Shown: in pieces, positions 1 through 64,000 of the stretch | Layout of the letters: each line of letters begins with the position of its first letter | How positions within the stretch are numbered: the stretch's first letter is position 1 | Origin: Saprospiraceae bacterium | GTDB taxonomy: Bacteria; Bacteroidota; Bacteroidia; Chitinophagales; Saprospiraceae | DNA: 64,000 nucleotides | Direction of reading: 5' to 3' | Assembly: GCA_019187225.1 (NCBI GenBank) | Contig: JABAQQ010000005.1 | Location: 124,001 to 188,000 of the forward strand | The notes under the pieces: generated by a model | The model's database searches: none | The model's input: only the letters and a program-made list of their open reading frames with translations | What the model was told of the DNA's origin: nothing | Position numbers and translations under genes: made by a program

Positions 1-1212
1 CGCACCACCGTAGCACAGCTTGGTGTAATATTCCAGCCAACTTATTTGTCCCGCACCGAAATTGCGCCACAACAACACCGCCACGCTGCCGAGATAACCG
101 ATGGAATCAGCCATATACATCAGAAAGCCGACGTTGCCGCGTTCGTGAAAACTCGCCAGCAAGCGGTCGAATACCACGCCGTTGAACAGGATATACGGCA
201 AAAACAAGCCAAACCCCGATACAATCATCCAAAGCAGAGGAGCAATCGCACCACTTTGGTACAACAACGTCCCCACAAGCAACAAACCCGCGCCGAACGC
301 GGTAAACGCGTGATTGAGCCACAGCGCGCGAAAATTGTTCCTGACAAACATCATGGCACCAACGGTCAGCAGCGACAAAACGGCCACCGGGATCTCGGCG
401 AGTGTGAGAATGGCCGCCTGACCGCCATAACCGAGTTCGTCCCATAGTTCAACGGCAAAATTGTCGCGCACATCGCGTACTACCGTGAGCGCGAGGTAGA
501 TTGCTACCAGTAAAACGAGTCCCGGCGCATAACGGAAAAACAGCGCCCGTCTTTCGGCGGGCGTCATACGCTGACGGGGTGTACGTTGCGCTTTATCAGC
601 TTCGGATGGTGGCGGCAAATGCTCGAGCACCCACAAACAGAGCAACAAACCCGGCAAAAACAACAAACCCGCCACGAACGGCATCCATTGTTCGCCCACG
701 CCCTGCGCGTCGAGCAGCCATTTCCCCGTCGTTTTTACAAAACCGGATGAGATGATAAAATTGACACAAAGCAAGGCAGCCAGCGCCTCTGTAACCCTCC
801 GCCCTTCCAAATAACTGAAAATCAAGCCCCACGCCATGCCGAGCGGCAAACCGTTGACAAACATCCAAAGGACGTTCCACGGAAAAGGTGTGAGCGCAAA
901 ACCCAGCAGCGAAATGGCAGCCACGCCAGTCATGCCCAGCAAAACCGCCACCCGGCGTTGCGCCGTCATACCCGAAATGACCCGGATGCCGATGAATTTG
1001 GAAAGCGCGTAACCGGCCACCTGCGCCATTACCAACACGATCTTGAACTGGACACCCCACAATTCCAAACCCGCATACGTGCCCGCCGTGAACGGCTTGC
1101 GAAAAGCATAAACACAACAGTAGGCCATGAAAGCGACAAGCCCGGCTACGACAACAAACGCTGTGGGAGAAGCAACGGCCATTCGGCGGGAAAAGGATTC
1201 GGAGCGAAACAT
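1..1212 (-). CDS. MFS-like multi-pass membrane protein (DUF5690-like), partial at left edge
   Basis: A minus-strand frame is open from the ATG at 1212 to the window edge (404 codons, C-terminus missing). The product is very hydrophobic, with about ten membrane segments separated by short basic loops, and begins MFRSESFSRRMAVASPTAF; Met11 is an alternative start. The fold looks like a major-facilitator transporter. It resembles the Bacteroidota family DUF5690, which by recollection often neighbours phosphonatase-like hydrolases. The divergent gene at 1405 is such a hydrolase, which suggests transport of a phosphonate or related organophosphorus compound. The substrate is inferred, not shown. 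Confidence 0.6.
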   Translation of the reverse strand, partial: MFRSESFSRRMAVASPTAFVVVAGLVAFMAYCCVYAFRKPFTAGTYAGLELWGVQFKIVLVMAQVAGYALSKFIGIRVISGMTAQRRVAVLLGMTGVAAISLLGFALTPFPWNVLWMFVNGLPLGMAWGLIFSYLEGRRVTEALAALLCVNFIISSGFVKTTGKWLLDAQGVGEQWMPFVAGLLFLPGLLLCLWVLEHLPPPSEADKAQRTPRQRMTPAERRALFFRYAPGLVLLVAIYLALTVVRDVRDNFAVELWDELGYGGQAAILTLAEIPVAVLSLLTVGAMMFVRNNFRALWLNHAFTAFGAGLLLVGTLLYQSGAIAPLLWMIVSGFGLFLPYILFNGVVFDRLLASFHERGNVGFLMYMADSIGYLGSVAVLLWRNFGAGQISWLEYYTKLCYGGA

Positions 1213-1379
1213 AACCGTTGCAATCTTACAACTGTTCCCCTCTGAAAATGAACCGTTTGCACAGAAGTTACGGTTATTTAACGCCCGCCCGCCATTTGTT
1301 TTTCTAAGGTAAATTTATCGTAAATTAAAGGTTGCCTTCCTTAACTCTAAACTTAAACCCGGCTTAATAATCCCCCACC

Positions 1380-1387
1380 TACCTTCG
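1380..1387 (+). promoter_or_regulatory. Candidate minus-7 promoter box for the HAD hydrolase
   Basis: TACCTTCG lies 17 nt before the ATG at 1405 and fits the Bacteroidota minus-7 pattern TAnnTTTG with one change. No convincing minus-33 TTTG is visible. It would give a very short 5' leader. The same octamer recurs before other genes here. Confidence 0.35.
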
Positions 1388-1404
1388 CCCATAAAACAGG
1401 CAAA

Positions 1405-2184
1405 ATGACGAATCATCCTATCCGCCTCGTAATGTTCGACATGGCCGGCACGACGGTGCGCGACAACAACGAAGTGCTTCACTGTTTCGCCGAAGCCTGC
1501 AGGCAGGAAGGCATCGAAGCCGATGACAAACGCCTGAATGCACTCATGGGGGTGTCGAAACTCGAAGTATTCCAACTTCTCTGGTGCGAGCAGTTGGGAG
1601 AAAAGACTCCGGTTGAAGTGATCGCAGAAAAATCACGGCAATCTTTCCAAATCTTCCGCGACATTCTTGAAAATTACTATCACACGCACTCCGTGGAACC
1701 CACCGAAGGAGCGCTTGAAATATTCGACTGGTTGCGCGGACGCGACATCAAAATCGCGCTCAATACGGGCTTTTACCGCGAGGTCACGAATATCATTCTC
1801 AACAAGTTAGGTTGGCTGGCCGGACTGGACGCCAACTATGTGGGCGGCATCGGCGCCACCATCCATTTTTCCGTGACGAGCGACGAGGTGCCGCAAGGCC
1901 GCCCGGCGCCGTTCATGATCCGAAAAGCGATGAGTGCTTTTGGTATAGACAACCCTAAACAAGTGGTCAAAATAGGCGATACGCCGGTAGATTTGGCGGA
2001 AGGCCGCCGGGCAGGATGCGCCTTGTCGCTGGCAGTGACCAACGGGACGCATACGCGCGCAGAGTTGGAACTTTCAGATAACGACGGCTTGCTGGGATCA
2101 CTGCTCGAGTTGCCGCACCGATTGGATGCTTTTTTATCAGGTCAATTAAACGGGCATGCAAAACAACGCAATACCGGACTTTAA
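1405..2184 (+). CDS. Phosphonatase-like HAD-superfamily hydrolase
   Basis: The 259-aa protein carries HAD motif I in the phosphonatase form DMAGTTV (residues 12-18), where Asp12 would be the nucleophile and Ala14 replaces the usual second Asp. Lys52, in MGVSK, sits where phosphonoacetaldehyde hydrolase has its Schiff-base lysine. The C-terminal acidic motif is GDTPVDLAEGRRAG. This places it with PhnX or the closely related PhnX-like clade, which cleaves C-P bonds or acts as a phosphatase on related substrates. It is divergent from the membrane protein at 1-1212. True phosphonatase activity is not certain, because PhnX-like paralogs can lack it. Confidence 0.75.
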   Translation: MTNHPIRLVMFDMAGTTVRDNNEVLHCFAEACRQEGIEADDKRLNALMGVSKLEVFQLLWCEQLGEKTPVEVIAEKSRQSFQIFRDILENYYHTHSVEPTEGALEIFDWLRGRDIKIALNTGFYREVTNIILNKLGWLAGLDANYVGGIGATIHFSVTSDEVPQGRPAPFMIRKAMSAFGIDNPKQVVKIGDTPVDLAEGRRAGCALSLAVTNGTHTRAELELSDNDGLLGSLLELPHRLDAFLSGQLNGHAKQRNTGL

Positions 2185-2206
2185 GATATTGACAGCCTGT
2201 AAGATG

Positions 2207-2275
2207 GTCCAATGTCCTTAGTCCAACGTCCAAATGTCCAACGTCCAAAGTCCAAATGTCCACCGTCCAAATATC
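2207..2275. repeat. Heptamer array, TCCAACG/TCCAAAT type
   Basis: About nine imperfect copies of a 7-8 bp unit (GTCCAAC, GTCCAAA, GTCCACC) lie between the hydrolase stop and the start at 2327. Unlike similar loci at 4771 and 12171, only one strand orientation is present, so no hairpin forms. Confidence 0.8.
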
Positions 2276-2326
2276 CCTCTATTTCCATAAATTTCTTTCA
2301 TTTGCCTCAAATCCACTTCCGCTGTT

Positions 2327-4750
2327 ATGAGAGTTTTTTATCCCTTTTTGCTCGCGCTGTATCTCTGCGCTCCTCTTTTCGCTCAAAAACCCGGCAAACA
2401 GCCTCACAATCAATCTATGCTCCTGCCTACCGGCTGGTCGCTCACACCCGCCGGCGCCTCGCTGCCTCTGGGCGACCTTCCCCTGAACATCGCCGTTTCG
2501 CCCGATCAAAAATACCTCGCCGTCACCAACAACGGCCAAAGCAAACACGCGCTGCAACTCATAAATGCGAAAAAAGGACGGCTGCTGCATTCGTTTGAAA
2601 TCCCCATCGCCTGGCTCGGCCTGGCTTTCGGCGACGATTCCAAAACCCTCTATGTCTCCGGTGGCAACAGCAATGCTATTTTGCGATACGGTGTTGAAAA
2701 AGAACAACTTGTATTGCGGGATACCCTGACTTTGGGAAATCCCTGGCCCGCGCGCATCTCTCCCGCCGGCTTGTGCGTTGACGACCGCCGAAATCTCTTA
2801 TACGTCGTCACCAAAGAGAACAACAATCTCTACGTACTGGATACGCGCACAAAAGCGATCGTGCACCGCGATTCGCTTGGCAAGGAACTCTACACCTGCG
2901 CGCTATCGCCCGACCGGAAACTACTTTATATCACCCATTGGGGCGGCAACGAACTGGTGGTCTGGGATACGGAGCAAAGGAAAATCAAGACCCGGATAGC
3001 CGTCGGCGACAACCCCAACGACGTCATCGTCAACAAAAAAGGAACCCTGGCCTACGTCGCCTGCGCCGACGACAACTCGGTAAGCGTGGTGGATCTGAGC
3101 CAAAATAAAGTAGTGGAAACGCTCGTGGCAACCTTGTATCCCGACGCTCCCACGGGCTCCACATCCAACAGCGTGGCCCTTTCACCCGATGAAAAAACAC
3201 TCTACGTCGCCAATGCCGACAACAACTGCCTCGCCGTATTCGACGTGTCGGCGCCCAAACAAAGCCGTTCGCTGGGATTCATTCCCACGGGATGGTATCC
3301 CACTTGTGTGCGAACCGTTGGCAAACAGATTTTTGTCGCCAATGGCAAAGGTTTTTCCTCTTTTCCCAACCCGAAAGGGCCGAATCCTGCGCGCAGGAAA
3401 GTGGACTATCAAAAAGGCAACGAAGAGGAGCAATACATCGGCGGACTGATGAAAGGCACGATGAGCATCATCGCCGTGCCGGATGCGGAAAAGTTGGCTG
3501 AGTATTCGCGTCAGGTTTATCGCAATTCGCCCTACACGAAGGAACGCGAAAAATGGGCAGAGGGCGAGCCCGGTAATCCCATACCGCAGAAGGTAGGCGA
3601 TTCGTCGCCCATCAAGTACGTTTTTTATATCATCAAGGAAAACCGCACTTACGACCAGGTACTGGGCGACATGCCCGAAGGCAACGGCGACACCTCGCTT
3701 TGCCTTTTTCCCGAAAAAATAACGCCCAACCACCACGCGCTCGCCCGCGAGTTCGTGCTGCTCGACAATTTCTACGTCAGCGCTGAAGTCAGCGCCGACG
3801 GCCACAACTGGAGCACCGCCGCTTACGCCAACGACTTTACCGAAAAAACCTGGGTGACGAGTTATGGTGGCCGTGGCGGTGAATACGTGTACGAAGGACA
3901 AAACCCGATAACCTGGCCTAAAGGCGGATTCATCTGGGACCACTGCCGCCGGGCGGGTGTCAGTTACCGCACCTATGGCGAATTTGCCGATGATTACAAG
4001 CCAAATATTCCCTCGCTGGAAGGCCATTATTGCCCTTATTTCACTTCCTGGGATACCTCGGTGAAAGACACGACGCGGGTGTCGCAATGGAAACGCGATT
4101 TCGATTCGCTCGTGGCCGTGAACGCCCTGCCTCAACTGAGCACGCTGCGCCTCATCAATGACCACACCGAAGGGCTGCGCAAAGGCAAACCGACGCCTTT
4201 CGCACAAATGGCCGACAACGACCTGGCCCTCGGCCTGTTCGTCGAGCACCTTTCCAACAGTCCCATCTGGCCGGCATCGGCCGTGTTCGTACTCGAAGAC
4301 GACGCTCAAAACGGCGCCGACCACGTGGACGCACACCGCTCTATTGCCTTCGTTATCAGTCCCTTCGCAAAAAGAAAATACGCAGATCACACGCTCTACT
4401 CCACCAACTCCATGTTGCGAACGATGGAACTCATCCTCGGCATACCGCCCATGAGCCAGCACGACGCGGCAGCCACGCCGATGTGGCGCTGTTTTACCTA
4501 TAACGCGGATTACACACCCTTCAGGGCAATGCGGTCCAACGTCAACCTCGACGACCGCAATGCCGCGGTGGACAACGACCTGCAACGCCGCTCCGAAGCC
4601 TTCGACCTCAGCCGCGAAGACCGGGTGCCGGACCTGGAATTCAACGAAGTGCTGTGGAAAATTATCAAAGGAGAAGAGTCGGAAATGCCGGCGCCGAGAA
4701 GAGGTGCGTTTTTGCGGTATTCGGAGGAGGAAGAGGGAGAAAAAGATTGA
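2327..4750 (+). CDS. Secreted beta-propeller / phosphoesterase fusion
   Basis: The 807-aa protein has a signal peptide ending near FAQ (residue 20). Residues about 40-380 are YVTN-type beta-propeller blades with repeated AVSPDQKYLAV or LSPDEKTLYVAN motifs. The C-terminal half is an acid-phosphatase/phospholipase-C-like phosphoesterase with ENRTYD, PNHHALA, SADGHNW and a late DDAQNGADHVDAHRS motif, the likely metal and catalytic residues. This matches the bifunctional YncE/alkaline-phosphatase family. A paralog lies at 9313-12138. It probably acts in the periplasm or on the surface on phosphate esters; the substrate is unknown. Confidence 0.8.
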   Translation: MRVFYPFLLALYLCAPLFAQKPGKQPHNQSMLLPTGWSLTPAGASLPLGDLPLNIAVSPDQKYLAVTNNGQSKHALQLINAKKGRLLHSFEIPIAWLGLAFGDDSKTLYVSGGNSNAILRYGVEKEQLVLRDTLTLGNPWPARISPAGLCVDDRRNLLYVVTKENNNLYVLDTRTKAIVHRDSLGKELYTCALSPDRKLLYITHWGGNELVVWDTEQRKIKTRIAVGDNPNDVIVNKKGTLAYVACADDNSVSVVDLSQNKVVETLVATLYPDAPTGSTSNSVALSPDEKTLYVANADNNCLAVFDVSAPKQSRSLGFIPTGWYPTCVRTVGKQIFVANGKGFSSFPNPKGPNPARRKVDYQKGNEEEQYIGGLMKGTMSIIAVPDAEKLAEYSRQVYRNSPYTKEREKWAEGEPGNPIPQKVGDSSPIKYVFYIIKENRTYDQVLGDMPEGNGDTSLCLFPEKITPNHHALAREFVLLDNFYVSAEVSADGHNWSTAAYANDFTEKTWVTSYGGRGGEYVYEGQNPITWPKGGFIWDHCRRAGVSYRTYGEFADDYKPNIPSLEGHYCPYFTSWDTSVKDTTRVSQWKRDFDSLVAVNALPQLSTLRLINDHTEGLRKGKPTPFAQMADNDLALGLFVEHLSNSPIWPASAVFVLEDDAQNGADHVDAHRSIAFVISPFAKRKYADHTLYSTNSMLRTMELILGIPPMSQHDAAATPMWRCFTYNADYTPFRAMRSNVNLDDRNAAVDNDLQRRSEAFDLSREDRVPDLEFNEVLWKIIKGEESEMPAPRRGAFLRYSEEEEGEKD

Positions 4751-4770
4751 AGATCAGTCAAATAAGTACA

Positions 4771-4850
4771 TGGACATTGGATATTAGACATTGGACATTT
4801 GACCAACCGTTTGGTTGCCAAGGTCAAACGTCCAATGTCTAATGTCAATT
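4771..4850. terminator. Inverted heptamer hairpin between convergent genes
   Basis: Arms at 4784-4804 and 4822-4842 are complementary over 21 bp with one mismatch and are built from GACATTGG / TCCAATGTC units around a 17-nt loop. The element separates the converging genes ending at 4750 and 4886. Its loop and arms are homologous to the element at 12171-12233. A bidirectional terminator role is inferred from position and structure. Confidence 0.55.
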
Positions 4851-4885
4851 TATTTTGTCCACCTACTTATATCATTTGATGCGTA

Positions 4886-5020
4886 TCAATCCGGAAATTT
4901 CTCAGGAACAGCAAAATCCCGGTATGGAACCACTTTCATTTCGCCGTTGCGCTCTTTCATACGAAAACCGTCGCGGGTGACCTTTTTGATCTTCGCCACT
5001 TGTTCGTAAGGTATTTTCAT
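4886..5020 (-). CDS. Small hypothetical protein (44 aa)
   Basis: A short frame starts at the ATG at 5020 and begins MKIPYEQVAKIKKVTRDGF; it is basic in its N-terminal half and lacks a signal peptide or membrane segment. It starts 27 bp after the TonB receptor stop on the same strand, so the two are probably co-transcribed. I do not recognise the family. Coding status rests on position, a clean frame and protein-like composition only. Confidence 0.4.
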   Translation of the reverse strand: MKIPYEQVAKIKKVTRDGFRMKERNGEMKVVPYRDFAVPEKFPD

Positions 5021-5046
5021 ATCGTAAAACAGTTTTAATCAAACGC

Positions 5047-7098
5047 CTACCACTGAATAGCAAACGTCGCAAAAACCGACCTTCCGTAGCCGTTCACGCC
5101 CGACCCATGCGTCCGGTAATCCTCATTGAAAAGATTGAGACCCGACAGCCGGAGCGACAGGAAACGCCATTCATAACCGGCATGGAAATTCAGTACACTC
5201 CAGCCCGGTGTCCCTCCTTTGGGGATGCGGTTGTCTTCGGTGTCGCCTTTGGCGAGCCGGTCTTGTTTACCTGCGGCGAGCCATTCCGCGCCGAACAACC
5301 AGGTGCCGGGCGCATAATCGAGCGCCAGGCGCCCGAACAGCGGCGGAATGCGGCGCACCGGCTCGCGTTGGGTCATGTTCTGGCCGTAGGTGTAGGTCAG
5401 GCTGCCCTGAGCCGACCAGTCGCAGGCAAAAGTGAAGGTCCAGGCCGTTTCGACACCCTGGATATAAGCCTGTTCCACATTCTCTTTTTGGTACAGGGGG
5501 TACCCCTGCATCGTCTGGGTGTCCTGTTTGACGCGGGTGATGAGGTCGCGGAGTTCGTTCCTGTAGAAATAAATTTCTCCTTGCAGTCTGTTTTTCAACA
5601 ACTTATATCCGATCTGGCAGTTGACCGAATGTTCCGGTCGCAAATCGTAATTTGGCGTTTCAAAGCGAAAATCCACGATACCCAGCGTACCGAGATCATC
5701 AATGTTGGGTGCGCGGAAAGCGGTATTGACGGAAACGAACAACCGGGAATAAGCGCCCAATTTGCGCATTACTGCTGCATTGCTCACCAATGCCGACGGT
5801 GTTAGTCTGGCCGAACCAATGGCTTCGTCTTCCACATCTACGATAAACGAATTCCATCGCGCGCCCGCCGAAAAGTGCCATTCAGGAAAATCAAAGGCGT
5901 GCAGCGTAAACGCCGCTATATTTGTCATCGCCGCGCCGTCGGGATACAGGCCGCGTTTTTCGCTCGATACGCCAGTGTTTTGGTCTGTGTCCGTGCGTGC
6001 GCTGTTGACCAAATCGTTGTACGTTTCTATGCCGCTGCTGGCCGACCAATGCTGGCCGAAAGTGTTGTTGATCTGAGCGATAAAGCCCAGCGATCTCACC
6101 CGGTCATTTTCATAACGAAGCACCGGCGAACCATTCTTCCGGCTGCGGCGGCCTTCTTCGGATTGTTGCAGCGAGGCGGTGACACTCAGCGATTGCCAGA
6201 CACCCCGGTTCATTGAATGTTCCAGCCGGGCATAAGTAAGCGTCCGGTGTTGCGGGTCGAACTCGTTGACGGCAAAGTCTTCCAGTTGAACTTTATGAAA
6301 TACAGGCACATGACTTTGCCGCACATTTTGATGCGCGACTGTGAGCGTTGTCGGGGACGACAGCGCAATTTTCCCTTTCAAATCAAAATCAAACTCCTTG
6401 TACCCACCGGGCGATTGCTTGCCGGTAGTGTCGCCGCCGATCAGATCGCCGAAATCGCGCCAGGTCAATCCGCCGAGGAAGGCCGCTCGTTTGCTGGCAT
6501 ACTGCATTCCGGCGCGGGCGCTTTTTTCCATGCCCTGTGAAGCGCCGCACAACAACACTTCTCCGCTCCAGTCGGGTTTTTCGGAAAACACGGCATCGCG
6601 GCTGAAAGCCTGGACCGCGCCGCCCAGCGCATCCGAGCCATACTGCACCGAACCGCCGCCGCGCAGCACTTCGATCCGTCCCATGCTGAAAACATCGAGG
6701 GTGTTGAAATACTGGTTCGGCCCATAACGAAATGTCGCGTTGCTGAGCCGGATTCCGTCTACCAGGAGCAGGGTTTGATTGCCGGTGAGACCGCGCAGGA
6801 AAGGCGAACCGCCGCCGTGGTTGGTTTTTTGAACGAAAACACCGGCGGTAGCGGACAAGGCCTCGGGCGCAGTGCGGAACTGCCGGGAGCGTATGTCATT
6901 TTCATGCGTTGTTTCGATGGCTTCCGGCGTACCGAAACGCGGTGTGGCTTGACGTTGAGCGGTCACGACCAGTTCGCTGAGTGAATGCCGGTAAGTAGAA
7001 TCAGCCGGTAGGGAATCGGCAGCAATTTGTGCATCGAGGAAGCGGACGATTGAAAGCAACAAGAAGGTCAGTGCAAAACGGAGGGCAAGGATACGCAT
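5047..7098 (-). CDS. TonB-dependent outer-membrane receptor
   Basis: The 683-aa protein has a signal peptide ending near LDAQ (residue 24), a TonB-box-like stretch (SELVVTAQR), and a plug domain over residues about 50-160 with FLRGLTGNQTLLLVDGIRL and RIEVLRGGGSVQYGSDALGG. A beta-barrel of about 520 residues follows and ends in an aromatic C-terminus (FAIQW). It lacks the carboxypeptidase-like N-terminal domain of SusC proteins and has no SusD partner, so it resembles BtuB/FepA/haem receptors more than glycan importers. The ligand is unknown. The 44-aa gene follows at once. Confidence 0.9.
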   Translation of the reverse strand: MRILALRFALTFLLLSIVRFLDAQIAADSLPADSTYRHSLSELVVTAQRQATPRFGTPEAIETTHENDIRSRQFRTAPEALSATAGVFVQKTNHGGGSPFLRGLTGNQTLLLVDGIRLSNATFRYGPNQYFNTLDVFSMGRIEVLRGGGSVQYGSDALGGAVQAFSRDAVFSEKPDWSGEVLLCGASQGMEKSARAGMQYASKRAAFLGGLTWRDFGDLIGGDTTGKQSPGGYKEFDFDLKGKIALSSPTTLTVAHQNVRQSHVPVFHKVQLEDFAVNEFDPQHRTLTYARLEHSMNRGVWQSLSVTASLQQSEEGRRSRKNGSPVLRYENDRVRSLGFIAQINNTFGQHWSASSGIETYNDLVNSARTDTDQNTGVSSEKRGLYPDGAAMTNIAAFTLHAFDFPEWHFSAGARWNSFIVDVEDEAIGSARLTPSALVSNAAVMRKLGAYSRLFVSVNTAFRAPNIDDLGTLGIVDFRFETPNYDLRPEHSVNCQIGYKLLKNRLQGEIYFYRNELRDLITRVKQDTQTMQGYPLYQKENVEQAYIQGVETAWTFTFACDWSAQGSLTYTYGQNMTQREPVRRIPPLFGRLALDYAPGTWLFGAEWLAAGKQDRLAKGDTEDNRIPKGGTPGWSVLNFHAGYEWRFLSLRLSGLNLFNEDYRTHGSGVNGYGRSVFATFAIQW

Positions 7099-7179
7099 GA
7101 ACGGTTAGTTTCGGGCGAAGGTAGAAACGGGTAGATTAAGGCAAGGTTAAATCGGCGCCCCCCTCCCAAAAGCCCAAAA

Positions 7180-8337
7180 TCATCGCCCTGATCCGTCTGC
7201 CCTGCCATAAACCGGCACAATAAAATCCCCGTTTAAAAATCGCTCCGGATCCATCCGGCTTTGCAGGAGCACCCCCGCAGGGGGCGATTCGAGCATGATC
7301 TGGGCCGACTGCAGCAATGCCGCTGCCGTTGTGGTTTGGATGGCGCGCAACGAACGTTTCCCGACCGTCATGGGAAGTATTCGTTTGGCTATTTCCCGCC
7401 TGCGCAACGTCCCCGCTGCGTCCCTGCCTTCTACCGCCGCGTATAAAATGATCCGGTCGTTTTCGATGTGCGGAATGATCGCCTCCATTTTATTTTGCAG
7501 GGATGCGATCGCGTTCGGAGGATTCCCGGTACTGCTGAGTTGTGCATTTATCCAGTCATAGTGACCGGGATGTCTCAGGGTTTTGTAGTCGAGCGAACAT
7601 ACTTTCCCCGCTAATGCATCGGGCAGATCGGCGGCTCCCCCCGAGGTCAGGTCTTCTTCGTAGGCAATGCCGTCAATGATGATGGCACCTTTTTCCGACA
7701 AAGAAGGAAGGGTCGTTTTTTTATAGTCCCGAAGCGCGATGGCGTCTTTCAGGTATTCCGTCGCTACACCGGCGGGGCTCCAGGTGAATCCGTAAAAATG
7801 AGGGGCAACGGCATGGTCGGTCAGCGCGCCAACTTTCATTTCTAATTTATCCACCTTCTCCACACCAAAGTCCATGCAAAACTGTTGGAAAAGCTGGTTC
7901 GCCAGTACGTTGATGTAGCCGGGAGCCAGACCCGTTTGAAGCACGAAGCTGGTTGTAGCATCGGTTGCCAGCGCCTTAATCGCGTTGGTTTCCGCAACAT
8001 ATTCCGTCAGGTTGGCGTAATGCAGTTGAAAGTCTTTGGCCAATTGCGCCATTCGCGGTGCCAGACTGCCGGGCAGACAATCGAGGAGCACGTCTCCCTG
8101 ACGCAGTATTGCTTCCATTTCCGCTGTAATTCCTTCGCTGGCAAGTTGGAAAGGCCGGATGGAACAGGGTTTGGTGGCGCCTTCCTCTATCCATCCCGCC
8201 AAATGCTGGGCCCTGGAAAGCGTCCGGTTTCCAATGAAAATAGAAGGCGTCACTTCACTCCATTCGGCCAGGAGCAGACCGGCCGCCTCAGCGATCCCAC
8301 CCGCTCCGGCGATAATGATCTTGTACTGCTTTTTCAT
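7180..8337 (-). CDS. Saccharopine dehydrogenase family NAD(P)-binding protein
   Basis: The 385-aa protein opens with a Rossmann motif IIIAGAGGIAEAAGLLLAE (residues 8-26), followed by the layout of saccharopine-dehydrogenase-like oxidoreductases, including a mid-region TGLAPGYINVLANQL loop. In Bacteroidota such proteins are usually annotated by fold only, and the substrate cannot be read from sequence. It runs in the same direction as the TonB gene, which begins 81 bp downstream; co-transcription is possible. Confidence 0.75.
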   Translation of the reverse strand: MKKQYKIIIAGAGGIAEAAGLLLAEWSEVTPSIFIGNRTLSRAQHLAGWIEEGATKPCSIRPFQLASEGITAEMEAILRQGDVLLDCLPGSLAPRMAQLAKDFQLHYANLTEYVAETNAIKALATDATTSFVLQTGLAPGYINVLANQLFQQFCMDFGVEKVDKLEMKVGALTDHAVAPHFYGFTWSPAGVATEYLKDAIALRDYKKTTLPSLSEKGAIIIDGIAYEEDLTSGGAADLPDALAGKVCSLDYKTLRHPGHYDWINAQLSSTGNPPNAIASLQNKMEAIIPHIENDRIILYAAVEGRDAAGTLRRREIAKRILPMTVGKRSLRAIQTTTAAALLQSAQIMLESPPAGVLLQSRMDPERFLNGDFIVPVYGRADGSGR

Positions 8338-8462
8338 ATATAAAAATAATTCATGCTTTGCACAAACTTACCTGAAAATTGTGCTGCGACAAATTTACCC
8401 GTAACATTTTCCCCGCAGCCATCGTCTCCGGTTTATTTCCATCACATCTTCAACGCTAAGCT

Positions 8463-9236
8463 ATGAAACATTTCTTCCACCTGCTCCTTTTCATTTTATT
8501 GACCGCCCCTTTTGCCAACGCTCAAAACGAAGCACTTACCGGATTTATCGAAAAACACAAAAACGAATCCGGATTTACTTACGCTTTTCTCAGCAAAGAC
8601 CTGTTCGAGGTGGTTACCCGGACCGACATTCAGGACAAAGACTGGAAAAAGCTGCATAACGTCGTCAAAAACATCGGCAGCCTGAGCATCCTGGCCGCGG
8701 ATAGCACAGAAAACGCCTGGTCGCTTTACAAAGAGGTGCTGCCGCTCGTTCCCGCCGATGCATTCGACGAATTGCTGACCGTGCGCGACGGCAAAGAGAA
8801 CGTCCGTATATGGGCAAAAACGGAGGAAAGCGCCGTTACCGACCTGATCCTGCTGGTCGGGTCGCCGGAAGAGTTCGTATTGGTTTGTTTTGCAGGCAAC
8901 CTCGAATTGGGCAATCTCGCCGAACTGGCCGCCCTGTTCGAAGCCGGTGAAGTGGAGCGCCTCGCCCGAACGACAGAAGCTGTGGCCATAGATTTCAGCG
9001 TCAGCCCCAATCCCGGCAGCGGCGAATTCACCGTCTCATACGACGATGAGCAAGATCCTCCTACCCTTCTGAGCGTGATTGACCTCAATGGCCGCCAACT
9101 TTCCAGCCTTCCACTTTCCGGCTTTGCCATTCAGCAGGTGATGCTCCCGGAATTGCCCACCGGACTTTACTGGCTCCAGATGAAAACCCGGAGCGGGAAA
9201 GTGGGCGTGAAGCAGGTGCAGATTGTAAAGAAGTAA
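8463..9236 (+). CDS. DUF4252-like secreted protein with T9SS sorting domain
   Basis: This 257-aa protein has a signal peptide (residues 1-20, ending ANAQ). Residues 25-170 resemble DUF4252 proteins, small exported domains common in Bacteroidota. Residues about 175-257 form a type A sorting domain: FSVSPNPGSGEF, then an LIxLNGRxL-like strand, and the terminal GLYWLQMKTRSGKVGVKQVQIVKK-type strand pair. The protein should cross the inner membrane by Sec and the outer membrane by the type IX system. Its role is unknown. Confidence 0.75.
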   Translation: MKHFFHLLLFILLTAPFANAQNEALTGFIEKHKNESGFTYAFLSKDLFEVVTRTDIQDKDWKKLHNVVKNIGSLSILAADSTENAWSLYKEVLPLVPADAFDELLTVRDGKENVRIWAKTEESAVTDLILLVGSPEEFVLVCFAGNLELGNLAELAALFEAGEVERLARTTEAVAIDFSVSPNPGSGEFTVSYDDEQDPPTLLSVIDLNGRQLSSLPLSGFAIQQVMLPELPTGLYWLQMKTRSGKVGVKQVQIVKK

Positions 9237-9312
9237 AAATTCACATTCGCTTCAAACACAAAACCGCGTGTCATTCACCCGGCTTGCTGACCTTCGCACC
9301 AAATCAGCATCC

Positions 9313-12138
9313 ATGCAAGCGAAGTTAGTTCTAATTGGTTCCATTACACTGTTTTTCACAGCCTGTCAATCTCCCCATTCCGCATTACAACCGTTTCGCG
9401 AATGGCTCGTTCAGCCGCCTGCAGGTGAGCGGTACTGCCAGATCAATCCCGAAGGCGAAACGATCATCCCCAATGGCCGCGCAGTGAAACCCATGGGTGC
9501 TACCGTCCGCATCGCGCCGCACCCCTACGGCCTGGCTTTATCGCCCGACGGTTCGGTAGCGGTGACGGCCAATTCAGGCAATCGCCCCTTCTCCATCACG
9601 ATCCTGGAAAATCCGTCGTCGGGTCAGCCAAAGGTACGTCAGGTGCCCGAAGGCGCCCTGAACGACCCCAACCTGCTCGAAGATGTATTTATGGGATTGG
9701 CCGTCACGCCCGACAACCGCAGCGTTTGGGTGGCCGGCGGGCAGTCGAATAAAATATTCCGCTACGACCTGCGCACAGGGGCAAAACTGGATTCGATCTT
9801 GCCCGCCTCCGCCGAGGTTACGATGGAAGGGGGGGCACCCGCCTCCGCCGGGGCTACGGCGGGTAAACATGGCTACCTCGGCGATTTGGCTTTGACCCGC
9901 GACGGCTCCACGCTTTACGTCTGCGACCAGAGCAACTTCCGCCTGGTCGTAGCCGATACGCGCGGCCGCAGGGTGACGCATTCCGTGCCGGTGGGCCGCT
10001 ACCCCTTCGGCGTGACGCTTTCTCCCGATGAAAAAACGGTGTATGTCGCCAATGTGGGCATGTTCGAGTACAGCTCGTTGAAAGACCTGAATGGAGCGGA
10101 TGTAAAAGAAAAAGGTGCGGATTTCTCCACTTCTGCCTTCGGCTCGAAGGAGATGCGCGAAGGTTACAAGACCGGCCAACTGGAAGTGCCGGGCTTAGGC
10201 GACCCCAACGCCCCGGAGTCATTCTCCGTCTGGGCGGTGGACGTGTCCGGCGCGACCCCGAAGGTGACCCACAAGATCAAAACAGGCTTCCTCGTCGGCG
10301 AAAAGATCGAAGGCATCCCGGCAGTGGGCGGCGCCAGCCCCAATTCGCTGGTGGCGACAGACCGGTTCGTATTCGTCAGCAATGGCAACAACGACTGCAT
10401 TTCGGTGATTGACCCTGCACAAGGAAAAGTGGTACAAAATATTTTTTTGAAACCGCTCCCGCAGCTCGCCCGGCATCGCGGCGTGATCCCTTTCGGTGTA
10501 GCGTTATCGCCGGATAAAAAGCGGTTGTATGTGGCGGAATCAGGGATCAATGCGGTGGCGGTCATAGACATTGGGTCATTGGAGTCATTAAGGGTAATTG
10601 GTCATTTACCCGTCGGCTGGTTTCCTTCCAAGCTGGCCGTCACGCCCGACGGCAAAAAACTCATTGTCGCGAACGCCAAAGGTTACGGCAGCGGCCCTAA
10701 TGGCGGCTATACGTTCCGGGAAGGGCCGGAAGGCAGTTATGTCGGCCACCTGATGCACGGCTCCGTCACCGTGCTCGACATTCCGGCGGATGCGGAACTG
10801 CCCAAATGGACACAGCAGGTGCTGGACAATAACTTTAAAGTAACACGGATGAGCGAGGCAGTGACAGGCAGTCGCCGCCTCACCGGGAATCCCATCCCGC
10901 TTTTCCCCGGCCAAAAGAAAAGCCCGATCAAACACATCGTGTTCATTTCCAAAGAAAACCGCACCTACGATGAAGTGTTCGGCCAGGTCAAAAACGGAAA
11001 GGGCGACCCCGCGATCGCCCGCTATGGCTACAACCGCACGTTTTCCAACAAAGCCAAAACAGCAACGGTGGAAGGCGCCACCGTCATGCCCAACCACCTC
11101 GCGCTGGCGCAGCGTTTCGGCATCAGCGACAATTTTTATGTGGACGCCGACCACAGCGCCGACGGCCACCGTTGGTTAGTCAATACGTACCCGAACGAAT
11201 GGGTGGAAACCAATGTGGCCGCCGGGTACGGAGGTTCGCGCGACGTAAAGGCCAAAAGCAAAGAGCGGGGAAAATGGGGCTGGACGGGCGCTGCGGGCGC
11301 GATTTTTCCCGAAGATTACAACGAAGCCGGTTCCATGTGGGATCACCTCGAACGAAACGGCGTCTCGTTCCACAATTGGGGCTTCGGCACTGAAATGGCC
11401 TCCAATTTCACCGACTCCACGATGAAATATTTCGGGCAAAAGGTATTGATCAATTACCCCGTCCCGGCGCCCTTGTTCGTAAACATTTCCAAACGCTACC
11501 CCACCTACAACATGGCCATCCCCGACCAGTTCCGCGCCGATATGTTCATCGAAGAATTCCGGGAAAAATGGCTCGATAAAGGCGAAAAAATGCCCCAAAT
11601 GCTGACCATATTGCTGCCCAACGACCACGGCGCGGGCGAGCGGCCACAAGCGGGATACCCGTTCCGGGAAAGCTATATGGCCGACAACGACCTGGCCTTA
11701 GGCCGCATCGTCGAATTCCTTTCGCACACTCCCTTTTGGAAGGACATGGCCATTTTTGTCACTGAAGATGACGCGCAGGACGGCCGCGATCACGTGGATG
11801 CGCACCGCAGCCTGCTGATGGTGTATTCTCCCTGGGCAAAACGCAACCACGTCAGCCACACCCACACCAGTTTCGGCAGCATTTTCAAGACTTTCTGGAA
11901 CATTCTCGGTATTCCGTACCTCAATCAGTACGATGCAGCGGCGACAGACCTGAGCGATTTTTTCACGGATCAGCCCGATTTTACGCCATACGAAGCCCTG
12001 CCTGCCGATCCGCGGGTGCTCGACCCGCAAAAACTGCTCACGCCGTTCGATGAAAAATTCGACTGGAAATCGCTGCTCGAATCCCCTCAACTGGATAATG
12101 TCGAAGATTTTATAAAGGAGAAAGGCAGCGGGAACTGA
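9313..12138 (+). CDS. Lipoprotein beta-propeller / phosphoesterase fusion
   Basis: I place the start at the ATG at 9313 rather than the upstream GTG at 9268, because MQAKLVLIGSITLFFTACQS is then a lipoprotein signal with lipobox FTAC. The 941-aa product is a longer paralog of the protein at 2327-4750: YVTN propeller blades, then a phosphoesterase domain with SPIKHIVFISKENRTYDEV, MPNHLALAQRF, SADGHRW and EDDAQDGRDHVDAHRS. A block of roughly 20 residues in the propeller (PASAEV...GATAGKHG) is encoded by a palindromic repeat at 9801-9873 that also occurs in another gene. It is probably anchored in the outer membrane. Confidence 0.8.
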   Translation: MQAKLVLIGSITLFFTACQSPHSALQPFREWLVQPPAGERYCQINPEGETIIPNGRAVKPMGATVRIAPHPYGLALSPDGSVAVTANSGNRPFSITILENPSSGQPKVRQVPEGALNDPNLLEDVFMGLAVTPDNRSVWVAGGQSNKIFRYDLRTGAKLDSILPASAEVTMEGGAPASAGATAGKHGYLGDLALTRDGSTLYVCDQSNFRLVVADTRGRRVTHSVPVGRYPFGVTLSPDEKTVYVANVGMFEYSSLKDLNGADVKEKGADFSTSAFGSKEMREGYKTGQLEVPGLGDPNAPESFSVWAVDVSGATPKVTHKIKTGFLVGEKIEGIPAVGGASPNSLVATDRFVFVSNGNNDCISVIDPAQGKVVQNIFLKPLPQLARHRGVIPFGVALSPDKKRLYVAESGINAVAVIDIGSLESLRVIGHLPVGWFPSKLAVTPDGKKLIVANAKGYGSGPNGGYTFREGPEGSYVGHLMHGSVTVLDIPADAELPKWTQQVLDNNFKVTRMSEAVTGSRRLTGNPIPLFPGQKKSPIKHIVFISKENRTYDEVFGQVKNGKGDPAIARYGYNRTFSNKAKTATVEGATVMPNHLALAQRFGISDNFYVDADHSADGHRWLVNTYPNEWVETNVAAGYGGSRDVKAKSKERGKWGWTGAAGAIFPEDYNEAGSMWDHLERNGVSFHNWGFGTEMASNFTDSTMKYFGQKVLINYPVPAPLFVNISKRYPTYNMAIPDQFRADMFIEEFREKWLDKGEKMPQMLTILLPNDHGAGERPQAGYPFRESYMADNDLALGRIVEFLSHTPFWKDMAIFVTEDDAQDGRDHVDAHRSLLMVYSPWAKRNHVSHTHTSFGSIFKTFWNILGIPYLNQYDAAATDLSDFFTDQPDFTPYEALPADPRVLDPQKLLTPFDEKFDWKSLLESPQLDNVEDFIKEKGSGN
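9801..9873. repeat. Palindromic element inserted in frame in a coding sequence
   Basis: GCCTCCGCCG...CTACGGCGGG sequences form a GC-rich palindrome inside the propeller. The 3' part, starting GAAGGGGG and ending GTAAACATGGC, closely matches 55569-55613, which lies in an unrelated gene. A related core occurs at 45943-45975 in noncoding DNA. The reading frame is kept at both coding sites. Confidence 0.6.
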
Positions 12139-12170
12139 GGCGGTGAAAAGTGGAAGTAGTCTTGAATGAA

Positions 12171-12233
12171 TTTTTGACATTGGACATTTGACCAAACGAT
12201 TGGTTGTCAAGGTCAAATGTCCAATGTCAAAAA
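12171..12233. terminator. Perfect 23-bp hairpin built from heptamers, between convergent genes
   Basis: Arms 12171-12193 and 12211-12233 are perfectly complementary over 23 bp. Each strand ends in a run of five T's, so both converging genes (ending 12138 and 12253) could terminate here. The arms consist of ACATTGG / CCAATGT units and share loop sequence with the element at 4771-4850. Confidence 0.65.
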
Positions 12234-12252
12234 TCCACTGTCCACGTACTTA

Positions 12253-13419
12253 TCATCCATTCATATTTAATATCTTAACCTCCACGCGTTGGTTCTTCCT
12301 GCGACCTTCGGGCGTGGTGTTCGGTTCGACCGGCATTTTCCAGCCATAACCCTTGTATTGAACGCGGCTGGCCGAAATGCCTTTGGACACAAGCCAGTCG
12401 GCAACAGACTTGGCGCGGTTGGTCGAGAGCGAATAGGCCGAGCTGGAATCGGGATACATGGCGTTGTTGGTATGCCCGCGCACTTCCACTATGACGTCGG
12501 GGTTTTCTTTCAGAAAAGTAAAAAACTTCGTCAGTTCCGGTTCGCTTTCCGGCTTCAGATCGAATTTACCCGTATCGAAATACACTTTATCTAAGCGATA
12601 GACTCTGCCTTTGGATACCGTTTTTCGTTCGATTTCGGCCATGGCAGGTTTGGCCGGCTCGGGGCGTTTGGCCGGCGTATCCACCTTAGGTTGTGTTGTT
12701 ACTTTGGGCTTGTCGTTGGGCACTGATTTGGTATTGGCCGCAATCGGCGGCGACGGCTTCGGATTCGGCATTTTATCCGGCCCGCACACGACCGCCCTGA
12801 TGGGGGAAGCGTTGTCGAGGAGAATGTTTCCGTTGTAGGGAAACAGGACGGGCGTTTTGTAATACGCTTCGAAGAAAACATATTGATAATTGCCGTTTTT
12901 AGGGCTGAGACGGAAAGTGTGCCCCAGCCAGCGGGTATTGGTGATCACCGATGTTTCATACAGCAGTTCGGCCTTGCTGCAGAATCCGGTGCCGCCATAA
13001 ATGCGGAGTTTGGCAGGTGTAGCGTAATTGGCCTCCTGGCCGGTCAGTTTGCTGGTGCTGAGGTATAATTCGGCACGGCAAACGTCCATCGTGAATTCAT
13101 AACAATGATCCTTTTCCAACGGGCGGCTGAGGCGCTGCGATACGCCCTCCCACGTTTCGTTGTCGCGCACGACCAGGCCGAGGTAGGTATTGCCGTGGCT
13201 GGGCACCTTTACCACGGAAAAAGCGCCGGGCTGCACGTCGGGCGGCGTTTCGCCGGCTTTGCCACAATCGTACCAGCCATTGGGCGCTTCGCCAGCCTTG
13301 GGCACATCTTCAAACGAAGGGTTGAAAAAGATGATGGGCGCTTCTTTCGTCTGCGCTGCCGCCATCAGCGGAAGTGTCAATACGACAATGAGCCACCCGA
13401 GTTTTCTTTCAAAAGACAT
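12253..13419 (-). CDS. OmpA-family outer-membrane protein with N-terminal ligand-binding-like domain
   Basis: The start is set at the ATG at 13419 (MSFERKLGWLIVVLTLPLM), which gives a signal peptide ending MAAAQ; a frame open further upstream lacks one. The 388-aa product has a beta-rich N-terminal domain with a conserved FFNPSFEDVP motif (residues 30-210), a Pro/Lys-rich linker, and a C-terminal OmpA domain with VYFDTGKFDLKPES and EVRGHTNN, the peptidoglycan-binding core. The usual central barrel is absent, as in many Bacteroidota OmpA proteins that tether surface domains to the cell wall. Confidence 0.8.
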   Translation of the reverse strand: MSFERKLGWLIVVLTLPLMAAAQTKEAPIIFFNPSFEDVPKAGEAPNGWYDCGKAGETPPDVQPGAFSVVKVPSHGNTYLGLVVRDNETWEGVSQRLSRPLEKDHCYEFTMDVCRAELYLSTSKLTGQEANYATPAKLRIYGGTGFCSKAELLYETSVITNTRWLGHTFRLSPKNGNYQYVFFEAYYKTPVLFPYNGNILLDNASPIRAVVCGPDKMPNPKPSPPIAANTKSVPNDKPKVTTQPKVDTPAKRPEPAKPAMAEIERKTVSKGRVYRLDKVYFDTGKFDLKPESEPELTKFFTFLKENPDVIVEVRGHTNNAMYPDSSSAYSLSTNRAKSVADWLVSKGISASRVQYKGYGWKMPVEPNTTPEGRRKNQRVEVKILNMNG

Positions 13420-13603
13420 ACGGTCACACTGTTTTGATTTGAAATTTGCCGGAAAGCGGCGCAAAGAATGTGCCGTTCAAAAGACGTTAACAACGCTTCG
13501 ACGCAAACTGTTGCCACTTTCTCCGCTGCAAGTTTTACCAATAAACGCAACCGCGCCGTTTTTTATATCTCCTTTTCGATGAAAAACGGGGTTTTAACAT
13601 TTA

Positions 13604-13837
13604 ACGGTGGACGGTGGACGGTGGACGGTGGACGGTAGACGGTAGACGGTGGACGGTAGACGGTGGACGGTAGACGGTGGACGGTGGACGGTGGACGGTA
13701 GACGGTAGACGGTAGACGGTGGGCGGTGGACGGTGGACGGTGGACGGTGGACGGTGGACGGTGGACGGTGGACGGTAGACGGTGGACGGTGGACGGTGGA
13801 CGGTGGACGGTGGACGGTGGACGGTGGACGGTGGACG
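13604..13837. repeat. Long heptamer array GGACGGT / AGACGGT (about 33 copies)
   Basis: Near-perfect 7-bp repeats alternate only between GGACGGT and AGACGGT for about 234 bp, without spacers. All frames through it are open, giving spurious repetitive ORFs on both strands. It lies in the divergent region between the OmpA gene and the four-helix-bundle gene. An inverted array of the same unit lies at 14303-14363, so the gene between is bracketed by inverted arrays. Confidence 0.95.
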
Positions 13838-13892
13838 TATAAGGAAAATGTTTTAATTTTGTGTTCAATTGTTCATCAAACCGCTGATAATC

Positions 13893-14300
13893 ATGGGAAA
13901 ATTCAAAGAACTTCGCGTATGGAATGACTCCATAGAATTGACCGAAAAAATCTACAGAATCACCAGGGAGCCGATTTTTTCAAAAGATTTTGCCCTTTGC
14001 AATCAAATCAGACGAGCTGTCATTTCCATTTCCTCGAACATCGCTGAAGGTGACGAACGAGGTACAAATCGGGAGTCTGTCCATTTTTTCAACATTGCCA
14101 AAGGTTCAGCAGCTGAGTTGATTACTCAGCTTATCATCGCTCAAAGATTTGGTTATATTGATAATGAGGAGTTGCAGGCATTGGAAAATCAGGCAGAAAA
14201 GATTCGAGCTTCATTGAAAAATTTGATTCAATCAAGAGGCGGTAACAATCCCTTACATTTGATTGCCTGGTTCATCATATCAATCGTAAAGCCAATTTAA
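13893..14300 (+). CDS. Four-helix bundle protein (23S rRNA intervening-sequence type)
   Basis: The ATG at 13893 (MGKFKELRVWNDSIELTEK) gives a 135-aa protein with the family hallmarks: F-K-E-L-R-V-W near the start, NQIRRAVISISSNIAEGDERG in the middle, then FFNIAKGSAAELITQL. The family was first noted in insertions of 23S rRNA genes and is related in fold to DGR Avd proteins. The molecular function is unknown. Here it is not in an rRNA gene but sits between inverted heptamer arrays. Local AT content is higher than in its neighbours, which suggests it arrived as a cassette. Confidence 0.85.
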   Translation: MGKFKELRVWNDSIELTEKIYRITREPIFSKDFALCNQIRRAVISISSNIAEGDERGTNRESVHFFNIAKGSAAELITQLIIAQRFGYIDNEELQALENQAEKIRASLKNLIQSRGGNNPLHLIAWFIISIVKPI

Positions 14301-14302
14301 AG

Positions 14303-14363
14303 CCGTCCACCGTCTACCGTCCACCGTCCACCGTCTACCGTCCACCGTCCACCGTCTACCGTC
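14303..14363. repeat. Heptamer array, inverted relative to 13604-13837
   Basis: About eight copies of CCGTCCA / CCGTCTA follow the four-helix-bundle stop by two bases and touch the stop codon of the convergent acyl-CoA dehydrogenase. They are the reverse complement of the GGACGGT array upstream, so the transcripts could fold over the intervening gene. Confidence 0.9.
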
Positions 14364-15582
14364 ATTTAAAAGCATCCAGCCCCGTCACGTCGTGCCCCGT
14401 AATCAGCAGGTGAATGTCGTGCGTGCCCTCGTAGGTCAGCACCGTTTCGAGGTTCATCATGTGGCGCATCACGGGATATTCGTTGGTAATGCCCATGCCG
14501 CCGTGGATCTGGCGCGCTTCGCGGGCCACTTCGAGCGCCATGTGCACGTTGTTGCGTTTGGCCATGCTGATCTGGGCGGGTGTGGCTTTGCCTTCGTTGG
14601 CCAGTGTGCCGAGGCGCCAGACCAGCAGTTGCGCTTTGGTGATCTCGGTGATCATTTCGGCTAATTTTTTCTGGGTCAATTGGAAACCGCCGATGGGTTT
14701 GCCGAATTGAATGCGCTCTTTCGAGTAGCGCAAGGCCGAATCGTAACAATCGAGCGCTGCGCCGACAGCGCCCCAGGCGATGCCGTAACGCGCTTTGGAA
14801 AGGCAGGAAAGCGGGCCTTTCAGACCGGTGACGCCGGGCAACACATTTTTCTTCGGTACGCGCACGTCTTCGAACACCAGTTCGCCGGTGATGCTGGCGC
14901 GCAGGCTCCATTTGCCGTGGATTTCCGGCGCGGAGAAGCCTTTCATGCCTTTTTCCACGATCATGCCGATGATCTTGCCTTCTTCGTTTTTGGCCCACAC
15001 CACGGCGATGTCGGCCACCGGCGAGTTGGTGATCCACATTTTCGCGCCGTTGAGGATATAGTGGTCGCCGTCGTCCTTCACGTGGGTGATCATGCCGCTT
15101 GGGTTAGAGCCCGCGTCGGGTTCGGTAAGGCCGAAACAGCCGATGAACTCGCCTTTCGCCAGTTTGGGCAGGTAGTGGCGGCGTTGTTCTTCGGAACCGA
15201 ATTTGTAGATCGGGTACATCACCAGTGAACCCTGCACCGACGCCATCGAGCGTACGCCGGAGTCGCCGCGCTCGAGTTCCTGCATGATGATGCCGTAGGC
15301 GATCTCGTCCATGCCGCCGCAGCCGTATTCCGCCGGCAGCGAGGGCCCGAAAGCGCCGATCTCGGCCAGGCCCTTGAACAGGTGGGTCGGGCACTCCGCC
15401 CGGTTGGCGTAGTCTTCGATGATGGGGCTGACCTCGGCTTTCACCCAGTCGCGCACGGCGTCGCGGGCGAGCAGGTGTTCCGGCGAGAGCAGATCATCCA
15501 CGCCGTAGTAGTCGTGGTGCTGGTAGCGGTCTTCGCGCTGGGATTTTTTATGAGCGGTAGCGGTGGAGCCGTTGGATTGCAT
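14362..15582 (-). CDS. Acyl-CoA dehydrogenase, glutaryl-CoA dehydrogenase-like
   Basis: I choose the ATG at 15582 (MQSNGSTATAHKKSQRED), since the longer frame adds a low-complexity tail not expected in the family. The 406-aa product has FAD-binding acyl-CoA dehydrogenase motifs: GCFGLTEPDAGSNP, KMWITNSPVAD, and QIHGGMGITNEYPVMRH. The catalytic-base segment TYEGTHDIHLLITGHDVTG is typical of glutaryl-CoA dehydrogenases, which form crotonyl-CoA in lysine and tryptophan degradation. The rest of that pathway is not visible nearby. Confidence 0.8.
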   Translation of the reverse strand: MQSNGSTATAHKKSQREDRYQHHDYYGVDDLLSPEHLLARDAVRDWVKAEVSPIIEDYANRAECPTHLFKGLAEIGAFGPSLPAEYGCGGMDEIAYGIIMQELERGDSGVRSMASVQGSLVMYPIYKFGSEEQRRHYLPKLAKGEFIGCFGLTEPDAGSNPSGMITHVKDDGDHYILNGAKMWITNSPVADIAVVWAKNEEGKIIGMIVEKGMKGFSAPEIHGKWSLRASITGELVFEDVRVPKKNVLPGVTGLKGPLSCLSKARYGIAWGAVGAALDCYDSALRYSKERIQFGKPIGGFQLTQKKLAEMITEITKAQLLVWRLGTLANEGKATPAQISMAKRNNVHMALEVAREARQIHGGMGITNEYPVMRHMMNLETVLTYEGTHDIHLLITGHDVTGLDAFK

Positions 15583-15676
15583 GGTCGAGTGTTTGAGTAT
15601 GTGAGTGTGGAGTGTTTGAGTGGGCGGGCGGTGGTGGTGGCCCGGCCTGCTGTTTTGGTCAGGAAAAATATCGGGG

Positions 15677-15684
15677 CAAAAGTA
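15677..15684 (-). promoter_or_regulatory. Candidate minus-7 promoter box for the acyl-CoA dehydrogenase
   Basis: On the minus strand TACTTTTG matches TAnnTTTG exactly, about 95 nt upstream of the chosen start at 15582. The minus-33 element is unclear. Confidence 0.4.
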
Positions 15685-15808
15685 AACAAACTTTCCCGTG
15701 CGAATCGGGTCAAAATCACTTTCACGCAATTTTGACCGAATATAATTTTTGAAAAAGAAAGAATCGGGCAGGAAAAACGAAGATGGTTTGGGGCGCGATG
15801 CCGTGCGC

Positions 15809-16073
15809 CGGTAACACGGCCTTCAGACCGTCGCGGTCAAGGCCATTTATGGCCGAAAAACACGCGATGGAGCCATAAATGGCCCCTATCCGGACGGCCA
15901 GAAGGCCGTGCTACCGATTTCACCCCGGCTGGCGCGAGTCTCCGACTCGTGCCGCTTATTCTCGCGTCTCCGACGCGGCTCGTCAGAGACGAGCAAATAA
16001 CAGGCACGAGTCGGAGACTCGCGCCAGCCGGAGACTCGCGCCAGCCGGAGATTCGCGCCAGCGACGTGCAACA
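15809..16073. repeat. REP-like palindromes upstream of avd
   Basis: Two nested structures fill this gap. In 15809-15916, CGGTAACACGGCCTTC pairs with GAAGGCCGTGCTACCG, and GGCCATTTATGGC pairs with GCCATAAATGGCC. In 15935-16073, GGCGCGAGTCTCCGACTCG pairs with CGAGTCGGAGACTCGCGCC, followed by further direct copies of GGAGACTCGCGCCAGCC. The first core recurs at 58172-58202, so it is a dispersed family. The avd start lies only 25 bp beyond. Confidence 0.75.
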
Positions 16074-16097
16074 TGAATACCGCCGGCTCAAACCTTT

Positions 16098-16442
16098 TTG
16101 ATCATGGAAAAAGAAAACGTCATCACCCACACCTACGACCTGCTGCGTTACCTCGTGCCGCAATTGGTCAAATTCCCGCGCCACCAAAAATTCGTGCTCG
16201 CCGACCGCATCCAAAACCTGCTGACTGACATTCTGCAACAGCTTGTCAAATCCTACTTTGCCCGTCCCGAGATTAAAAAGCCCATTCTCCAACAGGTTAA
16301 CCTCGACCTGGAGGTGCTGCGTTACCTCGTCCGGCTGGCCAAAGACCTGCATTGCCTCGACCTGCGACGTTACGAGTATGTGCAGGAAAAAATCAACAAC
16401 ATCGGCGCACAAGTCGGCGCCTGGATCAAAAGCCTGCCATGA
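16098..16442 (+). CDS. avd: DGR accessory variability determinant (Avd)
   Basis: This 114-aa, all-helical protein ([20 protein letters not shown]; basic residues along the helices) has the length and helix pattern of Avd, the pentameric four-helix-bundle cofactor that DGR reverse transcriptases need for template copying. Its stop overlaps the RT start by four bases (ATGA, 16439-16442), typical of translational coupling. The assignment rests on fold-like features plus certain DGR context (RT, TR and VR adjacent). Confidence 0.85.
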
Positions 16443-17488
16443 AAACACACAAAAACCTATGGCCTGCCATCACTGATTTTCAGAACCTGTTGTTGGCTGC
16501 GCAAAATGCGCAAAAAGGCAAGCGTTTCCAGCCAAACGTGAGTCGCTTCAACATCGAACTGGAACCCAACCTGTTCGAACTGAAAGCCGAACTCGAAGCC
16601 TGCGCCTACCGCCCCGGCCCTTACCGCGCTTTCCACATCCTCGACCCCAAGCCCCGCATGATCAGCGCGGCCCCATACCGCGACCGCGTGGTGCACCATG
16701 CCCTTTGCAATGTCATCGCGCCCATGCTGGAGAAAAGCATGATCGCCGACACTTACGCCAACCGGGTAGGGAAAGGCACACATGTAGCCGCCAACCGTTA
16801 CCAGGCATATTGCAGACAGTACCCCTTCGTGCTCAAATGCGACATCAAAAAATTCTTCCCGTCCATAGATCATGAAATCCTCAAACGCGAACTGCGCCGC
16901 AAAATCGGCTGCCGCAAAACCCTGTGGCTCATCGACCTGATCATAGACAACAGCAACCCGCAGGAGGAGCACATCGCCCACTTCCCCGGCGACGACCTTT
17001 TCACACCCCTGCAACGCCGGCGCGGATTACCCATCGGCAACCTCACCAGCCAACTCTGGGGCAATTTCTACCTCAGCGGCCTCGACCACTTCGTAAAGGA
17101 AACACTTCGACTGCCGTACATCCGCTATGTAGACGACTTCGTCATTTTCAGCCATTCCAAAGAAGAACTGTGGGAAGTGAAAAAAGCCATCGAAGTGTTC
17201 CTGCAAGACTTCCGACTGCTGCTCCACGAGCGCAAAAGCCGCATCTATCGCACTTCGGAGGGCGTCACTTTCCTCGGTTTCCGCATTTTCCCCGGTTTTC
17301 GCCTGCTGCCCTCCGAAAACGTGCGCCGCTTCCGCAAGCGTACACGCCGCCGCATCGCCGCTTATTTTAAAGGAAAAATCGCCCTCGACGAATTTCACAG
17401 GGGCCTGCGCGGCTGGGAAGGCCACGCCCTGCAAGCCGATACCTGGCGGCTGCGCCGCAAACTGATCCGGGAATTTTTTGGAAAGTAA
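16439..17488 (+). CDS. Diversity-generating retroelement reverse transcriptase
   Basis: The start at 16439 overlaps the avd stop and gives 349 aa; a longer in-frame start at 16352 would overlap avd by 90 bp and is rejected. Catalytic aspartates are visible in KCDIKKFF (Asp135) and YVDDF (residues 230-234). The motif PIGNLTSQ (198-205) has the IGxxxSQ form specific to DGR enzymes rather than the QGxxxSP of group II intron and retroviral RTs. A basic C-terminal thumb follows. It copies the TR RNA at 17972-18089 with errors at adenines and delivers the cDNA to VR. The gene runs opposite to the TR strand. Confidence 0.96.
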
Positions 17489-17531
17489 CCCGGAACGGTA
17501 CCGCCAGGCCTTGGCTGCACATATTTTTTTT

Positions 17532-17731
17532 GTGTACGCTACGTGATCTACGTTGTCATGCTGTAAGCACCCGTCCGATCTACGCCCCCTCTACGTTGTC
17601 ATGCTGTAAGCACCCGTCCGATCTACGCCCCCTCTACGTTGTCATGCTGTAAGCACCCGTCCGATCTACGCGGGTGATCCGTAGATCGGACGGGTGCTTA
17701 CAGCATGACAACGTAGATCACGTAACGTACA
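17532..17731. repeat. Three 43-bp direct repeats plus an inverted copy between RT and TR
   Basis: Units begin at 17548, 17591 and 17634 (period 43 bp) and each contains CTACGTTGTCATGCTGTAAG and CACCCGTCCGATCTACG. An inverted copy spans 17681-17716, forming a near-perfect hairpin of about 37 bp with the third unit. Outer flanks 17532-17547 and 17717-17731 are also nearly complementary. Nothing here is coding. Confidence 0.9.
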
Positions 17732-17971
17732 CAAAATGCGTTGGGAAGTCTTGACAGTAGCGTTCCGGGCTACAAAAAGCCCCGGCGCGGCGTTCGATTT
17801 GCGCTACCAGCCGCACCGGGGCGCTCTACCTGTTCGGTCTCACCCGCCCCATTCGCCGGGGACAAGGCACAGACCCGGCAGCTGCCCTGGGCTTCTTCTC
17901 CTTGCCGGGGACGACCGTGGGCGGCCCCGCGCTGTAAGGTTGTACACATCTGGCGCTCCTGCGAAGAAGTT

Positions 17972-18089
17972 CTGGCGCAACGGAAACCGTTGTTGTTGTT
18001 CCTGTTGTTCCGTTCATTCCTGTTGCGGTTGGCCGGGCGACAATTGTTATCATTGTTGTTCCACGAACCGCCGCGCAACACGGCGTATT
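17972..18089 (-). other. DGR template repeat (TR)
   Basis: Read on the minus strand, 118 bp encode a virtual FGE C-terminus (VLRGGSW, then an Asn-rich run, then GFRCAR) in which most core codons are AAC or AAT. It differs from VR2 (18408-18525) at 23 positions between the TGG and GGT codons by hand count, every one a TR adenine. Flanking sequence is identical. The 3' end differs from VR just after GCGCCAG, as expected for a mutagenic-homing boundary. No complete gene surrounds it. Confidence 0.95.
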
Positions 18090-18407
18090 GGGTCAGCTCC
18101 CGCTGCAAATATCGCTTTTTTAAAAAAAATTTTCGGCTGCGCCGAAAGAAAAAGAAAAAAGGTAAAAGCTCAGGCAGGGGCAGCGCCCCGAAAGATTTGT
18201 AGTGATTTATGCACAAAATCCACTGTGGAGGGGCAGCGCCCCGAAACATATTCCGGGGCGCTGCCCCTCCACGAAATAATATCGATCTTTCTGCTACAAA
18301 TTTTTCGGGGCGCTGCCCCTGCCTAAGTTTTTACGAAAAAAGAAAAAAAGAGCAAAGGGTAAAAGGGTAAAAGCGCAAAGGGTTACCGCCCCCCCGCCGA
18401 GGCAGCC
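18090..18407. repeat. DGR spacer copy 2, with nested palindromes
   Basis: This 318-bp spacer between TR and VR2 is almost identical to 18526-18844. It contains a perfect 18-bp stem (18226-18243 with 18254-18271) nested inside an outer stem of about 22 bp (18172-18193 with 18303-18324), plus a small TTTCGGC/GCCGAAA hairpin near 18131. GGGGCAGCGCCCC is the shared core. Such structures downstream of VR are known to aid retrohoming in other DGRs; that role is inferred here. Confidence 0.9.
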
Positions 18408-18525
18408 CTGGCGCAACGGAAACCGACGATGTAGCCCCAGTAGTTCCGCCCAACCCCGCAGCGGAAGGCCGGGCGACAAGAGTAAGCACTGATGTTCCAC
18501 GAACCGCCGCGCAACACGGCGTATT
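18408..18525 (-). other. Second variable repeat (VR2) without a host gene
   Basis: On the minus strand this 118-bp copy reads VLRGGSWNISAYSCRPAFRC, then a diversified segment ending GFRCARAA and a stop. It has the same length as TR, and all core differences are at TR adenines (for example AAC to TGC, GAA to GGG). Nothing upstream of it on the minus strand encodes an FGE domain, because spacer 18526-18844 intervenes. It is either a stored alternative C-terminus or a relic of duplication. Confidence 0.93.
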
Positions 18526-18844
18526 GGGTCAGCTCCCGCTGCAAATATCGCTTTTTTAAAAAAAATTTTCGGCTGCGCCGAAAGAAAAAGAAAAAAGGTA
18601 AAAGCTCAGGCAGGGGCAGCGCCCCGAAAGATTTGTAGTGATTTATGCACAAAATCCACTGTGGAGGGGCAGCGCCCCGAAACATATTCCGGGGCGCTGC
18701 CCCTCCACGAAATAATATCGATCTTTCTGCTACAAATTTTTCGGGGCGCTGCCCCTGCCTAAGTTTTTACGAAAAAAGAAAAAAAGAGCAAAGGGTAAAA
18801 GGGTAAAAGTACCAAAGGGTTACTGCCCCCCCGCAGAGGCAGCC
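18526..18844. repeat. DGR spacer copy 1, directly after the target gene
   Basis: This 319-bp spacer starts inside the last codons of the target gene on the left side of VR1 and repeats 18090-18407 with only a few differences near its ends. The nested palindrome is conserved, offset by 436-437 bp. The target stop (18820-18822) lies within its VR-proximal edge. Confidence 0.9.
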
Positions 18845-21800
18845 CTGGCGCAACGGAAACCGACGACGTCGCTGAACCCGATGGACCGAGCATACCCGTA
18901 GCGGACGGCCGGGCGACAAACGTCAACATAGAAGAACCACGAACCGCCGCGCAACACGGCGTATTCTCCATTGGCGGGGCCGGTCGGATTGACGGCCGGC
19001 GCACTTCGAAATTGCTCGTAATACTTTTCGCCGTACCAGTCGCTGCACCACTCCCACACGTTGCCGCTCATGTCGAAGAGGCCGAGTTCGTTGGCTTTTT
19101 TTTGCCGCACCGGGTGGGTCGTGCTGTTCGAGTTGCCATCATACCAACCCACCTCGTCGAGGTTATCGGAGCCGCTGTACCGGAATCCCCGGCCTTGCGC
19201 GCCGCCCCTCGCCGCGTATTCCCATTCGGCCTCGGTAGGCAGGCGCAGGCCGTAGAAGCGGGCGTATTCGTCGGCGCCGTACCAGGTCACGTACACCACC
19301 GGGTGTTGTTCCTTGCCGGGAGCGGGCCGCCAACGCCCGTTGGCGTCGTTTTGCACTCCCCAATCATCCTCGAATATCATCGTCTGTCCCCGGTAAGCCC
19401 CGTCCTTTACCTTATCGCTGCCGTATTCGTTGAGAAAGGCAGCGTACTGGGTGTTCGTCACTTCCGTGCGGTCTATGTAGAAATCGCCGACCGTCACGTC
19501 GTGGGGCGGTTTTTCGTCGTCGGAGCAGTTGCCATCGCGTTTTTGATCGAGGCAGCCCATGGTAAAGGTTCCGCCGCGCACGGGGGCCATGTCTTCGCCG
19601 GGGCGGCGGCCGGGGACGTAGGCAGTGGCAGTGGCAGTGGCAGTAGCAGTAGCAGTGGCAGGGTCCGTGGCGGTCGGAGTCAAACTACTGCCACTGCTAC
19701 TGCCACTGCCACTGCTACTGCCACTGCCTCCTGTCAGATAGTTCCAGGCAGCGGGGGCATCGGTTTGGGTCACGAGGGTGAGGGTAAAGGGTCGCTGTGC
19801 GGCGGTATAAGCTTTGTCGTAAACGGCCTGGAAGGCGTTCCAGTCGCCAATGCGCGGCAGCACGATGGCGCCGGCCGACCAATTGCCGACTTTAACAGGC
19901 GAGTTTGTGCCCGACACAGCGTGAAAGTGCAAACCGAAGGCATTGCCGGTGGAGGACGGGTCGCCCGCGTCGATGCCGAACGATTTGTTTATGTCGCGGT
20001 AAATGGTGATGGCGCCGGTTTGGCGTAGGGCCGGCGAGGTTCTGTCGGTGCCGGGCCGGTGTTGGCCGGGTGTGTAGGCATCGGGATATTGGCCGGGCGC
20101 GATCATAGCTGCGCCGCCGCGGTTGTCCGCGCTCTGCACAGCGGCTACGCCGGGCATGGTGGTGGCTGTATATACGCCGCTTTGCCAGACGCCGGCGGCA
20201 TCGCGGTACAGCACTACGACGTAGTCCTCCCAGGCGTCGGGCGTCCGGTCCCGCGTTTTCCGGAAGCCGATGATGTTGGGGTAGTTTCCCTCAAAAACAT
20301 AGCCTTTTTGCGTGAATACATCGCGAAAGACTTGCACGAGGTAGCGGGTGCGGTCGGAGGCGTAGCGGTCGGTATCGGCGAACGACGAATCGGCGCACCA
20401 GGCCAAGCCTGCACGCACGGCGGTCAGCATGGAATCGGTGTCGAAGGATTTTTGGAAAATGGTGCAGGGAATGGATTTGGCCAGCCGGTATCCTGGGTTT
20501 TCGACAGGCACTTTTGCAAACACAGAATCGGCCTGGCGGGAAAAGGTAACGCTGCGGTTGTACAAAGCGGTAGCCACATAGTGCTCGTAGGCTGCGCGGG
20601 CGGTATCGCCGGGCGGAATTTCAGCACGGGTAGTGCCGGTAAGCGAATCAACAAACGGCAAAACGCGCAATACATCTATGGGGAATAACGAACGACGAAT
20701 CGTATCGCAAGCCAGCCGTTCGCGATACAACACCCGGTCTGCTGCATTTTGCAGGCAAAGTGTCTGCCCCTGGTATTGCACTTGTTCGCCGGCGCAGGCG
20801 GGCGGTTGCGGCTGCCAGAGCAGGGCGCCGATGCCTGCGGCCAGCAGGAGCGCACCGGCGCGCAGCGCGTCGCGCCAGAAGGGCGTCCAGCCCAGGGCGG
20901 GAAATCCGCCGGGATGTACCTCGCGGCGGAGCTGGGGCGGCACCAGCACGTCGAGCAGGGTGCGGCGGCGCAGGGCTTTGAGGGTGGTGACGTCGGGGCG
21001 GGTGCGACCGATGTATTTTTTCACTTCTTCGGCGTGGCGGGCGCGTTCGGCGGGGTCGGCGGCACTCATCCATCCCAGCAGGGCGAGGTGCATGCGGTAG
21101 CCCGGAGCGGCCACACTTTTGGGATCGGGCGCTTTTTGAGCGGCCAGCAGGCGGTAGAGGGCAGCCTGAATGCGGCGCAGGAGGCCGGGGCTGTCCTGTT
21201 CGAGCCATTCGAGCAGGGCGAGGCGGTCGTGATCGGGGATTCGGCCCTGCACAAACCATTCGAGGCGGGTGAGCTGGCGGAGGTCTTCGGAACTGATTTC
21301 GGATTGCGGATTGCGGATTGTGGATTGTGGATTGTCCCGGGTGCCCGGGACAGGTAGCCGGCTGAAAAGGCGGCGGAGCCGCGCCATCCCGGAACGGAAG
21401 GCCAGATGCAGAGCACGCCGCCACGACGTCGCGCCGGAGCCCGGGGTGGCGCTACGCAGCCACCTGCCTATCCATAAAGTGAGATCGTAGTGGATGCTGG
21501 GCCAAACGGCGCAGGCGGCCATCCAACGGATCTGGGCATCGGAGTAGTATTCGCGGAGCGTGGCGATGAGCGGGCCGCCGAGGGCGACGGCGGGTTCGCC
21601 GGCGGGATGGCCGCTCTGCCCGGCAGCAGCCGCAAGGTCGGCGAGGGGGAACAGGCCGGTTTCGACGTGTTGGTCGAGTTCGGCGAGGAAGTCGAGGCTG
21701 TCTATGAGGGCGGGCAGCACGGTGAAACGTTCGGCGAGGCGGCGCTCGGCGTGGCGCCAGGCGGCTGGCGGCACGGGAGTGAACAGGGCGCGTTGTTTCC

Positions 21801-23226
21801 AGGCGTCGAGGGTTTGCGTCCAGGGGGCTAATCTGCCGCCGCTGAGCAGGCGGTAGCCGTCGCTGAGCAGGATGAGGCGGGCGGAGGGGTAGCGATAGAT
21901 CAGGTCGCGGATGCCGATACCGGCGGGGTGGTCGTCGTTCCAGCAGAGGCGGGGGTCGCCGCTGAAGAAGAAGCGTTCGAGCAGCACTTCCTGTTTTTGG
22001 AAGGCGGCGGCGATGGCGTCGAACAGGGCGGCACGGTGGTCGTTGGCGTCCTGCCGGTCAATGAGCAGCAGGTATTCGGGCGGGCGGGTGAGTTCCCGGT
22101 AGCGAAAATCGGGCAGGCCGCCGCGTTCGATGGTGGCTTCGATGGTGCGCGGCAGGTCGAGGCGGCGGGAGTCGGCGGCTTCGCGGCGGCGCAGTCGGTT
22201 GGCGATGGCGTAAAAGGCGTCGCTCAGTTCCGGTGCGCGCTCGTCGTCGAGCCGGATGTCCCAGACGTAGGGCGGCTGGTCGGCGCGTTCGCGGGCGGCA
22301 GTAAGGGGCCGGCGGCGTTCGCGCCATTGCAGCCACCCATAGAGCGCTCCGGCTAACAGGAGCCACAAAGCGATTTTCAGGGGCCATTGGTAGCGGGTGA
22401 GCCACTGTTGCAGGGCGGAATGTTCCTGCAAACGCCGTGTGAGCAGGAGGCTGTCGCGGGCGGCGCGGTCGTCGGGAAGGTACCGGAGTTGGGCAAAGGA
22501 AGTATCGGGCGGTCCGGGCGGAGGCGGCGACGCCCCGCCTTGCTCTATCCGGGTCACGAGTTGCCACAGGCGGGTTTTGCCCGATTGGTTCTCCAACCGG
22601 ATGCGCAAGGTGTCGCTGCCGGGACTGTCGCGCGCCTGCACGAGCACGCGCCCGCTGTCGCGCAGAGAGTAGCCGGCTAAGGCGGTGGCGCGCAGGGTAT
22701 CGGCGCCGTCGTCGAAACGGGCGGAGACCGGCATGTCGAAATCGCGCAACACGGTGCTGTCGGGTGTGATAATGGTGTTGTTGCCGGCGACCACCCGCAC
22801 TTCGGAGGAGACTGTTTCCGGCGCTGGCGTTTGCCGGCAGTATCGCCAGCAGAGCAATGTGGCGACCAGCGCGAGCGATAGGGCGGCCAGCAAGATCCAC
22901 GGCAGGCGCGCGGGCGGGGCCCCGCTTCCGCCGTTGCCGTCCGGGCCGGGTTGCGGTGTTTTTTTTATCTCCGGCGGCTCCAGGTCGTATTCTTCTATGC
23001 GCCGCTGCCATTCTGTCAGCGTTTGCCCGAAAATTTCGCGGAATTGTTGCTGCTCGCCGGCATTGGTTGCGGTGATGGCGCAAAGGGCGTCGCGCAGTTG
23101 CCGGTCGGGCACATCGCCGGGCAATGCGTCGAGCAGTTGCCGCGCGCGCAAATGCCAGTCCACCCCCAGAGGGAAACCCGCGCTTTCGAGCGCGTCGGCG
23201 AGGATAGGGAGCAGGAGCGGGCGCAT
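18820..23226 (-). CDS. DGR target: membrane vWA-like protein with C-terminal FGE/C-lectin domain
   Basis: The 1468-aa protein has an N-terminal region (1-85) like that of CoxE-type vWA proteins, three hydrophobic segments (about 109-127, 281-299, 787-804), and a vWA-like alpha/beta domain between segments two and three (EYLLLIDRQDAND at 384-396, RLILLSDGYRL at 450-460) with a degenerate metal site. A poorly conserved region and low-complexity Gly/Ser and Ala/Thr linkers follow. The FGE-sulfatase domain starts near 1213 (VRGGTFTMGC, RLPTEAEWEYAARGG, GNVWEWCSDWY). Residues from about 1421 to 1463 are VR1. Three segments would put vWA in the cytoplasm with MoxR (encoded 15 bp upstream) and the variable domain outside; this topology is inferred. 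Confidence 0.88.
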   Translation of the reverse strand: MRPLLLPILADALESAGFPLGVDWHLRARQLLDALPGDVPDRQLRDALCAITATNAGEQQQFREIFGQTLTEWQRRIEEYDLEPPEIKKTPQPGPDGNGGSGAPPARLPWILLAALSLALVATLLCWRYCRQTPAPETVSSEVRVVAGNNTIITPDSTVLRDFDMPVSARFDDGADTLRATALAGYSLRDSGRVLVQARDSPGSDTLRIRLENQSGKTRLWQLVTRIEQGGASPPPPGPPDTSFAQLRYLPDDRAARDSLLLTRRLQEHSALQQWLTRYQWPLKIALWLLLAGALYGWLQWRERRRPLTAARERADQPPYVWDIRLDDERAPELSDAFYAIANRLRRREAADSRRLDLPRTIEATIERGGLPDFRYRELTRPPEYLLLIDRQDANDHRAALFDAIAAAFQKQEVLLERFFFSGDPRLCWNDDHPAGIGIRDLIYRYPSARLILLSDGYRLLSGGRLAPWTQTLDAWKQRALFTPVPPAAWRHAERRLAERFTVLPALIDSLDFLAELDQHVETGLFPLADLAAAAGQSGHPAGEPAVALGGPLIATLREYYSDAQIRWMAACAVWPSIHYDLTLWIGRWLRSATPGSGATSWRRALHLAFRSGMARLRRLFSRLPVPGTRDNPQSTIRNPQSEISSEDLRQLTRLEWFVQGRIPDHDRLALLEWLEQDSPGLLRRIQAALYRLLAAQKAPDPKSVAAPGYRMHLALLGWMSAADPAERARHAEEVKKYIGRTRPDVTTLKALRRRTLLDVLVPPQLRREVHPGGFPALGWTPFWRDALRAGALLLAAGIGALLWQPQPPACAGEQVQYQGQTLCLQNAADRVLYRERLACDTIRRSLFPIDVLRVLPFVDSLTGTTRAEIPPGDTARAAYEHYVATALYNRSVTFSRQADSVFAKVPVENPGYRLAKSIPCTIFQKSFDTDSMLTAVRAGLAWCADSSFADTDRYASDRTRYLVQVFRDVFTQKGYVFEGNYPNIIGFRKTRDRTPDAWEDYVVVLYRDAAGVWQSGVYTATTMPGVAAVQSADNRGGAAMIAPGQYPDAYTPGQHRPGTDRTSPALRQTGAITIYRDINKSFGIDAGDPSSTGNAFGLHFHAVSGTNSPVKVGNWSAGAIVLPRIGDWNAFQAVYDKAYTAAQRPFTLTLVTQTDAPAAWNYLTGGSGSSSGSGSSSGSSLTPTATDPATATATATATATAYVPGRRPGEDMAPVRGGTFTMGCLDQKRDGNCSDDEKPPHDVTVGDFYIDRTEVTNTQYAAFLNEYGSDKVKDGAYRGQTMIFEDDWGVQNDANGRWRPAPGKEQHPVVYVTWYGADEYARFYGLRLPTEAEWEYAARGGAQGRGFRYSGSDNLDEVGWYDGNSNSTTHPVRQKKANELGLFDMSGNVWEWCSDWYGEKYYEQFRSAPAVNPTGPANGEYAVLRGGSWFFYVDVCRPAVRYGYARSIGFSDVVGFRCARAASAGGQ
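18845..18965 (-). other. Variable repeat VR1 at the 3' end of the target gene
   Basis: This 121-bp segment encodes the ligand-facing loop of the FGE/C-lectin fold (RGGSWFFYVDVC, then RPAVRYGYARSIGF). Compared with TR, all substitutions before the terminal AAC run fall on template adenines (at least 20). VR1 has one extra codon in that run (five codons against four AAC in TR), so it was not copied from the present TR without slippage. Confidence 0.95.
19621..19728. repeat. Inverted CAGTGG hexamer arrays coding linkers in the DGR target
   Basis: 19621-19660 carries CAGTGG/CAGTAG units and 19684-19728 the reverse complement. On the coding strand the right array encodes Gly-Ser repeats and the left one Ala-Thr repeats, just before the FGE domain. 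The unit length of six preserves frame, so copy-number change would alter the tether length. The same hexamer occurs at 27458, 33083 and 33502. Confidence 0.9.
21301..21352. repeat. GGATTGC/GGATTGT heptamer array and palindrome inside the DGR target gene
   Basis: Five 7-bp units (GGATTGC or GGATTGT) are followed by the palindrome TGTCCCGGG-tg-CCCGGGACA. They encode a short Asn-Pro-Gln-Ser-rich stretch around residues 625-645, between the vWA-like region and the third membrane segment, where insertion is tolerated. Confidence 0.8.
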
Positions 23227-23240
23227 TTGCGATCTACGGT

Positions 23241-24218
23241 TTATTCTTCATCGGGATAAAGCACGCGCCGCAGCGCGTCGTGGTCTTCTTTGGTTTTGGC
23301 GAGCACGGTGTAGGAACTCAGCAATTTTTTCTGTTCGTCGCCGCCGAGGTCTTCGAGTCGGGCGAGGCGCCGGGGGTCAAAGCCGATCTGGGGCAGCAAT
23401 TCGGCCCAGAAGATGAGTTCGGCAGTAGCGGGTTTTTTGCGGAGTTTGACGAATTCGGGATTGCGCAGCAGGTTGAAGTGGGCGATGATCGCCTCGAGGT
23501 CGCCGTCGGAGAAATTTTGGGTTTTGGCTTTCAGAATTTCGAGCAGGGCCGGCGGACCGGGAAATTCGATATTGTAATAGACCACGCGGCGCAGGAAGGC
23601 ATCGGGCAGGTTTTTTTCGGAGTTGGAAGTCAGCACGATGATCGGGCGCTGATCGGCTGTGAGCGCGGGCTGGTCGGCGGCGGGGAATTTTTTGCGTATT
23701 TCCGGCACGTCGAAGCGCAGCTGGTCGATGGCTGCCAGCACGTCGTTGGGCAGGTCGCGCGGGGCTTTGTCTATTTCGTCTATCAGCACCACACGAGGTT
23801 TGTGGGCGGGGTCGTTCAGCGTGTCGCGGATTGCTTTGCCGAGGGCTTCGTAATGGATGAACAATTCTTCTATTTCATCGGGAGTGAGCAGTTTTTTCTG
23901 GGTTTGGGTGTACTGGAAATGCCCCAGGGCATCGTAGCGGTAGAAGAGGTCTTTGGCCGAAGAAGTAGTTTGGGCATTGAACTCGATGGGCTTGCCGAGG
24001 TCGAAGAAGCGGGCGATGTGCCAGGCGAGTTGGGTTTTACCGGTGCCGGGTTCGCCGGTCACGAGCAGGGGTTTGCCGAGGGCGAGCGCCACGTTCACGG
24101 CGGTCACCAAGCCGTCGGAAGGGATATAGGTAGCGGCATCGTCGGCGCGGTTGTTGTCGGGGCGACGGAGCGGAGGGGCGGCTTCGGGGATCGTTTTGGC
24201 GTAGCGGTTGAAAGACAT
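23241..24218 (-). CDS. MoxR-type AAA+ ATPase
   Basis: The 325-aa protein has Walker A GEPGTGKT (55-62), Walker B VVLIDEIDKAPRD (143-155), a sensor-1 region (IVLTSNSEKNLPDAFLRR) and the alpha-helical insert of the MoxR family. MoxR proteins remodel partners that carry vWA domains. Here the partner is the downstream gene, 15 bp away, which has a vWA-like domain and the DGR-variable FGE. The EAD-bearing gene ends 20 bp upstream, so the three form one operon. Confidence 0.9.
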   Translation of the reverse strand: MSFNRYAKTIPEAAPPLRRPDNNRADDAATYIPSDGLVTAVNVALALGKPLLVTGEPGTGKTQLAWHIARFFDLGKPIEFNAQTTSSAKDLFYRYDALGHFQYTQTQKKLLTPDEIEELFIHYEALGKAIRDTLNDPAHKPRVVLIDEIDKAPRDLPNDVLAAIDQLRFDVPEIRKKFPAADQPALTADQRPIIVLTSNSEKNLPDAFLRRVVYYNIEFPGPPALLEILKAKTQNFSDGDLEAIIAHFNLLRNPEFVKLRKKPATAELIFWAELLPQIGFDPRRLARLEDLGGDEQKKLLSSYTVLAKTKEDHDALRRVLYPDEE

Positions 24219-24237
24219 GGCGATTGCGATTTACGAT

Positions 24238-25449
24238 TTACGATTGGGCTTGTTCCTGTGCGACCTGACGTACCATTTTTTGCAGTTCCTGCACGTCGCG
24301 CATATCGTAAGGGCCGTTTTTACGGTAGCGGGCGGGATTTGTTTCCTCGATGTACCGGTCGAACTGATCGAGGATTTCGCGGTAGTTGGGGGCATGGCCG
24401 TCCTGGGCGATGCGGTGCAGCCACTTTTCCACTTCGTCCTGCGGGACGGGATGCAGGAGCGCTATCGGTTGTGCCGGTGTACGGGCTGACTCGCCGGGCT
24501 CCTCGCCGGGTATTTTAAGGCTGATGGCGGTCACGATATCGCCTGTTCGCCGGGCAAAGGCTTCTAATTGCTCCCGGATGGCCACCTGGCGGGAAGTCAG
24601 CGCCTCGGGTTTATCGAAATTTTTGATATAGACTACAAGGAAAAAGGCGAACAGGCGGCGGCTTTTTCCGCACAGGTTGCGCTGCCAGGCGAGTATTTCA
24701 TCGAGGCATTCGGGCAGAGAGTCGTCCCAGTTCGTTTCGTGCAGCGCAAAAGCGAAAGCGGCGTGAGAGTAGTTTGACCTGAAAAAATCGGCGTTGGCGC
24801 GCGAAAAATCGGATTTGAACGTATCCAGCGTTTCTTCCGCGCCGCCGCTTTCCACGGTCAAACCTTGTATCAGTATCCGCTCGGGGCCGTTGGGCTTGAA
24901 ATACACTTGCGCGTCGGGGTCGCTTTCCAATTTTTTCACCTCTTCGCGGATGAGGCGCTCAGCGAAGCTGTGCGGCATTTGCTCCGGGCAAGCCTGCACG
25001 AGGAAAAACTGAAGGGGGGCGCCAATTTTCTGACGGCGGGCGCTGCTGTACGTCTTTTTGGCGTCCACGCGATCGCAGTTGACTAAGTACAGGGGTTCTG
25101 TCGCTTTGTCAAGATCGATGGGCAACCTGCGCAGCGCCTGTATCAGCGGGATGTCTTCGTCGGGCGGACGCAGATCGGCTTCGGTCAGCGCGTCAATCAG
25201 GACCAACAAACCTTCGCGGGTGCGGTTGGCAACGATATCGAATTCACCCCTGTATTCGATGGTACCCTGAATGACGAATGCTTTTTTGGCGTTGAGATAT
25301 TTGGCTTTGAGCAGCGCCAGATCATTGAAAATGCTGGTTCTACTGCGACGCAGCCGGCGTTCCAATTCATCCAGCACAAATTCGACGCCTTGTTCGGCAA
25401 GACATTTTTTCAATTCGTATTGGGTATCGCGAAGACAGGAAGTCGGCAT
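24238..25449 (-). CDS. EAD11-like adaptor fused to an iSTAND-like domain
   Basis: I set the start at the ATG at 25449 (MPTSCLRDTQYELKKCLAEQ), giving 403 aa; the frame open further upstream runs through a repeat region. Residues 1-90 fit the pattern of effector-associated domain 11: helices ending with NDLALLKAKYLNAKKAFVIQG and EFDIVANRTREGLLVLIDAL, as also seen at the N-terminus of the gene at 55284. Residues 100-290 (PLYLVNCDRVD, FFLVQACPEQMPHSFAERLI) resemble inactive-STAND regions of conflict systems. EADs act as homotypic adaptors to effectors. The assignments come from memory of the families and need a profile search. Confidence 0.6.
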   Translation of the reverse strand: MPTSCLRDTQYELKKCLAEQGVEFVLDELERRLRRSRTSIFNDLALLKAKYLNAKKAFVIQGTIEYRGEFDIVANRTREGLLVLIDALTEADLRPPDEDIPLIQALRRLPIDLDKATEPLYLVNCDRVDAKKTYSSARRQKIGAPLQFFLVQACPEQMPHSFAERLIREEVKKLESDPDAQVYFKPNGPERILIQGLTVESGGAEETLDTFKSDFSRANADFFRSNYSHAAFAFALHETNWDDSLPECLDEILAWQRNLCGKSRRLFAFFLVVYIKNFDKPEALTSRQVAIREQLEAFARRTGDIVTAISLKIPGEEPGESARTPAQPIALLHPVPQDEVEKWLHRIAQDGHAPNYREILDQFDRYIEETNPARYRKNGPYDMRDVQELQKMVRQVAQEQAQS

Positions 25450-25549
25450 TTTTGATTTAGTGGGCTGTAAATCAAGACTGATGCAAACATACAAGGTTTT
25501 TGATATTAAACCTTCGGCGGGGCGTTTTTCGTTAAGCATTTGAGCACAT

Positions 25550-25620
25550 AAACACATAGGCACATAGACCACATAGCAATAAAAAACAACAAACTATGTG
25601 AACTATGTGCCTATGTGTTT
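25550..25620. repeat. Inverted CACATAG-type repeat between divergent genes
   Basis: Arms AAACACATAGGCACATAG (25550-25567) and its exact complement (25603-25620) enclose 35 nt that carry further CACATAG / CTATGTG units. It lies upstream of both the EAD operon (minus) and the ABC-F gene (plus), so it could influence either promoter. Confidence 0.85.
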
Positions 25621-25707
25621 ATTTCGCCCATGTACTTACTGCCCTTCTGCCGTACAATTTTAACCCCAACAAAATTCCCTACCTTCGCCGCCCGAAAAAC
25701 CATTGCA

Positions 25708-25876
25708 TCCACCGTCCACCGTCCACCGCCTACCGTCCACCGTCCACCGTCAACCGCCTACCGTCCACCGTCCACCGTCTACCGTCAACCGTCTACCGTC
25801 AACCGTCTACCGTCCACCGTCAACCGTCTACCGTCCACCGTCAACCGTCTACCGTCCACCGTCAACCGTCAACCGT
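25708..25876. repeat. CCGTCCA/CCGTCAA heptamer array abutting the ABC-F start codon
   Basis: About 24 tandem 7-bp units (ACCGTCC, ACCGTCA, ACCGCCT and similar) run without a break into the GTG start at 25875. The last unit, ACCGTGA, itself supplies the start codon. No Shine-Dalgarno sequence can fit between array and gene. Confidence 0.92.
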
Positions 25877-27821
25877 GAATTTCCTCACTCTCGAAAACGT
25901 CACCAAATCCTACGGCGAAAAAGTTCTGTTTCAGAACATCAGCCTGTACATTGACAAAGGCCAGAAAATCGGCCTGATCGCCAAAAACGGCACGGGCAAA
26001 TCTACGCTCATGCGCGTCATTGCAGGCAAAGAAGGCTCCGAAGGCGAGAACGCCAAAATCACCCTGCGCAAAGACATCCGCATCGGCTGGCTCGACCAGG
26101 AACCCTATTTTTCTCCCGAACTCGACGTCCTGGCAGCCGTGCTCGACCCCTCCAACCCGCTCGTGCGCGTGGTGGAACGCTACGAACACGCGCTCGCCCA
26201 TCCTGAAAAAACGGCTGAGCTTCAGGACGCCATCGCCCAAATGGATTTGAACAACGCGTGGACTTTCGAAGCCAAAGTGAAAGAAATGCTCTTTCGCTTC
26301 CGCATGGAAGATTTCGAACAAAAAGTAAAAACCCTCTCCGGCGGCCAGCAAAAACGCCTCGCATTAGTCAAGATACTGCTCGAAGAACCCGACTTTCTCA
26401 TCCTCGACGAGCCGACCAACCACCTCGACGTGGAAATGATCGAATGGCTGGAAGAATACCTCCAGCAGCCGGGCATCACGCTGTTCATGGTCACGCACGA
26501 CCGCTATTTCCTCGAAAACGTGTGCGACAGCATCATCGAACTCGAAGGCGGGCAGTTGCGCCGGTATTCGGGCTCGTATTCGGATTATTTGGAAAAAAAA
26601 GCCCTGCGCGAAGAAGTGGAGGCCACCACCTACGAGCGCCAGAACAAACTGCTCAAACGCGAACTCGATTGGGTGCGCCGCTCGCCACAGGCCCGCACCA
26701 CCAAGGCCAAAGCGCGTATAGACGCTTATTTCGACCGCAAGGAGGCCAACGACGCCCTTAAAAAAAAGCCCGACGAACTGCGCCTCGCCATCAAGGAAAA
26801 CTGGATGGGCAGCAAGGTGGTGGAGTTGCACAACATCAGCAAGATGTTCGGCAACAAACGGCTTTTAGACAATTTCACCTATAAATTCAAACGCGGCGAA
26901 CGTGTGGGCATCGTCGGCCCCAACGGCTCCGGCAAATCTACTTTCCTGCAAATCCTTACCGGCGCCCTTCCGCCCGACACGGGCAAGGTCGTCATCGGCG
27001 ATACGATCATTTTCGGCCATTACCGCCAGGAAGGCATCCAACTCAAGGAAGACAAACGGGTGATAGACGCCGTGCGCGACATCGCCGACTATATCCCGCT
27101 CGAAAAAGGCAAGGAACTTTCGGCAGCCCAATTGCTCGAACGTTTTCTCTTCACCCGCCCGCAGCAGCAGGTCTACGTGAGCCAACTCAGCGGTGGCGAA
27201 CGTCGCCGGCTATACCTGCTCACCGTACTGATGCAAAACCCCAATTTCCTCATCCTCGACGAGCCGACCAACGACCTCGACGTACTCACGCTTCAGGTGC
27301 TCGAAGATTTTCTCGAAGATTTCCCCGGTTGCCTCGTTGTGGTGACACACGACCGCTATTTCATGGATCGCTTAGTGGAACACTTGTTCGTGTTCGAAGG
27401 AAATGGAAAAATCAAGGATTTCAACGGAACGTATGCGGAGTACCGGGCGATGATGCGCAGTAGCAGTAGCAGTAGCAGTAGCAGTGGCAGTGGCAGTGGC
27501 GGTGGCAGTGGCGGTGGCAGTGGCAGTGGCAGTGGCAGTGGCAGTGGCAGTGGCGGTGGCAGTGGCAGTGGCAGTGGCAGTGGCAGTAGCAGTCAATCGT
27601 CAACCGTCAACCGTTTGACGAACACCGAGCGCAATGAGATGAAAAAGTTAGAAAAAGAAATGGGAACATTGGAAAACCGGAAAAAGGAAATCCTGGAAAA
27701 GTTCAACGCCGGCGACTTGAGTGCGGAAGAGGCGACCAAGCTGTCCGCCGAATTGGGCAAATTACAGGACGACTTAGACGGGAAGGAAATGCGCTGGCTG
27801 GAATTGGCGGAGCGGGCTTGA
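25875..27821 (+). CDS. ABC-F family ATPase (Uup/EttA-like)
   Basis: With the GTG at 25875 as start (reading NFLTLENVTKSYG) the product is 648 aa, normal for the family. A frame open further upstream to 25605 only translates the repeat array and is rejected. It has two ATP-binding cassettes without membrane domains: GLIAKNGTGKST and LSGGQQKRLAL, then GIVGPNGSGKST and LSGGERRRLYL. It has no visible antibiotic-resistance signature. ABC-F proteins act on the ribosome E site. A Ser/Gly linker of about 45 residues, encoded by CAGTGG hexamers (27458-27594), joins cassette two to the C-terminal coiled coil. Confidence 0.9.
   Translation: MNFLTLENVTKSYGEKVLFQNISLYIDKGQKIGLIAKNGTGKSTLMRVIAGKEGSEGENAKITLRKDIRIGWLDQEPYFSPELDVLAAVLDPSNPLVRVVERYEHALAHPEKTAELQDAIAQMDLNNAWTFEAKVKEMLFRFRMEDFEQKVKTLSGGQQKRLALVKILLEEPDFLILDEPTNHLDVEMIEWLEEYLQQPGITLFMVTHDRYFLENVCDSIIELEGGQLRRYSGSYSDYLEKKALREEVEATTYERQNKLLKRELDWVRRSPQARTTKAKARIDAYFDRKEANDALKKKPDELRLAIKENWMGSKVVELHNISKMFGNKRLLDNFTYKFKRGERVGIVGPNGSGKSTFLQILTGALPPDTGKVVIGDTIIFGHYRQEGIQLKEDKRVIDAVRDIADYIPLEKGKELSAAQLLERFLFTRPQQQVYVSQLSGGERRRLYLLTVLMQNPNFLILDEPTNDLDVLTLQVLEDFLEDFPGCLVVVTHDRYFMDRLVEHLFVFEGNGKIKDFNGTYAEYRAMMRSSSSSSSSSGSGSGGGSGGGSGSGSGSGSGSGGGSGSGSGSGSSSQSSTVNRLTNTERNEMKKLEKEMGTLENRKKEILEKFNAGDLSAEEATKLSAELGKLQDDLDGKEMRWLELAERA
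27458..27594. repeat. In-frame CAGTGG/CAGTAG hexamer microsatellite in the ABC-F gene
   Basis: About 23 hexamer units encode a pure Ser/Gly run. ABC-F homologs normally have a short charged linker here, so the run is an expansion that keeps frame. It is the same unit as at 19621 and 33083. Confidence 0.95.
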
Positions 27822-27934
27822 TTAACGCAACTTGCGATCTGCCCAAAAGCGACGTTTATACAAAACAAGCAGCGTTCAATACCCAATTCGCATCATCTTG
27901 CAGCAATTCTCGTTCACCTTCAATGGCTGCTTAT

Positions 27935-30583
27935 ATGAAAACCCGCCTTTTACTCGCTTTCCTTTCCAGTATCGCTTGTTGCCCGGTGCTTTTTTCCCAA
28001 CAACTTGCCGCTACCATTTTCGGCGAAACCGGCTCGAATCTTCCCCACAAAATGTGGCAAATGCCCGACGGCAACATCGCCTTAGTGTCGGGTTTTTCCG
28101 TGAACTGGCTGCCCAAGATGAACCTGTATCACCTTTCTCCCGAAGGGGCAGTGTTGACGCAATATCAATTGCCCGACCCGACGCTTTCCGTTTTTATCGA
28201 GCCATCTGAGGACGGCGCCACTTTCCGGTACGGCAGGATCGGCGCAGCGGGATACACGATACACCGCCTCAACCTGACGGGGCAAATCCTCGACAGCATC
28301 ACTTACAATCCCGCCGATCCCTGGTGGGACGACTATTTCTTTGCCATCCAACAGGCGCCCGGCGGCGACGTGGTGCTGGCCTATGAAGACCAGGAGCCGC
28401 CACAGGGAGTCCGCGTCGTAAGGCTCGGCCAACAAGGCAATGTCGTGTTCAATAAGTTCGTCGGTTCCTTCGACCCGGACTTCTATTCCAATGCCCTGAC
28501 AGTATTGCCCAATGGCCGCACCATCGTGGTCGTTCTGGATTATTCGCAAGGCTACCGGGTGATCTGTTACGGCCCGACCGGCAATCTGTTGTGGACGAAG
28601 GGCGTACCGCAGATACCCAGCTTTCCGGAAGAATTTGGCCTGGTACCCACAGGCGGCGGCGAAGTGGCCATCTGGGGCAGGGATGGATTCATTGGAAACG
28701 AGGTGGTGGACGGCTATGCGGCGGTATATAAACCCGACGGCAATTTTGTCTATAACCGCACCTTTGAAAACGAACTGCCCGGTTTTAAGCCATACGCCGC
28801 TTTCGCCGACGGCGATCATCTGATCGTGGCAGGCAATTACGGGCAGGTGGGCGAATATGGGCTCGGCGTCATCAAACTTGCCGCCGACGGACAAACGGTT
28901 TTTGTCAAAAAATTCAATTTGCTTTCCGGTACTGAAAATTTAAAAGCCGTGATGGACAAAAACGGCAACTACCTGTTTTCCGGCTTTCGATGGTTGCCCA
29001 TTCCGCCGGGTTATCAGAGCGACAAAGGATACGTCCTGTGCCTCCAGCCGGATGGAACGTTGAACTGGTTCGCGCCGGTAGACGATTACAATGTGCGCCG
29101 GATGAGCAGCTTCTGCCACCTCGACAACGGTGATGTCTTTTTGGCCGGTCAGACCAACCAACCGGCCCCTCCCGCCAACAATTACCCGAACCTGCTGCTT
29201 CATGTTGCAGGGATCGGCCCCCTTTATTCCCAATTGGTGGAAGGCAACATCGTAACGGACAGCATTGAAAACTGCGAACCCGACACCGGCGAGCCGCGCC
29301 TCGACGGTTGGATCGTCAAAGCGGAAACACCCGGCGGCAACCGCTACGCCGTGAGCGATGCGGCAGGCAACTACAGCGTCCGCCTGAATACCAACAGCGC
29401 CAACCTCAGTATCCCGATGCCCAACGACCTGTGGCAATCTTGCCAGGCCGTTTACCCGCTTTCGTTCAGCGGTTCCGACACGGTCGCACTCGATATTCCC
29501 GTGCGGCAAATCGCCCAATGCCCCTTTCTCTCACTCGACGCCGCTTCGCCCGCCCTGCGACGCTGTTTCGACAACAAATACTATTTCAACTGGTGCAACA
29601 CCGGCACGATGACCGCTGAAAACACAGTGCTGACCATCACTTTGGATGACTACAACGACTATGTGAGCGCCAGCCTGCCGCTCGCCGCCCAAAATGGTCA
29701 GGAACTCAGCTTTCAATTGGGCGATATTGCGCCGGGCCAATGCGGCGAACTGAAATTGACTGTAAACACCTCCTGCGACGCCGAACTGGGGCAAATGCAC
29801 TGTCTCGAAGCGAACATAACCGCCGGCGAATCCTGTCCCGGCCACCCCGGCCACACGGCTTCCGACCGCGACTGCCAGGAGAATACCGGCGCTTTCGACC
29901 CCAACGATAAACGTGCTTTTGTGCGCGACACCCTGCTCGAAGGCGATATTTTGCCCAATACCGGCATCGAGTACCAAATCCGTTTTCAAAACACCGGCAC
30001 GGACACGGCGTTCAACATCGTCATCGTGGACACGATTGACAACACACTCGATGTCAGTACTTTGCGCCCTGGTATCGCCAGTCATCCCTATACCTTCCAA
30101 CTGCACGGCGATCGTGTGGCGAAGTTCGTTTTTAACAACATCCAGTTGCCCGACAGCAACGTCAACGAAGCCGCTTCAAACGGCTTTGTCAATTTCAGCA
30201 TCGGGCAAAAACCCGATTTGCCGTTGTTGACTGAAATTCGCAACCGGGCCGATATTTACTTCGACTACAACGCTCCTGTCGCCACCAACGAGCACAAGCT
30301 GGTGGTGAGCGGCAGTAGTGCCGCGCCCGTTCTACCGGATGCGTCCGCCAGTGTGATCATTTATCCCAATCCGGCGATTGACGGATATTTGTGGTTGGAA
30401 AATCGCCGTCCCGGCAGTATTTTGCAGTCGGTTTTCGTATTCGATGCAACGGGACGCCCGGTGTTGACGGTTCACCCCCGGCGAAACAAGATCCGTCTTG
30501 AACTTCCGGCTGAAAAAGGGGTTTATTTTGCAAAAATCCGCTTCGACAACGGGCATTGGGACGCATTGCGGATCGTAAGATGA
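27935..30583 (+). CDS. Large secreted protein with DUF11-like repeat and T9SS sorting domain
   Basis: The ATG at 27935 (MKTRLLLAFLSSIACCPVLFSQ) gives a good signal peptide; the upstream frame does not. The product is 882 aa. Residues about 30-450 look like a propeller-type repeat domain. A DUF11/conserved-repeat-like beta-sandwich near residues 660-790 contains GIEYQIRFQNTGTDTAFNIV, and the C-terminal 75 residues are a type A sorting domain (IIYPNPAIDGYLWLE, then GVYFAKIRF). It should be secreted by the type IX system, probably to the surface. The function is unknown. The transglutaminase-like gene follows 7 bp later. Confidence 0.75.
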   Translation: MKTRLLLAFLSSIACCPVLFSQQLAATIFGETGSNLPHKMWQMPDGNIALVSGFSVNWLPKMNLYHLSPEGAVLTQYQLPDPTLSVFIEPSEDGATFRYGRIGAAGYTIHRLNLTGQILDSITYNPADPWWDDYFFAIQQAPGGDVVLAYEDQEPPQGVRVVRLGQQGNVVFNKFVGSFDPDFYSNALTVLPNGRTIVVVLDYSQGYRVICYGPTGNLLWTKGVPQIPSFPEEFGLVPTGGGEVAIWGRDGFIGNEVVDGYAAVYKPDGNFVYNRTFENELPGFKPYAAFADGDHLIVAGNYGQVGEYGLGVIKLAADGQTVFVKKFNLLSGTENLKAVMDKNGNYLFSGFRWLPIPPGYQSDKGYVLCLQPDGTLNWFAPVDDYNVRRMSSFCHLDNGDVFLAGQTNQPAPPANNYPNLLLHVAGIGPLYSQLVEGNIVTDSIENCEPDTGEPRLDGWIVKAETPGGNRYAVSDAAGNYSVRLNTNSANLSIPMPNDLWQSCQAVYPLSFSGSDTVALDIPVRQIAQCPFLSLDAASPALRRCFDNKYYFNWCNTGTMTAENTVLTITLDDYNDYVSASLPLAAQNGQELSFQLGDIAPGQCGELKLTVNTSCDAELGQMHCLEANITAGESCPGHPGHTASDRDCQENTGAFDPNDKRAFVRDTLLEGDILPNTGIEYQIRFQNTGTDTAFNIVIVDTIDNTLDVSTLRPGIASHPYTFQLHGDRVAKFVFNNIQLPDSNVNEAASNGFVNFSIGQKPDLPLLTEIRNRADIYFDYNAPVATNEHKLVVSGSSAAPVLPDASASVIIYPNPAIDGYLWLENRRPGSILQSVFVFDATGRPVLTVHPRRNKIRLELPAEKGVYFAKIRFDNGHWDALRIVR

Positions 30584-30590
30584 ATTCAGC

Positions 30591-31250
30591 ATGAAAAGGG
30601 GGAGCATCATCGCATGTTTTGTGCTTGCCTTCAATGGCGGGTGGGCACAGCCAATGTCCGATTTTTCCGCCATAGACGCTTACGCCCGTTCCCTTCCTTT
30701 TCGCGGCGAAAAAGACATCATTCTCATCACCGATTCGCTGACCGGCCGCTTCGATACCGACCTGGAAAAAGGCCGGGCTATATTTATCTGGATCACCGAA
30801 AATATCGCCTACGATTGCGGCAGCCGCAACCGCCTCGAAGCGGAGCCGGAAGAGGCCTCCCATCCGCTCTACTATACCCAACAACAGTTAGGACTCATTA
30901 TGAAAACCCGCCGCACGCGCTGCGACGGCTATGCCTTTATGTTCCGTCTCATGTGCAGGCTCGCGGGCATCTATGCCACCACGCGGGAAGGATACGCGCG
31001 CTTTGCGGGCGGGCGGGTGGATGCCGCCACCGTCGAGCCCAATCACGCCTGGAACGCCGTCTGCTTCGACGGCGAATGGTACGAGACCGACGTGACTGCC
31101 TCAGCCGGCCATTGCGAAGGCGGGCAATTCCGCCGGGAACGCGACGAGGCGTATTTCAGAATGTCTGAAAAAATGGTGGAGCGGCTTTACATAGCCATCG
31201 AGGATAGCCGCCATTCGAACAATTCGGGAAGGATTATTCTGAAGTTTTGA
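30591..31250 (+). CDS. Secreted transglutaminase-like (papain-fold) protein
   Basis: The 219-aa protein has a signal peptide ending WAQP (about residue 20). The transglutaminase-core triad is visible: Cys in KTRRTRCDGYAFMFR, His in PNHAWNAVCFDGEWYETD, and Asp in the same segment. Prokaryotic members are usually cysteine proteases or hydrolases rather than cross-linkers. The seven-base gap suggests co-transcription with the preceding T9SS protein; it may process or modify surface proteins, which is inference. Confidence 0.8.
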   Translation: MKRGSIIACFVLAFNGGWAQPMSDFSAIDAYARSLPFRGEKDIILITDSLTGRFDTDLEKGRAIFIWITENIAYDCGSRNRLEAEPEEASHPLYYTQQQLGLIMKTRRTRCDGYAFMFRLMCRLAGIYATTREGYARFAGGRVDAATVEPNHAWNAVCFDGEWYETDVTASAGHCEGGQFRRERDEAYFRMSEKMVERLYIAIEDSRHSNNSGRIILKF

Positions 31251-31254
31251 GTCC

Positions 31255-31389
31255 GGATTGTTGGACGTTGGATTGTTGGACCAGTGGACACTCCCCAATA
31301 TTTCCACAAGTCCAACGTCCAACGTCCAATAATCCAACGTCCAATAATCCAACGTCCAACAATCCAACGTCCAACAATCCAACGTCCAT
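31255..31389. repeat. Inverted TCCAACG array after the transglutaminase gene
   Basis: GGATTGTTGGACGTTGG units (31255-31281) face about eleven TCCAACG / TCCAATAA / TCCAACAA units (31310-31389) that alternate 7 and 8 bp. The transcript could form a long stem with several registers. It ends 38 bp before the amidase start. Confidence 0.9.
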
Positions 31390-31426
31390 TTTTTCCTACC
31401 TTTTCCCCCTTTAAAACTTTTTCTAC

Positions 31427-33082
31427 ATGCAACGCACTATACGTATACCGCTCTGGATTGCGGTTCCGCTTCTTTGCACCCTTGTTTTTTCCTTCCGGTT
31501 ACTGGTGGCCGATCTGACCCGCGACGATGTCGCGCGTGCCGGCAAATTATTCGATCTCGAATTCACCGAACCACAGCTCGACAGCGCCCTGAGCCTGCTG
31601 ACCGAACAACGCGCCGGTTACCGGCGCCTGCGGGAAAACGATTTTCCCAACCACGCGCTCCCGCCTGCATTGGTATTCGACCCGCAGCCTTCCGGTTGGC
31701 AAATGCCCGTGCAAAAGCCTGTTTTTCAGACGCCTTCCTACAAAAACACCAAATTGCCTGCCGTGCGCGACGAACTAGCCTGGTATAGCATCGGTCAGTT
31801 GGCAGAGCTGCTCCGCACCCGGCAAATTACCTCATCGGAACTTACAGCATTTTTCCTGGAGCGTTTGAAAAAATACGATCCTGCCTTGCATTGCGTAGTC
31901 ACCTATACGGAGACCCTGGCCATGTCGCAGGCAAAGCAAGCCGACGCCGAGATGGCAGCAGGCAAGTACCGCGGGTTGTTGCACGGCATTCCTTACGGTT
32001 TAAAAGACATGTTTTTTACCAGAAACTACCCCACTACTTTCGGCACCCCACCCTACCGTGAACAGCGTGTGGAAGAGGATGCTGCCGTCGTGCAAAAATT
32101 GCAGGAGGCCGGCGCGGTCCTGATCGCCAAACTATCGCTGGGCGAACTGGCGATGGACGACGTGTGGTTCGGCGGCCAGACGCGTTGCCCCTGGGACCTC
32201 GCACGCGGCTCCAGCGGGTCGTCGGCAGGTCCGGGCGCGGCAGTCGCCGCCGGTTTGGTGCCCTTTGCCATCGGATCGGAGACATGGGGATCCATCGTAT
32301 CGCCCTCTACCGTCAACGGCGTTACCGGCCTGCGACCGACTTTCGGGCGTATCAGTCGCTATGGTGGCATGGTGCTGAGTTGGAGCATGGACAAAGTAGG
32401 TCCGATGTGCCGCAACGCGGAGGATTGCGCCATCGTGTTGCGCGCCATTGCGGGCGCTGACCCGCGCGATGCGGCCACAAAAGACGCGCCTTTGGTTTAC
32501 CAAACCCGGCGCGATTTGAAAGGCGTCAAAATCGGCTATCTGAAAAATGAAATGGAAAAAGACAGCCTTCACCGCCCCATATATGACAACGCTAAGAAAA
32601 CGTTGGAACAGCTCGGCGCAACGCTTGTGCCCATATCCTTTCCCTCGTATAAAGGCGACCTGACAACCATTCTCAGCGCAGAAACAGCGGCGGCCTTCGA
32701 TGAACTCACGCGCAGCCGCCGCGACGACCAGATGGTGCAGCAAGGCAAAAACAACTGGCCCAATTTCTTTCGCGCAGCGCGGTTTATCCCGGCGGTAGAG
32801 TACATCCAGGCCAACCGCATCCGCACGGCTTTGATCCAAAACATGGCTGAAGTGATGAAAAGCATAGACGTCGTCCTTTGCCCCCCATTTGGCGACAATC
32901 TGCTGACCACCAACCTGACAGGTCACCCGAGCATCACCGTACCGGCCGGCTTTGAAAACCCTTCCAAACCGGCTACGGTTGTCTTTACCGGCCAACTATA
33001 CGATGAAGGCCATTTGCTGAGCATTGCCCGGGCATTTCAATCGGCAACCGGCCACCATCTCAAACATCCGCCGGGGTTTTAG
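31427..33082 (+). CDS. Amidase (amidase-signature family), membrane-anchored or exported
   Basis: The 551-aa protein has an N-terminal hydrophobic segment (residues 7-25) and a 120-residue leader region. The amidase signature domain follows with the Ser-cisSer-Lys triad: Lys in GLKDMFF, and the serines in RGSSGSSAGPGAAVAAG and IGSETWGSIVSPS. It hydrolyses carboxylic amides; the substrate cannot be deduced. It is not GatA, because there is no GatB/GatC neighbour and an export signal is present. Confidence 0.8.
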   Translation: MQRTIRIPLWIAVPLLCTLVFSFRLLVADLTRDDVARAGKLFDLEFTEPQLDSALSLLTEQRAGYRRLRENDFPNHALPPALVFDPQPSGWQMPVQKPVFQTPSYKNTKLPAVRDELAWYSIGQLAELLRTRQITSSELTAFFLERLKKYDPALHCVVTYTETLAMSQAKQADAEMAAGKYRGLLHGIPYGLKDMFFTRNYPTTFGTPPYREQRVEEDAAVVQKLQEAGAVLIAKLSLGELAMDDVWFGGQTRCPWDLARGSSGSSAGPGAAVAAGLVPFAIGSETWGSIVSPSTVNGVTGLRPTFGRISRYGGMVLSWSMDKVGPMCRNAEDCAIVLRAIAGADPRDAATKDAPLVYQTRRDLKGVKIGYLKNEMEKDSLHRPIYDNAKKTLEQLGATLVPISFPSYKGDLTTILSAETAAAFDELTRSRRDDQMVQQGKNNWPNFFRAARFIPAVEYIQANRIRTALIQNMAEVMKSIDVVLCPPFGDNLLTTNLTGHPSITVPAGFENPSKPATVVFTGQLYDEGHLLSIARAFQSATGHHLKHPPGF

Positions 33083-33213
33083 CAGTGGGCAGTGGCAGTG
33101 GCAGTGGGCAGTGGCAGTGGGCAGTGGCAGTGGCAGTGGCAGTGGGCAGTGGCAGTGGCAGTGGGCAGTGGCAGTGGGCAGTGGCAGTGGGCAGTGGCAG
33201 TGGGCAGTGGCAG
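33083..33213. repeat. CAGTGG/CAGTGGG array after the amidase gene
   Basis: About 20 units of 6 or 7 bp begin right after the amidase stop. An inverted array (CCCACTGCC) lies at 33502-33565, flanking a 290-bp gap. The mixed 6/7 unit breaks any reading frame, unlike the coding arrays of the same hexamer. Confidence 0.92.
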
Positions 33214-33258
33214 ATCGTTCTAGTGGCGGCTAAAAAACAAGTACCTGACTTTCCCTGT

Positions 33259-33297
33259 CCACCGTGTCATTCCTCGTGCCTCGGAATGACACGGTGG
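33259..33297. terminator. Perfect 15-bp hairpin downstream of the amidase
   Basis: CCACCGTGTCATTCC (33259-33273) pairs exactly with 33283-33297 around a 9-nt loop. No clear T-run follows. A second small hairpin (ACCGCCGAG/CTCGGCGGT) lies at 33358-33376. The rest of 33298-33501 holds no gene I can support. Confidence 0.5.
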
Positions 33298-33501
33298 TTA
33301 AGAAAATGAGACCCTATTTTTTGACCGTTACTTAACCGCCGCAAATCCGACCGCTTTACCGCCGAGCCTCGGCGGTTTCGGGATTTTGGATGCGGAGGTT
33401 ATGCTTATCCTACGCTCGACAGTATCGCAGTCGGCCATACTGTGTTGGGGCAATGCGGCATAACACACTTTTTTGAATACTCCCGGTACAGGCAGAGTAG
33501 T

Positions 33502-33565
33502 ACTGCCCACTGCCCACTGCCACTGCCACTGCCCACTGCCACTGCCTACAGCCACTGCCTACAGC
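33502..33565. repeat. CCACTGCC array overlapping the cupin gene 3' end
   Basis: About nine 6-7 bp units, reverse complement of the array at 33083, run into the stop codon (33559-33561) of the minus-strand cupin gene. Confidence 0.88.
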
Positions 33566-34410
33566 AAACTGCTCTCCGCCCGCCGTTCGGCCATTCTTTC
33601 CTTGAATTTGCGCCAACTGGGACCGATGAGGCGGTTCATACCTTTATCCACGACGTAGTGCGTGGCGATATTCGCCAGACCGCGCACGCGGGCCGGCAGC
33701 GAGCCGAAGGAGCGCAGGCTGATGGAATAGCCTCCGTCGGTATATTCGATGTAATGCCAATAGCCCGAGGGCATGAAGAGCGTTTCGCCAGGTTGAAGTA
33801 TCACTTCGTAACCTTTGGCATTTGCCAGGGCGGGGTATTTTTTATAATCGGGGTGGTTCAGGTCCACATAACTCGCCACGGTGAAAGGATGGCGATACAG
33901 ATTGATGCTTTGGTCGGGCGCAAAAAGAATGACGCGTTTGCGCCCATGGATTTGATTCAGAAAGACATGGCTCATGTCAATGTCGAAGTGCAGGGCTACC
34001 TTCGAGCCTTCCCCGCCAAAAAACATGAACGGCAGTTCGTCCACAAAACCGTCCATGATATCCGGAATGCGAAAATCGTTGCGCAACTCAGGCGCCACCC
34101 GGAAAATATTCCAGAGGAAAATACGCAGGTCGTTCGGGCCGCTCTCCAGAATCTCCAGAAACTCCCTGAAAGTGATGACGCGGTCGGGCGTCATATAACC
34201 CCTGCCGGGCTTGGAGTAGTTGTTGGAAACCACGGGTACGCGCAGATGACCGTATTGAGCTTTGAAATGCTCGATCGTCCAGCGTTGTCGGGCAGGCCAG
34301 GAAGCGGTGAGGTCGGTGAATACGACGGGCTTCATCGGTCCAAGGTATTCGGCGGCGAAGGTTTCGCGGGTAAGGCCTGTCCGGCGTTCGACGGGTTTCA
34401 GTTCCAGCAT
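33559..34410 (-). CDS. Cupin/JmjC-like dioxygenase-fold protein
   Basis: This 283-aa protein matches cupin-like (Cupin_8, JmjC-related) proteins. The iron-site pattern is HFDID in ALHFDIDMSHVFLNQ with the distal His in MPSGYWHYIEY. The GRKRVILFAPDQ strand is also typical. Such enzymes are 2-oxoglutarate-dependent oxygenases that hydroxylate proteins or small molecules; the substrate is unknown. It is divergent from the transketolase gene. Confidence 0.8.
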   Translation of the reverse strand: MLELKPVERRTGLTRETFAAEYLGPMKPVVFTDLTASWPARQRWTIEHFKAQYGHLRVPVVSNNYSKPGRGYMTPDRVITFREFLEILESGPNDLRIFLWNIFRVAPELRNDFRIPDIMDGFVDELPFMFFGGEGSKVALHFDIDMSHVFLNQIHGRKRVILFAPDQSINLYRHPFTVASYVDLNHPDYKKYPALANAKGYEVILQPGETLFMPSGYWHYIEYTDGGYSISLRSFGSLPARVRGLANIATHYVVDKGMNRLIGPSWRKFKERMAERRAESSLL

Positions 34411-34471
34411 GAGCGACGAATTTTAAGTATGTGAATGCCGATAGGGAAATTGCCGGTTTTTGTTCAGGCGG

Positions 34472-34479
34472 CAAAAGTA
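34472..34479 (-). promoter_or_regulatory. Candidate minus-7 promoter box for the cupin gene
   Basis: On the minus strand TACTTTTG matches the Bacteroidota minus-7 consensus TAnnTTTG and lies about 62 nt from the start at 34410. Confidence 0.45.
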
Positions 34480-34515
34480 AAAAGGATACAACCATTTTCT
34501 AATCCCCCGAAATTC

Positions 34516-34523
34516 TACCTTTG
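34516..34523 (+). promoter_or_regulatory. Candidate minus-7 promoter box for transketolase
   Basis: TACCTTTG matches TAnnTTTG exactly and lies 63 nt before the ATG at 34586. It is divergent from the box at 34472-34479. Confidence 0.45.
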
Positions 34524-34585
34524 CGCCTTCCATTTCCGATATTTTCACATTCGCCTCCCCCTAAACCCAATTTTTTACTGATTTC

Positions 34586-35437
34586 ATGGCAGATATTTCC
34601 CAACTGAAAGAATTGGCCGCACAGGTTCGGCGCGACATTGTGCGAATGGTGTACAATTGTCAGAGCGGTCACCCCGGCGGATCGCTCGGATGTACCGAGT
34701 TTTTCGTTGCACTCTACGGCAATGTCCTCAAGCACAAACCCAAACCCTTTAAAATGGAAGGAAAGGGCCAGGACGTATTCTTCCTTTCCAACGGCCACAT
34801 ATCGCCGGTGTGGTACAGTGTGCTGGCGCGTTCCGGTTACTTCGAAGTGAAAGAACTCAATACCTTCCGGAAAATCAATTCGCGCCTTCAGGGCCATCCC
34901 GCCACCCACGAAGGATTACCGGGAGTACGGATCGCCTCCGGTTCGCTGGGACAGGGCATCTCGGTCGCCATCGGCGCAGCGCTCGCCAAACGGCTCGACC
35001 AGGACAAACGCTGGGTCTTTTGCCTCACCGGCGATGGCGAACTGGAAGAAGGTCAGTGCTGGGAAGCCATTATGGCCGCCGCACACCACAAAGTGGACAA
35101 TCTCGTAGTGACGGTGGACTGGAACGGCCAGCAAATTGACGGCCCTACCGAACAGGTGATGAGCCTGGGCAACCTGCCCGCCAAATGGAAGGCGTTCGGC
35201 TGGGATGTGCTGATCCTGGAGGAAGGCAACAACCTGGAGGCCGTCATCGCTATGCTGAAAAGGGCAAAACGCCGCACCGGCAAAGGAAAACCCGTCGTGA
35301 TCCTGATGAAAACGCAGATGGGTCACGGGGTTGATTTTATGGTAGGCACGCACAAATGGCACGGCAAAGCGCCGAATGCAGAACAGTTTGAATTGGCGAT
35401 GAAACAATTGCCGGAGACATCACTTGGCGATTATTAA
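34586..35437 (+). CDS. Transketolase, N-terminal (thiamine-diphosphate-binding) subunit
   Basis: The 283-aa protein equals the first third of a classical transketolase: QSGHPGGSLGCTEF, HISPVWYSVLARSG and the ThDP/Mg motif GDGELEEGQCWEA, then Asn downstream. Together with the next gene (95 bp later) it makes the split transketolase common in Bacteroidota, transferring two-carbon units in the pentose phosphate pathway. Confidence 0.9.
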   Translation: MADISQLKELAAQVRRDIVRMVYNCQSGHPGGSLGCTEFFVALYGNVLKHKPKPFKMEGKGQDVFFLSNGHISPVWYSVLARSGYFEVKELNTFRKINSRLQGHPATHEGLPGVRIASGSLGQGISVAIGAALAKRLDQDKRWVFCLTGDGELEEGQCWEAIMAAAHHKVDNLVVTVDWNGQQIDGPTEQVMSLGNLPAKWKAFGWDVLILEEGNNLEAVIAMLKRAKRRTGKGKPVVILMKTQMGHGVDFMVGTHKWHGKAPNAEQFELAMKQLPETSLGDY

Positions 35438-35532
35438 GGTCCAACGGCCTTCCGGGTACGCTGAAAAGCAGCGGAACCTGTATTTTTAAAAACGATAAAA
35501 AAAGATGCGGACCCGGAAGTCCGCCGTACAAT

Positions 35533-36498
35533 ATGAAACTCGACGAAATAACAAGTACCGCCTCCCGCGCCACCCGGGAAGGCTTTGGCGCCGGTCTCCT
35601 GGAATTGGGCCGCCAAAATCCCAACGTCGTAGGCCTCACCGCCGATCTCATGGAATCGCTGCAAATGCATCACTTCCAGGCGGCTTTTCCCGAACGCTTT
35701 TTCCAGGTCGGCATCGCGGAAGCCAATATGATGGGAATTGCAGCCGGGTTGGCAACCGGCGGCAAAATACCTTACACCGGCACCTTCGCCAATTTCAGCA
35801 CGGGCCGTGTGTACGACCAGATCCGCCAGAGCATCGCCTATTCGCACAAAAACGTCAAGATATGCGCCTCCCACGCGGGCGTGACGCTCGGCGAAGACGG
35901 CGCTACCCACCAGATACTCGAAGACATCGGAATGATGCGTATGCTGCCGGGTATGGTGGTACTCAATCCCTGCGATTTCAACCAGACGAAGGCCGCCACC
36001 ATTGCCATCGCCGAATACCACGGTCCCGTCTACCTGCGCTTCGGTCGCCCGGCATGGCCGATATTCACGCCTGAAAATCAAAAATTCAGGATCGGAAAAG
36101 CCCTGCACCTGACTTCGGGCAAAGACGTAACGATCTTCGCTACCGGCCATTTGGTGTGGACGAGCATCGAAGCCGCCAAAGAACTCGCTGCGCAAGGCAT
36201 TTCCTGCGAGGTCATCAACATCCATACCATCAAGCCGCTCGACGAGGAAGCGATCCTTGACTCGGTGAGCAAGACCCGCGCGGTGGTGGTAGCGGAAGAG
36301 CACCAGCGCAACGGCGGCCTCGGCGACGCCATCGCCAACCTGCTTGTACACCAACTGCCCGTGCCGATGGAATACGTCGGCGTGAAGGACGCTTTCGGAG
36401 AAAGCGGCAAACCCACCGAATTGCTGGACAAGTTCGGTCTGGGCAAAAAAGATGTGTTGTGGGCGGTGAAGGATGTGCTGGACAGGAAGAGGGGCTAA
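35533..36498 (+). CDS. Transketolase, C-terminal (pyrimidine-binding) subunit
   Basis: The 321-aa protein supplies the pyrimidine-binding and C-terminal domains: RFFQVGIAEANMMGIAAGLA carries the activating Glu, SHAGVTLGEDGATHQ the substrate loop, and the last third resembles the transketolase C domain. The gene follows its partner on the same strand and is convergent with lpxD, ten bases away. Confidence 0.9.
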   Translation: MKLDEITSTASRATREGFGAGLLELGRQNPNVVGLTADLMESLQMHHFQAAFPERFFQVGIAEANMMGIAAGLATGGKIPYTGTFANFSTGRVYDQIRQSIAYSHKNVKICASHAGVTLGEDGATHQILEDIGMMRMLPGMVVLNPCDFNQTKAATIAIAEYHGPVYLRFGRPAWPIFTPENQKFRIGKALHLTSGKDVTIFATGHLVWTSIEAAKELAAQGISCEVINIHTIKPLDEEAILDSVSKTRAVVVAEEHQRNGGLGDAIANLLVHQLPVPMEYVGVKDAFGESGKPTELLDKFGLGKKDVLWAVKDVLDRKRG

Positions 36499-36507
36499 CC
36501 AAACTCC

Positions 36508-37449
36508 TCAGGGCTTCCCCAGCTTTTTCAACAACTCCGGCAACTGCCGCAATGCCGCCAGTTCTTTGTATTTCTCCCGCGCCTCGTCTGCCGGAATACC
36601 GAAATACGCCTTGCCGCCGTCGAGCGATTTGGATACGCCGGCCTTGGCCGACACCATCGCGCCTTTGCCGATCCGGATGGCCTGCGCCACCCCCACCTGA
36701 CCATACAACACCACGTTGTCTTCGATGATCGTTTTTCCTCCGATGCCGACCTGAGCAGCCAGCAGGCAGTTTTTCCCGATGACCGCGCCATGCCCCACGT
36801 GGATCTGGCAGTCCAGTTTGCTGCCCGCACCGATGACCGTGTCGCCGCTGACGCCTTTGTTGATGGTACAGCCCGCCCCGATGTCCACATGGTCTTCGAT
36901 GACCACTCTGCCGCCGGAGCGCCATTTCTGATAGGAACCATCAGCCAGTTTTTTGAAATAAAAGGCATCCGAACCGATGATCGAGTTGGGACCGATGGTC
37001 ACATGGTCGCCGATGACCGTGTATTCGCCAATGTACGTATTGGCCTGGATGTAACAATGCGCTCCGATGGTCACGTTGGCGGCGATGACGACACCCGGCT
37101 CGATGATGGCCGTCGGGTGGATATCCGACAGGTGGCTGACCGGTACGGTGAGCGGCTCGAACGGGCGATGGGCGCGCACCAACGAATCGTACGCCTCAAA
37201 CGGGTTTTCGACGACGAGGATGACTTTCCCCGGTGGGCATTCCGCCGGTTCGTTGAGCAGAATGACCGTTGCGGCACTGCGCAGTGTTTTTTCGAAATAT
37301 TTTTTAACGTCGGAAAACGCGATATCACCCGGCTCTACTTTGTGAATTTCGTTGATGCCAGAAGCGAAAAGGGTATCGTTGCCGATCACCTGGCGGGCAT
37401 TCAGCCACTGCGCCAGTTCACGAACGGGTATGGGTTGCGGGAATTTCAT
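36508..37449 (-). CDS. lpxD: UDP-3-O-(3-hydroxyacyl)glucosamine N-acyltransferase-like protein
   Basis: The 313-aa protein has the LpxD plan: an N-terminal uridine-binding-type domain (1-105), then hexapeptide repeats of a left-handed beta-helix (110-270) and a C-terminal helix. The catalytic His is in QIHVGHGAVIG. It would add the second hydroxyacyl chain in lipid A synthesis. It is somewhat shorter than typical LpxD (about 340 aa), and Bacteroidota often carry a second LpxD-like gene, so it could be the paralog. Confidence 0.75.
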   Translation of the reverse strand: MKFPQPIPVRELAQWLNARQVIGNDTLFASGINEIHKVEPGDIAFSDVKKYFEKTLRSAATVILLNEPAECPPGKVILVVENPFEAYDSLVRAHRPFEPLTVPVSHLSDIHPTAIIEPGVVIAANVTIGAHCYIQANTYIGEYTVIGDHVTIGPNSIIGSDAFYFKKLADGSYQKWRSGGRVVIEDHVDIGAGCTINKGVSGDTVIGAGSKLDCQIHVGHGAVIGKNCLLAAQVGIGGKTIIEDNVVLYGQVGVAQAIRIGKGAMVSAKAGVSKSLDGGKAYFGIPADEAREKYKELAALRQLPELLKKLGKP

Positions 37450-37666
37450 TTTAATTGGTTTGCGGTTTTACAGGTTAAAGAATTAGCGGACATTGTGATT
37501 GGTCAGTGTGTTTTAAGTTTGCCGCAAAAGTCTGAAAATTCAGAGGGCTTTTGAGGTAAAACAACTGACATGAAAAATGCGTATCGTTAACCCGTCAACC
37601 CGAAACCCGTTAACCTGCTTTGCAATTCAAGCATATCTCCTACTTTTACCGCTAAACCAACTTGTT

Positions 37667-39277
37667 ATGATGCCTCGTTTACGTTTCTCTGTCATTCTTG
37701 TTTCGATTTTCATTTTTTCCCTGAACGCAAGCCTGCAGGGCCAGCCACCTGCCACTGAGTTGCGCGGTACGTGGATCGCCACGGTCGCCAATATTGACTG
37801 GCCTTCCAAACCCGGTTTGCCGGTGGAGCGCCAGAAAGCGGAATTCGACAGTCTGCTCGATGTATTGAAAGCCATGAACATGAACGCCGTGTTCGTACAG
37901 GTGCGCCCTTCCGGCGATGCTTTTTACAATTCGACGACCGTGCCCTGGAGCAAGTTCCTGACCGGCGAACAAGGCCTCCCTCCCGCCGACTCCAGTTACG
38001 ACCCGATGCATTATATGATAAAAGCGGCACACGACCGGCGTATGGAATTCCATGCCTGGCTCAATCCGTACCGCGCTACCTGGGACCTCGACACGGCGAG
38101 CCTCTCGTTGATTCACCCCATGCGGGCGCTGCCGCCCAATCTCAGGAATCAGTGGTTTTTCCGGTACGGACGGCGGTATTACTTTAACCCCGCCAATCCT
38201 TTTGTCCGGCAACACTTGGTGAATGTCGTGCGCGACATCATCGTGCGGTATGATGTGGACGGCATCCATTTCGACGACTATTTTTATCCCTATAAAGAAC
38301 CGGGGGAAAACCTGAACGACTACAACGATTTTGCTGCCAATCCGCGTGGCTTTACGAACATAGAAGATTGGCGGCGCGACAATGTGAACAAACTCGTCCA
38401 GGACGTATCGCAGGTCATCAAAAAATTCAAACCCTACGTCCGCTTCGGCATCGGTTCGTTCGGGGTGTGGCGCAATTCCGACCGCGACCCGCTCAACGGC
38501 TCCGACACCCGTTCAGGCATTACGAGTTACGACGATCTGTATGCCGACATTTTGCTTTGGCTGAAAAACGGCTGGATTGATTATGTAGCGCCCCAAATTT
38601 ACTGGAGCGTCGGTTATCCCCCTTCCGACTATCAGAAGTTGTTGAATTGGTGGAGCAGGCATACTTACGGCAAACATTTATATATCGGCCAGGCTGCTTA
38701 TAAAGTCGGCAGCAGTCCGAACGATGCCAACTGGAATCTGCCGGAAGAGATCAGCAAACAAGTGACGCTCAACCGCGCCAATGCCAATGTGCAAGGCAGC
38801 ATTTTCTTTTCGGCCAGATCGCTGATGCGCAACGCGCTCGGTGTGCAGGATACGTTCATCAATGTATTGTATCCTTCACCCGCACTGGTGCCTGCCATGG
38901 CGGGGCTTCTTAAATCTCCACCCGCCACACCGCAGATATGCCGGGTAGGAGGTACACCCAGTTCGGTTAAACTCGCCTGGCATGTCTGCGATATCCTCAC
39001 GGGCGATGAAGCGCCGCATTATTTCGCTATCTACCGTTTCGACGGAGAGGGCGTGGGCAACTTCAAAGACCCTTATAATCTGCTCATTACCACGCCTTTC
39101 TACTCAGAAGAGTTTATTTATGAAGACCAAACAGCGCAAGAAGGGCTGTATTACACCTACGTGGTCATTGCCTACAACCGCGCCAACGTGGAGAGTTACA
39201 GCAGCGAACCTATTTTCGTAAAAAAGACCAAAAAAGGCGCGAAGAAGAAGAAGAAACTGTTCGGATATTTGTTTTAA
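37667..39277 (+). CDS. Secreted family-10-like glycoside hydrolase (GHL10/YngK)
   Basis: I start at 37667 (MMPRLRFSVILVSIFIFSLN), which gives a signal peptide ending near LQGQ; upstream codons lack one. The 536-aa product carries ELRGTWIATVANIDWPSK, VFVQVRPSGDAFY, EFHAWLNPYRA, YDVDGIHFDDYFYPY and DYVAPQIYWSVGYP, the GHL10 (DUF187) landmarks, then a fibronectin-like domain and a Lys-rich tail. GHL10 enzymes act on glycans such as denuded peptidoglycan; the substrate here is inferred. Confidence 0.85.
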   Translation: MMPRLRFSVILVSIFIFSLNASLQGQPPATELRGTWIATVANIDWPSKPGLPVERQKAEFDSLLDVLKAMNMNAVFVQVRPSGDAFYNSTTVPWSKFLTGEQGLPPADSSYDPMHYMIKAAHDRRMEFHAWLNPYRATWDLDTASLSLIHPMRALPPNLRNQWFFRYGRRYYFNPANPFVRQHLVNVVRDIIVRYDVDGIHFDDYFYPYKEPGENLNDYNDFAANPRGFTNIEDWRRDNVNKLVQDVSQVIKKFKPYVRFGIGSFGVWRNSDRDPLNGSDTRSGITSYDDLYADILLWLKNGWIDYVAPQIYWSVGYPPSDYQKLLNWWSRHTYGKHLYIGQAAYKVGSSPNDANWNLPEEISKQVTLNRANANVQGSIFFSARSLMRNALGVQDTFINVLYPSPALVPAMAGLLKSPPATPQICRVGGTPSSVKLAWHVCDILTGDEAPHYFAIYRFDGEGVGNFKDPYNLLITTPFYSEEFIYEDQTAQEGLYYTYVVIAYNRANVESYSSEPIFVKKTKKGAKKKKKLFGYLF

Positions 39278-39287
39278 GCAGTGGGGG

Positions 39288-39447
39288 GACATTGGACATT
39301 GGACGTTGGACATTGGACATTGGACATTGATGATCAATCATTTAGTCAAATGTCCAATGTCCAACGTCCAACGTCCAACGTCCAATGTCCAATGTCCAAT
39401 GTCCAACGTCCAATGTCCAACATCCAATGTCCAACGTCCAATGTCCA
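39288..39447. repeat. Inverted GACATTGG/TCCAATG arrays between convergent genes
   Basis: GGACATTGGACATTGG units (39288-39329) face about fourteen TCCAATG / TCCAACG units (39346-39447). The arms can pair in several registers. It separates the genes ending at 39277 and 39466, as do the related elements at 4771 and 12171. Confidence 0.9.
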
Positions 39448-39465
39448 TTTATTTTGTCCTCATAC

Positions 39466-40443
39466 TTAAATCCCGTCCGGAAACATCTGTGCAAACTCCT
39501 TCGCGAAATACGTGAGGATCACGTCCGCGCCGGCGCGGCGTATGCTCAAAAGCGTTTCCGGCATTGCCCGTCCGAAGTCAAGCCAGCCATTGTTGCAGGC
39601 AGCCCGGAGCATGGCGCATTCACCGCTGACATGGTAAGCCGCAATGGGCAGGTTGCTGTGTTCTTTTAAGAGGCAAATAACGTCGAGGTAGTGCAATGCG
39701 GGCTTCACCATCAGCATGTCGGCGCCTTCTGCGGTGTCGAGCTCGGCCTCGATCAGCGCCTCCTTTCGATTGGCCGGATTCATTTGATAGGATTTTTTGT
39801 CGCCGCTTTTGGGAGCGGAATCCAATGCGTCACGGAAAGGGCCATACATCGCGCTGGCGTATTTGGCCGTATACGCCAGGATACCGGTTTTGGTAAAACC
39901 CGCTTCGTCGAGCGCGCGCCGGATGTATCCTACCCTGCCATCCATCATATCGGAAGGGCCGAGCATATCGAAACCCGCTTCCGCCTGGGCGACCGACATT
40001 TTTGCCAGGATCGGCAGCGTATCGTCGTTCACGATTTCACCGTCGCGGACCAGGCCGTCGTGACCATCGGAACTGTAGGGATCCATGGCCACATCGCTGA
40101 TGAGGCAACATTCCGGAAAGCGTTTTTTGACTTCGCGGGCCGCCTTGAGGTAAAAGTTGTCGGGCGACCAACCGTACGTAGCCGTCGTATCCTTCAGGTG
40201 GTCGGCGACGGCCGGGAAGACAATGAAATTGGTCAGCCCCAGTTGCATACAAGATTCTATCTCGCGCAATAAATGGTCGGGCGACAACCTGAAAATCCCT
40301 GGAAGCGATGGGATTCCGCTGCGAATATCGGCGCCATCCGCCAAAAAAAGCGGGAAAACAAGGTGCCCGGCGTTCAGGTGCGTTTCAGTTGCCATGCCGC
40401 GAATGGCGGCGCTTTGTCGGTTGCGACGGGGGCGGCGTATCAT
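39466..40443 (-). CDS. hemB: Porphobilinogen synthase (delta-aminolevulinic acid dehydratase)
   Basis: With the ATG at 40443 (MIRRPRRNRQSAAIRGM) the product is 325 aa. It condenses two 5-aminolevulinate molecules to porphobilinogen in haem synthesis. Both Schiff-base lysines are visible (AYTAKYASAMYGPF and ADMLMVKPALHYLD). The site that holds zinc-binding cysteines in many homologs reads DVAMDPYSSDGHDG, so this is the cysteine-free, Mg-type enzyme. A leader with a terminator hairpin lies directly upstream (40469-40640). Confidence 0.92.
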   Translation of the reverse strand: MIRRPRRNRQSAAIRGMATETHLNAGHLVFPLFLADGADIRSGIPSLPGIFRLSPDHLLREIESCMQLGLTNFIVFPAVADHLKDTTATYGWSPDNFYLKAAREVKKRFPECCLISDVAMDPYSSDGHDGLVRDGEIVNDDTLPILAKMSVAQAEAGFDMLGPSDMMDGRVGYIRRALDEAGFTKTGILAYTAKYASAMYGPFRDALDSAPKSGDKKSYQMNPANRKEALIEAELDTAEGADMLMVKPALHYLDVICLLKEHSNLPIAAYHVSGECAMLRAACNNGWLDFGRAMPETLLSIRRAGADVILTYFAKEFAQMFPDGI

Positions 40444-40468
40444 ATGCTGTGTCGTTACAAAAGGCAAT

Positions 40469-40508
40469 AAAAAAACAGGGCACCGACTGAATACTCAGTA
40501 GCACCCTG
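40469..40508 (-). terminator. Rho-independent terminator in the hemB leader
   Basis: On the minus strand CAGGGTGCTACTGAGT pairs with CTCAGTCGGTGCCCTG-type sequence (arms 40493-40508 and 40476-40490) and is followed at once by seven T's. It sits about 26 nt upstream of the hemB ATG and downstream of a strong promoter, the arrangement of an attenuator. Confidence 0.7.
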
Positions 40509-40568
40509 TATAACCCCAAAAAACCAAATGAAAACAATCTTTAGTAAACGCCCGAAGGCGACTATTTT

Positions 40569-40637
40569 CTATCTGTTGATCAAATTAAACAGCGCAGATC
40601 GTTGATTTATGACCGCGATTAAACGCTTGTTTAACAT
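40569..40637 (-). CDS. Putative 22-aa leader peptide upstream of hemB
   Basis: An ATG at 40637 opens a 22-codon frame (MLNKRLIAVINQRSALFNLI, then NR and stop). It starts about ten bases after the strong promoter box and ends 60 bases before the terminator at 40469-40508. A CGCC-TTCG-GGCG hairpin lies between. The coding claim rests on position and a clean start; it could equally be part of a small RNA. Confidence 0.4.
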   Translation of the reverse strand: MLNKRLIAVINQRSALFNLINR

Positions 40638-40645
40638 TGATGGCA

Positions 40646-40675
40646 CAAAGATAAGGCAACTTTTCACACTTCCAA
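40646..40675 (-). promoter_or_regulatory. Strong Bacteroidota promoter for the hemB leader or small RNA
   Basis: On the minus strand the minus-7 box TATCTTTG (40646-40653) is preceded at about 19 nt by TTGG (40672-40675), matching both halves and the spacing of the Bacteroides promoter. The predicted start is near 40640, giving a leader of about 200 nt or a terminated RNA of about 170 nt. Confidence 0.6.
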
Positions 40676-40811
40676 CACTTTTCTAAAAAAAATTTGAGAA
40701 AAAATAGAGGCTCGCGTCAATTTATTGTTAATTCTCTATCCGCCTTATCTTGGTATACATTGCTCTTTTGCAATGTACCTTTGCCTGCATAAATAAATAT
40801 ACACTCAAAGG

Positions 40812-41180
40812 ATGGGACAAAAATGTTTAATTAATCATATTACCGTCAATTCCGGCAATTTTCTGAAAAAAGCATTTTTTTTGCTGGCAATTTGCTGCAT
40901 ATCTTGCGGCAGGGATAATGAAAAGATTATCAATGAAAAAGTAAAAGAGCGGGTGACTGCATTCCGGGAGAAAAAGAACACCGAATGCCGGGAAGTCCTG
41001 TTGGCAGAGGCAGAAAAAATTGTTGACTCTTTGTTACTGTCAGAAGCCAGGTTGGAGTTAAGCGACTCGCTTGTCCGTATGCGCCCGGCCCGGCCGGCAA
41101 GACCGGCTCCCCTTGCGCCGATTGATTCATTGCCGGTGCGCCCGATCTTTGATCCGGCTTCGCCCACCGGGAATAGATGA
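40812..41180 (+). CDS. Small lipoprotein, hypothetical
   Basis: The 122-aa protein has a hydrophobic stretch ending in a lipobox-like sequence (FFLLAICCISC, residues about 22-32), then a charged helical region and an Ala/Pro/Arg-rich tail. I do not recognise the family. The next gene begins 15 bp later on the same strand and encodes a large exported barrel-like protein, so it may be an accessory lipoprotein. Confidence 0.5.
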   Translation: MGQKCLINHITVNSGNFLKKAFFLLAICCISCGRDNEKIINEKVKERVTAFREKKNTECREVLLAEAEKIVDSLLLSEARLELSDSLVRMRPARPARPAPLAPIDSLPVRPIFDPASPTGNR

Positions 41181-41195
41181 CCCAACAGAACGCAA

Positions 41196-44100
41196 ATGCT
41201 TTCACACGGGCAACCCCCTCGTTTTTTTGCGCACCAATGCAGTGCCTCATACTCTCTATCATTTGCCCGCCTCTTCAACATCGAACGTTTGTATATCCGC
41301 AAGAAAGGTTCGGTATCGTTTGCCCGCCGCAATGGCTTGCTGTGGGCGCTGATGTCGGTGTGCTGCCTGCTCCACGCGCAGCGCACCGACAACTTTTCTA
41401 ATCTTCGCCATCGGGTGGCAGATGCATCCCGCTCCGCACAATCGCTCGATTCACTTACAATAATCCCTCCCCTTTTGACCGCAACTGATTCAGCCACTGG
41501 CCAAATTATCGGATTACAATATTTTTCTATAAAAAACAATCTGCTCCTGACGGATACCGCCCGGTTGAAAGCAGATTTCCCCGACAGTAAAAAAATCCGT
41601 GTCGCTTTCCGCGTGCTGCCCTTCAACCTGGGTACGACCGCAAGCCGTCTGGACACATCGGCCATTCGGCGCAGCGGCCGGCCTGATGCCATCGAATTCG
41701 ACTATTCGCCCTATGAGCCGCCCGGCAAACCGTTCGAGACGGGCAATCTTTCTTCCAACGGCGCTTATACGCGCGGTTTTTCTCTTGGCAACAGCCAAAA
41801 CCTCGTCTTCAATTCCAATCTGAACCTCCAACTCAACGGTAAACTCGGCAACGACCTTGAAATACTGGCTGCCTTATCGGATAATTCCATCCCCCTCCAA
41901 CCCGACGGAACCACACGGCAATTGCAGGAGTTTGACCGGATATTTATTCAGTTGAAAAGAAAAAACGTCGCGCTCACCGCCGGCGACTACGACCTTACAC
42001 GACCCACCGGCTATTTTTCCAACTATTTCAAACGGCTGAAAGGAGCAATGGTGGAATATAAGGGGATTGGAAACGCGGGAATGAGATTTGGGAACACCAG
42101 TGCTCCCACCCCTTCTCTCAACCGGCTTCCAGCGTCCGATACCATCTCCCTGCGCGGGGCCGTCGCCGTATCGGGGGGAAAATTTGCGCGGCAGACCATC
42201 CAGGGACAGGAAGGCAATCAGGGCCCCTACCGGCTCCGGGGCGCTGAAGGCGAGCAGTTTATCATCGTACTGGCCGGTACGGAAAAGGTATTTCTGGACG
42301 GTCAGTTGCTGCGCAGAGGCTTGAGCGACGATTACGTGGTGGATTACAACCTCGGCGAAGTTACGTTCACCCCCCGACGCCTGATCACCAAAGACAGTCG
42401 CCTCATCGTCGAGTTTGAATACGCGGTGCAAACCTATCTGCGTTCGACGGTCGCAGCCAACACGGGTTGGAATACCCGCCGTGGACGCTACTATTTCAAT
42501 TTGTATTCGGAACAGGATGCGCGCAACAATGGCGCCCAGGAACTTTCAACCGCCGAACGCCGGGGACTCGCCCTGGCAGGCGACAACCTGCGGAATGCCT
42601 ACGCGCCCGGCATAGATACGCTCGCCGACTTCGACCCCAGCCGGGTGCTCTATCGCAGCGTGGACTCGGTAGTCTGCGGCGCGCCAACAGCCATCCTGGT
42701 CTACAGCACCAACCCCGATTCGGCGCGCTACGCCGCCCGGTTCACAGAAGTGCTGCCCGGTCAAGGACACTATGTACTGGCGCCTTCGTCCGCCAACGGC
42801 AGGGTATTCAGGTGGTCGCCACCCGACCCGCTCACCTGCCAGCCGACCGGCAACTTTGAACCGGTAGTGCGCCTCATCGCGCCCGAATTGCGGCAAATGT
42901 ATGCTGCAGGCGCTGATTTTCAACCTTTTAAAGGGGGACAATTGCAGGCGGAACTGGCTTTGAGCAACCGCGACTTCAACCGTTTTTCACCGATCGGCAA
43001 CAACGACAACTATGGATGGGCGGCATTTGCCGGCTACCGCCAGACACTGTTTGAAAAAGGCTCCTGGAACAGCCGGGTCTATGCGAACTACGAACGCACA
43101 GCACAAACGTTTTTCCCGCTGAATCCATACCGTCCGGCTGAGTTCGTCCGCGACTGGAACACCGACAACAGCCGCGATACCGTGGCGGAACAGATCGCCC
43201 GGGGAGGTTTTTCTTTGGAAAATAAAAATACAGGCGGGATCCGCTATGAATTTGGCTCGTTCGACCGGCAGAGCGTCTACGATGGCCAAAGGCATTTCAG
43301 CCAGGTGCGCCTCCAAAAACACGGATATGAGTTTCTCGGTGAAATCAACCTGCTCACGACTACGGGAGCGATAGAAAAGACGCGTTTTTCCAGACCGAAA
43401 TTTGATCTTTCTAAAACATTTTTCAAAAAAGATACTGCAGCGCAGAAAGCGGCCGTCAAGATCGGTCTGTACGGCGAGCGCGAAAAAAACGAACGCCGGG
43501 CCGCAGGCGCCGACACGCTGAGCCGGACTTCTTTTTGGTACGACCTTTACCGGCTTTATTTTCAAACGCCTGATCATCAGGGCGCCTGGCAATTCGGCGG
43601 TTTCCTCTCACAACGCAACGACTTTTCTCCCAAAGAAACCTTTTTCAAAAACAATACGATAGCGAATGAAGCGAATCTGAACGGCGCCTGGCGAAGTCCG
43701 CAACAACACCATCCATCCACCCGGCAAAACATAAACTGGACGGTCACCTATCGAAAATTGCGCATCCGCGATCAGGAACTGACGACACAGGAAGCGCAGG
43801 AAACGTATCTCGGAAGAATAGACTACAACCTCAGCGCCTGGAAAAATGCGCTGAACCTTACCAGCGGTTACGAGATCGGCTCCGGTCAAAGCCCGAAAGT
43901 GGAATTTACTTACTTAGCCGTCAACCCCGGCGAAGGCCAGTATACGTGGGTGGACCGCAACCGCGACAGCATCTTACAGGTGGATGAAATGGAAATTGCC
44001 GTATTTCAGGACCAGGCCAACTACGTGCGGTTGGCGGTAACAAGCTCCGAGTATATCCGCACGAACAACGTATTGCTCAGTCAGAACCTGCGCCTCGAAC

Positions 44101-44936
44101 CACGCCTCGTATGGGGAGCCCAAAAACGGGGCTGGCGTAAGACCCTGAGCCGTTTTTCCACGCAAAGCACTTTACAGATCAATCGCCGCACCTTTGCGGG
44201 AATGGCCGATATATCCCCCTGGAATCCTTTCCAACTCGATATTGCCGACTCTGCATTGGTGACGGTGACAACTTCCGCGCGCAATGTCCTGTTCGTCAAT
44301 CGCGCCAATCCTTCCTGGGATGTAAGCATTGCCCAGGGCAGCAACCGCAGCCAGGTGGCATTGACCACCGGCTATGAACAAAGACGCAACGCGGATTGGA
44401 CCTTGCACGGCAGGATCAATCTTGGCAAACAATGGAGCACCGAAGCGGATGTGACGCACAGCGAAAAAAGCAGCGACAACCAGGCTTTCGACAGCCGTGA
44501 TTTTCTCATCCGGGGCTGGGAAGCCAGCCCCAAAGTGACGTGGTTGCCCAACCGGACATTCCGTATTGTTTTAAATCTGAATCTTCAATCGAGTCGCAAT
44601 ATGTCCGGAAACGCCGAGCAGGCGGATCAAACCCATTGGAATACCGAACTGACCTGGAATCCGGCGGGACGGGCGAATGCCCAGGGGTTTCGCGCTGCTA
44701 CTTCGCTGCGCGCGAAGGGCACCTTCGCCGATATCCGCTTCGGCGGCGAACCCAATACCGCTGTGGCTTTTGCCATGCTGGAGGGATTGCAGGATGGGAA
44801 AAACTTTCTGTGGAGCCTGAATCTCGACCGTCAGTTGTCCAGGATCATTCAAATGAGTGTGAGTTACGAGGGCCGTAAAACGGGCACCAACCGCGTCGTG
44901 CATGTGGCGCGGGCGCAAGTGCGGGCCGTATTTTGA
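41196..44936 (+). CDS. Large outer-membrane-like protein of unknown function
   Basis: The frame gives up to 1246 aa; the true start may be a later Met, for example that of LLWALMSVCCLLHAQ (around residue 53), which makes a signal peptide. The body is rich in alternating aromatic strands (NLVFNSNLNLQLNGKLGNDL, ALTAGDYDLTRPTGYFSNY, RLIVEFEYAVQTYL), as in outer-membrane barrels, and ends in a strand finishing VRAVF. Close relatives exist in Bacteroidota as conserved hypotheticals. It is not a TonB receptor, as it has no plug. The function is unknown. Confidence 0.7.
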   Translation: MLSHGQPPRFFAHQCSASYSLSFARLFNIERLYIRKKGSVSFARRNGLLWALMSVCCLLHAQRTDNFSNLRHRVADASRSAQSLDSLTIIPPLLTATDSATGQIIGLQYFSIKNNLLLTDTARLKADFPDSKKIRVAFRVLPFNLGTTASRLDTSAIRRSGRPDAIEFDYSPYEPPGKPFETGNLSSNGAYTRGFSLGNSQNLVFNSNLNLQLNGKLGNDLEILAALSDNSIPLQPDGTTRQLQEFDRIFIQLKRKNVALTAGDYDLTRPTGYFSNYFKRLKGAMVEYKGIGNAGMRFGNTSAPTPSLNRLPASDTISLRGAVAVSGGKFARQTIQGQEGNQGPYRLRGAEGEQFIIVLAGTEKVFLDGQLLRRGLSDDYVVDYNLGEVTFTPRRLITKDSRLIVEFEYAVQTYLRSTVAANTGWNTRRGRYYFNLYSEQDARNNGAQELSTAERRGLALAGDNLRNAYAPGIDTLADFDPSRVLYRSVDSVVCGAPTAILVYSTNPDSARYAARFTEVLPGQGHYVLAPSSANGRVFRWSPPDPLTCQPTGNFEPVVRLIAPELRQMYAAGADFQPFKGGQLQAELALSNRDFNRFSPIGNNDNYGWAAFAGYRQTLFEKGSWNSRVYANYERTAQTFFPLNPYRPAEFVRDWNTDNSRDTVAEQIARGGFSLENKNTGGIRYEFGSFDRQSVYDGQRHFSQVRLQKHGYEFLGEINLLTTTGAIEKTRFSRPKFDLSKTFFKKDTAAQKAAVKIGLYGEREKNERRAAGADTLSRTSFWYDLYRLYFQTPDHQGAWQFGGFLSQRNDFSPKETFFKNNTIANEANLNGAWRSPQQHHPSTRQNINWTVTYRKLRIRDQELTTQEAQETYLGRIDYNLSAWKNALNLTSGYEIGSGQSPKVEFTYLAVNPGEGQYTWVDRNRDSILQVDEMEIAVFQDQANYVRLAVTSSEYIRTNNVLLSQNLRLEPRLVWGAQKRGWRKTLSRFSTQSTLQINRRTFAGMADISPWNPFQLDIADSALVTVTTSARNVLFVNRANPSWDVSIAQGSNRSQVALTTGYEQRRNADWTLHGRINLGKQWSTEADVTHSEKSSDNQAFDSRDFLIRGWEASPKVTWLPNRTFRIVLNLNLQSSRNMSGNAEQADQTHWNTELTWNPAGRANAQGFRAATSLRAKGTFADIRFGGEPNTAVAFAMLEGLQDGKNFLWSLNLDRQLSRIIQMSVSYEGRKTGTNRVVHVARAQVRAVF

Positions 44937-44953
44937 AACTGGAAATTGGAATG

Positions 44954-45679
44954 TCAGGGCGCGGAATTGGCCTCTGCGGTGACCGATGCCGGGAACCAGC
45001 ACAAACGGTCGAGCATTTCCCACGAACCGGGGAATACATTCATATCCACTTTTTTGGAAATCCCGTCCAGGCAACCCTCGTTGGAATATTGCCAGAACGA
45101 CCAACGCTTGCCCGTCGTCAGGAGCGGACGTTCATCGGAATAACGGGCGATCCAAAAGGGGTAATGCTCAAAGTGCCCGGCCAGATAAGTCTCGTAAAAA
45201 AACTGGTTGGTATAAATGATGGGCCGGATGCCGAGGTTGCTTTCCACGATGTCGAGCCAAACACGTGCTTCTTCGACCATGATCTCAGCAGGGATACCAT
45301 CGGTCAATTCGATGTCGAGCACCGGGGCAAGGTCGCCGGGCTCCATCTCCACCGTTTGCAGGAAATTCGACGCCTGTTCATAACCGCAGCCGTAAGCCCT
45401 GAAAAAATGATAAGCGCCGCGCCGGATACCGAGCCTCCGGAGATTTTCCCAGTTGCGGCAAAAAAGGCTGTCGCGGTAGTCGTGTCCTTCGGTGGCTTTA
45501 ACGAAGGCAAAATCAAGCGACTGTTTGGCCACAACGGTGTCCCAATCGATCACTTTCTGATAATGCGAAACGTCCACTCCCTGCAATTCCATGACAGGTG
45601 CGACCACCGGCACCGAGGTGTTGCGGCTGCTCCAGAGCGGGGCGAGCATGAACAGGAAAATCGGGTAGAGTCTGATCAT
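44954..45679 (-). CDS. GH25 family lysozyme-like muramidase
   Basis: The 241-aa protein has a hydrophobic N-terminus (export signal) and the GH25 hallmarks: QGVDVSHYQKVIDWDTV with the conserved Asp, FAFVKATEGHDYRD, RRGAYHFFRAYG, and PVLDIEL with the catalytic Asp/Glu pair. It cleaves the beta-1,4 bond of peptidoglycan. It is convergent with the outer-membrane gene, 17 bp apart. Confidence 0.9.
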   Translation of the reverse strand: MIRLYPIFLFMLAPLWSSRNTSVPVVAPVMELQGVDVSHYQKVIDWDTVVAKQSLDFAFVKATEGHDYRDSLFCRNWENLRRLGIRRGAYHFFRAYGCGYEQASNFLQTVEMEPGDLAPVLDIELTDGIPAEIMVEEARVWLDIVESNLGIRPIIYTNQFFYETYLAGHFEHYPFWIARYSDERPLLTTGKRWSFWQYSNEGCLDGISKKVDMNVFPGSWEMLDRLCWFPASVTAEANSAP

Positions 45680-45879
45680 CAGTGCAGATTCAAGGCTGCA
45701 AATTAATGTACTTGATTCATATCAGGCAGGGGTTTGACATTCATTTATCCGCCGAACGACAAATTTTCGATCGCCACAATTCGTGCCAAGTATAACAGAC
45801 CGGGCAGCCAGGCCGCCGAAAGGTATTTTTCACCCCTCGTTTTCAGACACTTACATTTTGCCCGTTCGCGACATTCTAT

Positions 45880-45922
45880 AAAAAATCCCTCTGAGCAGTT
45901 CGCGCGCCCCGAGGGATTTTTT
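45880..45922. terminator. Bidirectional intrinsic terminator downstream of rho
   Basis: AAAAAATCCCTC (from 45880) pairs with GAGGGATTTTTT (45911-45922) around a 19-nt loop, with A/T runs on both sides. It lies 70 bp beyond the rho stop on the minus strand. Confidence 0.75.
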
Positions 45923-45930
45923 AAAAATAT

Positions 45931-45998
45931 TTACCACCGTCCACCCGCCTTCGCGCGAGGCTACGGCGGGCAAGCCGTCTGCCGTCCACCGTCTACCG
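45931..45998. repeat. Heptamer remnants and GCC-TTCG palindromic core
   Basis: CCACCGTCCACC and GCCGTCCACCGTCTACC heptamers flank CCCGCCTTCGCGCGAGG...CTACGGCGGG (45943-45975), the core of the palindrome found in coding DNA at 9801 and 55569. The array reaches the rho stop codon. The remaining 45680-45879 contains nothing I can support. Confidence 0.7.
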
Positions 45999-48002
45999 GT
46001 TCATAGACTCCAGGAACTCTTCATTGCTGCTGGTATGCATCATCTGTTTTTTCATGAATTCCATGGCTTCTTCCGGCTTCATATCGGCCAGGTGGTTGCG
46101 CAAGATGAACATCCGCTGCAAGGTGTCTTTGTCCAGCAACAATTCTTCGCGGCGTGTGCTGGATTTGGTCAGGTCAATGGACGGATAGAGTCTGCGGTTG
46201 GCAAGGTTGCGGTCGAGTTGCAATTCCATATTGCCCGTTCCTTTGAACTCTTCGAAGATCACCTGGTCCATTTTTGAGCCCGTATCTATGAGCGCCGTGG
46301 CCAGGATGGTCAGTGATCCACCGTTCTCTATGGCGCGCGCCGCTCCGAAGAACTTTTTGGGCTTCTGCAGTGCGGTTGCTTCCACGCCACCGGAAAGTAC
46401 TTTGCCGGATGCAGGCGCTACCGTATTGTAAGCCCGCGCCATGCGGGTGATAGAATCGAGCAGGATGACCACGTGATGGCCGCATTCAACCATGCGTTTT
46501 GATTTCTCAAGCACGATGTTGGCGAGGCGGACGTGATTGTCGGCGGCTTCGTCGAAAGTGGACGCCACCACCTCGGCTTTTACGCTCCGCCGCATATCGG
46601 TCACCTCTTCCGGGCGTTCGTCGATGAGCAGGATGATCACATAGCACTCCGGATGGTTTTTGGTGATGGCATTGGCAATATCTTTCAGCAAAAAGGTCTT
46701 ACCCGTTTTGGGTTGGGCGACGATCAGTCCGCGCTGACCCTTGCCAATCGGTGTGAACAAGTCAATGATCCTGTTGCCGAAGTCGCGCCCCGTGGTGCTG
46801 GTCAGCATGTTGAATTTGGCGGTCGGGAACAGCGGCGTGAGGTAGTCGAACGGCACCCGGTCGCGCACATCTTTGGGGTCCATGCCGTTGATCTTGCTGA
46901 CGCGGAGCAGGGCGAAATATTTCTCCCCTTCCTTTGGCGGCCGGATGGCGCCGCGCACGGTATCGCCCGTTCGCAGACCGAACAATTTTATTTGTGAGGG
47001 CGATACGTAAATATCGTCGGGGCTGGTCTGGTAGTTGTAATCGGGCGAGCGCAGGAAGCCATAGCCGTCGGGCATCATTTCCAGCGTACCAAGGCCTTCG
47101 ATGATGCCGTCGAGTTCGACGTCGAATTTTTCACGATGAACGACGGCGGGCATCACTTCGGCGGGTTCGGGTTCGGGTCGCGGCTGTTCGGGGCGGGTTT
47201 CCACCAATTCGCCGGCTGCGGGTTTGCGCACCACAACCATTTCATCGTCTTCTTCCTCGCCGTTGGTTGGTGTGGGAAATTCCTCCTCTTCCATGGCATT
47301 GAGCCGCACGGCATCCGGGTCGTACAGGTTGGGATTGCCCGGTCGCTGGTCGCGTTGCCGGTCGCGGTCGTCCCGGCGTTTGTCCTGGCGGCGGTCGTCC
47401 CAGCGGTCGCGGCGTTCGGGCCGGTCGCGGCGGTCGCGGCGGTCGTCCCAGTCGCGGCGCGGCTCGGAGCGGCGTTCGTCGCGGCGTTGATCCTGTTGTT
47501 GGGGGCGGTTGGGGCTTTGTTCGCGGCGTTGATCGGCATCGCGGCGGAAATCGCGGTCGCGGTCGGAGCGTTCGCGCCGGTCCATTCTTTCAGCGCTTCG
47601 TTCCGGGCGTTCCACAGGGCGTTGTTCCTGTTGGCTGCGGTCGCGTTGTTGTTGTCCCCGGTTATCGGAGCGGTGCTGGTCGCGGGATGGCGGGCGCTTT
47701 TCATCTTTCGGAGCGGGTGGGGCAACCGGTTCGACGGCAGGAGTTTCCGCAGCGGGTTTTTCCGTGGTAGTAGTTCCCGTTTTTACCACCTTGCGCGGAC
47801 GGCGGCCGGTTTGGGGGTTGGGTTCGTCCACAACAGGGACTTCTTTGGCCTGGTTGTTCTTTTCGGCGAGCGCCTGTTCGTCGAGGATTTTGTAAATAAG
47901 GTCTTGTTTGGTGAGTTTGTTGTACCCTTTTATCCCCAGTTTCTGGGCAATTTCTTTGAGTTCGGGTACCAGCTTGTCATTCAGCTGCAATATGTCGTAC
48001 AT
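45993..48002 (-). CDS. rho: Transcription termination factor Rho with long disordered insert
   Basis: The 669-aa protein is about 250 residues longer than E. coli Rho. Residues 1-45 are the Rho N-domain helices. Residues about 48-290 are low complexity, dominated by Arg, Asp, Gln and Glu ([13 protein letters not shown] type). The RNA-binding cold-shock fold follows ([20 protein letters not shown]), then Walker A AQPKTGKT (429-436), the Q/R loops and a [21 protein letters not shown] segment. In Bacteroides such an insert drives phase separation of Rho. A long leader precedes the gene. Confidence 0.95.
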
Positions 48003-48360
48003 GGCAGGTATGGGTAAAAAAAAGTTTTTGAAAACGGCGCGGCAAAACGCAACAGAGGGCGTTCAGCGAATACGCGACGGGGTGGGAATGTGTGCGTGAG
48101 TGAAAATTTTGTTCAAGTAAAACAATCTGAAACAAAGCCAGCCAGAGGGTTGGGGAAGCTCAGCGAGAATGGATTTTCTGAAAATCAGTTGGTGCAAAAG
48201 GGATAATTGATATCGGCTTGCGGCGCGCTCACTACCTCCAAAACGACTCCAGACGGACGACTGTAAACGATCGGAACTGCGAGGAAAACAATAGCGGAGA
48301 TGATAAGGCTATCCGGGCGACGGCGAGAGCCGATTTGCAATTGTAACGGTGCAAAGATAA
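48003..48360 (-). promoter_or_regulatory. Long rho leader with TAnnTTTG promoter box
   Basis: On the minus strand TATCTTTG (48352-48359) matches the minus-7 consensus, implying a leader of about 340 nt before the rho ATG at 48002. Long leaders are common for autoregulated rho genes. The remaining 48361-48565 contains AT-rich sequence upstream of serS and no gene I can support. Confidence 0.45.
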
Positions 48361-48565
48361 GGCTGTTTTGAAATTCAAACTATCTTGCGCCGCTTTTTTG
48401 CAAGAATGGTGCAATTTTTTCTACTCCGTGAACAAATTAAAAATTTCAATTTCACCCCATCTTACAAAAAACCTCTTTTAAACGGAAGAGAACGTAAAAT
48501 GTTGCGCCGTCACCCCCGGCTGATTCCAATCATCACCAAATCAACAAATCAACACCGCTACCTTC

Positions 48566-49846
48566 ATGCTCCAGGTAAAAGTCATCCGCGAAGAAAAACA
48601 ACGAATTGTCAATGGTTTGCGCAAACGCAACTGGTCGGCGCAACAACTCAAAGTGATTGACCGCATTCTGAAAACCGACGACGAACGCCGCGCGACGCAA
48701 AAAGAACTCGACGATGCGCTGGCTGAAAGCAACCGATTGTCCAAACAAATCGGCGCGCTCATGGGCCAGGGAAAAAAGGACGAGGCAGAAGCACTGAAAA
48801 ACCAGGTCACCGTCCTCAAGACGAAAAGCAAAGAACTCGAAGAGCATATGGACCAGCTTAAAAACCTGCTCGATGAAATGCTCTACACCGTACCCAATTG
48901 CCCACACAAAAGCGTGCCAAAAGGAAAAACGCCGGAGGACAACAAAGTGGCCAAAGACTGGAAAAAGCCCTTCCCTGCCCTTCCCGACGATGCCCTGCCG
49001 CACTGGGAACTGGCCAAAAAGTACAATCTTTTCGACCTGGAACTGGGCGTGAAACTGACCGGAGCGGGCTTTCCCGTATATCGCGGAAAAGGCGCGCGGC
49101 TCCAGCGCGCGCTGATCCAGTTCTTCCTCGACGAAGCGGTGAAAGCCGGTTACGAAGAAATCCTGCCGCCGCATCTGGTCAACGAAGATACGGCGCGCGG
49201 CACCGGTCAACTGCCCGACAAGGAAGCGCAGATGTATAAATGCGAGCTCGACAACCTCTACCTCATTCCGACCGCCGAGGTGCCGGTGACCAATATCCTG
49301 CGCGATGAAATCGTGCCGGTGAAAGACCTTCCCATAAAAATGACCGCCTACACCCCCTGCTTTCGCCGGGAAGCGGGTTCCTATGGAGCCCATGTGCGCG
49401 GATTGAACCGCGTCCACCAGTTCGACAAGGTGGAGATTGTACAAATCGAACACCCCGAACGCTCATACCAGACATTGCAAGCCATGGTGCGGCACGTAGA
49501 AAAACTGATGAACAAACTCGAACTGCCGTTTCGCATCCTGCTGCTTTGCGGCGGCGACATGGGTTTCGCCTCGGCCAAGACCTATGACTTCGAGGTATGG
49601 TCGGCGGCACAAAAACGCTGGCTCGAAGTAAGTTCTGTGTCCTGCTTCGAGAGTTTCCAGAGCAACCGCATGAAACTGCGTTTTCGCGATGCCGACGGAA
49701 AAATTGAACTGGCACACACCCTGAACGGCTCGGCGCTCGCCCTGGCGCGCATCGTGGCGGCTATCCTGGAAAACAATCAAACGCCGGAAGGAATTCTGAT
49801 CCCGAAGGTACTGTGGAAATACACGGGTTTCAAACGGATTGATTGA
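48566..49846 (+). CDS. serS: Seryl-tRNA synthetase
   Basis: The 426-aa, class II synthetase has an N-terminal antiparallel coiled coil (residues 30-100, binding the tRNA-Ser long arm), motif 2 FRREAGSYGAHVRGLNRVHQF and motif 3 GSALALARIVAAILENNQ. It charges tRNA-Ser with serine. The length and order are normal. The ATG overlaps a TACCTTCATG sequence, so the promoter must lie further upstream or the transcript is leaderless. Confidence 0.96.
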   Translation: MLQVKVIREEKQRIVNGLRKRNWSAQQLKVIDRILKTDDERRATQKELDDALAESNRLSKQIGALMGQGKKDEAEALKNQVTVLKTKSKELEEHMDQLKNLLDEMLYTVPNCPHKSVPKGKTPEDNKVAKDWKKPFPALPDDALPHWELAKKYNLFDLELGVKLTGAGFPVYRGKGARLQRALIQFFLDEAVKAGYEEILPPHLVNEDTARGTGQLPDKEAQMYKCELDNLYLIPTAEVPVTNILRDEIVPVKDLPIKMTAYTPCFRREAGSYGAHVRGLNRVHQFDKVEIVQIEHPERSYQTLQAMVRHVEKLMNKLELPFRILLLCGGDMGFASAKTYDFEVWSAAQKRWLEVSSVSCFESFQSNRMKLRFRDADGKIELAHTLNGSALALARIVAAILENNQTPEGILIPKVLWKYTGFKRID

Positions 49847-49977
49847 GCAAACCTTTTTATTCGCCAGCGGTTTAGGTGAAACTGAACGAGAGCAGTTGTC
49901 CGTTTGTCGAACTTCTGTTATTTTTGGGCATTCATTGCGTTTAAAGCCAAAATCACTCACAACAAAACATCTCAGGT

Positions 49978-50658
49978 ATGTTGATCCTTATTAGTATCGT
50001 TTTTATGGTCATCGGCTTTATTTTAAGCGGTGTCCTGAAAAGCAAATTCAGAAAATACAGCCAGGTGCCCCTGACCAACGGCATGAGCGGTGCTGAAGTC
50101 GCCGCCGCCATGCTCAAACACTACGGCATTTACGATGTACAAATTACGCATGTGGGCGGCCAACTGACCGACCACTACAACCCGCAGGACAAAACGGTGA
50201 ATCTGAGCGAGGATGTGTATCACGGCCGTTCGGTGGCAGCCGCTGCCGTAGCCGCACACGAGTGCGGCCACGCCGTCCAACACGCGACCGCCTATAGTTT
50301 CCTGCAAATGCGCTCTTCACTGGTGCCGGTGGTGAACATTGCCGCCTCCCTGCAGCAATATCTGTTCATGTTCGGTCTTGCCGGTCTCGGAATTTTTAAA
50401 AGTCCGATCCTGCTGATCATCGCACTGGTGGCATTCGGTATCACGACACTGTTCAGCCTCATTACTTTGCCGGTCGAATTCGACGCCAGCCGCCGCGCGC
50501 TGTCATGGCTCGATAATACGGGTTTCACACGCGGCCAGGAATACGCCGGCGCGAAAGACGCCCTCACCTGGGCTGCCATGACGTACGTTTCGGCAGCATT
50601 GGCCGCGCTGGTACAGTTCGTCTACCTGTTATGGGCATTGTTGGGAAGCCGGGAATAA
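49978..50658 (+). CDS. YugP-family zinc metallopeptidase (membrane)
   Basis: The 226-aa protein has an N-terminal membrane segment (1-22), the zinc motif HECGH (94-98) in AAHECGHAVQHATAY, two to three central hydrophobic segments and a C-terminal one. It belongs to the neutral zinc metallopeptidase YugP family (DUF2268-like annotation in older databases is not implied). The substrate is unknown. Confidence 0.85.
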   Translation: MLILISIVFMVIGFILSGVLKSKFRKYSQVPLTNGMSGAEVAAAMLKHYGIYDVQITHVGGQLTDHYNPQDKTVNLSEDVYHGRSVAAAAVAAHECGHAVQHATAYSFLQMRSSLVPVVNIAASLQQYLFMFGLAGLGIFKSPILLIIALVAFGITTLFSLITLPVEFDASRRALSWLDNTGFTRGQEYAGAKDALTWAAMTYVSAALAALVQFVYLLWALLGSRE

Positions 50659-50687
50659 TAACGCGACTTCAGTTTTTTGATAATAAA

Positions 50688-50818
50688 AAGGCTGTCTCAT
50701 AAGTCTGCTTTTTTGTTTGTTTGTTGATTTGGTTATTGCGTTATACCCCCATAAACAGGGTTGTTTTCAAATAAACCAATCACCATATAAACCAATCACC
50801 AACTTACGAGACAGCCTT
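50688..50818. mobile_element. MITE-like element with 16-bp terminal inverted repeats
   Basis: AAGGCTGTCTCATAAG (50688-50703) and its imperfect complement at 50803-50818 bound 131 bp of AT-rich noncoding DNA with an internal direct repeat (ATAAACCAATCACC, near 50780). Terminal GGCTGTCTC resembles ends of insertion sequences in this phylum. A hairpin terminator after the peptidase gene is the alternative reading. Confidence 0.45.
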
Positions 50819-50849
50819 ATTTTTTTGTACGACAAAAAATCTTGTTTCT

Positions 50850-50857
50850 TACCTTCG
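50850..50857 (+). promoter_or_regulatory. Minus-7 box next to the histidine-kinase start codon
   Basis: TACCTTCG ends four bases before the ATG at 50862, and TTTG lies about 22 nt upstream of it. If used, transcription would begin at or just after the start codon, giving a leaderless mRNA. Confidence 0.4.
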
Positions 50858-50861
50858 CCCC

Positions 50862-52391
50862 ATGCGCACTCTCCGAAGCAACACTCGTTTGGCGCGATTG
50901 ATCTGGCTGCTGGTCGCGGGCGTTTTCGCAGCCGATTTACTGCTGCCGCCCCAGTTCGACATTGTGTTTGCCTACCTGTTGGCACATTTTCTCGCCATTT
51001 TTTTTCGTGAAAAAAGCGATGTGCTCCTGCTCGCTGTGGTCACCACAACCCTGACCATCGTTGCCACCGTGTTAAAGCCGCATGAAGTGCCGTTGGAACA
51101 AATGTTCCTGGAGCGCTTACCGCCGATACTGAGTTTCTGGGCCGCTGCATTTTTTGTGATGCGATTCATCGCGCTGCGGGAAGTGGAGGAACAGCAGGAA
51201 GGGCGCTTTGCGGCATTGTTCCAATACGCCACCTTCGGCATTTTACTGACGAGCAGGCAGGGCCGTATTATCATGGCCAACCCGGCTGTCGAGTCACTTT
51301 TCGGTTATAAAAATGGTGAAATGCTGGATCAGCCGATCGAAACGCTCATCCCCCGGCGCTTTACAAAAAAACACGAAGAAAATCGCCAGCATTTTCACCA
51401 AAACCCGCGTCCGCGTTCGATGGGAATCGGGCTGGACCTGTACGGCCTGAGAAAAGACGGAATGGAATTCCCCGTCGAGGTAAGCTTAAGCCCCTTTAAA
51501 AGCGCGGAAGGCGAATTTGTAGTGGCATTCGTAGTGGACAATACCCACCGAAAAAATTACGAAAAATCTATCATCCAACAAAAACAGGAACTTTCCAGTC
51601 TGAGCGAGGCGCTGCGGGTATTGAACGAAAGCCTCGAATCCAAAGTTGCAGCCCGCACCACGGAACTCGAACACGCCAAAAATGACTTGTCGGCTGCATT
51701 GGACAAGGAACGCGAGCTCGGCGAACTGAAAAGCCGCTTCGTCAGCATGGCCTCCCACGAATTCCGCACGCCCCTGACCTCGGTACTGTCGTCTGCCGGT
51801 CTGATCAGCCAATACGCCGAGCGCCAGGACTATACGAATGTAAAAAAACACGCCGAGCGCATCAAAAACGCCGTGAACAGCTTGAATACCATCCTGACCG
51901 AATTCCTTTCATTAGGCCGTCTGGAGGAAGGCCACATACAACCCAAACCGGAAGCGATCGAACTGCCCGCCTGTGTGGACAATGTGCACCAGGAACTGAA
52001 AAGCCTTTTCAAAAACGGACAAACTTTCCAATACGATCACAACGGACAAACAGCCGTTCGCCTCGACGGCGGCTTGTTGAAGAATATCCTGATCAACCTG
52101 GTATCCAATGCGATCAAATACTCGCCGGAAAATACCTGCATCACAGTCACCAGCCGTGCAGATGACAAAACCGTTCGCATCAGCGTGCGCGACGAAGGCA
52201 TCGGCATCCCTCCGGCAGATCAGAAACACCTCTTCGACCGTTTTTTCCGCGCCACCAACGCCACCAACGTCCAGGGCACCGGACTGGGTTTGTACATCGT
52301 GCAGCGCTATGCGGAAATGATGAACGGGAAAGTGGGATTTCAAAGTGAGGTCGAAAAAGGGAGCGAGTTTTGGGCGGAGTTTCAGGTTTGA
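50862..52391 (+). CDS. PAS-domain sensor histidine kinase
   Basis: The 509-aa protein has three to four N-terminal membrane segments (residues 12-105), a PAS domain (about 115-230, GILLTSRQGRIIMANPAVESLFGY), a coiled coil, the HisKA H-box SHEFRTPLTSV with phospho-acceptor His299, and HATPase motifs (N box ILINLVSNAIKYSPE, G1 VRDEGIGIPP, G2 GTGLGLYIV). No response regulator gene is adjacent. The next gene (SpoIIM) starts 24 bp later. Confidence 0.92.
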   Translation: MRTLRSNTRLARLIWLLVAGVFAADLLLPPQFDIVFAYLLAHFLAIFFREKSDVLLLAVVTTTLTIVATVLKPHEVPLEQMFLERLPPILSFWAAAFFVMRFIALREVEEQQEGRFAALFQYATFGILLTSRQGRIIMANPAVESLFGYKNGEMLDQPIETLIPRRFTKKHEENRQHFHQNPRPRSMGIGLDLYGLRKDGMEFPVEVSLSPFKSAEGEFVVAFVVDNTHRKNYEKSIIQQKQELSSLSEALRVLNESLESKVAARTTELEHAKNDLSAALDKERELGELKSRFVSMASHEFRTPLTSVLSSAGLISQYAERQDYTNVKKHAERIKNAVNSLNTILTEFLSLGRLEEGHIQPKPEAIELPACVDNVHQELKSLFKNGQTFQYDHNGQTAVRLDGGLLKNILINLVSNAIKYSPENTCITVTSRADDKTVRISVRDEGIGIPPADQKHLFDRFFRATNATNVQGTGLGLYIVQRYAEMMNGKVGFQSEVEKGSEFWAEFQV

Positions 52392-52415
52392 AAAAATCCC
52401 CCAACTTTGTAGTCT

Positions 52416-54284
52416 ATGAAAGAAACCAAGTTCATCGGGCAGAACAAGGAAAAATGGGCTGACTTCGAGGCGCTGCTCCGCGAAAACAGGCGCGATCCCG
52501 ACCAGTTGAACGACCTGTTCGTACAGATCACGGACGATCTTTCCTATGCCCGCACCTTTTATCCCACCCGCTCGGTGCGAATGTACCTCAATTCGCTGGC
52601 ACAGCGGGTCTTCCACAACATTTACCGCGGCAAACGCCTCCCGGTGGAGCGCCTGCGCCGTTTCTGGACTGATGAACTTCCGCAACTTTTCTGGCTGGAA
52701 AGGCGGGCTTTGCTGCTCTCGTTCTGCATTTTCGCACTGGCTTTTTCCATCGGCGTGGTGTCGAGTATCATCGAGCCCGAATTTGCGCGCATCATTCTCG
52801 GCGACGGCTATGTAGACATGACCGTCCGCAACATCGAAAGCGGCGACCCGATGGCAGTGTACAAAGACAGCGCACCGGGAGGAATGACGGTCAGTATTGC
52901 GGCGCGCAACCTTTTCGTGGCATTCCAGACGGCTATTCTGGGTGTTCTGGCTTCCATCGGCACGGTATTTATCCTGCTCATCAACGGCGTCATGGTAGGC
53001 GCATTTCAGTATTTTTTTATCGAAAAAGGCGTATTTTGGGAGTCATTCCTGACAATCTGGATACACGGCACCCTGGAGATCAGCGCCATCATTATCGCCG
53101 GCACGGCGGGCCTGGTGGCGGGCTCGGGGCTGCTGTTTCCCGGCACGTACACGCGGGCGCAGGCATTCCAGATCAGTATCCGGCGCGGTTTGAAAATCTT
53201 TTTCGGCATCGTACCCATCATTTTGCTGGCCGCGTTTTTCGAGGGTTTCTTCACGCGCTACACCGAAACGCCCGACTTCATCAGAGCGGCCTTTATTTTT
53301 ACTTCGCTGGCATTCGTGTTGTGGTATTTCGTTTGGTTGCCGCGCCACAAAGCGACGACCGGCGGTTTTCGCGAGCCCTTGCACGACAAGGAAATCCCGC
53401 CCGACCGCAATCATGTTATTGATTTTAGATCCATAAAAAACGCGGGAGAGATTTTTTCCGATACGTTTACCCTGCCGCGCCGCCACCCGAAAACGACTTT
53501 GTGGGCGCTGGTGGGCGCAGCCGTTTTGTTCGCGGCCTGGTCGTTCGGTTTTTCTTCCAAAGGCGCGACAGACGTGTTCTATTACCCCGATCTCCCCGTG
53601 TGGCCATTCGATATTTTAGCGGGCATCGGCCAGTTTTTCAGGAACGGAACAGCGCCGCTGCTGTTTTATTTTCAGATTGTTCTCTTAGTCACGCTTGCTC
53701 TCACTGCTTTCCGGGCACTGGAGCAGGAAATGGATACGGAAGAACGCCCGCTCTTTTCCCGGCAAAGGGTGCTGTTCGCCGCCTTGCCGCTGCTGCTCCC
53801 GGTCGCAGGATTCGCCGGCGTTTTTCAATGGTGGGATACCGGCTGGGGATATTTGCTGAACATCGCTGTTTATCCCTTTCTCGCGCTGTGGGGCGCCGTG
53901 ATCTATTTTGAAACCCTCAACCCGCTGAACGCACTCATCCGCGCCTTCCAATTGATGCGCTGGGGACAAGGGTTGGTATTGGGCTTTCTGACGGTAACTT
54001 TACAGGTGCTGCTGTTCATGTTCCTCGATTTCCCGGTTTGGGACTGGACGCTCGAACTGTTCAGTTGGCTCGTGCCGCAACGGGAAGGCGCTATGCAATC
54101 CTACGTCGCCATCGCCACCACCGGCGCGGCGGGGGCCTTGCTGTATTTTATTTTTCTGTTGACTTCCCTCTGTGGGGGCTTGCAGTATTTTTCCTGCCGG
54201 GAAGTGTCCGACGCGGCAAGTTTGTTCGAAGGCATCGAAAAAGTGGGGACGGGGAGGCAGATACGGGGACTGGCGAGAGAGTGA
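52416..54284 (+). CDS. SpoIIM-family membrane protein
   Basis: The 622-aa protein has the stage II sporulation protein M domain in its N-terminal half: a soluble stretch (YARTFYPTRSVRMYLNSLAQ) then at least five membrane segments. The C-terminal half adds six or more hydrophobic segments with no family I can name. In non-sporulating bacteria such proteins occur in clusters with DUF4129, RDD, MoxR and DUF58 proteins. Here only the DUF4129 neighbour remains. The function is unknown. Confidence 0.8.
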   Translation: MKETKFIGQNKEKWADFEALLRENRRDPDQLNDLFVQITDDLSYARTFYPTRSVRMYLNSLAQRVFHNIYRGKRLPVERLRRFWTDELPQLFWLERRALLLSFCIFALAFSIGVVSSIIEPEFARIILGDGYVDMTVRNIESGDPMAVYKDSAPGGMTVSIAARNLFVAFQTAILGVLASIGTVFILLINGVMVGAFQYFFIEKGVFWESFLTIWIHGTLEISAIIIAGTAGLVAGSGLLFPGTYTRAQAFQISIRRGLKIFFGIVPIILLAAFFEGFFTRYTETPDFIRAAFIFTSLAFVLWYFVWLPRHKATTGGFREPLHDKEIPPDRNHVIDFRSIKNAGEIFSDTFTLPRRHPKTTLWALVGAAVLFAAWSFGFSSKGATDVFYYPDLPVWPFDILAGIGQFFRNGTAPLLFYFQIVLLVTLALTAFRALEQEMDTEERPLFSRQRVLFAALPLLLPVAGFAGVFQWWDTGWGYLLNIAVYPFLALWGAVIYFETLNPLNALIRAFQLMRWGQGLVLGFLTVTLQVLLFMFLDFPVWDWTLELFSWLVPQREGAMQSYVAIATTGAAGALLYFIFLLTSLCGGLQYFSCREVSDAASLFEGIEKVGTGRQIRGLARE

Positions 54285-54321
54285 CGACTTACGACTATAA
54301 ATTTGATTTTCAATTGATAAT

Positions 54322-55095
54322 GTGAAAAATACAGTCCTTATCCTATTTTATCTCCTTCCGCTCGCCGCATGCGCGCAAGCGACGGACTCGCTGCCGGAAG
54401 AAACAACGGACACTTCGGGGTATTACTACGAACCGTCGGAGGAGGACTACGCCGCCGCCGAACGCACGCCTTACAGCCCGCCGCCGTTGGAGCCGGTGGC
54501 GACGCGGAAAATTGAACAAAACCAGTGGGACGAAGCTTCCGGCGGTTTGGACTACAGCAAGGACGTACCGAAACCGCCCAAAGAAAAACAGCCCCGCGAA
54601 ACGCCCGGCTACAATCCTTCTTTCGACTGGACTTCTGCCACCCAGGGACTCGGCAGTTTTTTGCAGGCGCTGGCGATCCTCATTGCGGTGGCGGCCATCG
54701 CTTATGGCATCTGGCGAATGCTGGAGGCGCCGCGCAACAAGCAAATCGCCCGCGACGGCGCGGTCATCACCCTCGACAACCTCGACGACTACCTGCACGA
54801 GACCGACCTCGACCGCTTCCTGCGCGAGGCGCTGACGCAGGGCAATTACCCGCTCGCCCTGCGGCTCTACTATTTACAGATCATCAAAAACCTCTCGGAG
54901 AAAAACGCCATCCGATGGTCGCGGGAAAAGACCAACCGCGACTACCTTCGCGAAATGCGCGGGCACCCTTTGTCGGAAGCGTTTCGCGAAGCGACGCGGA
55001 TTTACGAGCGGGTGTGGTATGGGAACCGACCGTTGTCGGCGGAAGAGTTTGCGACGTTGGAGCCGAAGATGAAGGGTATGCTGGCAGGTATTTGA
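54322..55095 (+). CDS. DUF4129-like membrane protein
   Basis: The start is a GTG (reading KNTVLILFYLLPLAACAQ), which yields a signal peptide or lipoprotein-like N-terminus. The 257-aa product has an acidic, Tyr/Pro-rich region, a membrane segment (about 112-134) and a C-terminal DUF4129-like helical domain (LDDYLHETDLDRFLREAL, then YLREMRGHPLSEAFREATRIYERVWYG). It pairs with the SpoIIM protein 37 bp upstream. Confidence 0.75.
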   Translation: MKNTVLILFYLLPLAACAQATDSLPEETTDTSGYYYEPSEEDYAAAERTPYSPPPLEPVATRKIEQNQWDEASGGLDYSKDVPKPPKEKQPRETPGYNPSFDWTSATQGLGSFLQALAILIAVAAIAYGIWRMLEAPRNKQIARDGAVITLDNLDDYLHETDLDRFLREALTQGNYPLALRLYYLQIIKNLSEKNAIRWSREKTNRDYLREMRGHPLSEAFREATRIYERVWYGNRPLSAEEFATLEPKMKGMLAGI

Positions 55096-55189
55096 AGCGC
55101 TTGTCTTTCAAGTCATTGCACATTGAAACTTGGCATTCAAACTTTCCCCGCAGCCCATATTCCACACATCTTCAATACATTTGCCTTCA

Positions 55190-55276
55190 CCAACAACCAA
55201 GAACCAACAACCAAGAACCAACAACCAACAACCAATAACCAACAACCAAGAACCAACAACCAAGAACCAACAACCA
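55190..55276. repeat. CCAACAA/CCAAGAA heptamer array upstream of the EAD-FGE gene
   Basis: About twelve 7-bp units (CCAACAA, CCAAGAA, CCAATAA) end eight bases before the ATG at 55284. The reverse complement, GGTTATT/GGTTGTT, appears at 60701 and 63197. Confidence 0.93.
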
Positions 55277-55283
55277 TCTGTCC

Positions 55284-57353
55284 ATGCCGCTCGCCCAACC
55301 TTTGCCCGACCTTCGCCGCCAGTTGCAGGAAATCCTCGCGGAAGACCTTGCCGCCGCGCTCAACGCGCTCAAGGAACTCCTGCCCGAAGGCTCGGAAAAG
55401 CACCGCACCGTGCTGGAACTGCGCGCCCGCTTCAACGAAGCCAACAAGCAAAATTTTCGCGGCGTCATCTCCCCCGAGCAATTGCAACTCATTTATAATC
55501 AGATCCGCAGCGCCGTTTTCGACCTGCTCGAATCGCTCGAAGAGGGCGATTTTGAAGTGGCTGTGAAAGAGGGGGGAGCCGCCTCCGCTAAAGCAACGGC
55601 GGCTAAACATGGCAGCGTCCTCTACCGTGTGCCCCACCGGATGCCGCTGCGCAAACCCACCATCTGCACCGTGCGCGTCGCCCTCGACGAAGAGGCCATC
55701 CTCGAAGACATCGTGCTCGACGCGGAGGTGCGCCTCCGCCCGCGCGTAGAGGTGTCGGACATGATGAAGGCCGAACTGCTCGACCCCGAAGGAGATGTGT
55801 TCGCCATTCGCCCCCTGAGCGAGGCCGAACAACTGGTGCGCGACACGGGCTATACCCAATGGCTGTTCAGCGTGACGCCGCGCGTGGAAGGAGAGCACCA
55901 GTTGCTCGTCAAAGTCTCCATGATGGAGTTCAACGAGAAAATCGGCAAGTACGTCCCCCGCGAAGTATCCATTTTGGAAACCGTCACCATCGTCACCGAG
56001 ACGGCCGTCGCCGACAGCGACGAAACGCCGCTCAAATCCACCGGCGATCGTTTCACGCTCGGCCCCGATGCGTCGCGCGGTATCGGCGAAGAGCCGCCGG
56101 CAGCAGTCGTGCCGTCCGCGCCTGCGCTCAATATCCCCCGGCCATCTACCATTTACACGCCGCCTCAGCCGTCCACCGTCGGCCGTCCCTCTTCAGTGCC
56201 GCGCGGCCTGCGCACCGTCGCTTTTTTCCTTGCTTTTCTCCTGGTTGGAAGTACCGCAACATGGGCTTTCACGCCACCACCCACGCGTGACTGGTGGGTC
56301 GTCCGCCTGAAAGACAGCGCCGAAGCCTACGCCGGTTATATTGAAAAATACAAAGACACCGACGCAACGCAGCATTTGGAAAAGGCTTATTTCCGGAAAG
56401 CCGACAAAACCGATGCCCTGGCAGATTTGCGCGAATACCAGCGCGAATTCCCGCAGGGACAATTTCGCGAGCAAGTGACGGAAAAAGTAGTTATGCTGGA
56501 AATCAAGACTTTAAACGACATCCGGCAACAACCCGACGCAGGAAAAATACTCCGGTTCGCCCAGGATTTCCCTGAAAGCGAACGCCTGCCCGCGCTCAGA
56601 GACGTGGTCACTGACCGCGCCGACCTGCTGCCCGCACTTGAAAAAGCTTATGTCGCCTCCATCCGGGCACAGGCCAGCCCCCGAAAAGTGGAGGCCTTTC
56701 TGAACGATTTTCCGAAAAGCGAGCGCCTGCCCGAAGTGGCTCAGGTTTTGGAAGCCGAGCCCGAAGTGCGCCGTCAGGTGCAGCCGAAATTAGACAGCAT
56801 CATTGTCCGGAAAGTGGAAAATGCCGCCAGCGCCGCCGAAGTAAAAGCCATTTTGCCCGTACTCGAAAGCGCGGGCAGCAGCGAAAGCGCGAAAAAAGTA
56901 GAGCAGGTGGTAGCCCAAAAGCCGCAACTTAAAAAACAAGTGCTGCCGCAGGTACAGCAGGCCGTCAGGCGGGTGCAGCAACGCGAAGAAATAAACCGCC
57001 AACGCACCGCCGAAGAAGCGGCTGAAAAAGCCCGCCTCGAAGAACTCCGCCGCCGCGCCCGGGATGAAAAAGACGCCGCCCAACGCGCCCGTTTGGAAAA
57101 AGAAGCCGCCGAAGAAGCCGAACGCCAGCGCCTGAAAAAAGAAAAACGCAAGCGCATCGAAGCCGAAGCCCGCCGGGATACCGACGGCGACGGCGTACCT
57201 GACAAAGACGACAAATGCCCCAACGAAAAAGGCGACGCCGCCAACAACGGCTGCCCGCCGCCCAAAAGCAGAAAATCCGGTCTCGAAATGGTGCCCGTAA
57301 AAGGCGGCACCTTCACGATGGGATGCCAGAACGGCCGCGACAAAGACTGTTAA
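55284..57353 (+). CDS. EAD11-like, membrane-anchored protein with truncated FGE domain
   Basis: The 689-aa frame starts with an EAD11-like adaptor (residues 12-88; FRGVISPEQLQLIYNQIRSAVFDLLESL). A 15-residue insert (about 95-110) comes from a palindromic repeat, then a beta-sandwich-like region (115-240), a Pro-rich linker, a membrane segment (about 311-329), a helical repeat region and a charged coiled coil. A thrombospondin-3-like calcium loop (DTDGDGVPDKDDKCPNEKGD) precedes the first FGE strand (VKGGTFTMGCQNGRDKDC), and the frame stops. The rest of the FGE follows in another frame (57353-57976), so the gene is frameshifted, or the assembly has an error. Confidence 0.75.
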   Translation: MPLAQPLPDLRRQLQEILAEDLAAALNALKELLPEGSEKHRTVLELRARFNEANKQNFRGVISPEQLQLIYNQIRSAVFDLLESLEEGDFEVAVKEGGAASAKATAAKHGSVLYRVPHRMPLRKPTICTVRVALDEEAILEDIVLDAEVRLRPRVEVSDMMKAELLDPEGDVFAIRPLSEAEQLVRDTGYTQWLFSVTPRVEGEHQLLVKVSMMEFNEKIGKYVPREVSILETVTIVTETAVADSDETPLKSTGDRFTLGPDASRGIGEEPPAAVVPSAPALNIPRPSTIYTPPQPSTVGRPSSVPRGLRTVAFFLAFLLVGSTATWAFTPPPTRDWWVVRLKDSAEAYAGYIEKYKDTDATQHLEKAYFRKADKTDALADLREYQREFPQGQFREQVTEKVVMLEIKTLNDIRQQPDAGKILRFAQDFPESERLPALRDVVTDRADLLPALEKAYVASIRAQASPRKVEAFLNDFPKSERLPEVAQVLEAEPEVRRQVQPKLDSIIVRKVENAASAAEVKAILPVLESAGSSESAKKVEQVVAQKPQLKKQVLPQVQQAVRRVQQREEINRQRTAEEAAEKARLEELRRRARDEKDAAQRARLEKEAAEEAERQRLKKEKRKRIEAEARRDTDGDGVPDKDDKCPNEKGDAANNGCPPPKSRKSGLEMVPVKGGTFTMGCQNGRDKDC
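55569..55613. repeat. In-frame palindromic insert, second coding copy
   Basis: The segment starts GAGGGGGGAGCC and ends GCTAAACATGGC. It aligns along its length with 9826-9873 in the unrelated lipoprotein gene and encodes a similar peptide (EGGAASAKATAAKHG against EGGAPASAGATAGKHG). It falls exactly in the linker between the EAD and the next domain. Confidence 0.6.
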
Positions 57354-57976
57354 AGCCGGCCCATACCGTCACCCTCACCGGCTTCCTGATCGGCAAATAC
57401 GAAGTGACCCAGGCCGACTGGCGCGAAGTGATGGGCGCAGACCCGCCCGAACTCTACAACAAAGGCTGCGACGACTGCCCGGTGGAAAATGTCTCCTGGA
57501 ACGAGATGCAGGAATTTATCAAGACCCTGAACAAGGTGACAACCGGCCGTAAAACCTACCGCCTGCCCACCGAAGCCGAGTGGGAATACGCCGCCCGCGG
57601 CGGCCCGAAAAGCGAAGGATATATTTACTCCGGCAGCAATGAGGCGGGCAAAGTGGCCTGGTATCACGACAATTACAAAACCGGCAACACTTTCGGCGCC
57701 CGGAAAAGCACCCGCCCCGTCGGGACGAAAGTTCCCAACGAACTGGGGCTGCACGACATGAGCGGGAATGTGTACGAATGGTGCAGCGACTGGAAGGGCG
57801 AATATCCGGCAGACGCGCAAGTGAACCCAACTGGCCCGAAATCAGGCTCCAACCGCATCCTTCGCGGCGGGTCGTGGAACTACAGCCCGCAGTACGTACG
57901 GGCAGCGCTCCGCTACTACCTCGCGCCCGGCGATCGCTACTACAGTATCGGTTTCCGCCTTGCCAGGACGAATTAA
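57353..57976 (+). pseudogene. C-terminal FGE-sulfatase domain, out of frame with its N-terminal part
   Basis: This 207-codon stretch has no start of its own. It reads KPAHTVTLTGFLIGKYEVTQ, RLPTEAEWEYAARGG, GNVYEWCSDWKG and ends RILRGGSWNYSPQYVRAALR...IGFRLARTN. It continues the FGE that breaks at 57353. By comparison with the DGR target (CSDDEKPPH) about 10 bases are missing at the junction. The last 27 residues align to TR without gaps, and many Asn positions are now Tyr, Ser, Leu or Gly with codons ending in C, but non-adenine sites also differ, so it is not a current target of this TR. Confidence 0.75.
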
Positions 57977-58008
57977 CCCTTTGACCTTTTTACCCTTTTA
58001 CACTTTGG

Positions 58009-58038
58009 GAAGGCGCGCGCAGCGCCTTCTTTTTTTTT
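58009..58038 (+). terminator. Rho-independent terminator after the FGE gene
   Basis: GAAGGCGC (58009-58016) pairs with GCGCCTTC (58022-58029), followed by nine T's. It ends the EAD-FGE transcription unit. Confidence 0.85.
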
Positions 58039-58069
58039 CAAGTTTTTTGTAAAAGCATTGCTACACCGG

Positions 58070-58117
58070 GCTGCGTATATATGCGCCGTATATATAGCGC
58101 ATATATACACGCGCAGC
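58070..58117. repeat. AT/GC-alternating palindrome
   Basis: GCTGCGTATATATGCGC faces GCGCATATATACACGCGCAGC around CGTATATATA, giving a cruciform-capable sequence of about 48 bp with pure TATATA blocks. It has no coding role. Confidence 0.7.
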
Positions 58118-58171
58118 GTCTATGTGTCGCCGCGGTTCGGATATATCGGGAAAATGGCGGGTATATATATG

Positions 58172-58202
58172 CCGGTAGCACGGCCTTCAGGCCGTGCTAC
58201 CG
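58172..58202. repeat. REP-like palindrome CGGTAGCACGGCCT
   Basis: CCGGTAGCACGGCCT pairs perfectly with AGGCCGTGCTACCGG around one base. The core is the same as the outer arms at 15809-15824 and 15901-15916. Confidence 0.8.
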
Positions 58203-58240
58203 GGCTGGCGAAAATCAGGCACAGCGAAAATTTTTCACCA

Positions 58241-58498
58241 TTTTTGCGGAACCTAAACGGCATAAACAAGGAATACGAACAGGTGCGCGACATCCGTGTG
58301 GTCGAACTCTTTCTCGACGGATCAAAAATTGACCTGGATTTTTTCCGCCTTGCGGGTTTGATCAATCGCTTCGTCGTATCGGAAAGGTTGAAAAATGCCA
58401 TTGAAAATGCGGCAATGACCGGTATGCGCTTCGAGCCGGCGCAGGGACACAGGGAACAAGTGTGGGATACGAGCGTGACGCCCTGGCGGGCGGTGTAA
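58241..58498 (+). pseudogene. Fragment of an Imm11/DUF1629-like protein
   Basis: The frame that ends at the TAA at 58498 reads EYEQVRDIRVVELFLDGSKI, then INRFVVSERLKNAIENAAMTGMRFEP, similar to the C-terminal half of Imm11/DUF1629-type proteins. Its upstream part is palindromic repeat DNA, not protein, so the N-terminal half is lost. The family match is from memory. Confidence 0.4.
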
Positions 58499-58509
58499 TG
58501 TAACTTTTG

Positions 58510-58612
58510 CTACGCCGCCTTCAACCGCCGATCCGCGACCCCTCTAATTTTTCCTCCGCATACGCCCGGTCAATCACCCTTGGTGAGGATACGGCGCAGC
58601 GCGGGCAGGTCG
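58510..58612 (-). pseudogene. Remnant of a clpX 3' end
   Basis: 58510-58578 repeats the last codons of clpX (59410-59479) nearly exactly (one deleted base, two substitutions) and encodes [17 protein letters not shown] before the frame breaks. It is followed by a segment matching an internal clpX region ([18 protein letters not shown] in the intact gene). The middle part is deleted. The toxin-antitoxin pair lies between the remnant and the intact gene. Confidence 0.75.
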
Positions 58613-58644
58613 TTTTTTTGAAAACGTTTTTTTGCGCAAGAAAA

Positions 58645-58675
58645 GTGGTGGCACGACTTGGAGCCGTGCCACCAC
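58645..58675 (-). terminator. Hairpin downstream of the PIN toxin gene
   Basis: GTGGTGGCACG pairs with CGTGCCACCAC around nine bases. On the minus strand it follows the toxin stop (58687) and precedes a TTTTCTT run. Confidence 0.6.
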
Positions 58676-58686
58676 TCGCTTTCTTT

Positions 58687-59097
58687 CTATCCTTGCCGCA
58701 GGATTTCCATAAATTCTTCCATCGTCAGGAGGTTGATTTTAGGGAATTCGATTCTTTTTAGTATGCGGTAATCGCGGTCATTGGTGACCAAATAATGGGC
58801 ATTGGCGGCGATGGCGCAGTCTGCGAATTTGTTGTCGTCCATGTCGGGGCAAATCAGCCGCCAGTTGAAAAAAACCTTTGCGAACTCAACGTTTTTCTTC
58901 AAATGCAAACCACCAACGAAGAGTTCAGCCACTGCGGGATTGAAATTTTCGGCCAGTTTTTCTTCGTATTCGAACATGATGTCGGCGCTGAGACACAAAA
59001 TAAAATCGCCCTGCTCGAACCGGTCCATGACGAGTCTGTATTTCGAGAAGGGCGATATAGCAGCGAGGATGATGTTGGTGTCAAGCACAACTTTCAT
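58687..59097 (-). CDS. PIN-domain toxin (PIN_3-type)
   Basis: The 136-aa protein begins MKVVLDTNIILAAISPFSKY with the first active-site Asp (D6). Later acidic residues occur in CPDMDDNKFADCAIAANAHYL and TNDRD, as expected for a PIN ribonuclease. It is preceded by a 70-aa gene 12 bp upstream on the same strand, so the pair looks like a type II toxin-antitoxin module. The RNA target is unknown. Confidence 0.85.
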   Translation of the reverse strand: MKVVLDTNIILAAISPFSKYRLVMDRFEQGDFILCLSADIMFEYEEKLAENFNPAVAELFVGGLHLKKNVEFAKVFFNWRLICPDMDDNKFADCAIAANAHYLVTNDRDYRILKRIEFPKINLLTMEEFMEILRQG

Positions 59098-59109
59098 AGG
59101 AAGAATGAG

Positions 59110-59322
59110 TTAGTCTCCTTTAACCCATTTATCCGCTGTGGCGTCGGAGTAGTTTTTTTCCTGCCAGACCTTTCCTGCCTCATGCGTCGCTTTTGTCAGC
59201 AAATAACGAGCAATCATTTCCTTGATTTCAGCCAAATACTCGTCGGGAACGCCTGCGGCATAGAGCTTCAGGAGTTCCATCTGCATATTGGAGAGCGGCG
59301 GTTGTATGTTGCGTGACGACAT
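59110..59322 (-). CDS. Antitoxin partner of the PIN toxin
   Basis: The 70-aa protein is mostly helical (SNMQMELLKLYAAGVPDEYL, EIKEMIARYLLTKA) and has an acidic/aromatic C-terminus (KNYSDATADKWVKGD), which suits toxin binding. Small partners of this type precede PIN_3 toxins in Bacteroidota. No classical DNA-binding motif is obvious. It starts 88 bp from the clpX stop. Confidence 0.65.
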   Translation of the reverse strand: MSSRNIQPPLSNMQMELLKLYAAGVPDEYLAEIKEMIARYLLTKATHEAGKVWQEKNYSDATADKWVKGD

Positions 59323-59409
59323 CGCTTCAAATTTTAATTGACAACAAAAGTAGTAGTTTTTTATAACGTCGAAAGCGATTGAAACCCTTTCGGTGTTTAG
59401 GCCGACTAC

Positions 59410-60699
59410 CTACGCCGCCTTCAACCGCCCGATCCGCGACCCCTCTAATTTTTCTTCCGCGTACGCCCGGTCAATCACCAGTTGCTTTTTGCTGCCTTTC
59501 CCTGCTGTGGGCAGGTCGAACATGGCATCGGTCAGGATGGCCTCGCAGAGCGAGCGCAGGCCGCGCGCGCCGAGTTTGTATTCGAGGGCTTTTTCGGCGA
59601 TGAAATCAATCGCTTCGGGCTGCATCACGAGTTGCACACCTTCGAGCGAGAAGAGTTTTTCGTACTGGCGGATGAGCGCGTTGCGCGGTTCGGTCAGGAT
59701 GCGGCGCAGGGCTGAGAGGTCGAGGGGTTCGAGGTGCACCACGACCGGCATGCGGCCTACGAGTTCGGGGATGAGGCCGAAACTCTTTACGTCCTGGTGA
59801 CTGACGTACTGGAGAAGGTTTTCTTTGTCTATTCGTTCGACTTCTTTTTTGTTGAAGCCGATGATCTGGGTGTTTACGCGCCGGGCGATAATCTTTTCGA
59901 TGCCGTCGAATGCGCCTCCGGCGATGAACAGGATGTTCTGTGTGTTGATCTTCACCAACTTCTGTTCCGGGTGTTTGCGCCCGCCCTGCGGCGGCACGAG
60001 TACTTCGGCGCCTTCGAGCATTTTCAGCATGCCTTGCTGCACCCCTTCGCCCGACACGTCGCGGGTGATGGAGGGGTTGTCCTGTTTGCGGGCAATCTTG
60101 TCAATTTCGTCAATATAAACGATGCCGCGCTCGGCGGCTTCCACGTCGTAGTCGCACACCTGGAGCAGGCGCGACAGGATGCTCTCCACGTCTTCGCCGA
60201 CATAGCCCGCTTCGGTGAAAATGGTGGCGTCCACGATGGCGAAGGGCACATTCAGCAGTTTGGCGATCGTCTTGGCCAGCAGGGTTTTGCCCGTGCCGGT
60301 CTGGCCGACGAAGAGCACGTTGGATTTTTCGATCTCTACGTCGTCGGGGGCGGTATTGCCGTATTGCTGGAGGCGTTTGTAGTGGTTGTACACGGCCACA
60401 GCCAACACTTTTTTGGCGTCGTCCTGGCCGATAACGTATTGATCCAGAAAGGTTTTGATGTCGCGTGGCGGGATGAGGTGTATGGGGCCGCTGTACCGGC
60501 TGCTTTTGTTGGCAGGTTCGCTGCCGCTTTCGGGCTGCACGCCCGCCTTGCGGAGTTCCTGGTCGATGATCTCCTGCGCTTTTTCAACACAGACTTCACA
60601 GATCTGCCCGTCCATGCCGGACACGAGTATCATCACTTCTTCTTCGCCGCGTCCGCAAAAGGAGCAGCGGTGTTGGGTGGGTCGGCCACGCTTTATCAT
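59410..60699 (-). CDS. clpX: ATP-dependent Clp protease ATP-binding subunit ClpX
   Basis: The 429-aa protein has the N-terminal zinc-binding domain ([11 protein letters not shown]...ICEVC), Walker A GQTGTGKT, Walker [13 protein letters not shown], and the ClpP-binding and pore loops in normal order. It unfolds substrates for ClpP, encoded upstream (60921-61634). The start codon at 60699 is preceded within a few bases by a long GGTTATT heptamer array. The 3' end is duplicated at 58510-58612. Confidence 0.97.
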
Positions 60700-60700
60700 G

Positions 60701-60822
60701 TGGTTGTTAGTTATTGGTTATTGGTTATTGGTTATTGGTTATTGGTTATTGGTTATTGGTTATTGGTTATTGGTTATTGGTTATTGGTTGTTGGTTATTG
60801 GTTGTTGGTTGTTAGTTATTGG
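60701..60822. repeat. GGTTATT heptamer array directly upstream of clpX
   Basis: About 17 units of GGTTATT with a few GGTTGTT run from 60701 to 60822. On the coding (minus) strand this is AATAACC, and it ends only a base or two before the clpX ATG, leaving no room for a ribosome binding site. Confidence 0.95.
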
Positions 60823-60920
60823 GAGCATAAAGGTATGCAATAAACAAAAAACACCCGGAGAAATGCGAATGTTTCGCATCTCCGGGTATCCTGAAAATTT
60901 CTAATTTCCAATTTCCAATT

Positions 60921-61634
60921 TCAATTCTGTTTCCCTTTCGGATTGTTGCGCTCCAGCACTTCATCCACGAGACCGTAGGCTTTGGCTTCTTCGCCGCTCA
61001 TCCAGTTGTCGCGGTCGCAGTCCTCTTCGATCTTCTCGTAGGGCTGGCCGGTATGGTATACCAGGATATCGTACAGCGACCGCTGCATTTTTTTGATCAG
61101 TTTGTACGTGATCTCGATGTCGGATACCTGGCCCTGCGCGCCGCCCATCGGCTGGTGGATCATCACATGGCTGTGATAGAGGCAGCTGCGCTTTCCTTTC
61201 GCGCCGGAAGCGAGCAACACCGCGCCCATCGAGGCCGCCAGACCCGTGCAAATCGTAGCCACGTCGGGCGATACGTATTGCATGGTGTCGTAAATGCCGA
61301 GACCGTCGATAACGGAGCCGCCCGGACTGTTGATGAACAGCTGCACGTCGCGCTTCGGGTCGCTGGATTCGAGGAAGAGCAACTGGGCCTGGATGACGTT
61401 GGATACATAATCCGAGACGGGCACGCCCATGAAAATGATGCGGTCCATCATCAGGCGGCTGAACACGTCCATGGCCACTACGTTCATCTGGCGCTCCTCG
61501 ATGACCGCCGGTGTGAATGCGCGGATATTCGGTGCGGCGATGGCGCCTGTGACGGACATGTACTTTTCGAGGTGCATGCCGCTCATGCCGAGATGTTTGA
61601 CGGCATACTTTTGAAATTCATTTTTGTCGAACAT
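60921..61634 (-). CDS. clpP: ATP-dependent Clp protease proteolytic subunit ClpP
   Basis: The 237-aa protein has the serine protease triad segments: nucleophile Ser in GLAASMGAVLLASG, His in SHVMIHQPMGGAQG, and the downstream Asp. Residues 1-45 are longer than in E. coli ClpP and may include a propeptide. It lies between tig (upstream) and clpX (downstream), the usual order. Confidence 0.96.
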   Translation of the reverse strand: MFDKNEFQKYAVKHLGMSGMHLEKYMSVTGAIAAPNIRAFTPAVIEERQMNVVAMDVFSRLMMDRIIFMGVPVSDYVSNVIQAQLLFLESSDPKRDVQLFINSPGGSVIDGLGIYDTMQYVSPDVATICTGLAASMGAVLLASGAKGKRSCLYHSHVMIHQPMGGAQGQVSDIEITYKLIKKMQRSLYDILVYHTGQPYEKIEEDCDRDNWMSGEEAKAYGLVDEVLERNNPKGKQN

Positions 61635-61732
61635 GATTAATTTCTTTTTGAGGCAAATGAAACAACTTTTGAAACGCCAGGTTGTGCGGCAAAAAAATGG
61701 AACTGTAATGCTCTACGAACCGTCGGATTTGA

Positions 61733-61787
61733 ACGATGAATGATGAATGTCCGGGGGATAAAATTCATCATTCATCATTCATCATTT
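61733..61787. repeat. Inverted TTCATCA heptamers overlapping the tig stop codon
   Basis: GATGAATGATGAAT (61735-61748) faces three TTCATCA units (61764-61786). The right array contains the tig stop and last codons (MNDE), so the repeat has entered the coding 3' end. Confidence 0.8.
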
Positions 61788-63186
61788 CCACCCCTACTTC
61801 CTGTTCCGCTTTCGCTTTTTTCGTGACTTCATCGAGTATTTTATGGAATTCCTCCGACGGGACTTCCTTTTCCGTCACCGTCACCTGCTCCCGGATGGCC
61901 TCGAAAATTTTGTCCGTTTCGAGGTTGCGCCGGGTCTCTTCCACGTCTTTTTCATTTTTCATCAGGCGTTCGACGCTGCTCTTGATGATGTGTTCGGGCA
62001 GGTCCACCTGGAAATAATTGCGCACCCGGCGGGCGAACTCGTCGTACACTTCCTCTTCGTTCACTTCCACACCGAATATTTCTTTGATCTTGTCGCGGAG
62101 CAAAGTCCAGCGCAGGTTTTCTGCGAAGGCGGAAAATTCATTTTCGATCTGCTCGTCTGTTAGTTTGCCTTCGTTGCTGACGCGGAGCCAGCGTTTGAGG
62201 AATTTTTCGGGTAATTCCACCGGGTTTTCTTCCAGCAAACGCTCCTGGAAAGAGCGCATAAGAAGTGCGTTGGAGCGCACATCATAGAATTGGCGGATGC
62301 CCTTTTTCAGTTCTTCCACCGCCTCTTCCCTGTTGCCCACTTTGCCTTCGCCGAAGTACCCTTTGAAAAATTCCTCGTCGAGGTCGGCATCTTCCACCCG
62401 GCTCACTTCTTCGATCGTGCCTTCGAACCAATCGCCCACCACCCGTTCGTCTTTGTCCTCGAGGTTGAGGATGTACTTGCGGTACATCTCTTCTTTCTCG
62501 TGGTTTTCGATCGTCCGGGCATTGAAGCGCAGCGTATCGCCTTTCTTCGAACGCAGCAGCTGGTCTTTCAACGCTTCGTTGGCCACATTTTTCATGAACA
62601 CGGTCATCGTCGTCTCCCAACCGTTTTCTTTCACGCCGCCGGCTTCGGATTCCAGTTCGCGGGCGGCAATGCGCACCAGGTCATTGTCCTGGATATCGGT
62701 TTCCGGATTGGTGCGTTTGCCCATGCGTTTGCGGGCGTACTGGAGGTCTTCTTCAGCCAGCTCGCCGAGGTTGGATATGGTAAGTCGCTCATAGACGGCG
62801 CTCTTGTCCAAACCTTTGATTTCAAACGGCGGCACAAAACCCACTTCGTAGTTGACGGCATATTCCGGCTCCGGGTCGCTGATCTTGAATGAGAAACGGC
62901 GCTGGTCATCGGTGGGCAGGGGCTGGCCGAGCACGTCGAGTTTGCTATCGCGCAAGTATTCGTAGAGTTCGCGGGTAAGCATGTCGTTCAGCGTGTCGCT
63001 GAAGATAGCCGAACCGTAAAGTTTTTTTACGAACTCCATTGGCGCCTGACCGGCGCGGAACCCTTTTATCGGTGCGCGGTGGCGGAATTTCCTGAGTTCG
63101 GCGTCAAGTTTGGGTTTCAGTTCGTCACGGGTGACGATGACGGTCAGGATCGCGGAAGCGTTGTCTATATCGTTGCGGACAACCAT
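61768..63186 (-). CDS. tig: Trigger factor (ribosome-associated chaperone, prolyl isomerase)
   Basis: The 472-aa protein matches trigger factor in length and layout: N-terminal ribosome-binding domain with a RGFRKGKAP-type loop (here IKGFRAGQAPMEFVKKLYG), a divergent PPIase-like middle domain, and a long helical C-terminal domain. It binds nascent chains at the ribosome exit. It heads the tig-clpP-clpX series on the minus strand. Confidence 0.93.
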   Translation of the reverse strand: MVVRNDIDNASAILTVIVTRDELKPKLDAELRKFRHRAPIKGFRAGQAPMEFVKKLYGSAIFSDTLNDMLTRELYEYLRDSKLDVLGQPLPTDDQRRFSFKISDPEPEYAVNYEVGFVPPFEIKGLDKSAVYERLTISNLGELAEEDLQYARKRMGKRTNPETDIQDNDLVRIAARELESEAGGVKENGWETTMTVFMKNVANEALKDQLLRSKKGDTLRFNARTIENHEKEEMYRKYILNLEDKDERVVGDWFEGTIEEVSRVEDADLDEEFFKGYFGEGKVGNREEAVEELKKGIRQFYDVRSNALLMRSFQERLLEENPVELPEKFLKRWLRVSNEGKLTDEQIENEFSAFAENLRWTLLRDKIKEIFGVEVNEEEVYDEFARRVRNYFQVDLPEHIIKSSVERLMKNEKDVEETRRNLETDKIFEAIREQVTVTEKEVPSEEFHKILDEVTKKAKAEQEVGVEMMNDE

Positions 63187-63196
63187 GTTGGGAGAG

Positions 63197-63258
63197 TTAG
63201 TTATTGGTTGTTGGTTGTTGGTTATTGGTTATTGGTTGTTGGTTGTTGGTTGTTGGTT
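63197..63258. repeat. GGTTATT/GGTTGTT array upstream of tig
   Basis: About eight 7-bp units end ten bases before the tig ATG on its upstream side. It forms an inverted pair with 63388-63426, 130 bp away. Confidence 0.92.
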
Positions 63259-63387
63259 TGGACATGCCTAAAAAAGCGTGTCAATAATAAATTAAAACAT
63301 TGGTTTTAAAGTGCTTAAACTTCGCATGGCGTGTTTTTTTTAAATACACCCTATGAGGCATTGATTGTTTACATTTCATTCCTATTC

Positions 63388-63426
63388 AACAACCAATAAC
63401 CAGCAACCAATAACCAACAACCAACC
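63388..63426. repeat. CCAATAA/CCAACAA array next to tRNA-Leu
   Basis: About five units, inverted relative to 63197-63258, end one base before the encoded CCA end of the tRNA gene. The intervening 63259-63387 is AT-rich with no gene visible. Confidence 0.9.
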
Positions 63427-63427
63427 A

Positions 63428-63512
63428 TGGTGCGGGCGGAGGGACTCGAACCCCCATGCCTCTCGGCGCCAGATCCTAAGTCTGGTACGTCTACCAATTC
63501 CGCCACGCCCGC
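63428..63512 (-). tRNA. tRNA-Leu (anticodon TAG)
   Basis: On the minus strand a 7-bp acceptor stem (GCGGGCG/CGCCCGC) is followed by a D-arm with GGTAGAC, an anticodon arm CCAGA-CTTAGGA-TCTGG (anticodon TAG, reading CUA and other CUN codons), a long variable arm typical of tRNA-Leu, and a GGTTCGAGTCC T-arm. Discriminator A and CCA are encoded in the genome (63428-63430). Confidence 0.97.
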
Positions 63513-63687
63513 ATTTCACATGCCGAAACAATGTTCCGGTCGAAGGTTGAAATATTATTGTTATTCGTCTACGGTCCGGCATTTCGACGTACCGGCGAAC
63601 AGTTGGCAAATTTTTTGTAATTTAAAAAAAGTAAAATACAAATAAACCTGCCAGCCCCATTTTTTTACCCTTTTTCAAAAAGGAGGG

Positions 63688-63695
63688 CAAAAGTA
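63688..63695 (-). promoter_or_regulatory. Candidate minus-7 promoter box for tRNA-Leu
   Basis: TACTTTTG on the minus strand matches TAnnTTTG and lies about 175 nt upstream of the tRNA 5' end, with a TTG about 22 nt further upstream. The rest of 63513-63819 shows no gene. Confidence 0.35.
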
Positions 63696-63819
63696 CATCG
63701 TTTCCTTAGAAAAGAAACAACCTCGCCGGAAGAAAAACCGTTAATGAGCCGCAAACAAATTTTGCAGGTCGGAAGTTTGCTTTTATTTTCGCTGAAAAAA
63801 CGACAACCAGGAGGGAATC

Positions 63820-64000
63820 ATGGAGCAGGAAGAAATCATCACCGCAGCAGTGCCTGCTGAAGTTAAAACGGAAACGCCGGGGCATCACGCCCGCACGGCG
63901 CACGATGCCGTCATACCCGGCGAGCCGGAGGATCGCGCCATTATCCAGCGGGCCTACCGCAACCTGCTCAAATCGTTCAAAACGCCCCTGAGCAAACTGG
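63820..64000 (+). CDS. RelA/SpoT-like (p)ppGpp synthetase/hydrolase, N-terminal fragment
   Basis: A strong Shine-Dalgarno-like AGGAGGG precedes the ATG at 63820, unusual in this phylum. The 60 visible codons end in AIIQRAYRNLLKSFKTPLSK, which resembles the helical start of Bacteroidota RelA/SpoT proteins just before the HD hydrolase domain. The gene runs off the window, so the domain assignment is provisional. Confidence 0.6.
   Translation, partial: MEQEEIITAAVPAEVKTETPGHHARTAHDAVIPGEPEDRAIIQRAYRNLLKSFKTPLSKL

Follow-up and report, generated by a model that had tools for sequence, protein, structure and literature searches.

The window, a 64,000-nt stretch of a Saprospiraceae genome, harbors avd, a reverse transcriptase (RT) gene, a template repeat (TR), and two variable repeats (VR1 and VR2), which together form a complete cellular diversity-generating retroelement (DGR), an element of a kind that is already known (Table 1). 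The initial annotation had recognized a complete DGR here, and the profile searches agree: Avd scores above the curated thresholds of both PF22296 (E 2.6e-20) and NF033474 (E 3.9e-30), the RT match is likewise above its cut-off, and both VRs differ from TR at adenines only. The RT is not inactivated, as its frame contains no internal stops and carries the two signatures named in that annotation, in the forms IGNLTSQ and YVDD; the DGR-type motif is given as (I/V/L)GxxxSQ and YxDD in the accessible part of PMC3521204. The closest solved chain is 8ub7_A (E 3.1e-53), and an RT match at E 1e-60 occurs in 11 of 42 genus genomes, its own genome counted. The avd and RT genes lie on the forward strand and overlap, as had been claimed, by ATGA (16439-16442). 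TR, VR1, and VR2 are read on the reverse strand, and the antisense position of TR relative to RT had previously been overlooked.

TR comprises 118 bases, 37 of which are template adenines. In gapped alignment, 23 of the 118 TR positions are changed in VR1 (A->T 12, A->G 9, A->C 2) and 26 are mismatched in VR2 (A->T 15, A->G 9, A->C 2), all of them template adenines, while none of the 81 template C, G, or T positions is changed in either repeat (chance of adenine-only change, p 3.5e-15 for VR1 and 9.2e-18 for VR2). The base-by-base comparison thus upholds the adenine bias proposed earlier, although the hand counts of at least 20 for VR1 and 23 for VR2 have to be replaced by 23 and 26. A 3-nt insertion gives VR2 one codon more than TR, and an ungapped comparison therefore gives false mismatches past this point. 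DGRs typically have an IMH in VR and a differing IMH* in TR; here, the final 18 nt are identical in TR, VR1, and VR2, with divergence starting directly after CGCCAG. The adenine-bearing codons of TR, read in frame, are of the forms NNC, NNT, GNN, and NGG; none can be converted to a stop, which also holds with the earlier description. The conserved region 3' of TR folds with 52 pairs, 13 of which are changed on both sides in one or more sequences (RNAalifold, four relatives), and is probably the 3' part of the TR RNA. Besides the three local copies, a whole-genome TR search recovered three partial TR-like matches (C16, C21, and C4). The latter were rejected as remote VRs because C, G, and T positions also differ from TR, and the match on C21 belongs to a second DGR of the same genome, as its TR. 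An A-tolerant search across loci, taking the best alignment per locus only, gave no further VR of this TR.

Table 1. Features of the DGR locus and its neighborhood (positions in the window).
Feature	Position	Strand	Remark
avd, accessory variability determinant	16104..16442	+	ATG 16104; alternative TTG start 16098
DGR reverse transcriptase, 349 aa, intact	16439..17488	+	RVT_1 E 7.2e-25, over curated cut-off
Conserved structured region 3' of TR	17772..17971	-	terminator-like hairpin at its end; RNAalifold
Template repeat (TR)	17972..18089	-	antisense to RT
GCA-triloop hairpin behind VR1	18131..18147	-	260 nt from VR1 3' end
MITE-like palindromic repeat, copy 1	18162..18334		many similar copies elsewhere in genome
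Repeat array behind VR1, CTTTTACCCTTTTACCCTTT	18354..18373	-	20-mer search
VR1, orphan variable repeat	18408..18525	-	23/23 mismatches at adenine
GCA-triloop hairpin behind VR2	18567..18583	-	261 nt from VR2 3' end
MITE-like palindromic repeat, copy 2	18598..18770		within 284 nt identical to copy 1
Repeat array behind VR2	18790..18809	-	10 nt past target stop codon
DGR target, 1468 aa	18820..23226	-	C-terminal FGE-sulfatase/C-type-lectin domain
VR2, coding variable repeat	18845..18965	-	26/26 mismatches at adenine, one 3-nt insertion
Target residues 330-560, Rossmann-like region, possibly vWA	21547..22239	-	conserved in L152, L183, L151
MoxR-like AAA+ ATPase	23241..24218	-	AAA_5 E 8.8e-12
EAD11/iSTAND-like protein	24238..25572	-	both family matches below cut-off

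The 3' end of the target gene encodes the FGE domain (residues 1211-1461, PF03781, E 1.2e-59), within which VR2 falls; VR1 is not in such a gene. The model of residues 330-560 has a mean pLDDT of 65.8, and a structure search for the vWA fold was unspecific, with vWA chains amid unrelated folds of equal Z. The order of the target, MoxR, and EAD11/iSTAND-like genes is kept in the relative L152, whose MoxR is 67% identical. Ternary conflict systems of the iSTAND-MoxR-vWA type combine a MoxR-like AAA+ ATPase with an iSTAND protein that has an N-terminal effector-associated domain and with a vWA domain fused to FGE/FGS. The third protein of the window locus scores 22.0 bits for EAD11 (cut-off 26) and 18.3 bits for iSTAND (cut-off 24); its L152 homologue reaches 35.8 bits for EAD11, above the cut-off, and stays below that of iSTAND. 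Because the layout is one known from MoxR/iSTAND-type ternary conflict systems, the target is most likely a DGR-diversified sensor, and it looks like an immune sensor of a kind already known. Ternary conflict systems (Kaur 2020, PMC7159879; Dore 2024, PMC10907252) likewise place DGR-varied lectin sensors beside MoxR ATPases, and the available portions of both papers describe several DGRs per genome and MITE-like repeats in DGR loci, with no mention there of an orphan VR with a TR flank or of a 3' array. The initial annotation had noted neither this conflict-type locus nor the repeat array in the VR flanks. We infer that TR is transcribed and that RT and Avd would copy its adenine-rich RNA into mutated cDNA. 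Homing of this cDNA into the target gene would replace its 3'-terminal VR2 and thereby vary the ligand-binding face of the FGE/C-type-lectin domain.

The 3' flanks of VRs, and hardly ever those of TRs, contain a tandem array of approximately 8-nt units, CTTTTACC in the window genome and CTTGAACC or CTTTGACC in Patescibacteria, which was seen in Bacteroidota, Cyanobacteria, Chlorobi, Bdellovibrionota, and Patescibacteria. The lag-8 z is 9.3 after VR versus -1.3 after TR in Saprospiraceae, 13.0 versus -2.9 in a mostly Patescibacterial set, and 9.7 versus 0.4 in a cyanobacterial set excluding L232. Nine named phage loci give a weak signal (z 2.7), and nine gut-phage loci give 1.0 at lag 8 and 3.3 to 3.8 at lags 6, 9, and 12. 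No unit has to be specified for the lag test, but its loci are those of the CTT measure, for which the CTT unit and the spacing of 7-9 were picked after inspection of the loci, and the random-stretch null was drawn from these loci with their arrays included. The array is present in 60 of 69 cases with TR near and in 22 of 25 with TR elsewhere, and a CTT pair in register is absent from 10 of 63 other cellular loci. L054 and L055, which share contigs with L153 and L181, were left out of the CTT, tree, TR-distance, lag, hairpin, and GFR..stop counts, as were the nine gut-phage loci from the CTT-unit and TR near/elsewhere counts; the tree was built without L139, L145, L146, and L147, and, among the named records, one pair each of L227, L228, L231, and L239 was omitted as reversed, partial, or spurious.

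In the 7.2-Mb window genome, the array 20-mer occurs in two places only, behind VR1 and VR2. Across 42 genomes it occurs in 14 places (reversed control 0), each following either VR1 or an FGE/VR-type gene end; two of these sites are given by construction, as the window supplied the 20-mer, four are at loci seen before, and eight are blind. For eight of the 14 sites, the TR-VR pair search in the seven loci carrying them found no TR near, nor was a TR found for the array-bearing FGE gene at window positions 57215-57976. An exact 17-mer has two sites among 395 phylum genomes, both in the window genome. A loose 15-mer matches in 66 of 298 family genomes, no more commonly than its reversed control (by eye, columns not totalled), with GFR..stop directly upstream in 7 of 30 loci. 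The loose form alone is thus no marker.

A GNA-triloop hairpin follows the array at 15 of 15 Saprospiraceae loci, and such a hairpin is present at 8 of 63 other cellular loci and at three of four IMG/VR loci (L134-L137). The hairpin lies 47-111 nt from the VR in all 15 Saprospiraceae relatives versus approximately 260 nt here, where the MITE-like repeat separates VR from hairpin. The idea that array and hairpin are mutually exclusive types was dropped, as both co-occur in 15 of 15 Saprospiraceae loci; the tree labels for hairpin versus array had counted GRNA tetraloops only. Base pairing between the array and the TR RNA of its own locus gained no support, since the longest complementary run averages 7.36 nt within a locus and 7.26 nt against other loci (69 loci). 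We found no description of the array in the literature searched, which mostly did not extend to subscription papers.

The array just 3' of VR, with the hairpin beyond it, is most likely part of a cis signal that would mark VR as the target and tell it from TR. The array may be a target-recognition element telling the machinery where to write. We are slightly less than evenly confident in a broader reading in which cellular DGRs would mark their targets by an approximately 8-nt array bound by the homing machinery, a cross-phylum code that separates target from template; such a code would predict remote and dead targets, and the orphan VR1, which carries it, might be rewritten. That one array unit corresponds to each subunit of an Avd ring is a guess. 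It is possible, though rather unlikely, that the array instead acts in the transcription of target genes or at their mRNA 3' end, unrelated to homing, for example as a boxA-like sequence or as a piece of an unusual terminator. The core of boxA is CTTTAAC. In favor of this reading, the array is invariably on the sense strand, within 3' untranslated sequence, and a hairpin comes directly after it in 15 of 15 Saprospiraceae cases. However, TR flanks lack it despite ending in terminator-like hairpins (four relatives), as do other 3' ends, where the control matches were, by eye, DGR targets in 7 of 7, 5 of 5, and 12 of 14 cases.

VR1 lies outside any recognizable gene, a point missed by the initial annotation. 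Its upstream flank is identical to that of TR over 284 nt, its downstream flank is VR2-like, and this pattern is what recombination between TR and VR would leave. The MITE-like repeat has 99 matches among those listed, counting both strands and its own copies. L151, L152, and L153 have a single unit and no tandem copy, and no second VR1-like orphan was found in the other 101 of 102 TR-VR pairs surveyed (117 loci scanned, 24 without a pair; the pairs in the second rows for L156 and L159 appear spurious). A recent tandem duplication via TR/VR recombination would have left VR1 as an orphan second VR, which either is still reached by homing or preserves an earlier VR2 allele as a fossil. VR1 is in register and stop-free and is followed by a stop and the array as in VR2, so it could conceivably be a silent donor cassette that stores an alternative sensor tip. 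Recombination at the shared 29-nt 5' block would drop one 436-440-nt unit, giving gene-VR1-array-TR with VR1 in place of VR2, yet we consider this improbable for an arrangement unique among 102 pairs. An assembly artefact from strain variants is quite improbable: the draft genome has 73 contigs and tandem repeats are frequently misassembled, but the junction would require a jump at only approximately 33 shared nt and VR1 has its own flank bases between 18374 and 18397. It is very improbable that a second target is expressed from the 100-aa frame spanning VR1 (18383-18685). This frame is open, with an ATG and the VR peptide pattern, but it lacks a lectin body, MITE-like repeat and hairpin make up its first half, and the same frame is also open over TR. 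We regard as highly probable the joint reading of a complete DGR with a sensor-type target, a duplicated orphan VR1, and an array, followed by a hairpin, that would be part of a cis signal.

The window DGR resembles that of Bordetella phage BPP-1/BMP-1 in having avd, RT, TR, and a VR at the 3' end of a lectin-type target, with adenine-only change. In contrast, the phage system has a tail target, a GRNA tetraloop hairpin (L238), and no array by the CTT measure, whereas the window element has a TR antisense to RT, a triloop hairpin, and an array located between this hairpin and VR. TR and RT are also on different strands in DiGReF group 4, according to the accessible part of PMC3521204. Cyanobacterial plasmid DGRs (Microcystis, Acaryochloris, Fischerella, Nostoc, and Anabaena) are similar in their RTs (51-55% identical), FGE targets, and array after VR. 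Their targets partly adjoin MoxR and trypsin/VMAP proteins; the third protein is VMAP where tested (L228), as opposed to iSTAND-like in the window, and no orphan VR with a TR flank was seen among them.

Entry of the cDNA into VR was termed "a yet-undefined homing mechanism" in the consulted part of a 2021 survey (PMC8144416). The bench-tested 3' element that we found in the literature is the hairpin of one phage, BPP-1, in which a hairpin 3' of VR is required (Guo 2011, PMC3240598, available sections). In a laboratory DGR, the array would be a specific segment to remove or graft, and it could assist the search for remote targets. VR1 and TR, moreover, are a natural pair that shares core and upstream flank and differs in the 3' flanks.

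All parts of the complete diversity-generating retroelement (DGR) described in the initial annotation, namely avd, the reverse transcriptase (RT), the template repeat (TR) and the variable repeats (VRs), are present in the sequence, and the DGR as such is of an already known kind. The proposed ATGA overlap of avd and RT was borne out, and the RT carries both expected signatures in an intact frame, with no sign of inactivation. Base-by-base alignment also upheld the claimed adenine bias: no mismatch in either VR falls at a template C, G or T (chance of adenine-only mismatches, p 3.5e-15 for VR1 and 9.2e-18 for VR2). The insertion in VR2 sits in the AAC-rich part, and the counts below are from a gapped alignment, as an ungapped first pass gave false mismatches past this insertion. 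Between RT and TR, a long imperfect palindrome is made up of three tandem copies of a 43-nt sequence plus one in inverted orientation. A structured RNA 3' of TR is conserved in four relatives; an Rfam search of the window returned no family for it, with only a tRNA above threshold.

Features of the DGR and of a second FGE-type gene end in the window
Feature	Position	Strand	Remarks
avd	16104-16442	+	Avd over two curated cut-offs
RT	16439-17488	+	intact frame, IGNLTSQ and YVDD
Palindrome	17528-17736		tandem and inverted copies
Structured RNA	17772-17971	-	3' of TR
TR	17972-18089	-	118 bases, 37 of them adenine
VR1	18408-18525	-	23 mismatches to TR, all adenine
VR2	18845-18965	-	26 mismatches to TR, all adenine; 3-nt insertion
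FGE-type gene end	57215-57976	+
Array	57977-58006		follows FGE-type gene end

TR and RT are on opposite strands in 10 of 102 TR-VR pairs (95 loci), comprising the two of the window, L054 and L153 on one contig, L151, L152, L156, L157, L159 and L183. Because DiGReF (PMC3521204) already includes a group of this arrangement and Yan 2019 (PMC6642488) lists inverted cassettes, it is uncommon but known.

VR1 lies in no recognisable gene. It is covered by a 100-aa frame whose start falls within the repeat spacer and which also reads open across TR. The upstream flank of VR1 is that of TR across 284 nt, and its downstream flank is VR2-like. Since VR1 and TR have core and upstream flank in common, the determinant of target versus template would lie 3'. 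No such long shared upstream flank was found in the rest of the 102 pairs, where the match extends at most 69 nt beyond the upstream edge of the scan window. Adjoining the identical 284 nt is a 24-base stretch (18374-18397) in which the copies differ at several sites. The minus-strand order is gene-VR2-flank-spacer-VR1-flank-spacer-TR, which crossing-over between TR and VR gives; relatives L151, L152 and L153 hold a single gene-VR-flank-TR unit. The spacer contains a palindromic repeat present at many genome sites (99 matches listed, counting both strands and the own copies), and the duplication is therefore younger than the insertion of that repeat. VR1 and VR2 carry different bases at 12 of the 18 sites where both changed (ungapped register), which fits three readings: after the duplication homing rewrote VR1, or it rewrote VR2 and left VR1 as a fossil, or else two alleles recombined.

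Behind both VR1 and VR2, 9-10 nt past the stop, stands a tandem array of ~8-nt units, CTTTTACCCTTTTACCCTTT. At up to one mismatch, this sequence has two sites in its own genome (a 7.18-Mb draft of 73 contigs), those behind VR1 and VR2, and 14 sites in 10 of the 42 genus genomes (reversed control, 0), all located 9-17 nt downstream of a stop belonging to an FGE/VR-type gene or to VR1. Eight of the 14 were blind finds, and the seven loci that hold them yielded no TR-VR pair. Eighteen of the 25 own-genome FGE matches were read for array score: VR2 scored 17/17, each target of a second DGR on contig C21 scored 13, two FGE genes without known TR scored 14 and 11, and the remainder scored 10 (one) or 4-7 (eleven), with one lacking a flank. 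Scores of at least 11 occur in 15/16 Saprospiraceae VRs versus 0/16 TR rows, in which one TR appears twice, and in 0.7% of random stretches. The second FGE-type gene end of the window is also followed by an array; no TR for it was found in the own genome, and because its domain starts, by eye, in another frame further upstream (55284-57353), it resembles a one-time DGR target that has since been disrupted. A literature search covering mainly openly available papers found no description of the array, although one may exist in print.

The C21 DGR (L039, 3296-12338) has its own avd, TR and RT (40% identical) and two targets, each with an FGE end and, by eye, a STAND- or TIR-like N-terminus; both of its VRs carry the array behind them. 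Two more bAvd-like genes (G000:C28:18873-19172 and G000:C31:2898-3215), one over cut-off, have no RT match found nearby. RT matches at E 1e-60 or better occur in 11 of the 42 genus genomes, the own genome being one of them. Among the matches listed, the closest RTs in annotated plasmids are cyanobacterial (51-55% identical), several of them adjoining MoxR and FGE genes. L054 (JAKLJF010000081.1) has the same DGR as contig C1027 from a genome placed in the window's genus; the public title of L054, Thermoanaerobaculia, probably reflects a mislabelled bin.

The array extends across phyla. In the flanks of 76 other loci, mostly Patescibacteria with viral contigs among them, CTTGAA occurs in 28 VR versus 2 TR flanks, CTTTGA in 23 versus 2, and TGAACC in 18 versus 0. 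Autocorrelation of the 80 nt past VR peaks at 8 nt, with z of 9.3 (15 Saprospiraceae loci), 13.0 (63 other cellular loci) and 9.7 (10 cyanobacterial VRs) versus -1.3, -2.9 and 0.4 past TR; phage VRs gave 1.0 (nine gut-phage loci) and 2.7 (nine named phage or phage-plasmid loci). CTT triplets spaced in register at 7-9 nt, counted when present at least twice, follow 11/15, 35/63 and 7/10 of the VRs in the same three cellular groups versus 0, 1 and 0 TRs, as well as 3/13 VRs of IMG/VR contigs and 0/9 of named phages. At control 3' ends of long frames they occur in 7/105, 14/332 and 5/24, and 7/7, 12/14 and 5/5 of these are DGR targets themselves (by-eye comparison with VR flanks). At least one CTT pair in register follows 60/69 VRs with TR near downstream and 22/25 with TR elsewhere. 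Nor is the array confined to FGE-like target ends: of 13 ends listed, 11 are not FGE-like by eye, and L057 and L136 are. Over 69 loci the array has a median of 4 units and begins a median of 13 nt past the point where TR/VR identity stops. On the RT tree, 76/104 rows were labelled array (at least one CTT pair, without a GRNA tetraloop hairpin), including 55/65 in a mostly Patescibacterial clade and 21/25, plus 2 labelled both, in a Saprospiraceae/cyanobacteria/Chlorobi/Bdellovibrionota clade; the label changes 14 times versus 24.9 in shuffles, and 0/500 shuffles were as low. In the phage DGR flanks L238, L237 and L236 the hairpin is, by eye, preceded by one or two loosely matching 8-nt units of the CTGATT-CTTGAG type. 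The array may predate the split between phages and cells.

A GNA-triloop hairpin occurs at 47-111 nt in 15/15 Saprospiraceae VR flanks, always downstream of the array, versus 0/15 TR flanks (shuffled expectation 0.1), and in 8/63 other cellular loci. In the window it stands 260 nt from the VR, displaced by the repeat insertion. Guo 2011 (PMC3240598) reports that a hairpin 3' of VR is required in the Bordetella phage DGR, and Paul 2015 (PMC4372165) reports GRA triloops in Nanoarchaeota, so that hairpins of this kind are known. Since a T run comes next, the hairpin could equally be an ordinary terminator.

The orphan VR and the array are what set this DGR apart from the kind as so far described. 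Following established DGR knowledge, TR RNA with its conserved structured 3' region would be transcribed off the minus strand, RT and Avd would produce mutated cDNA, and this cDNA would enter VR2 at its 3' end, which we infer the array and hairpin would mark.
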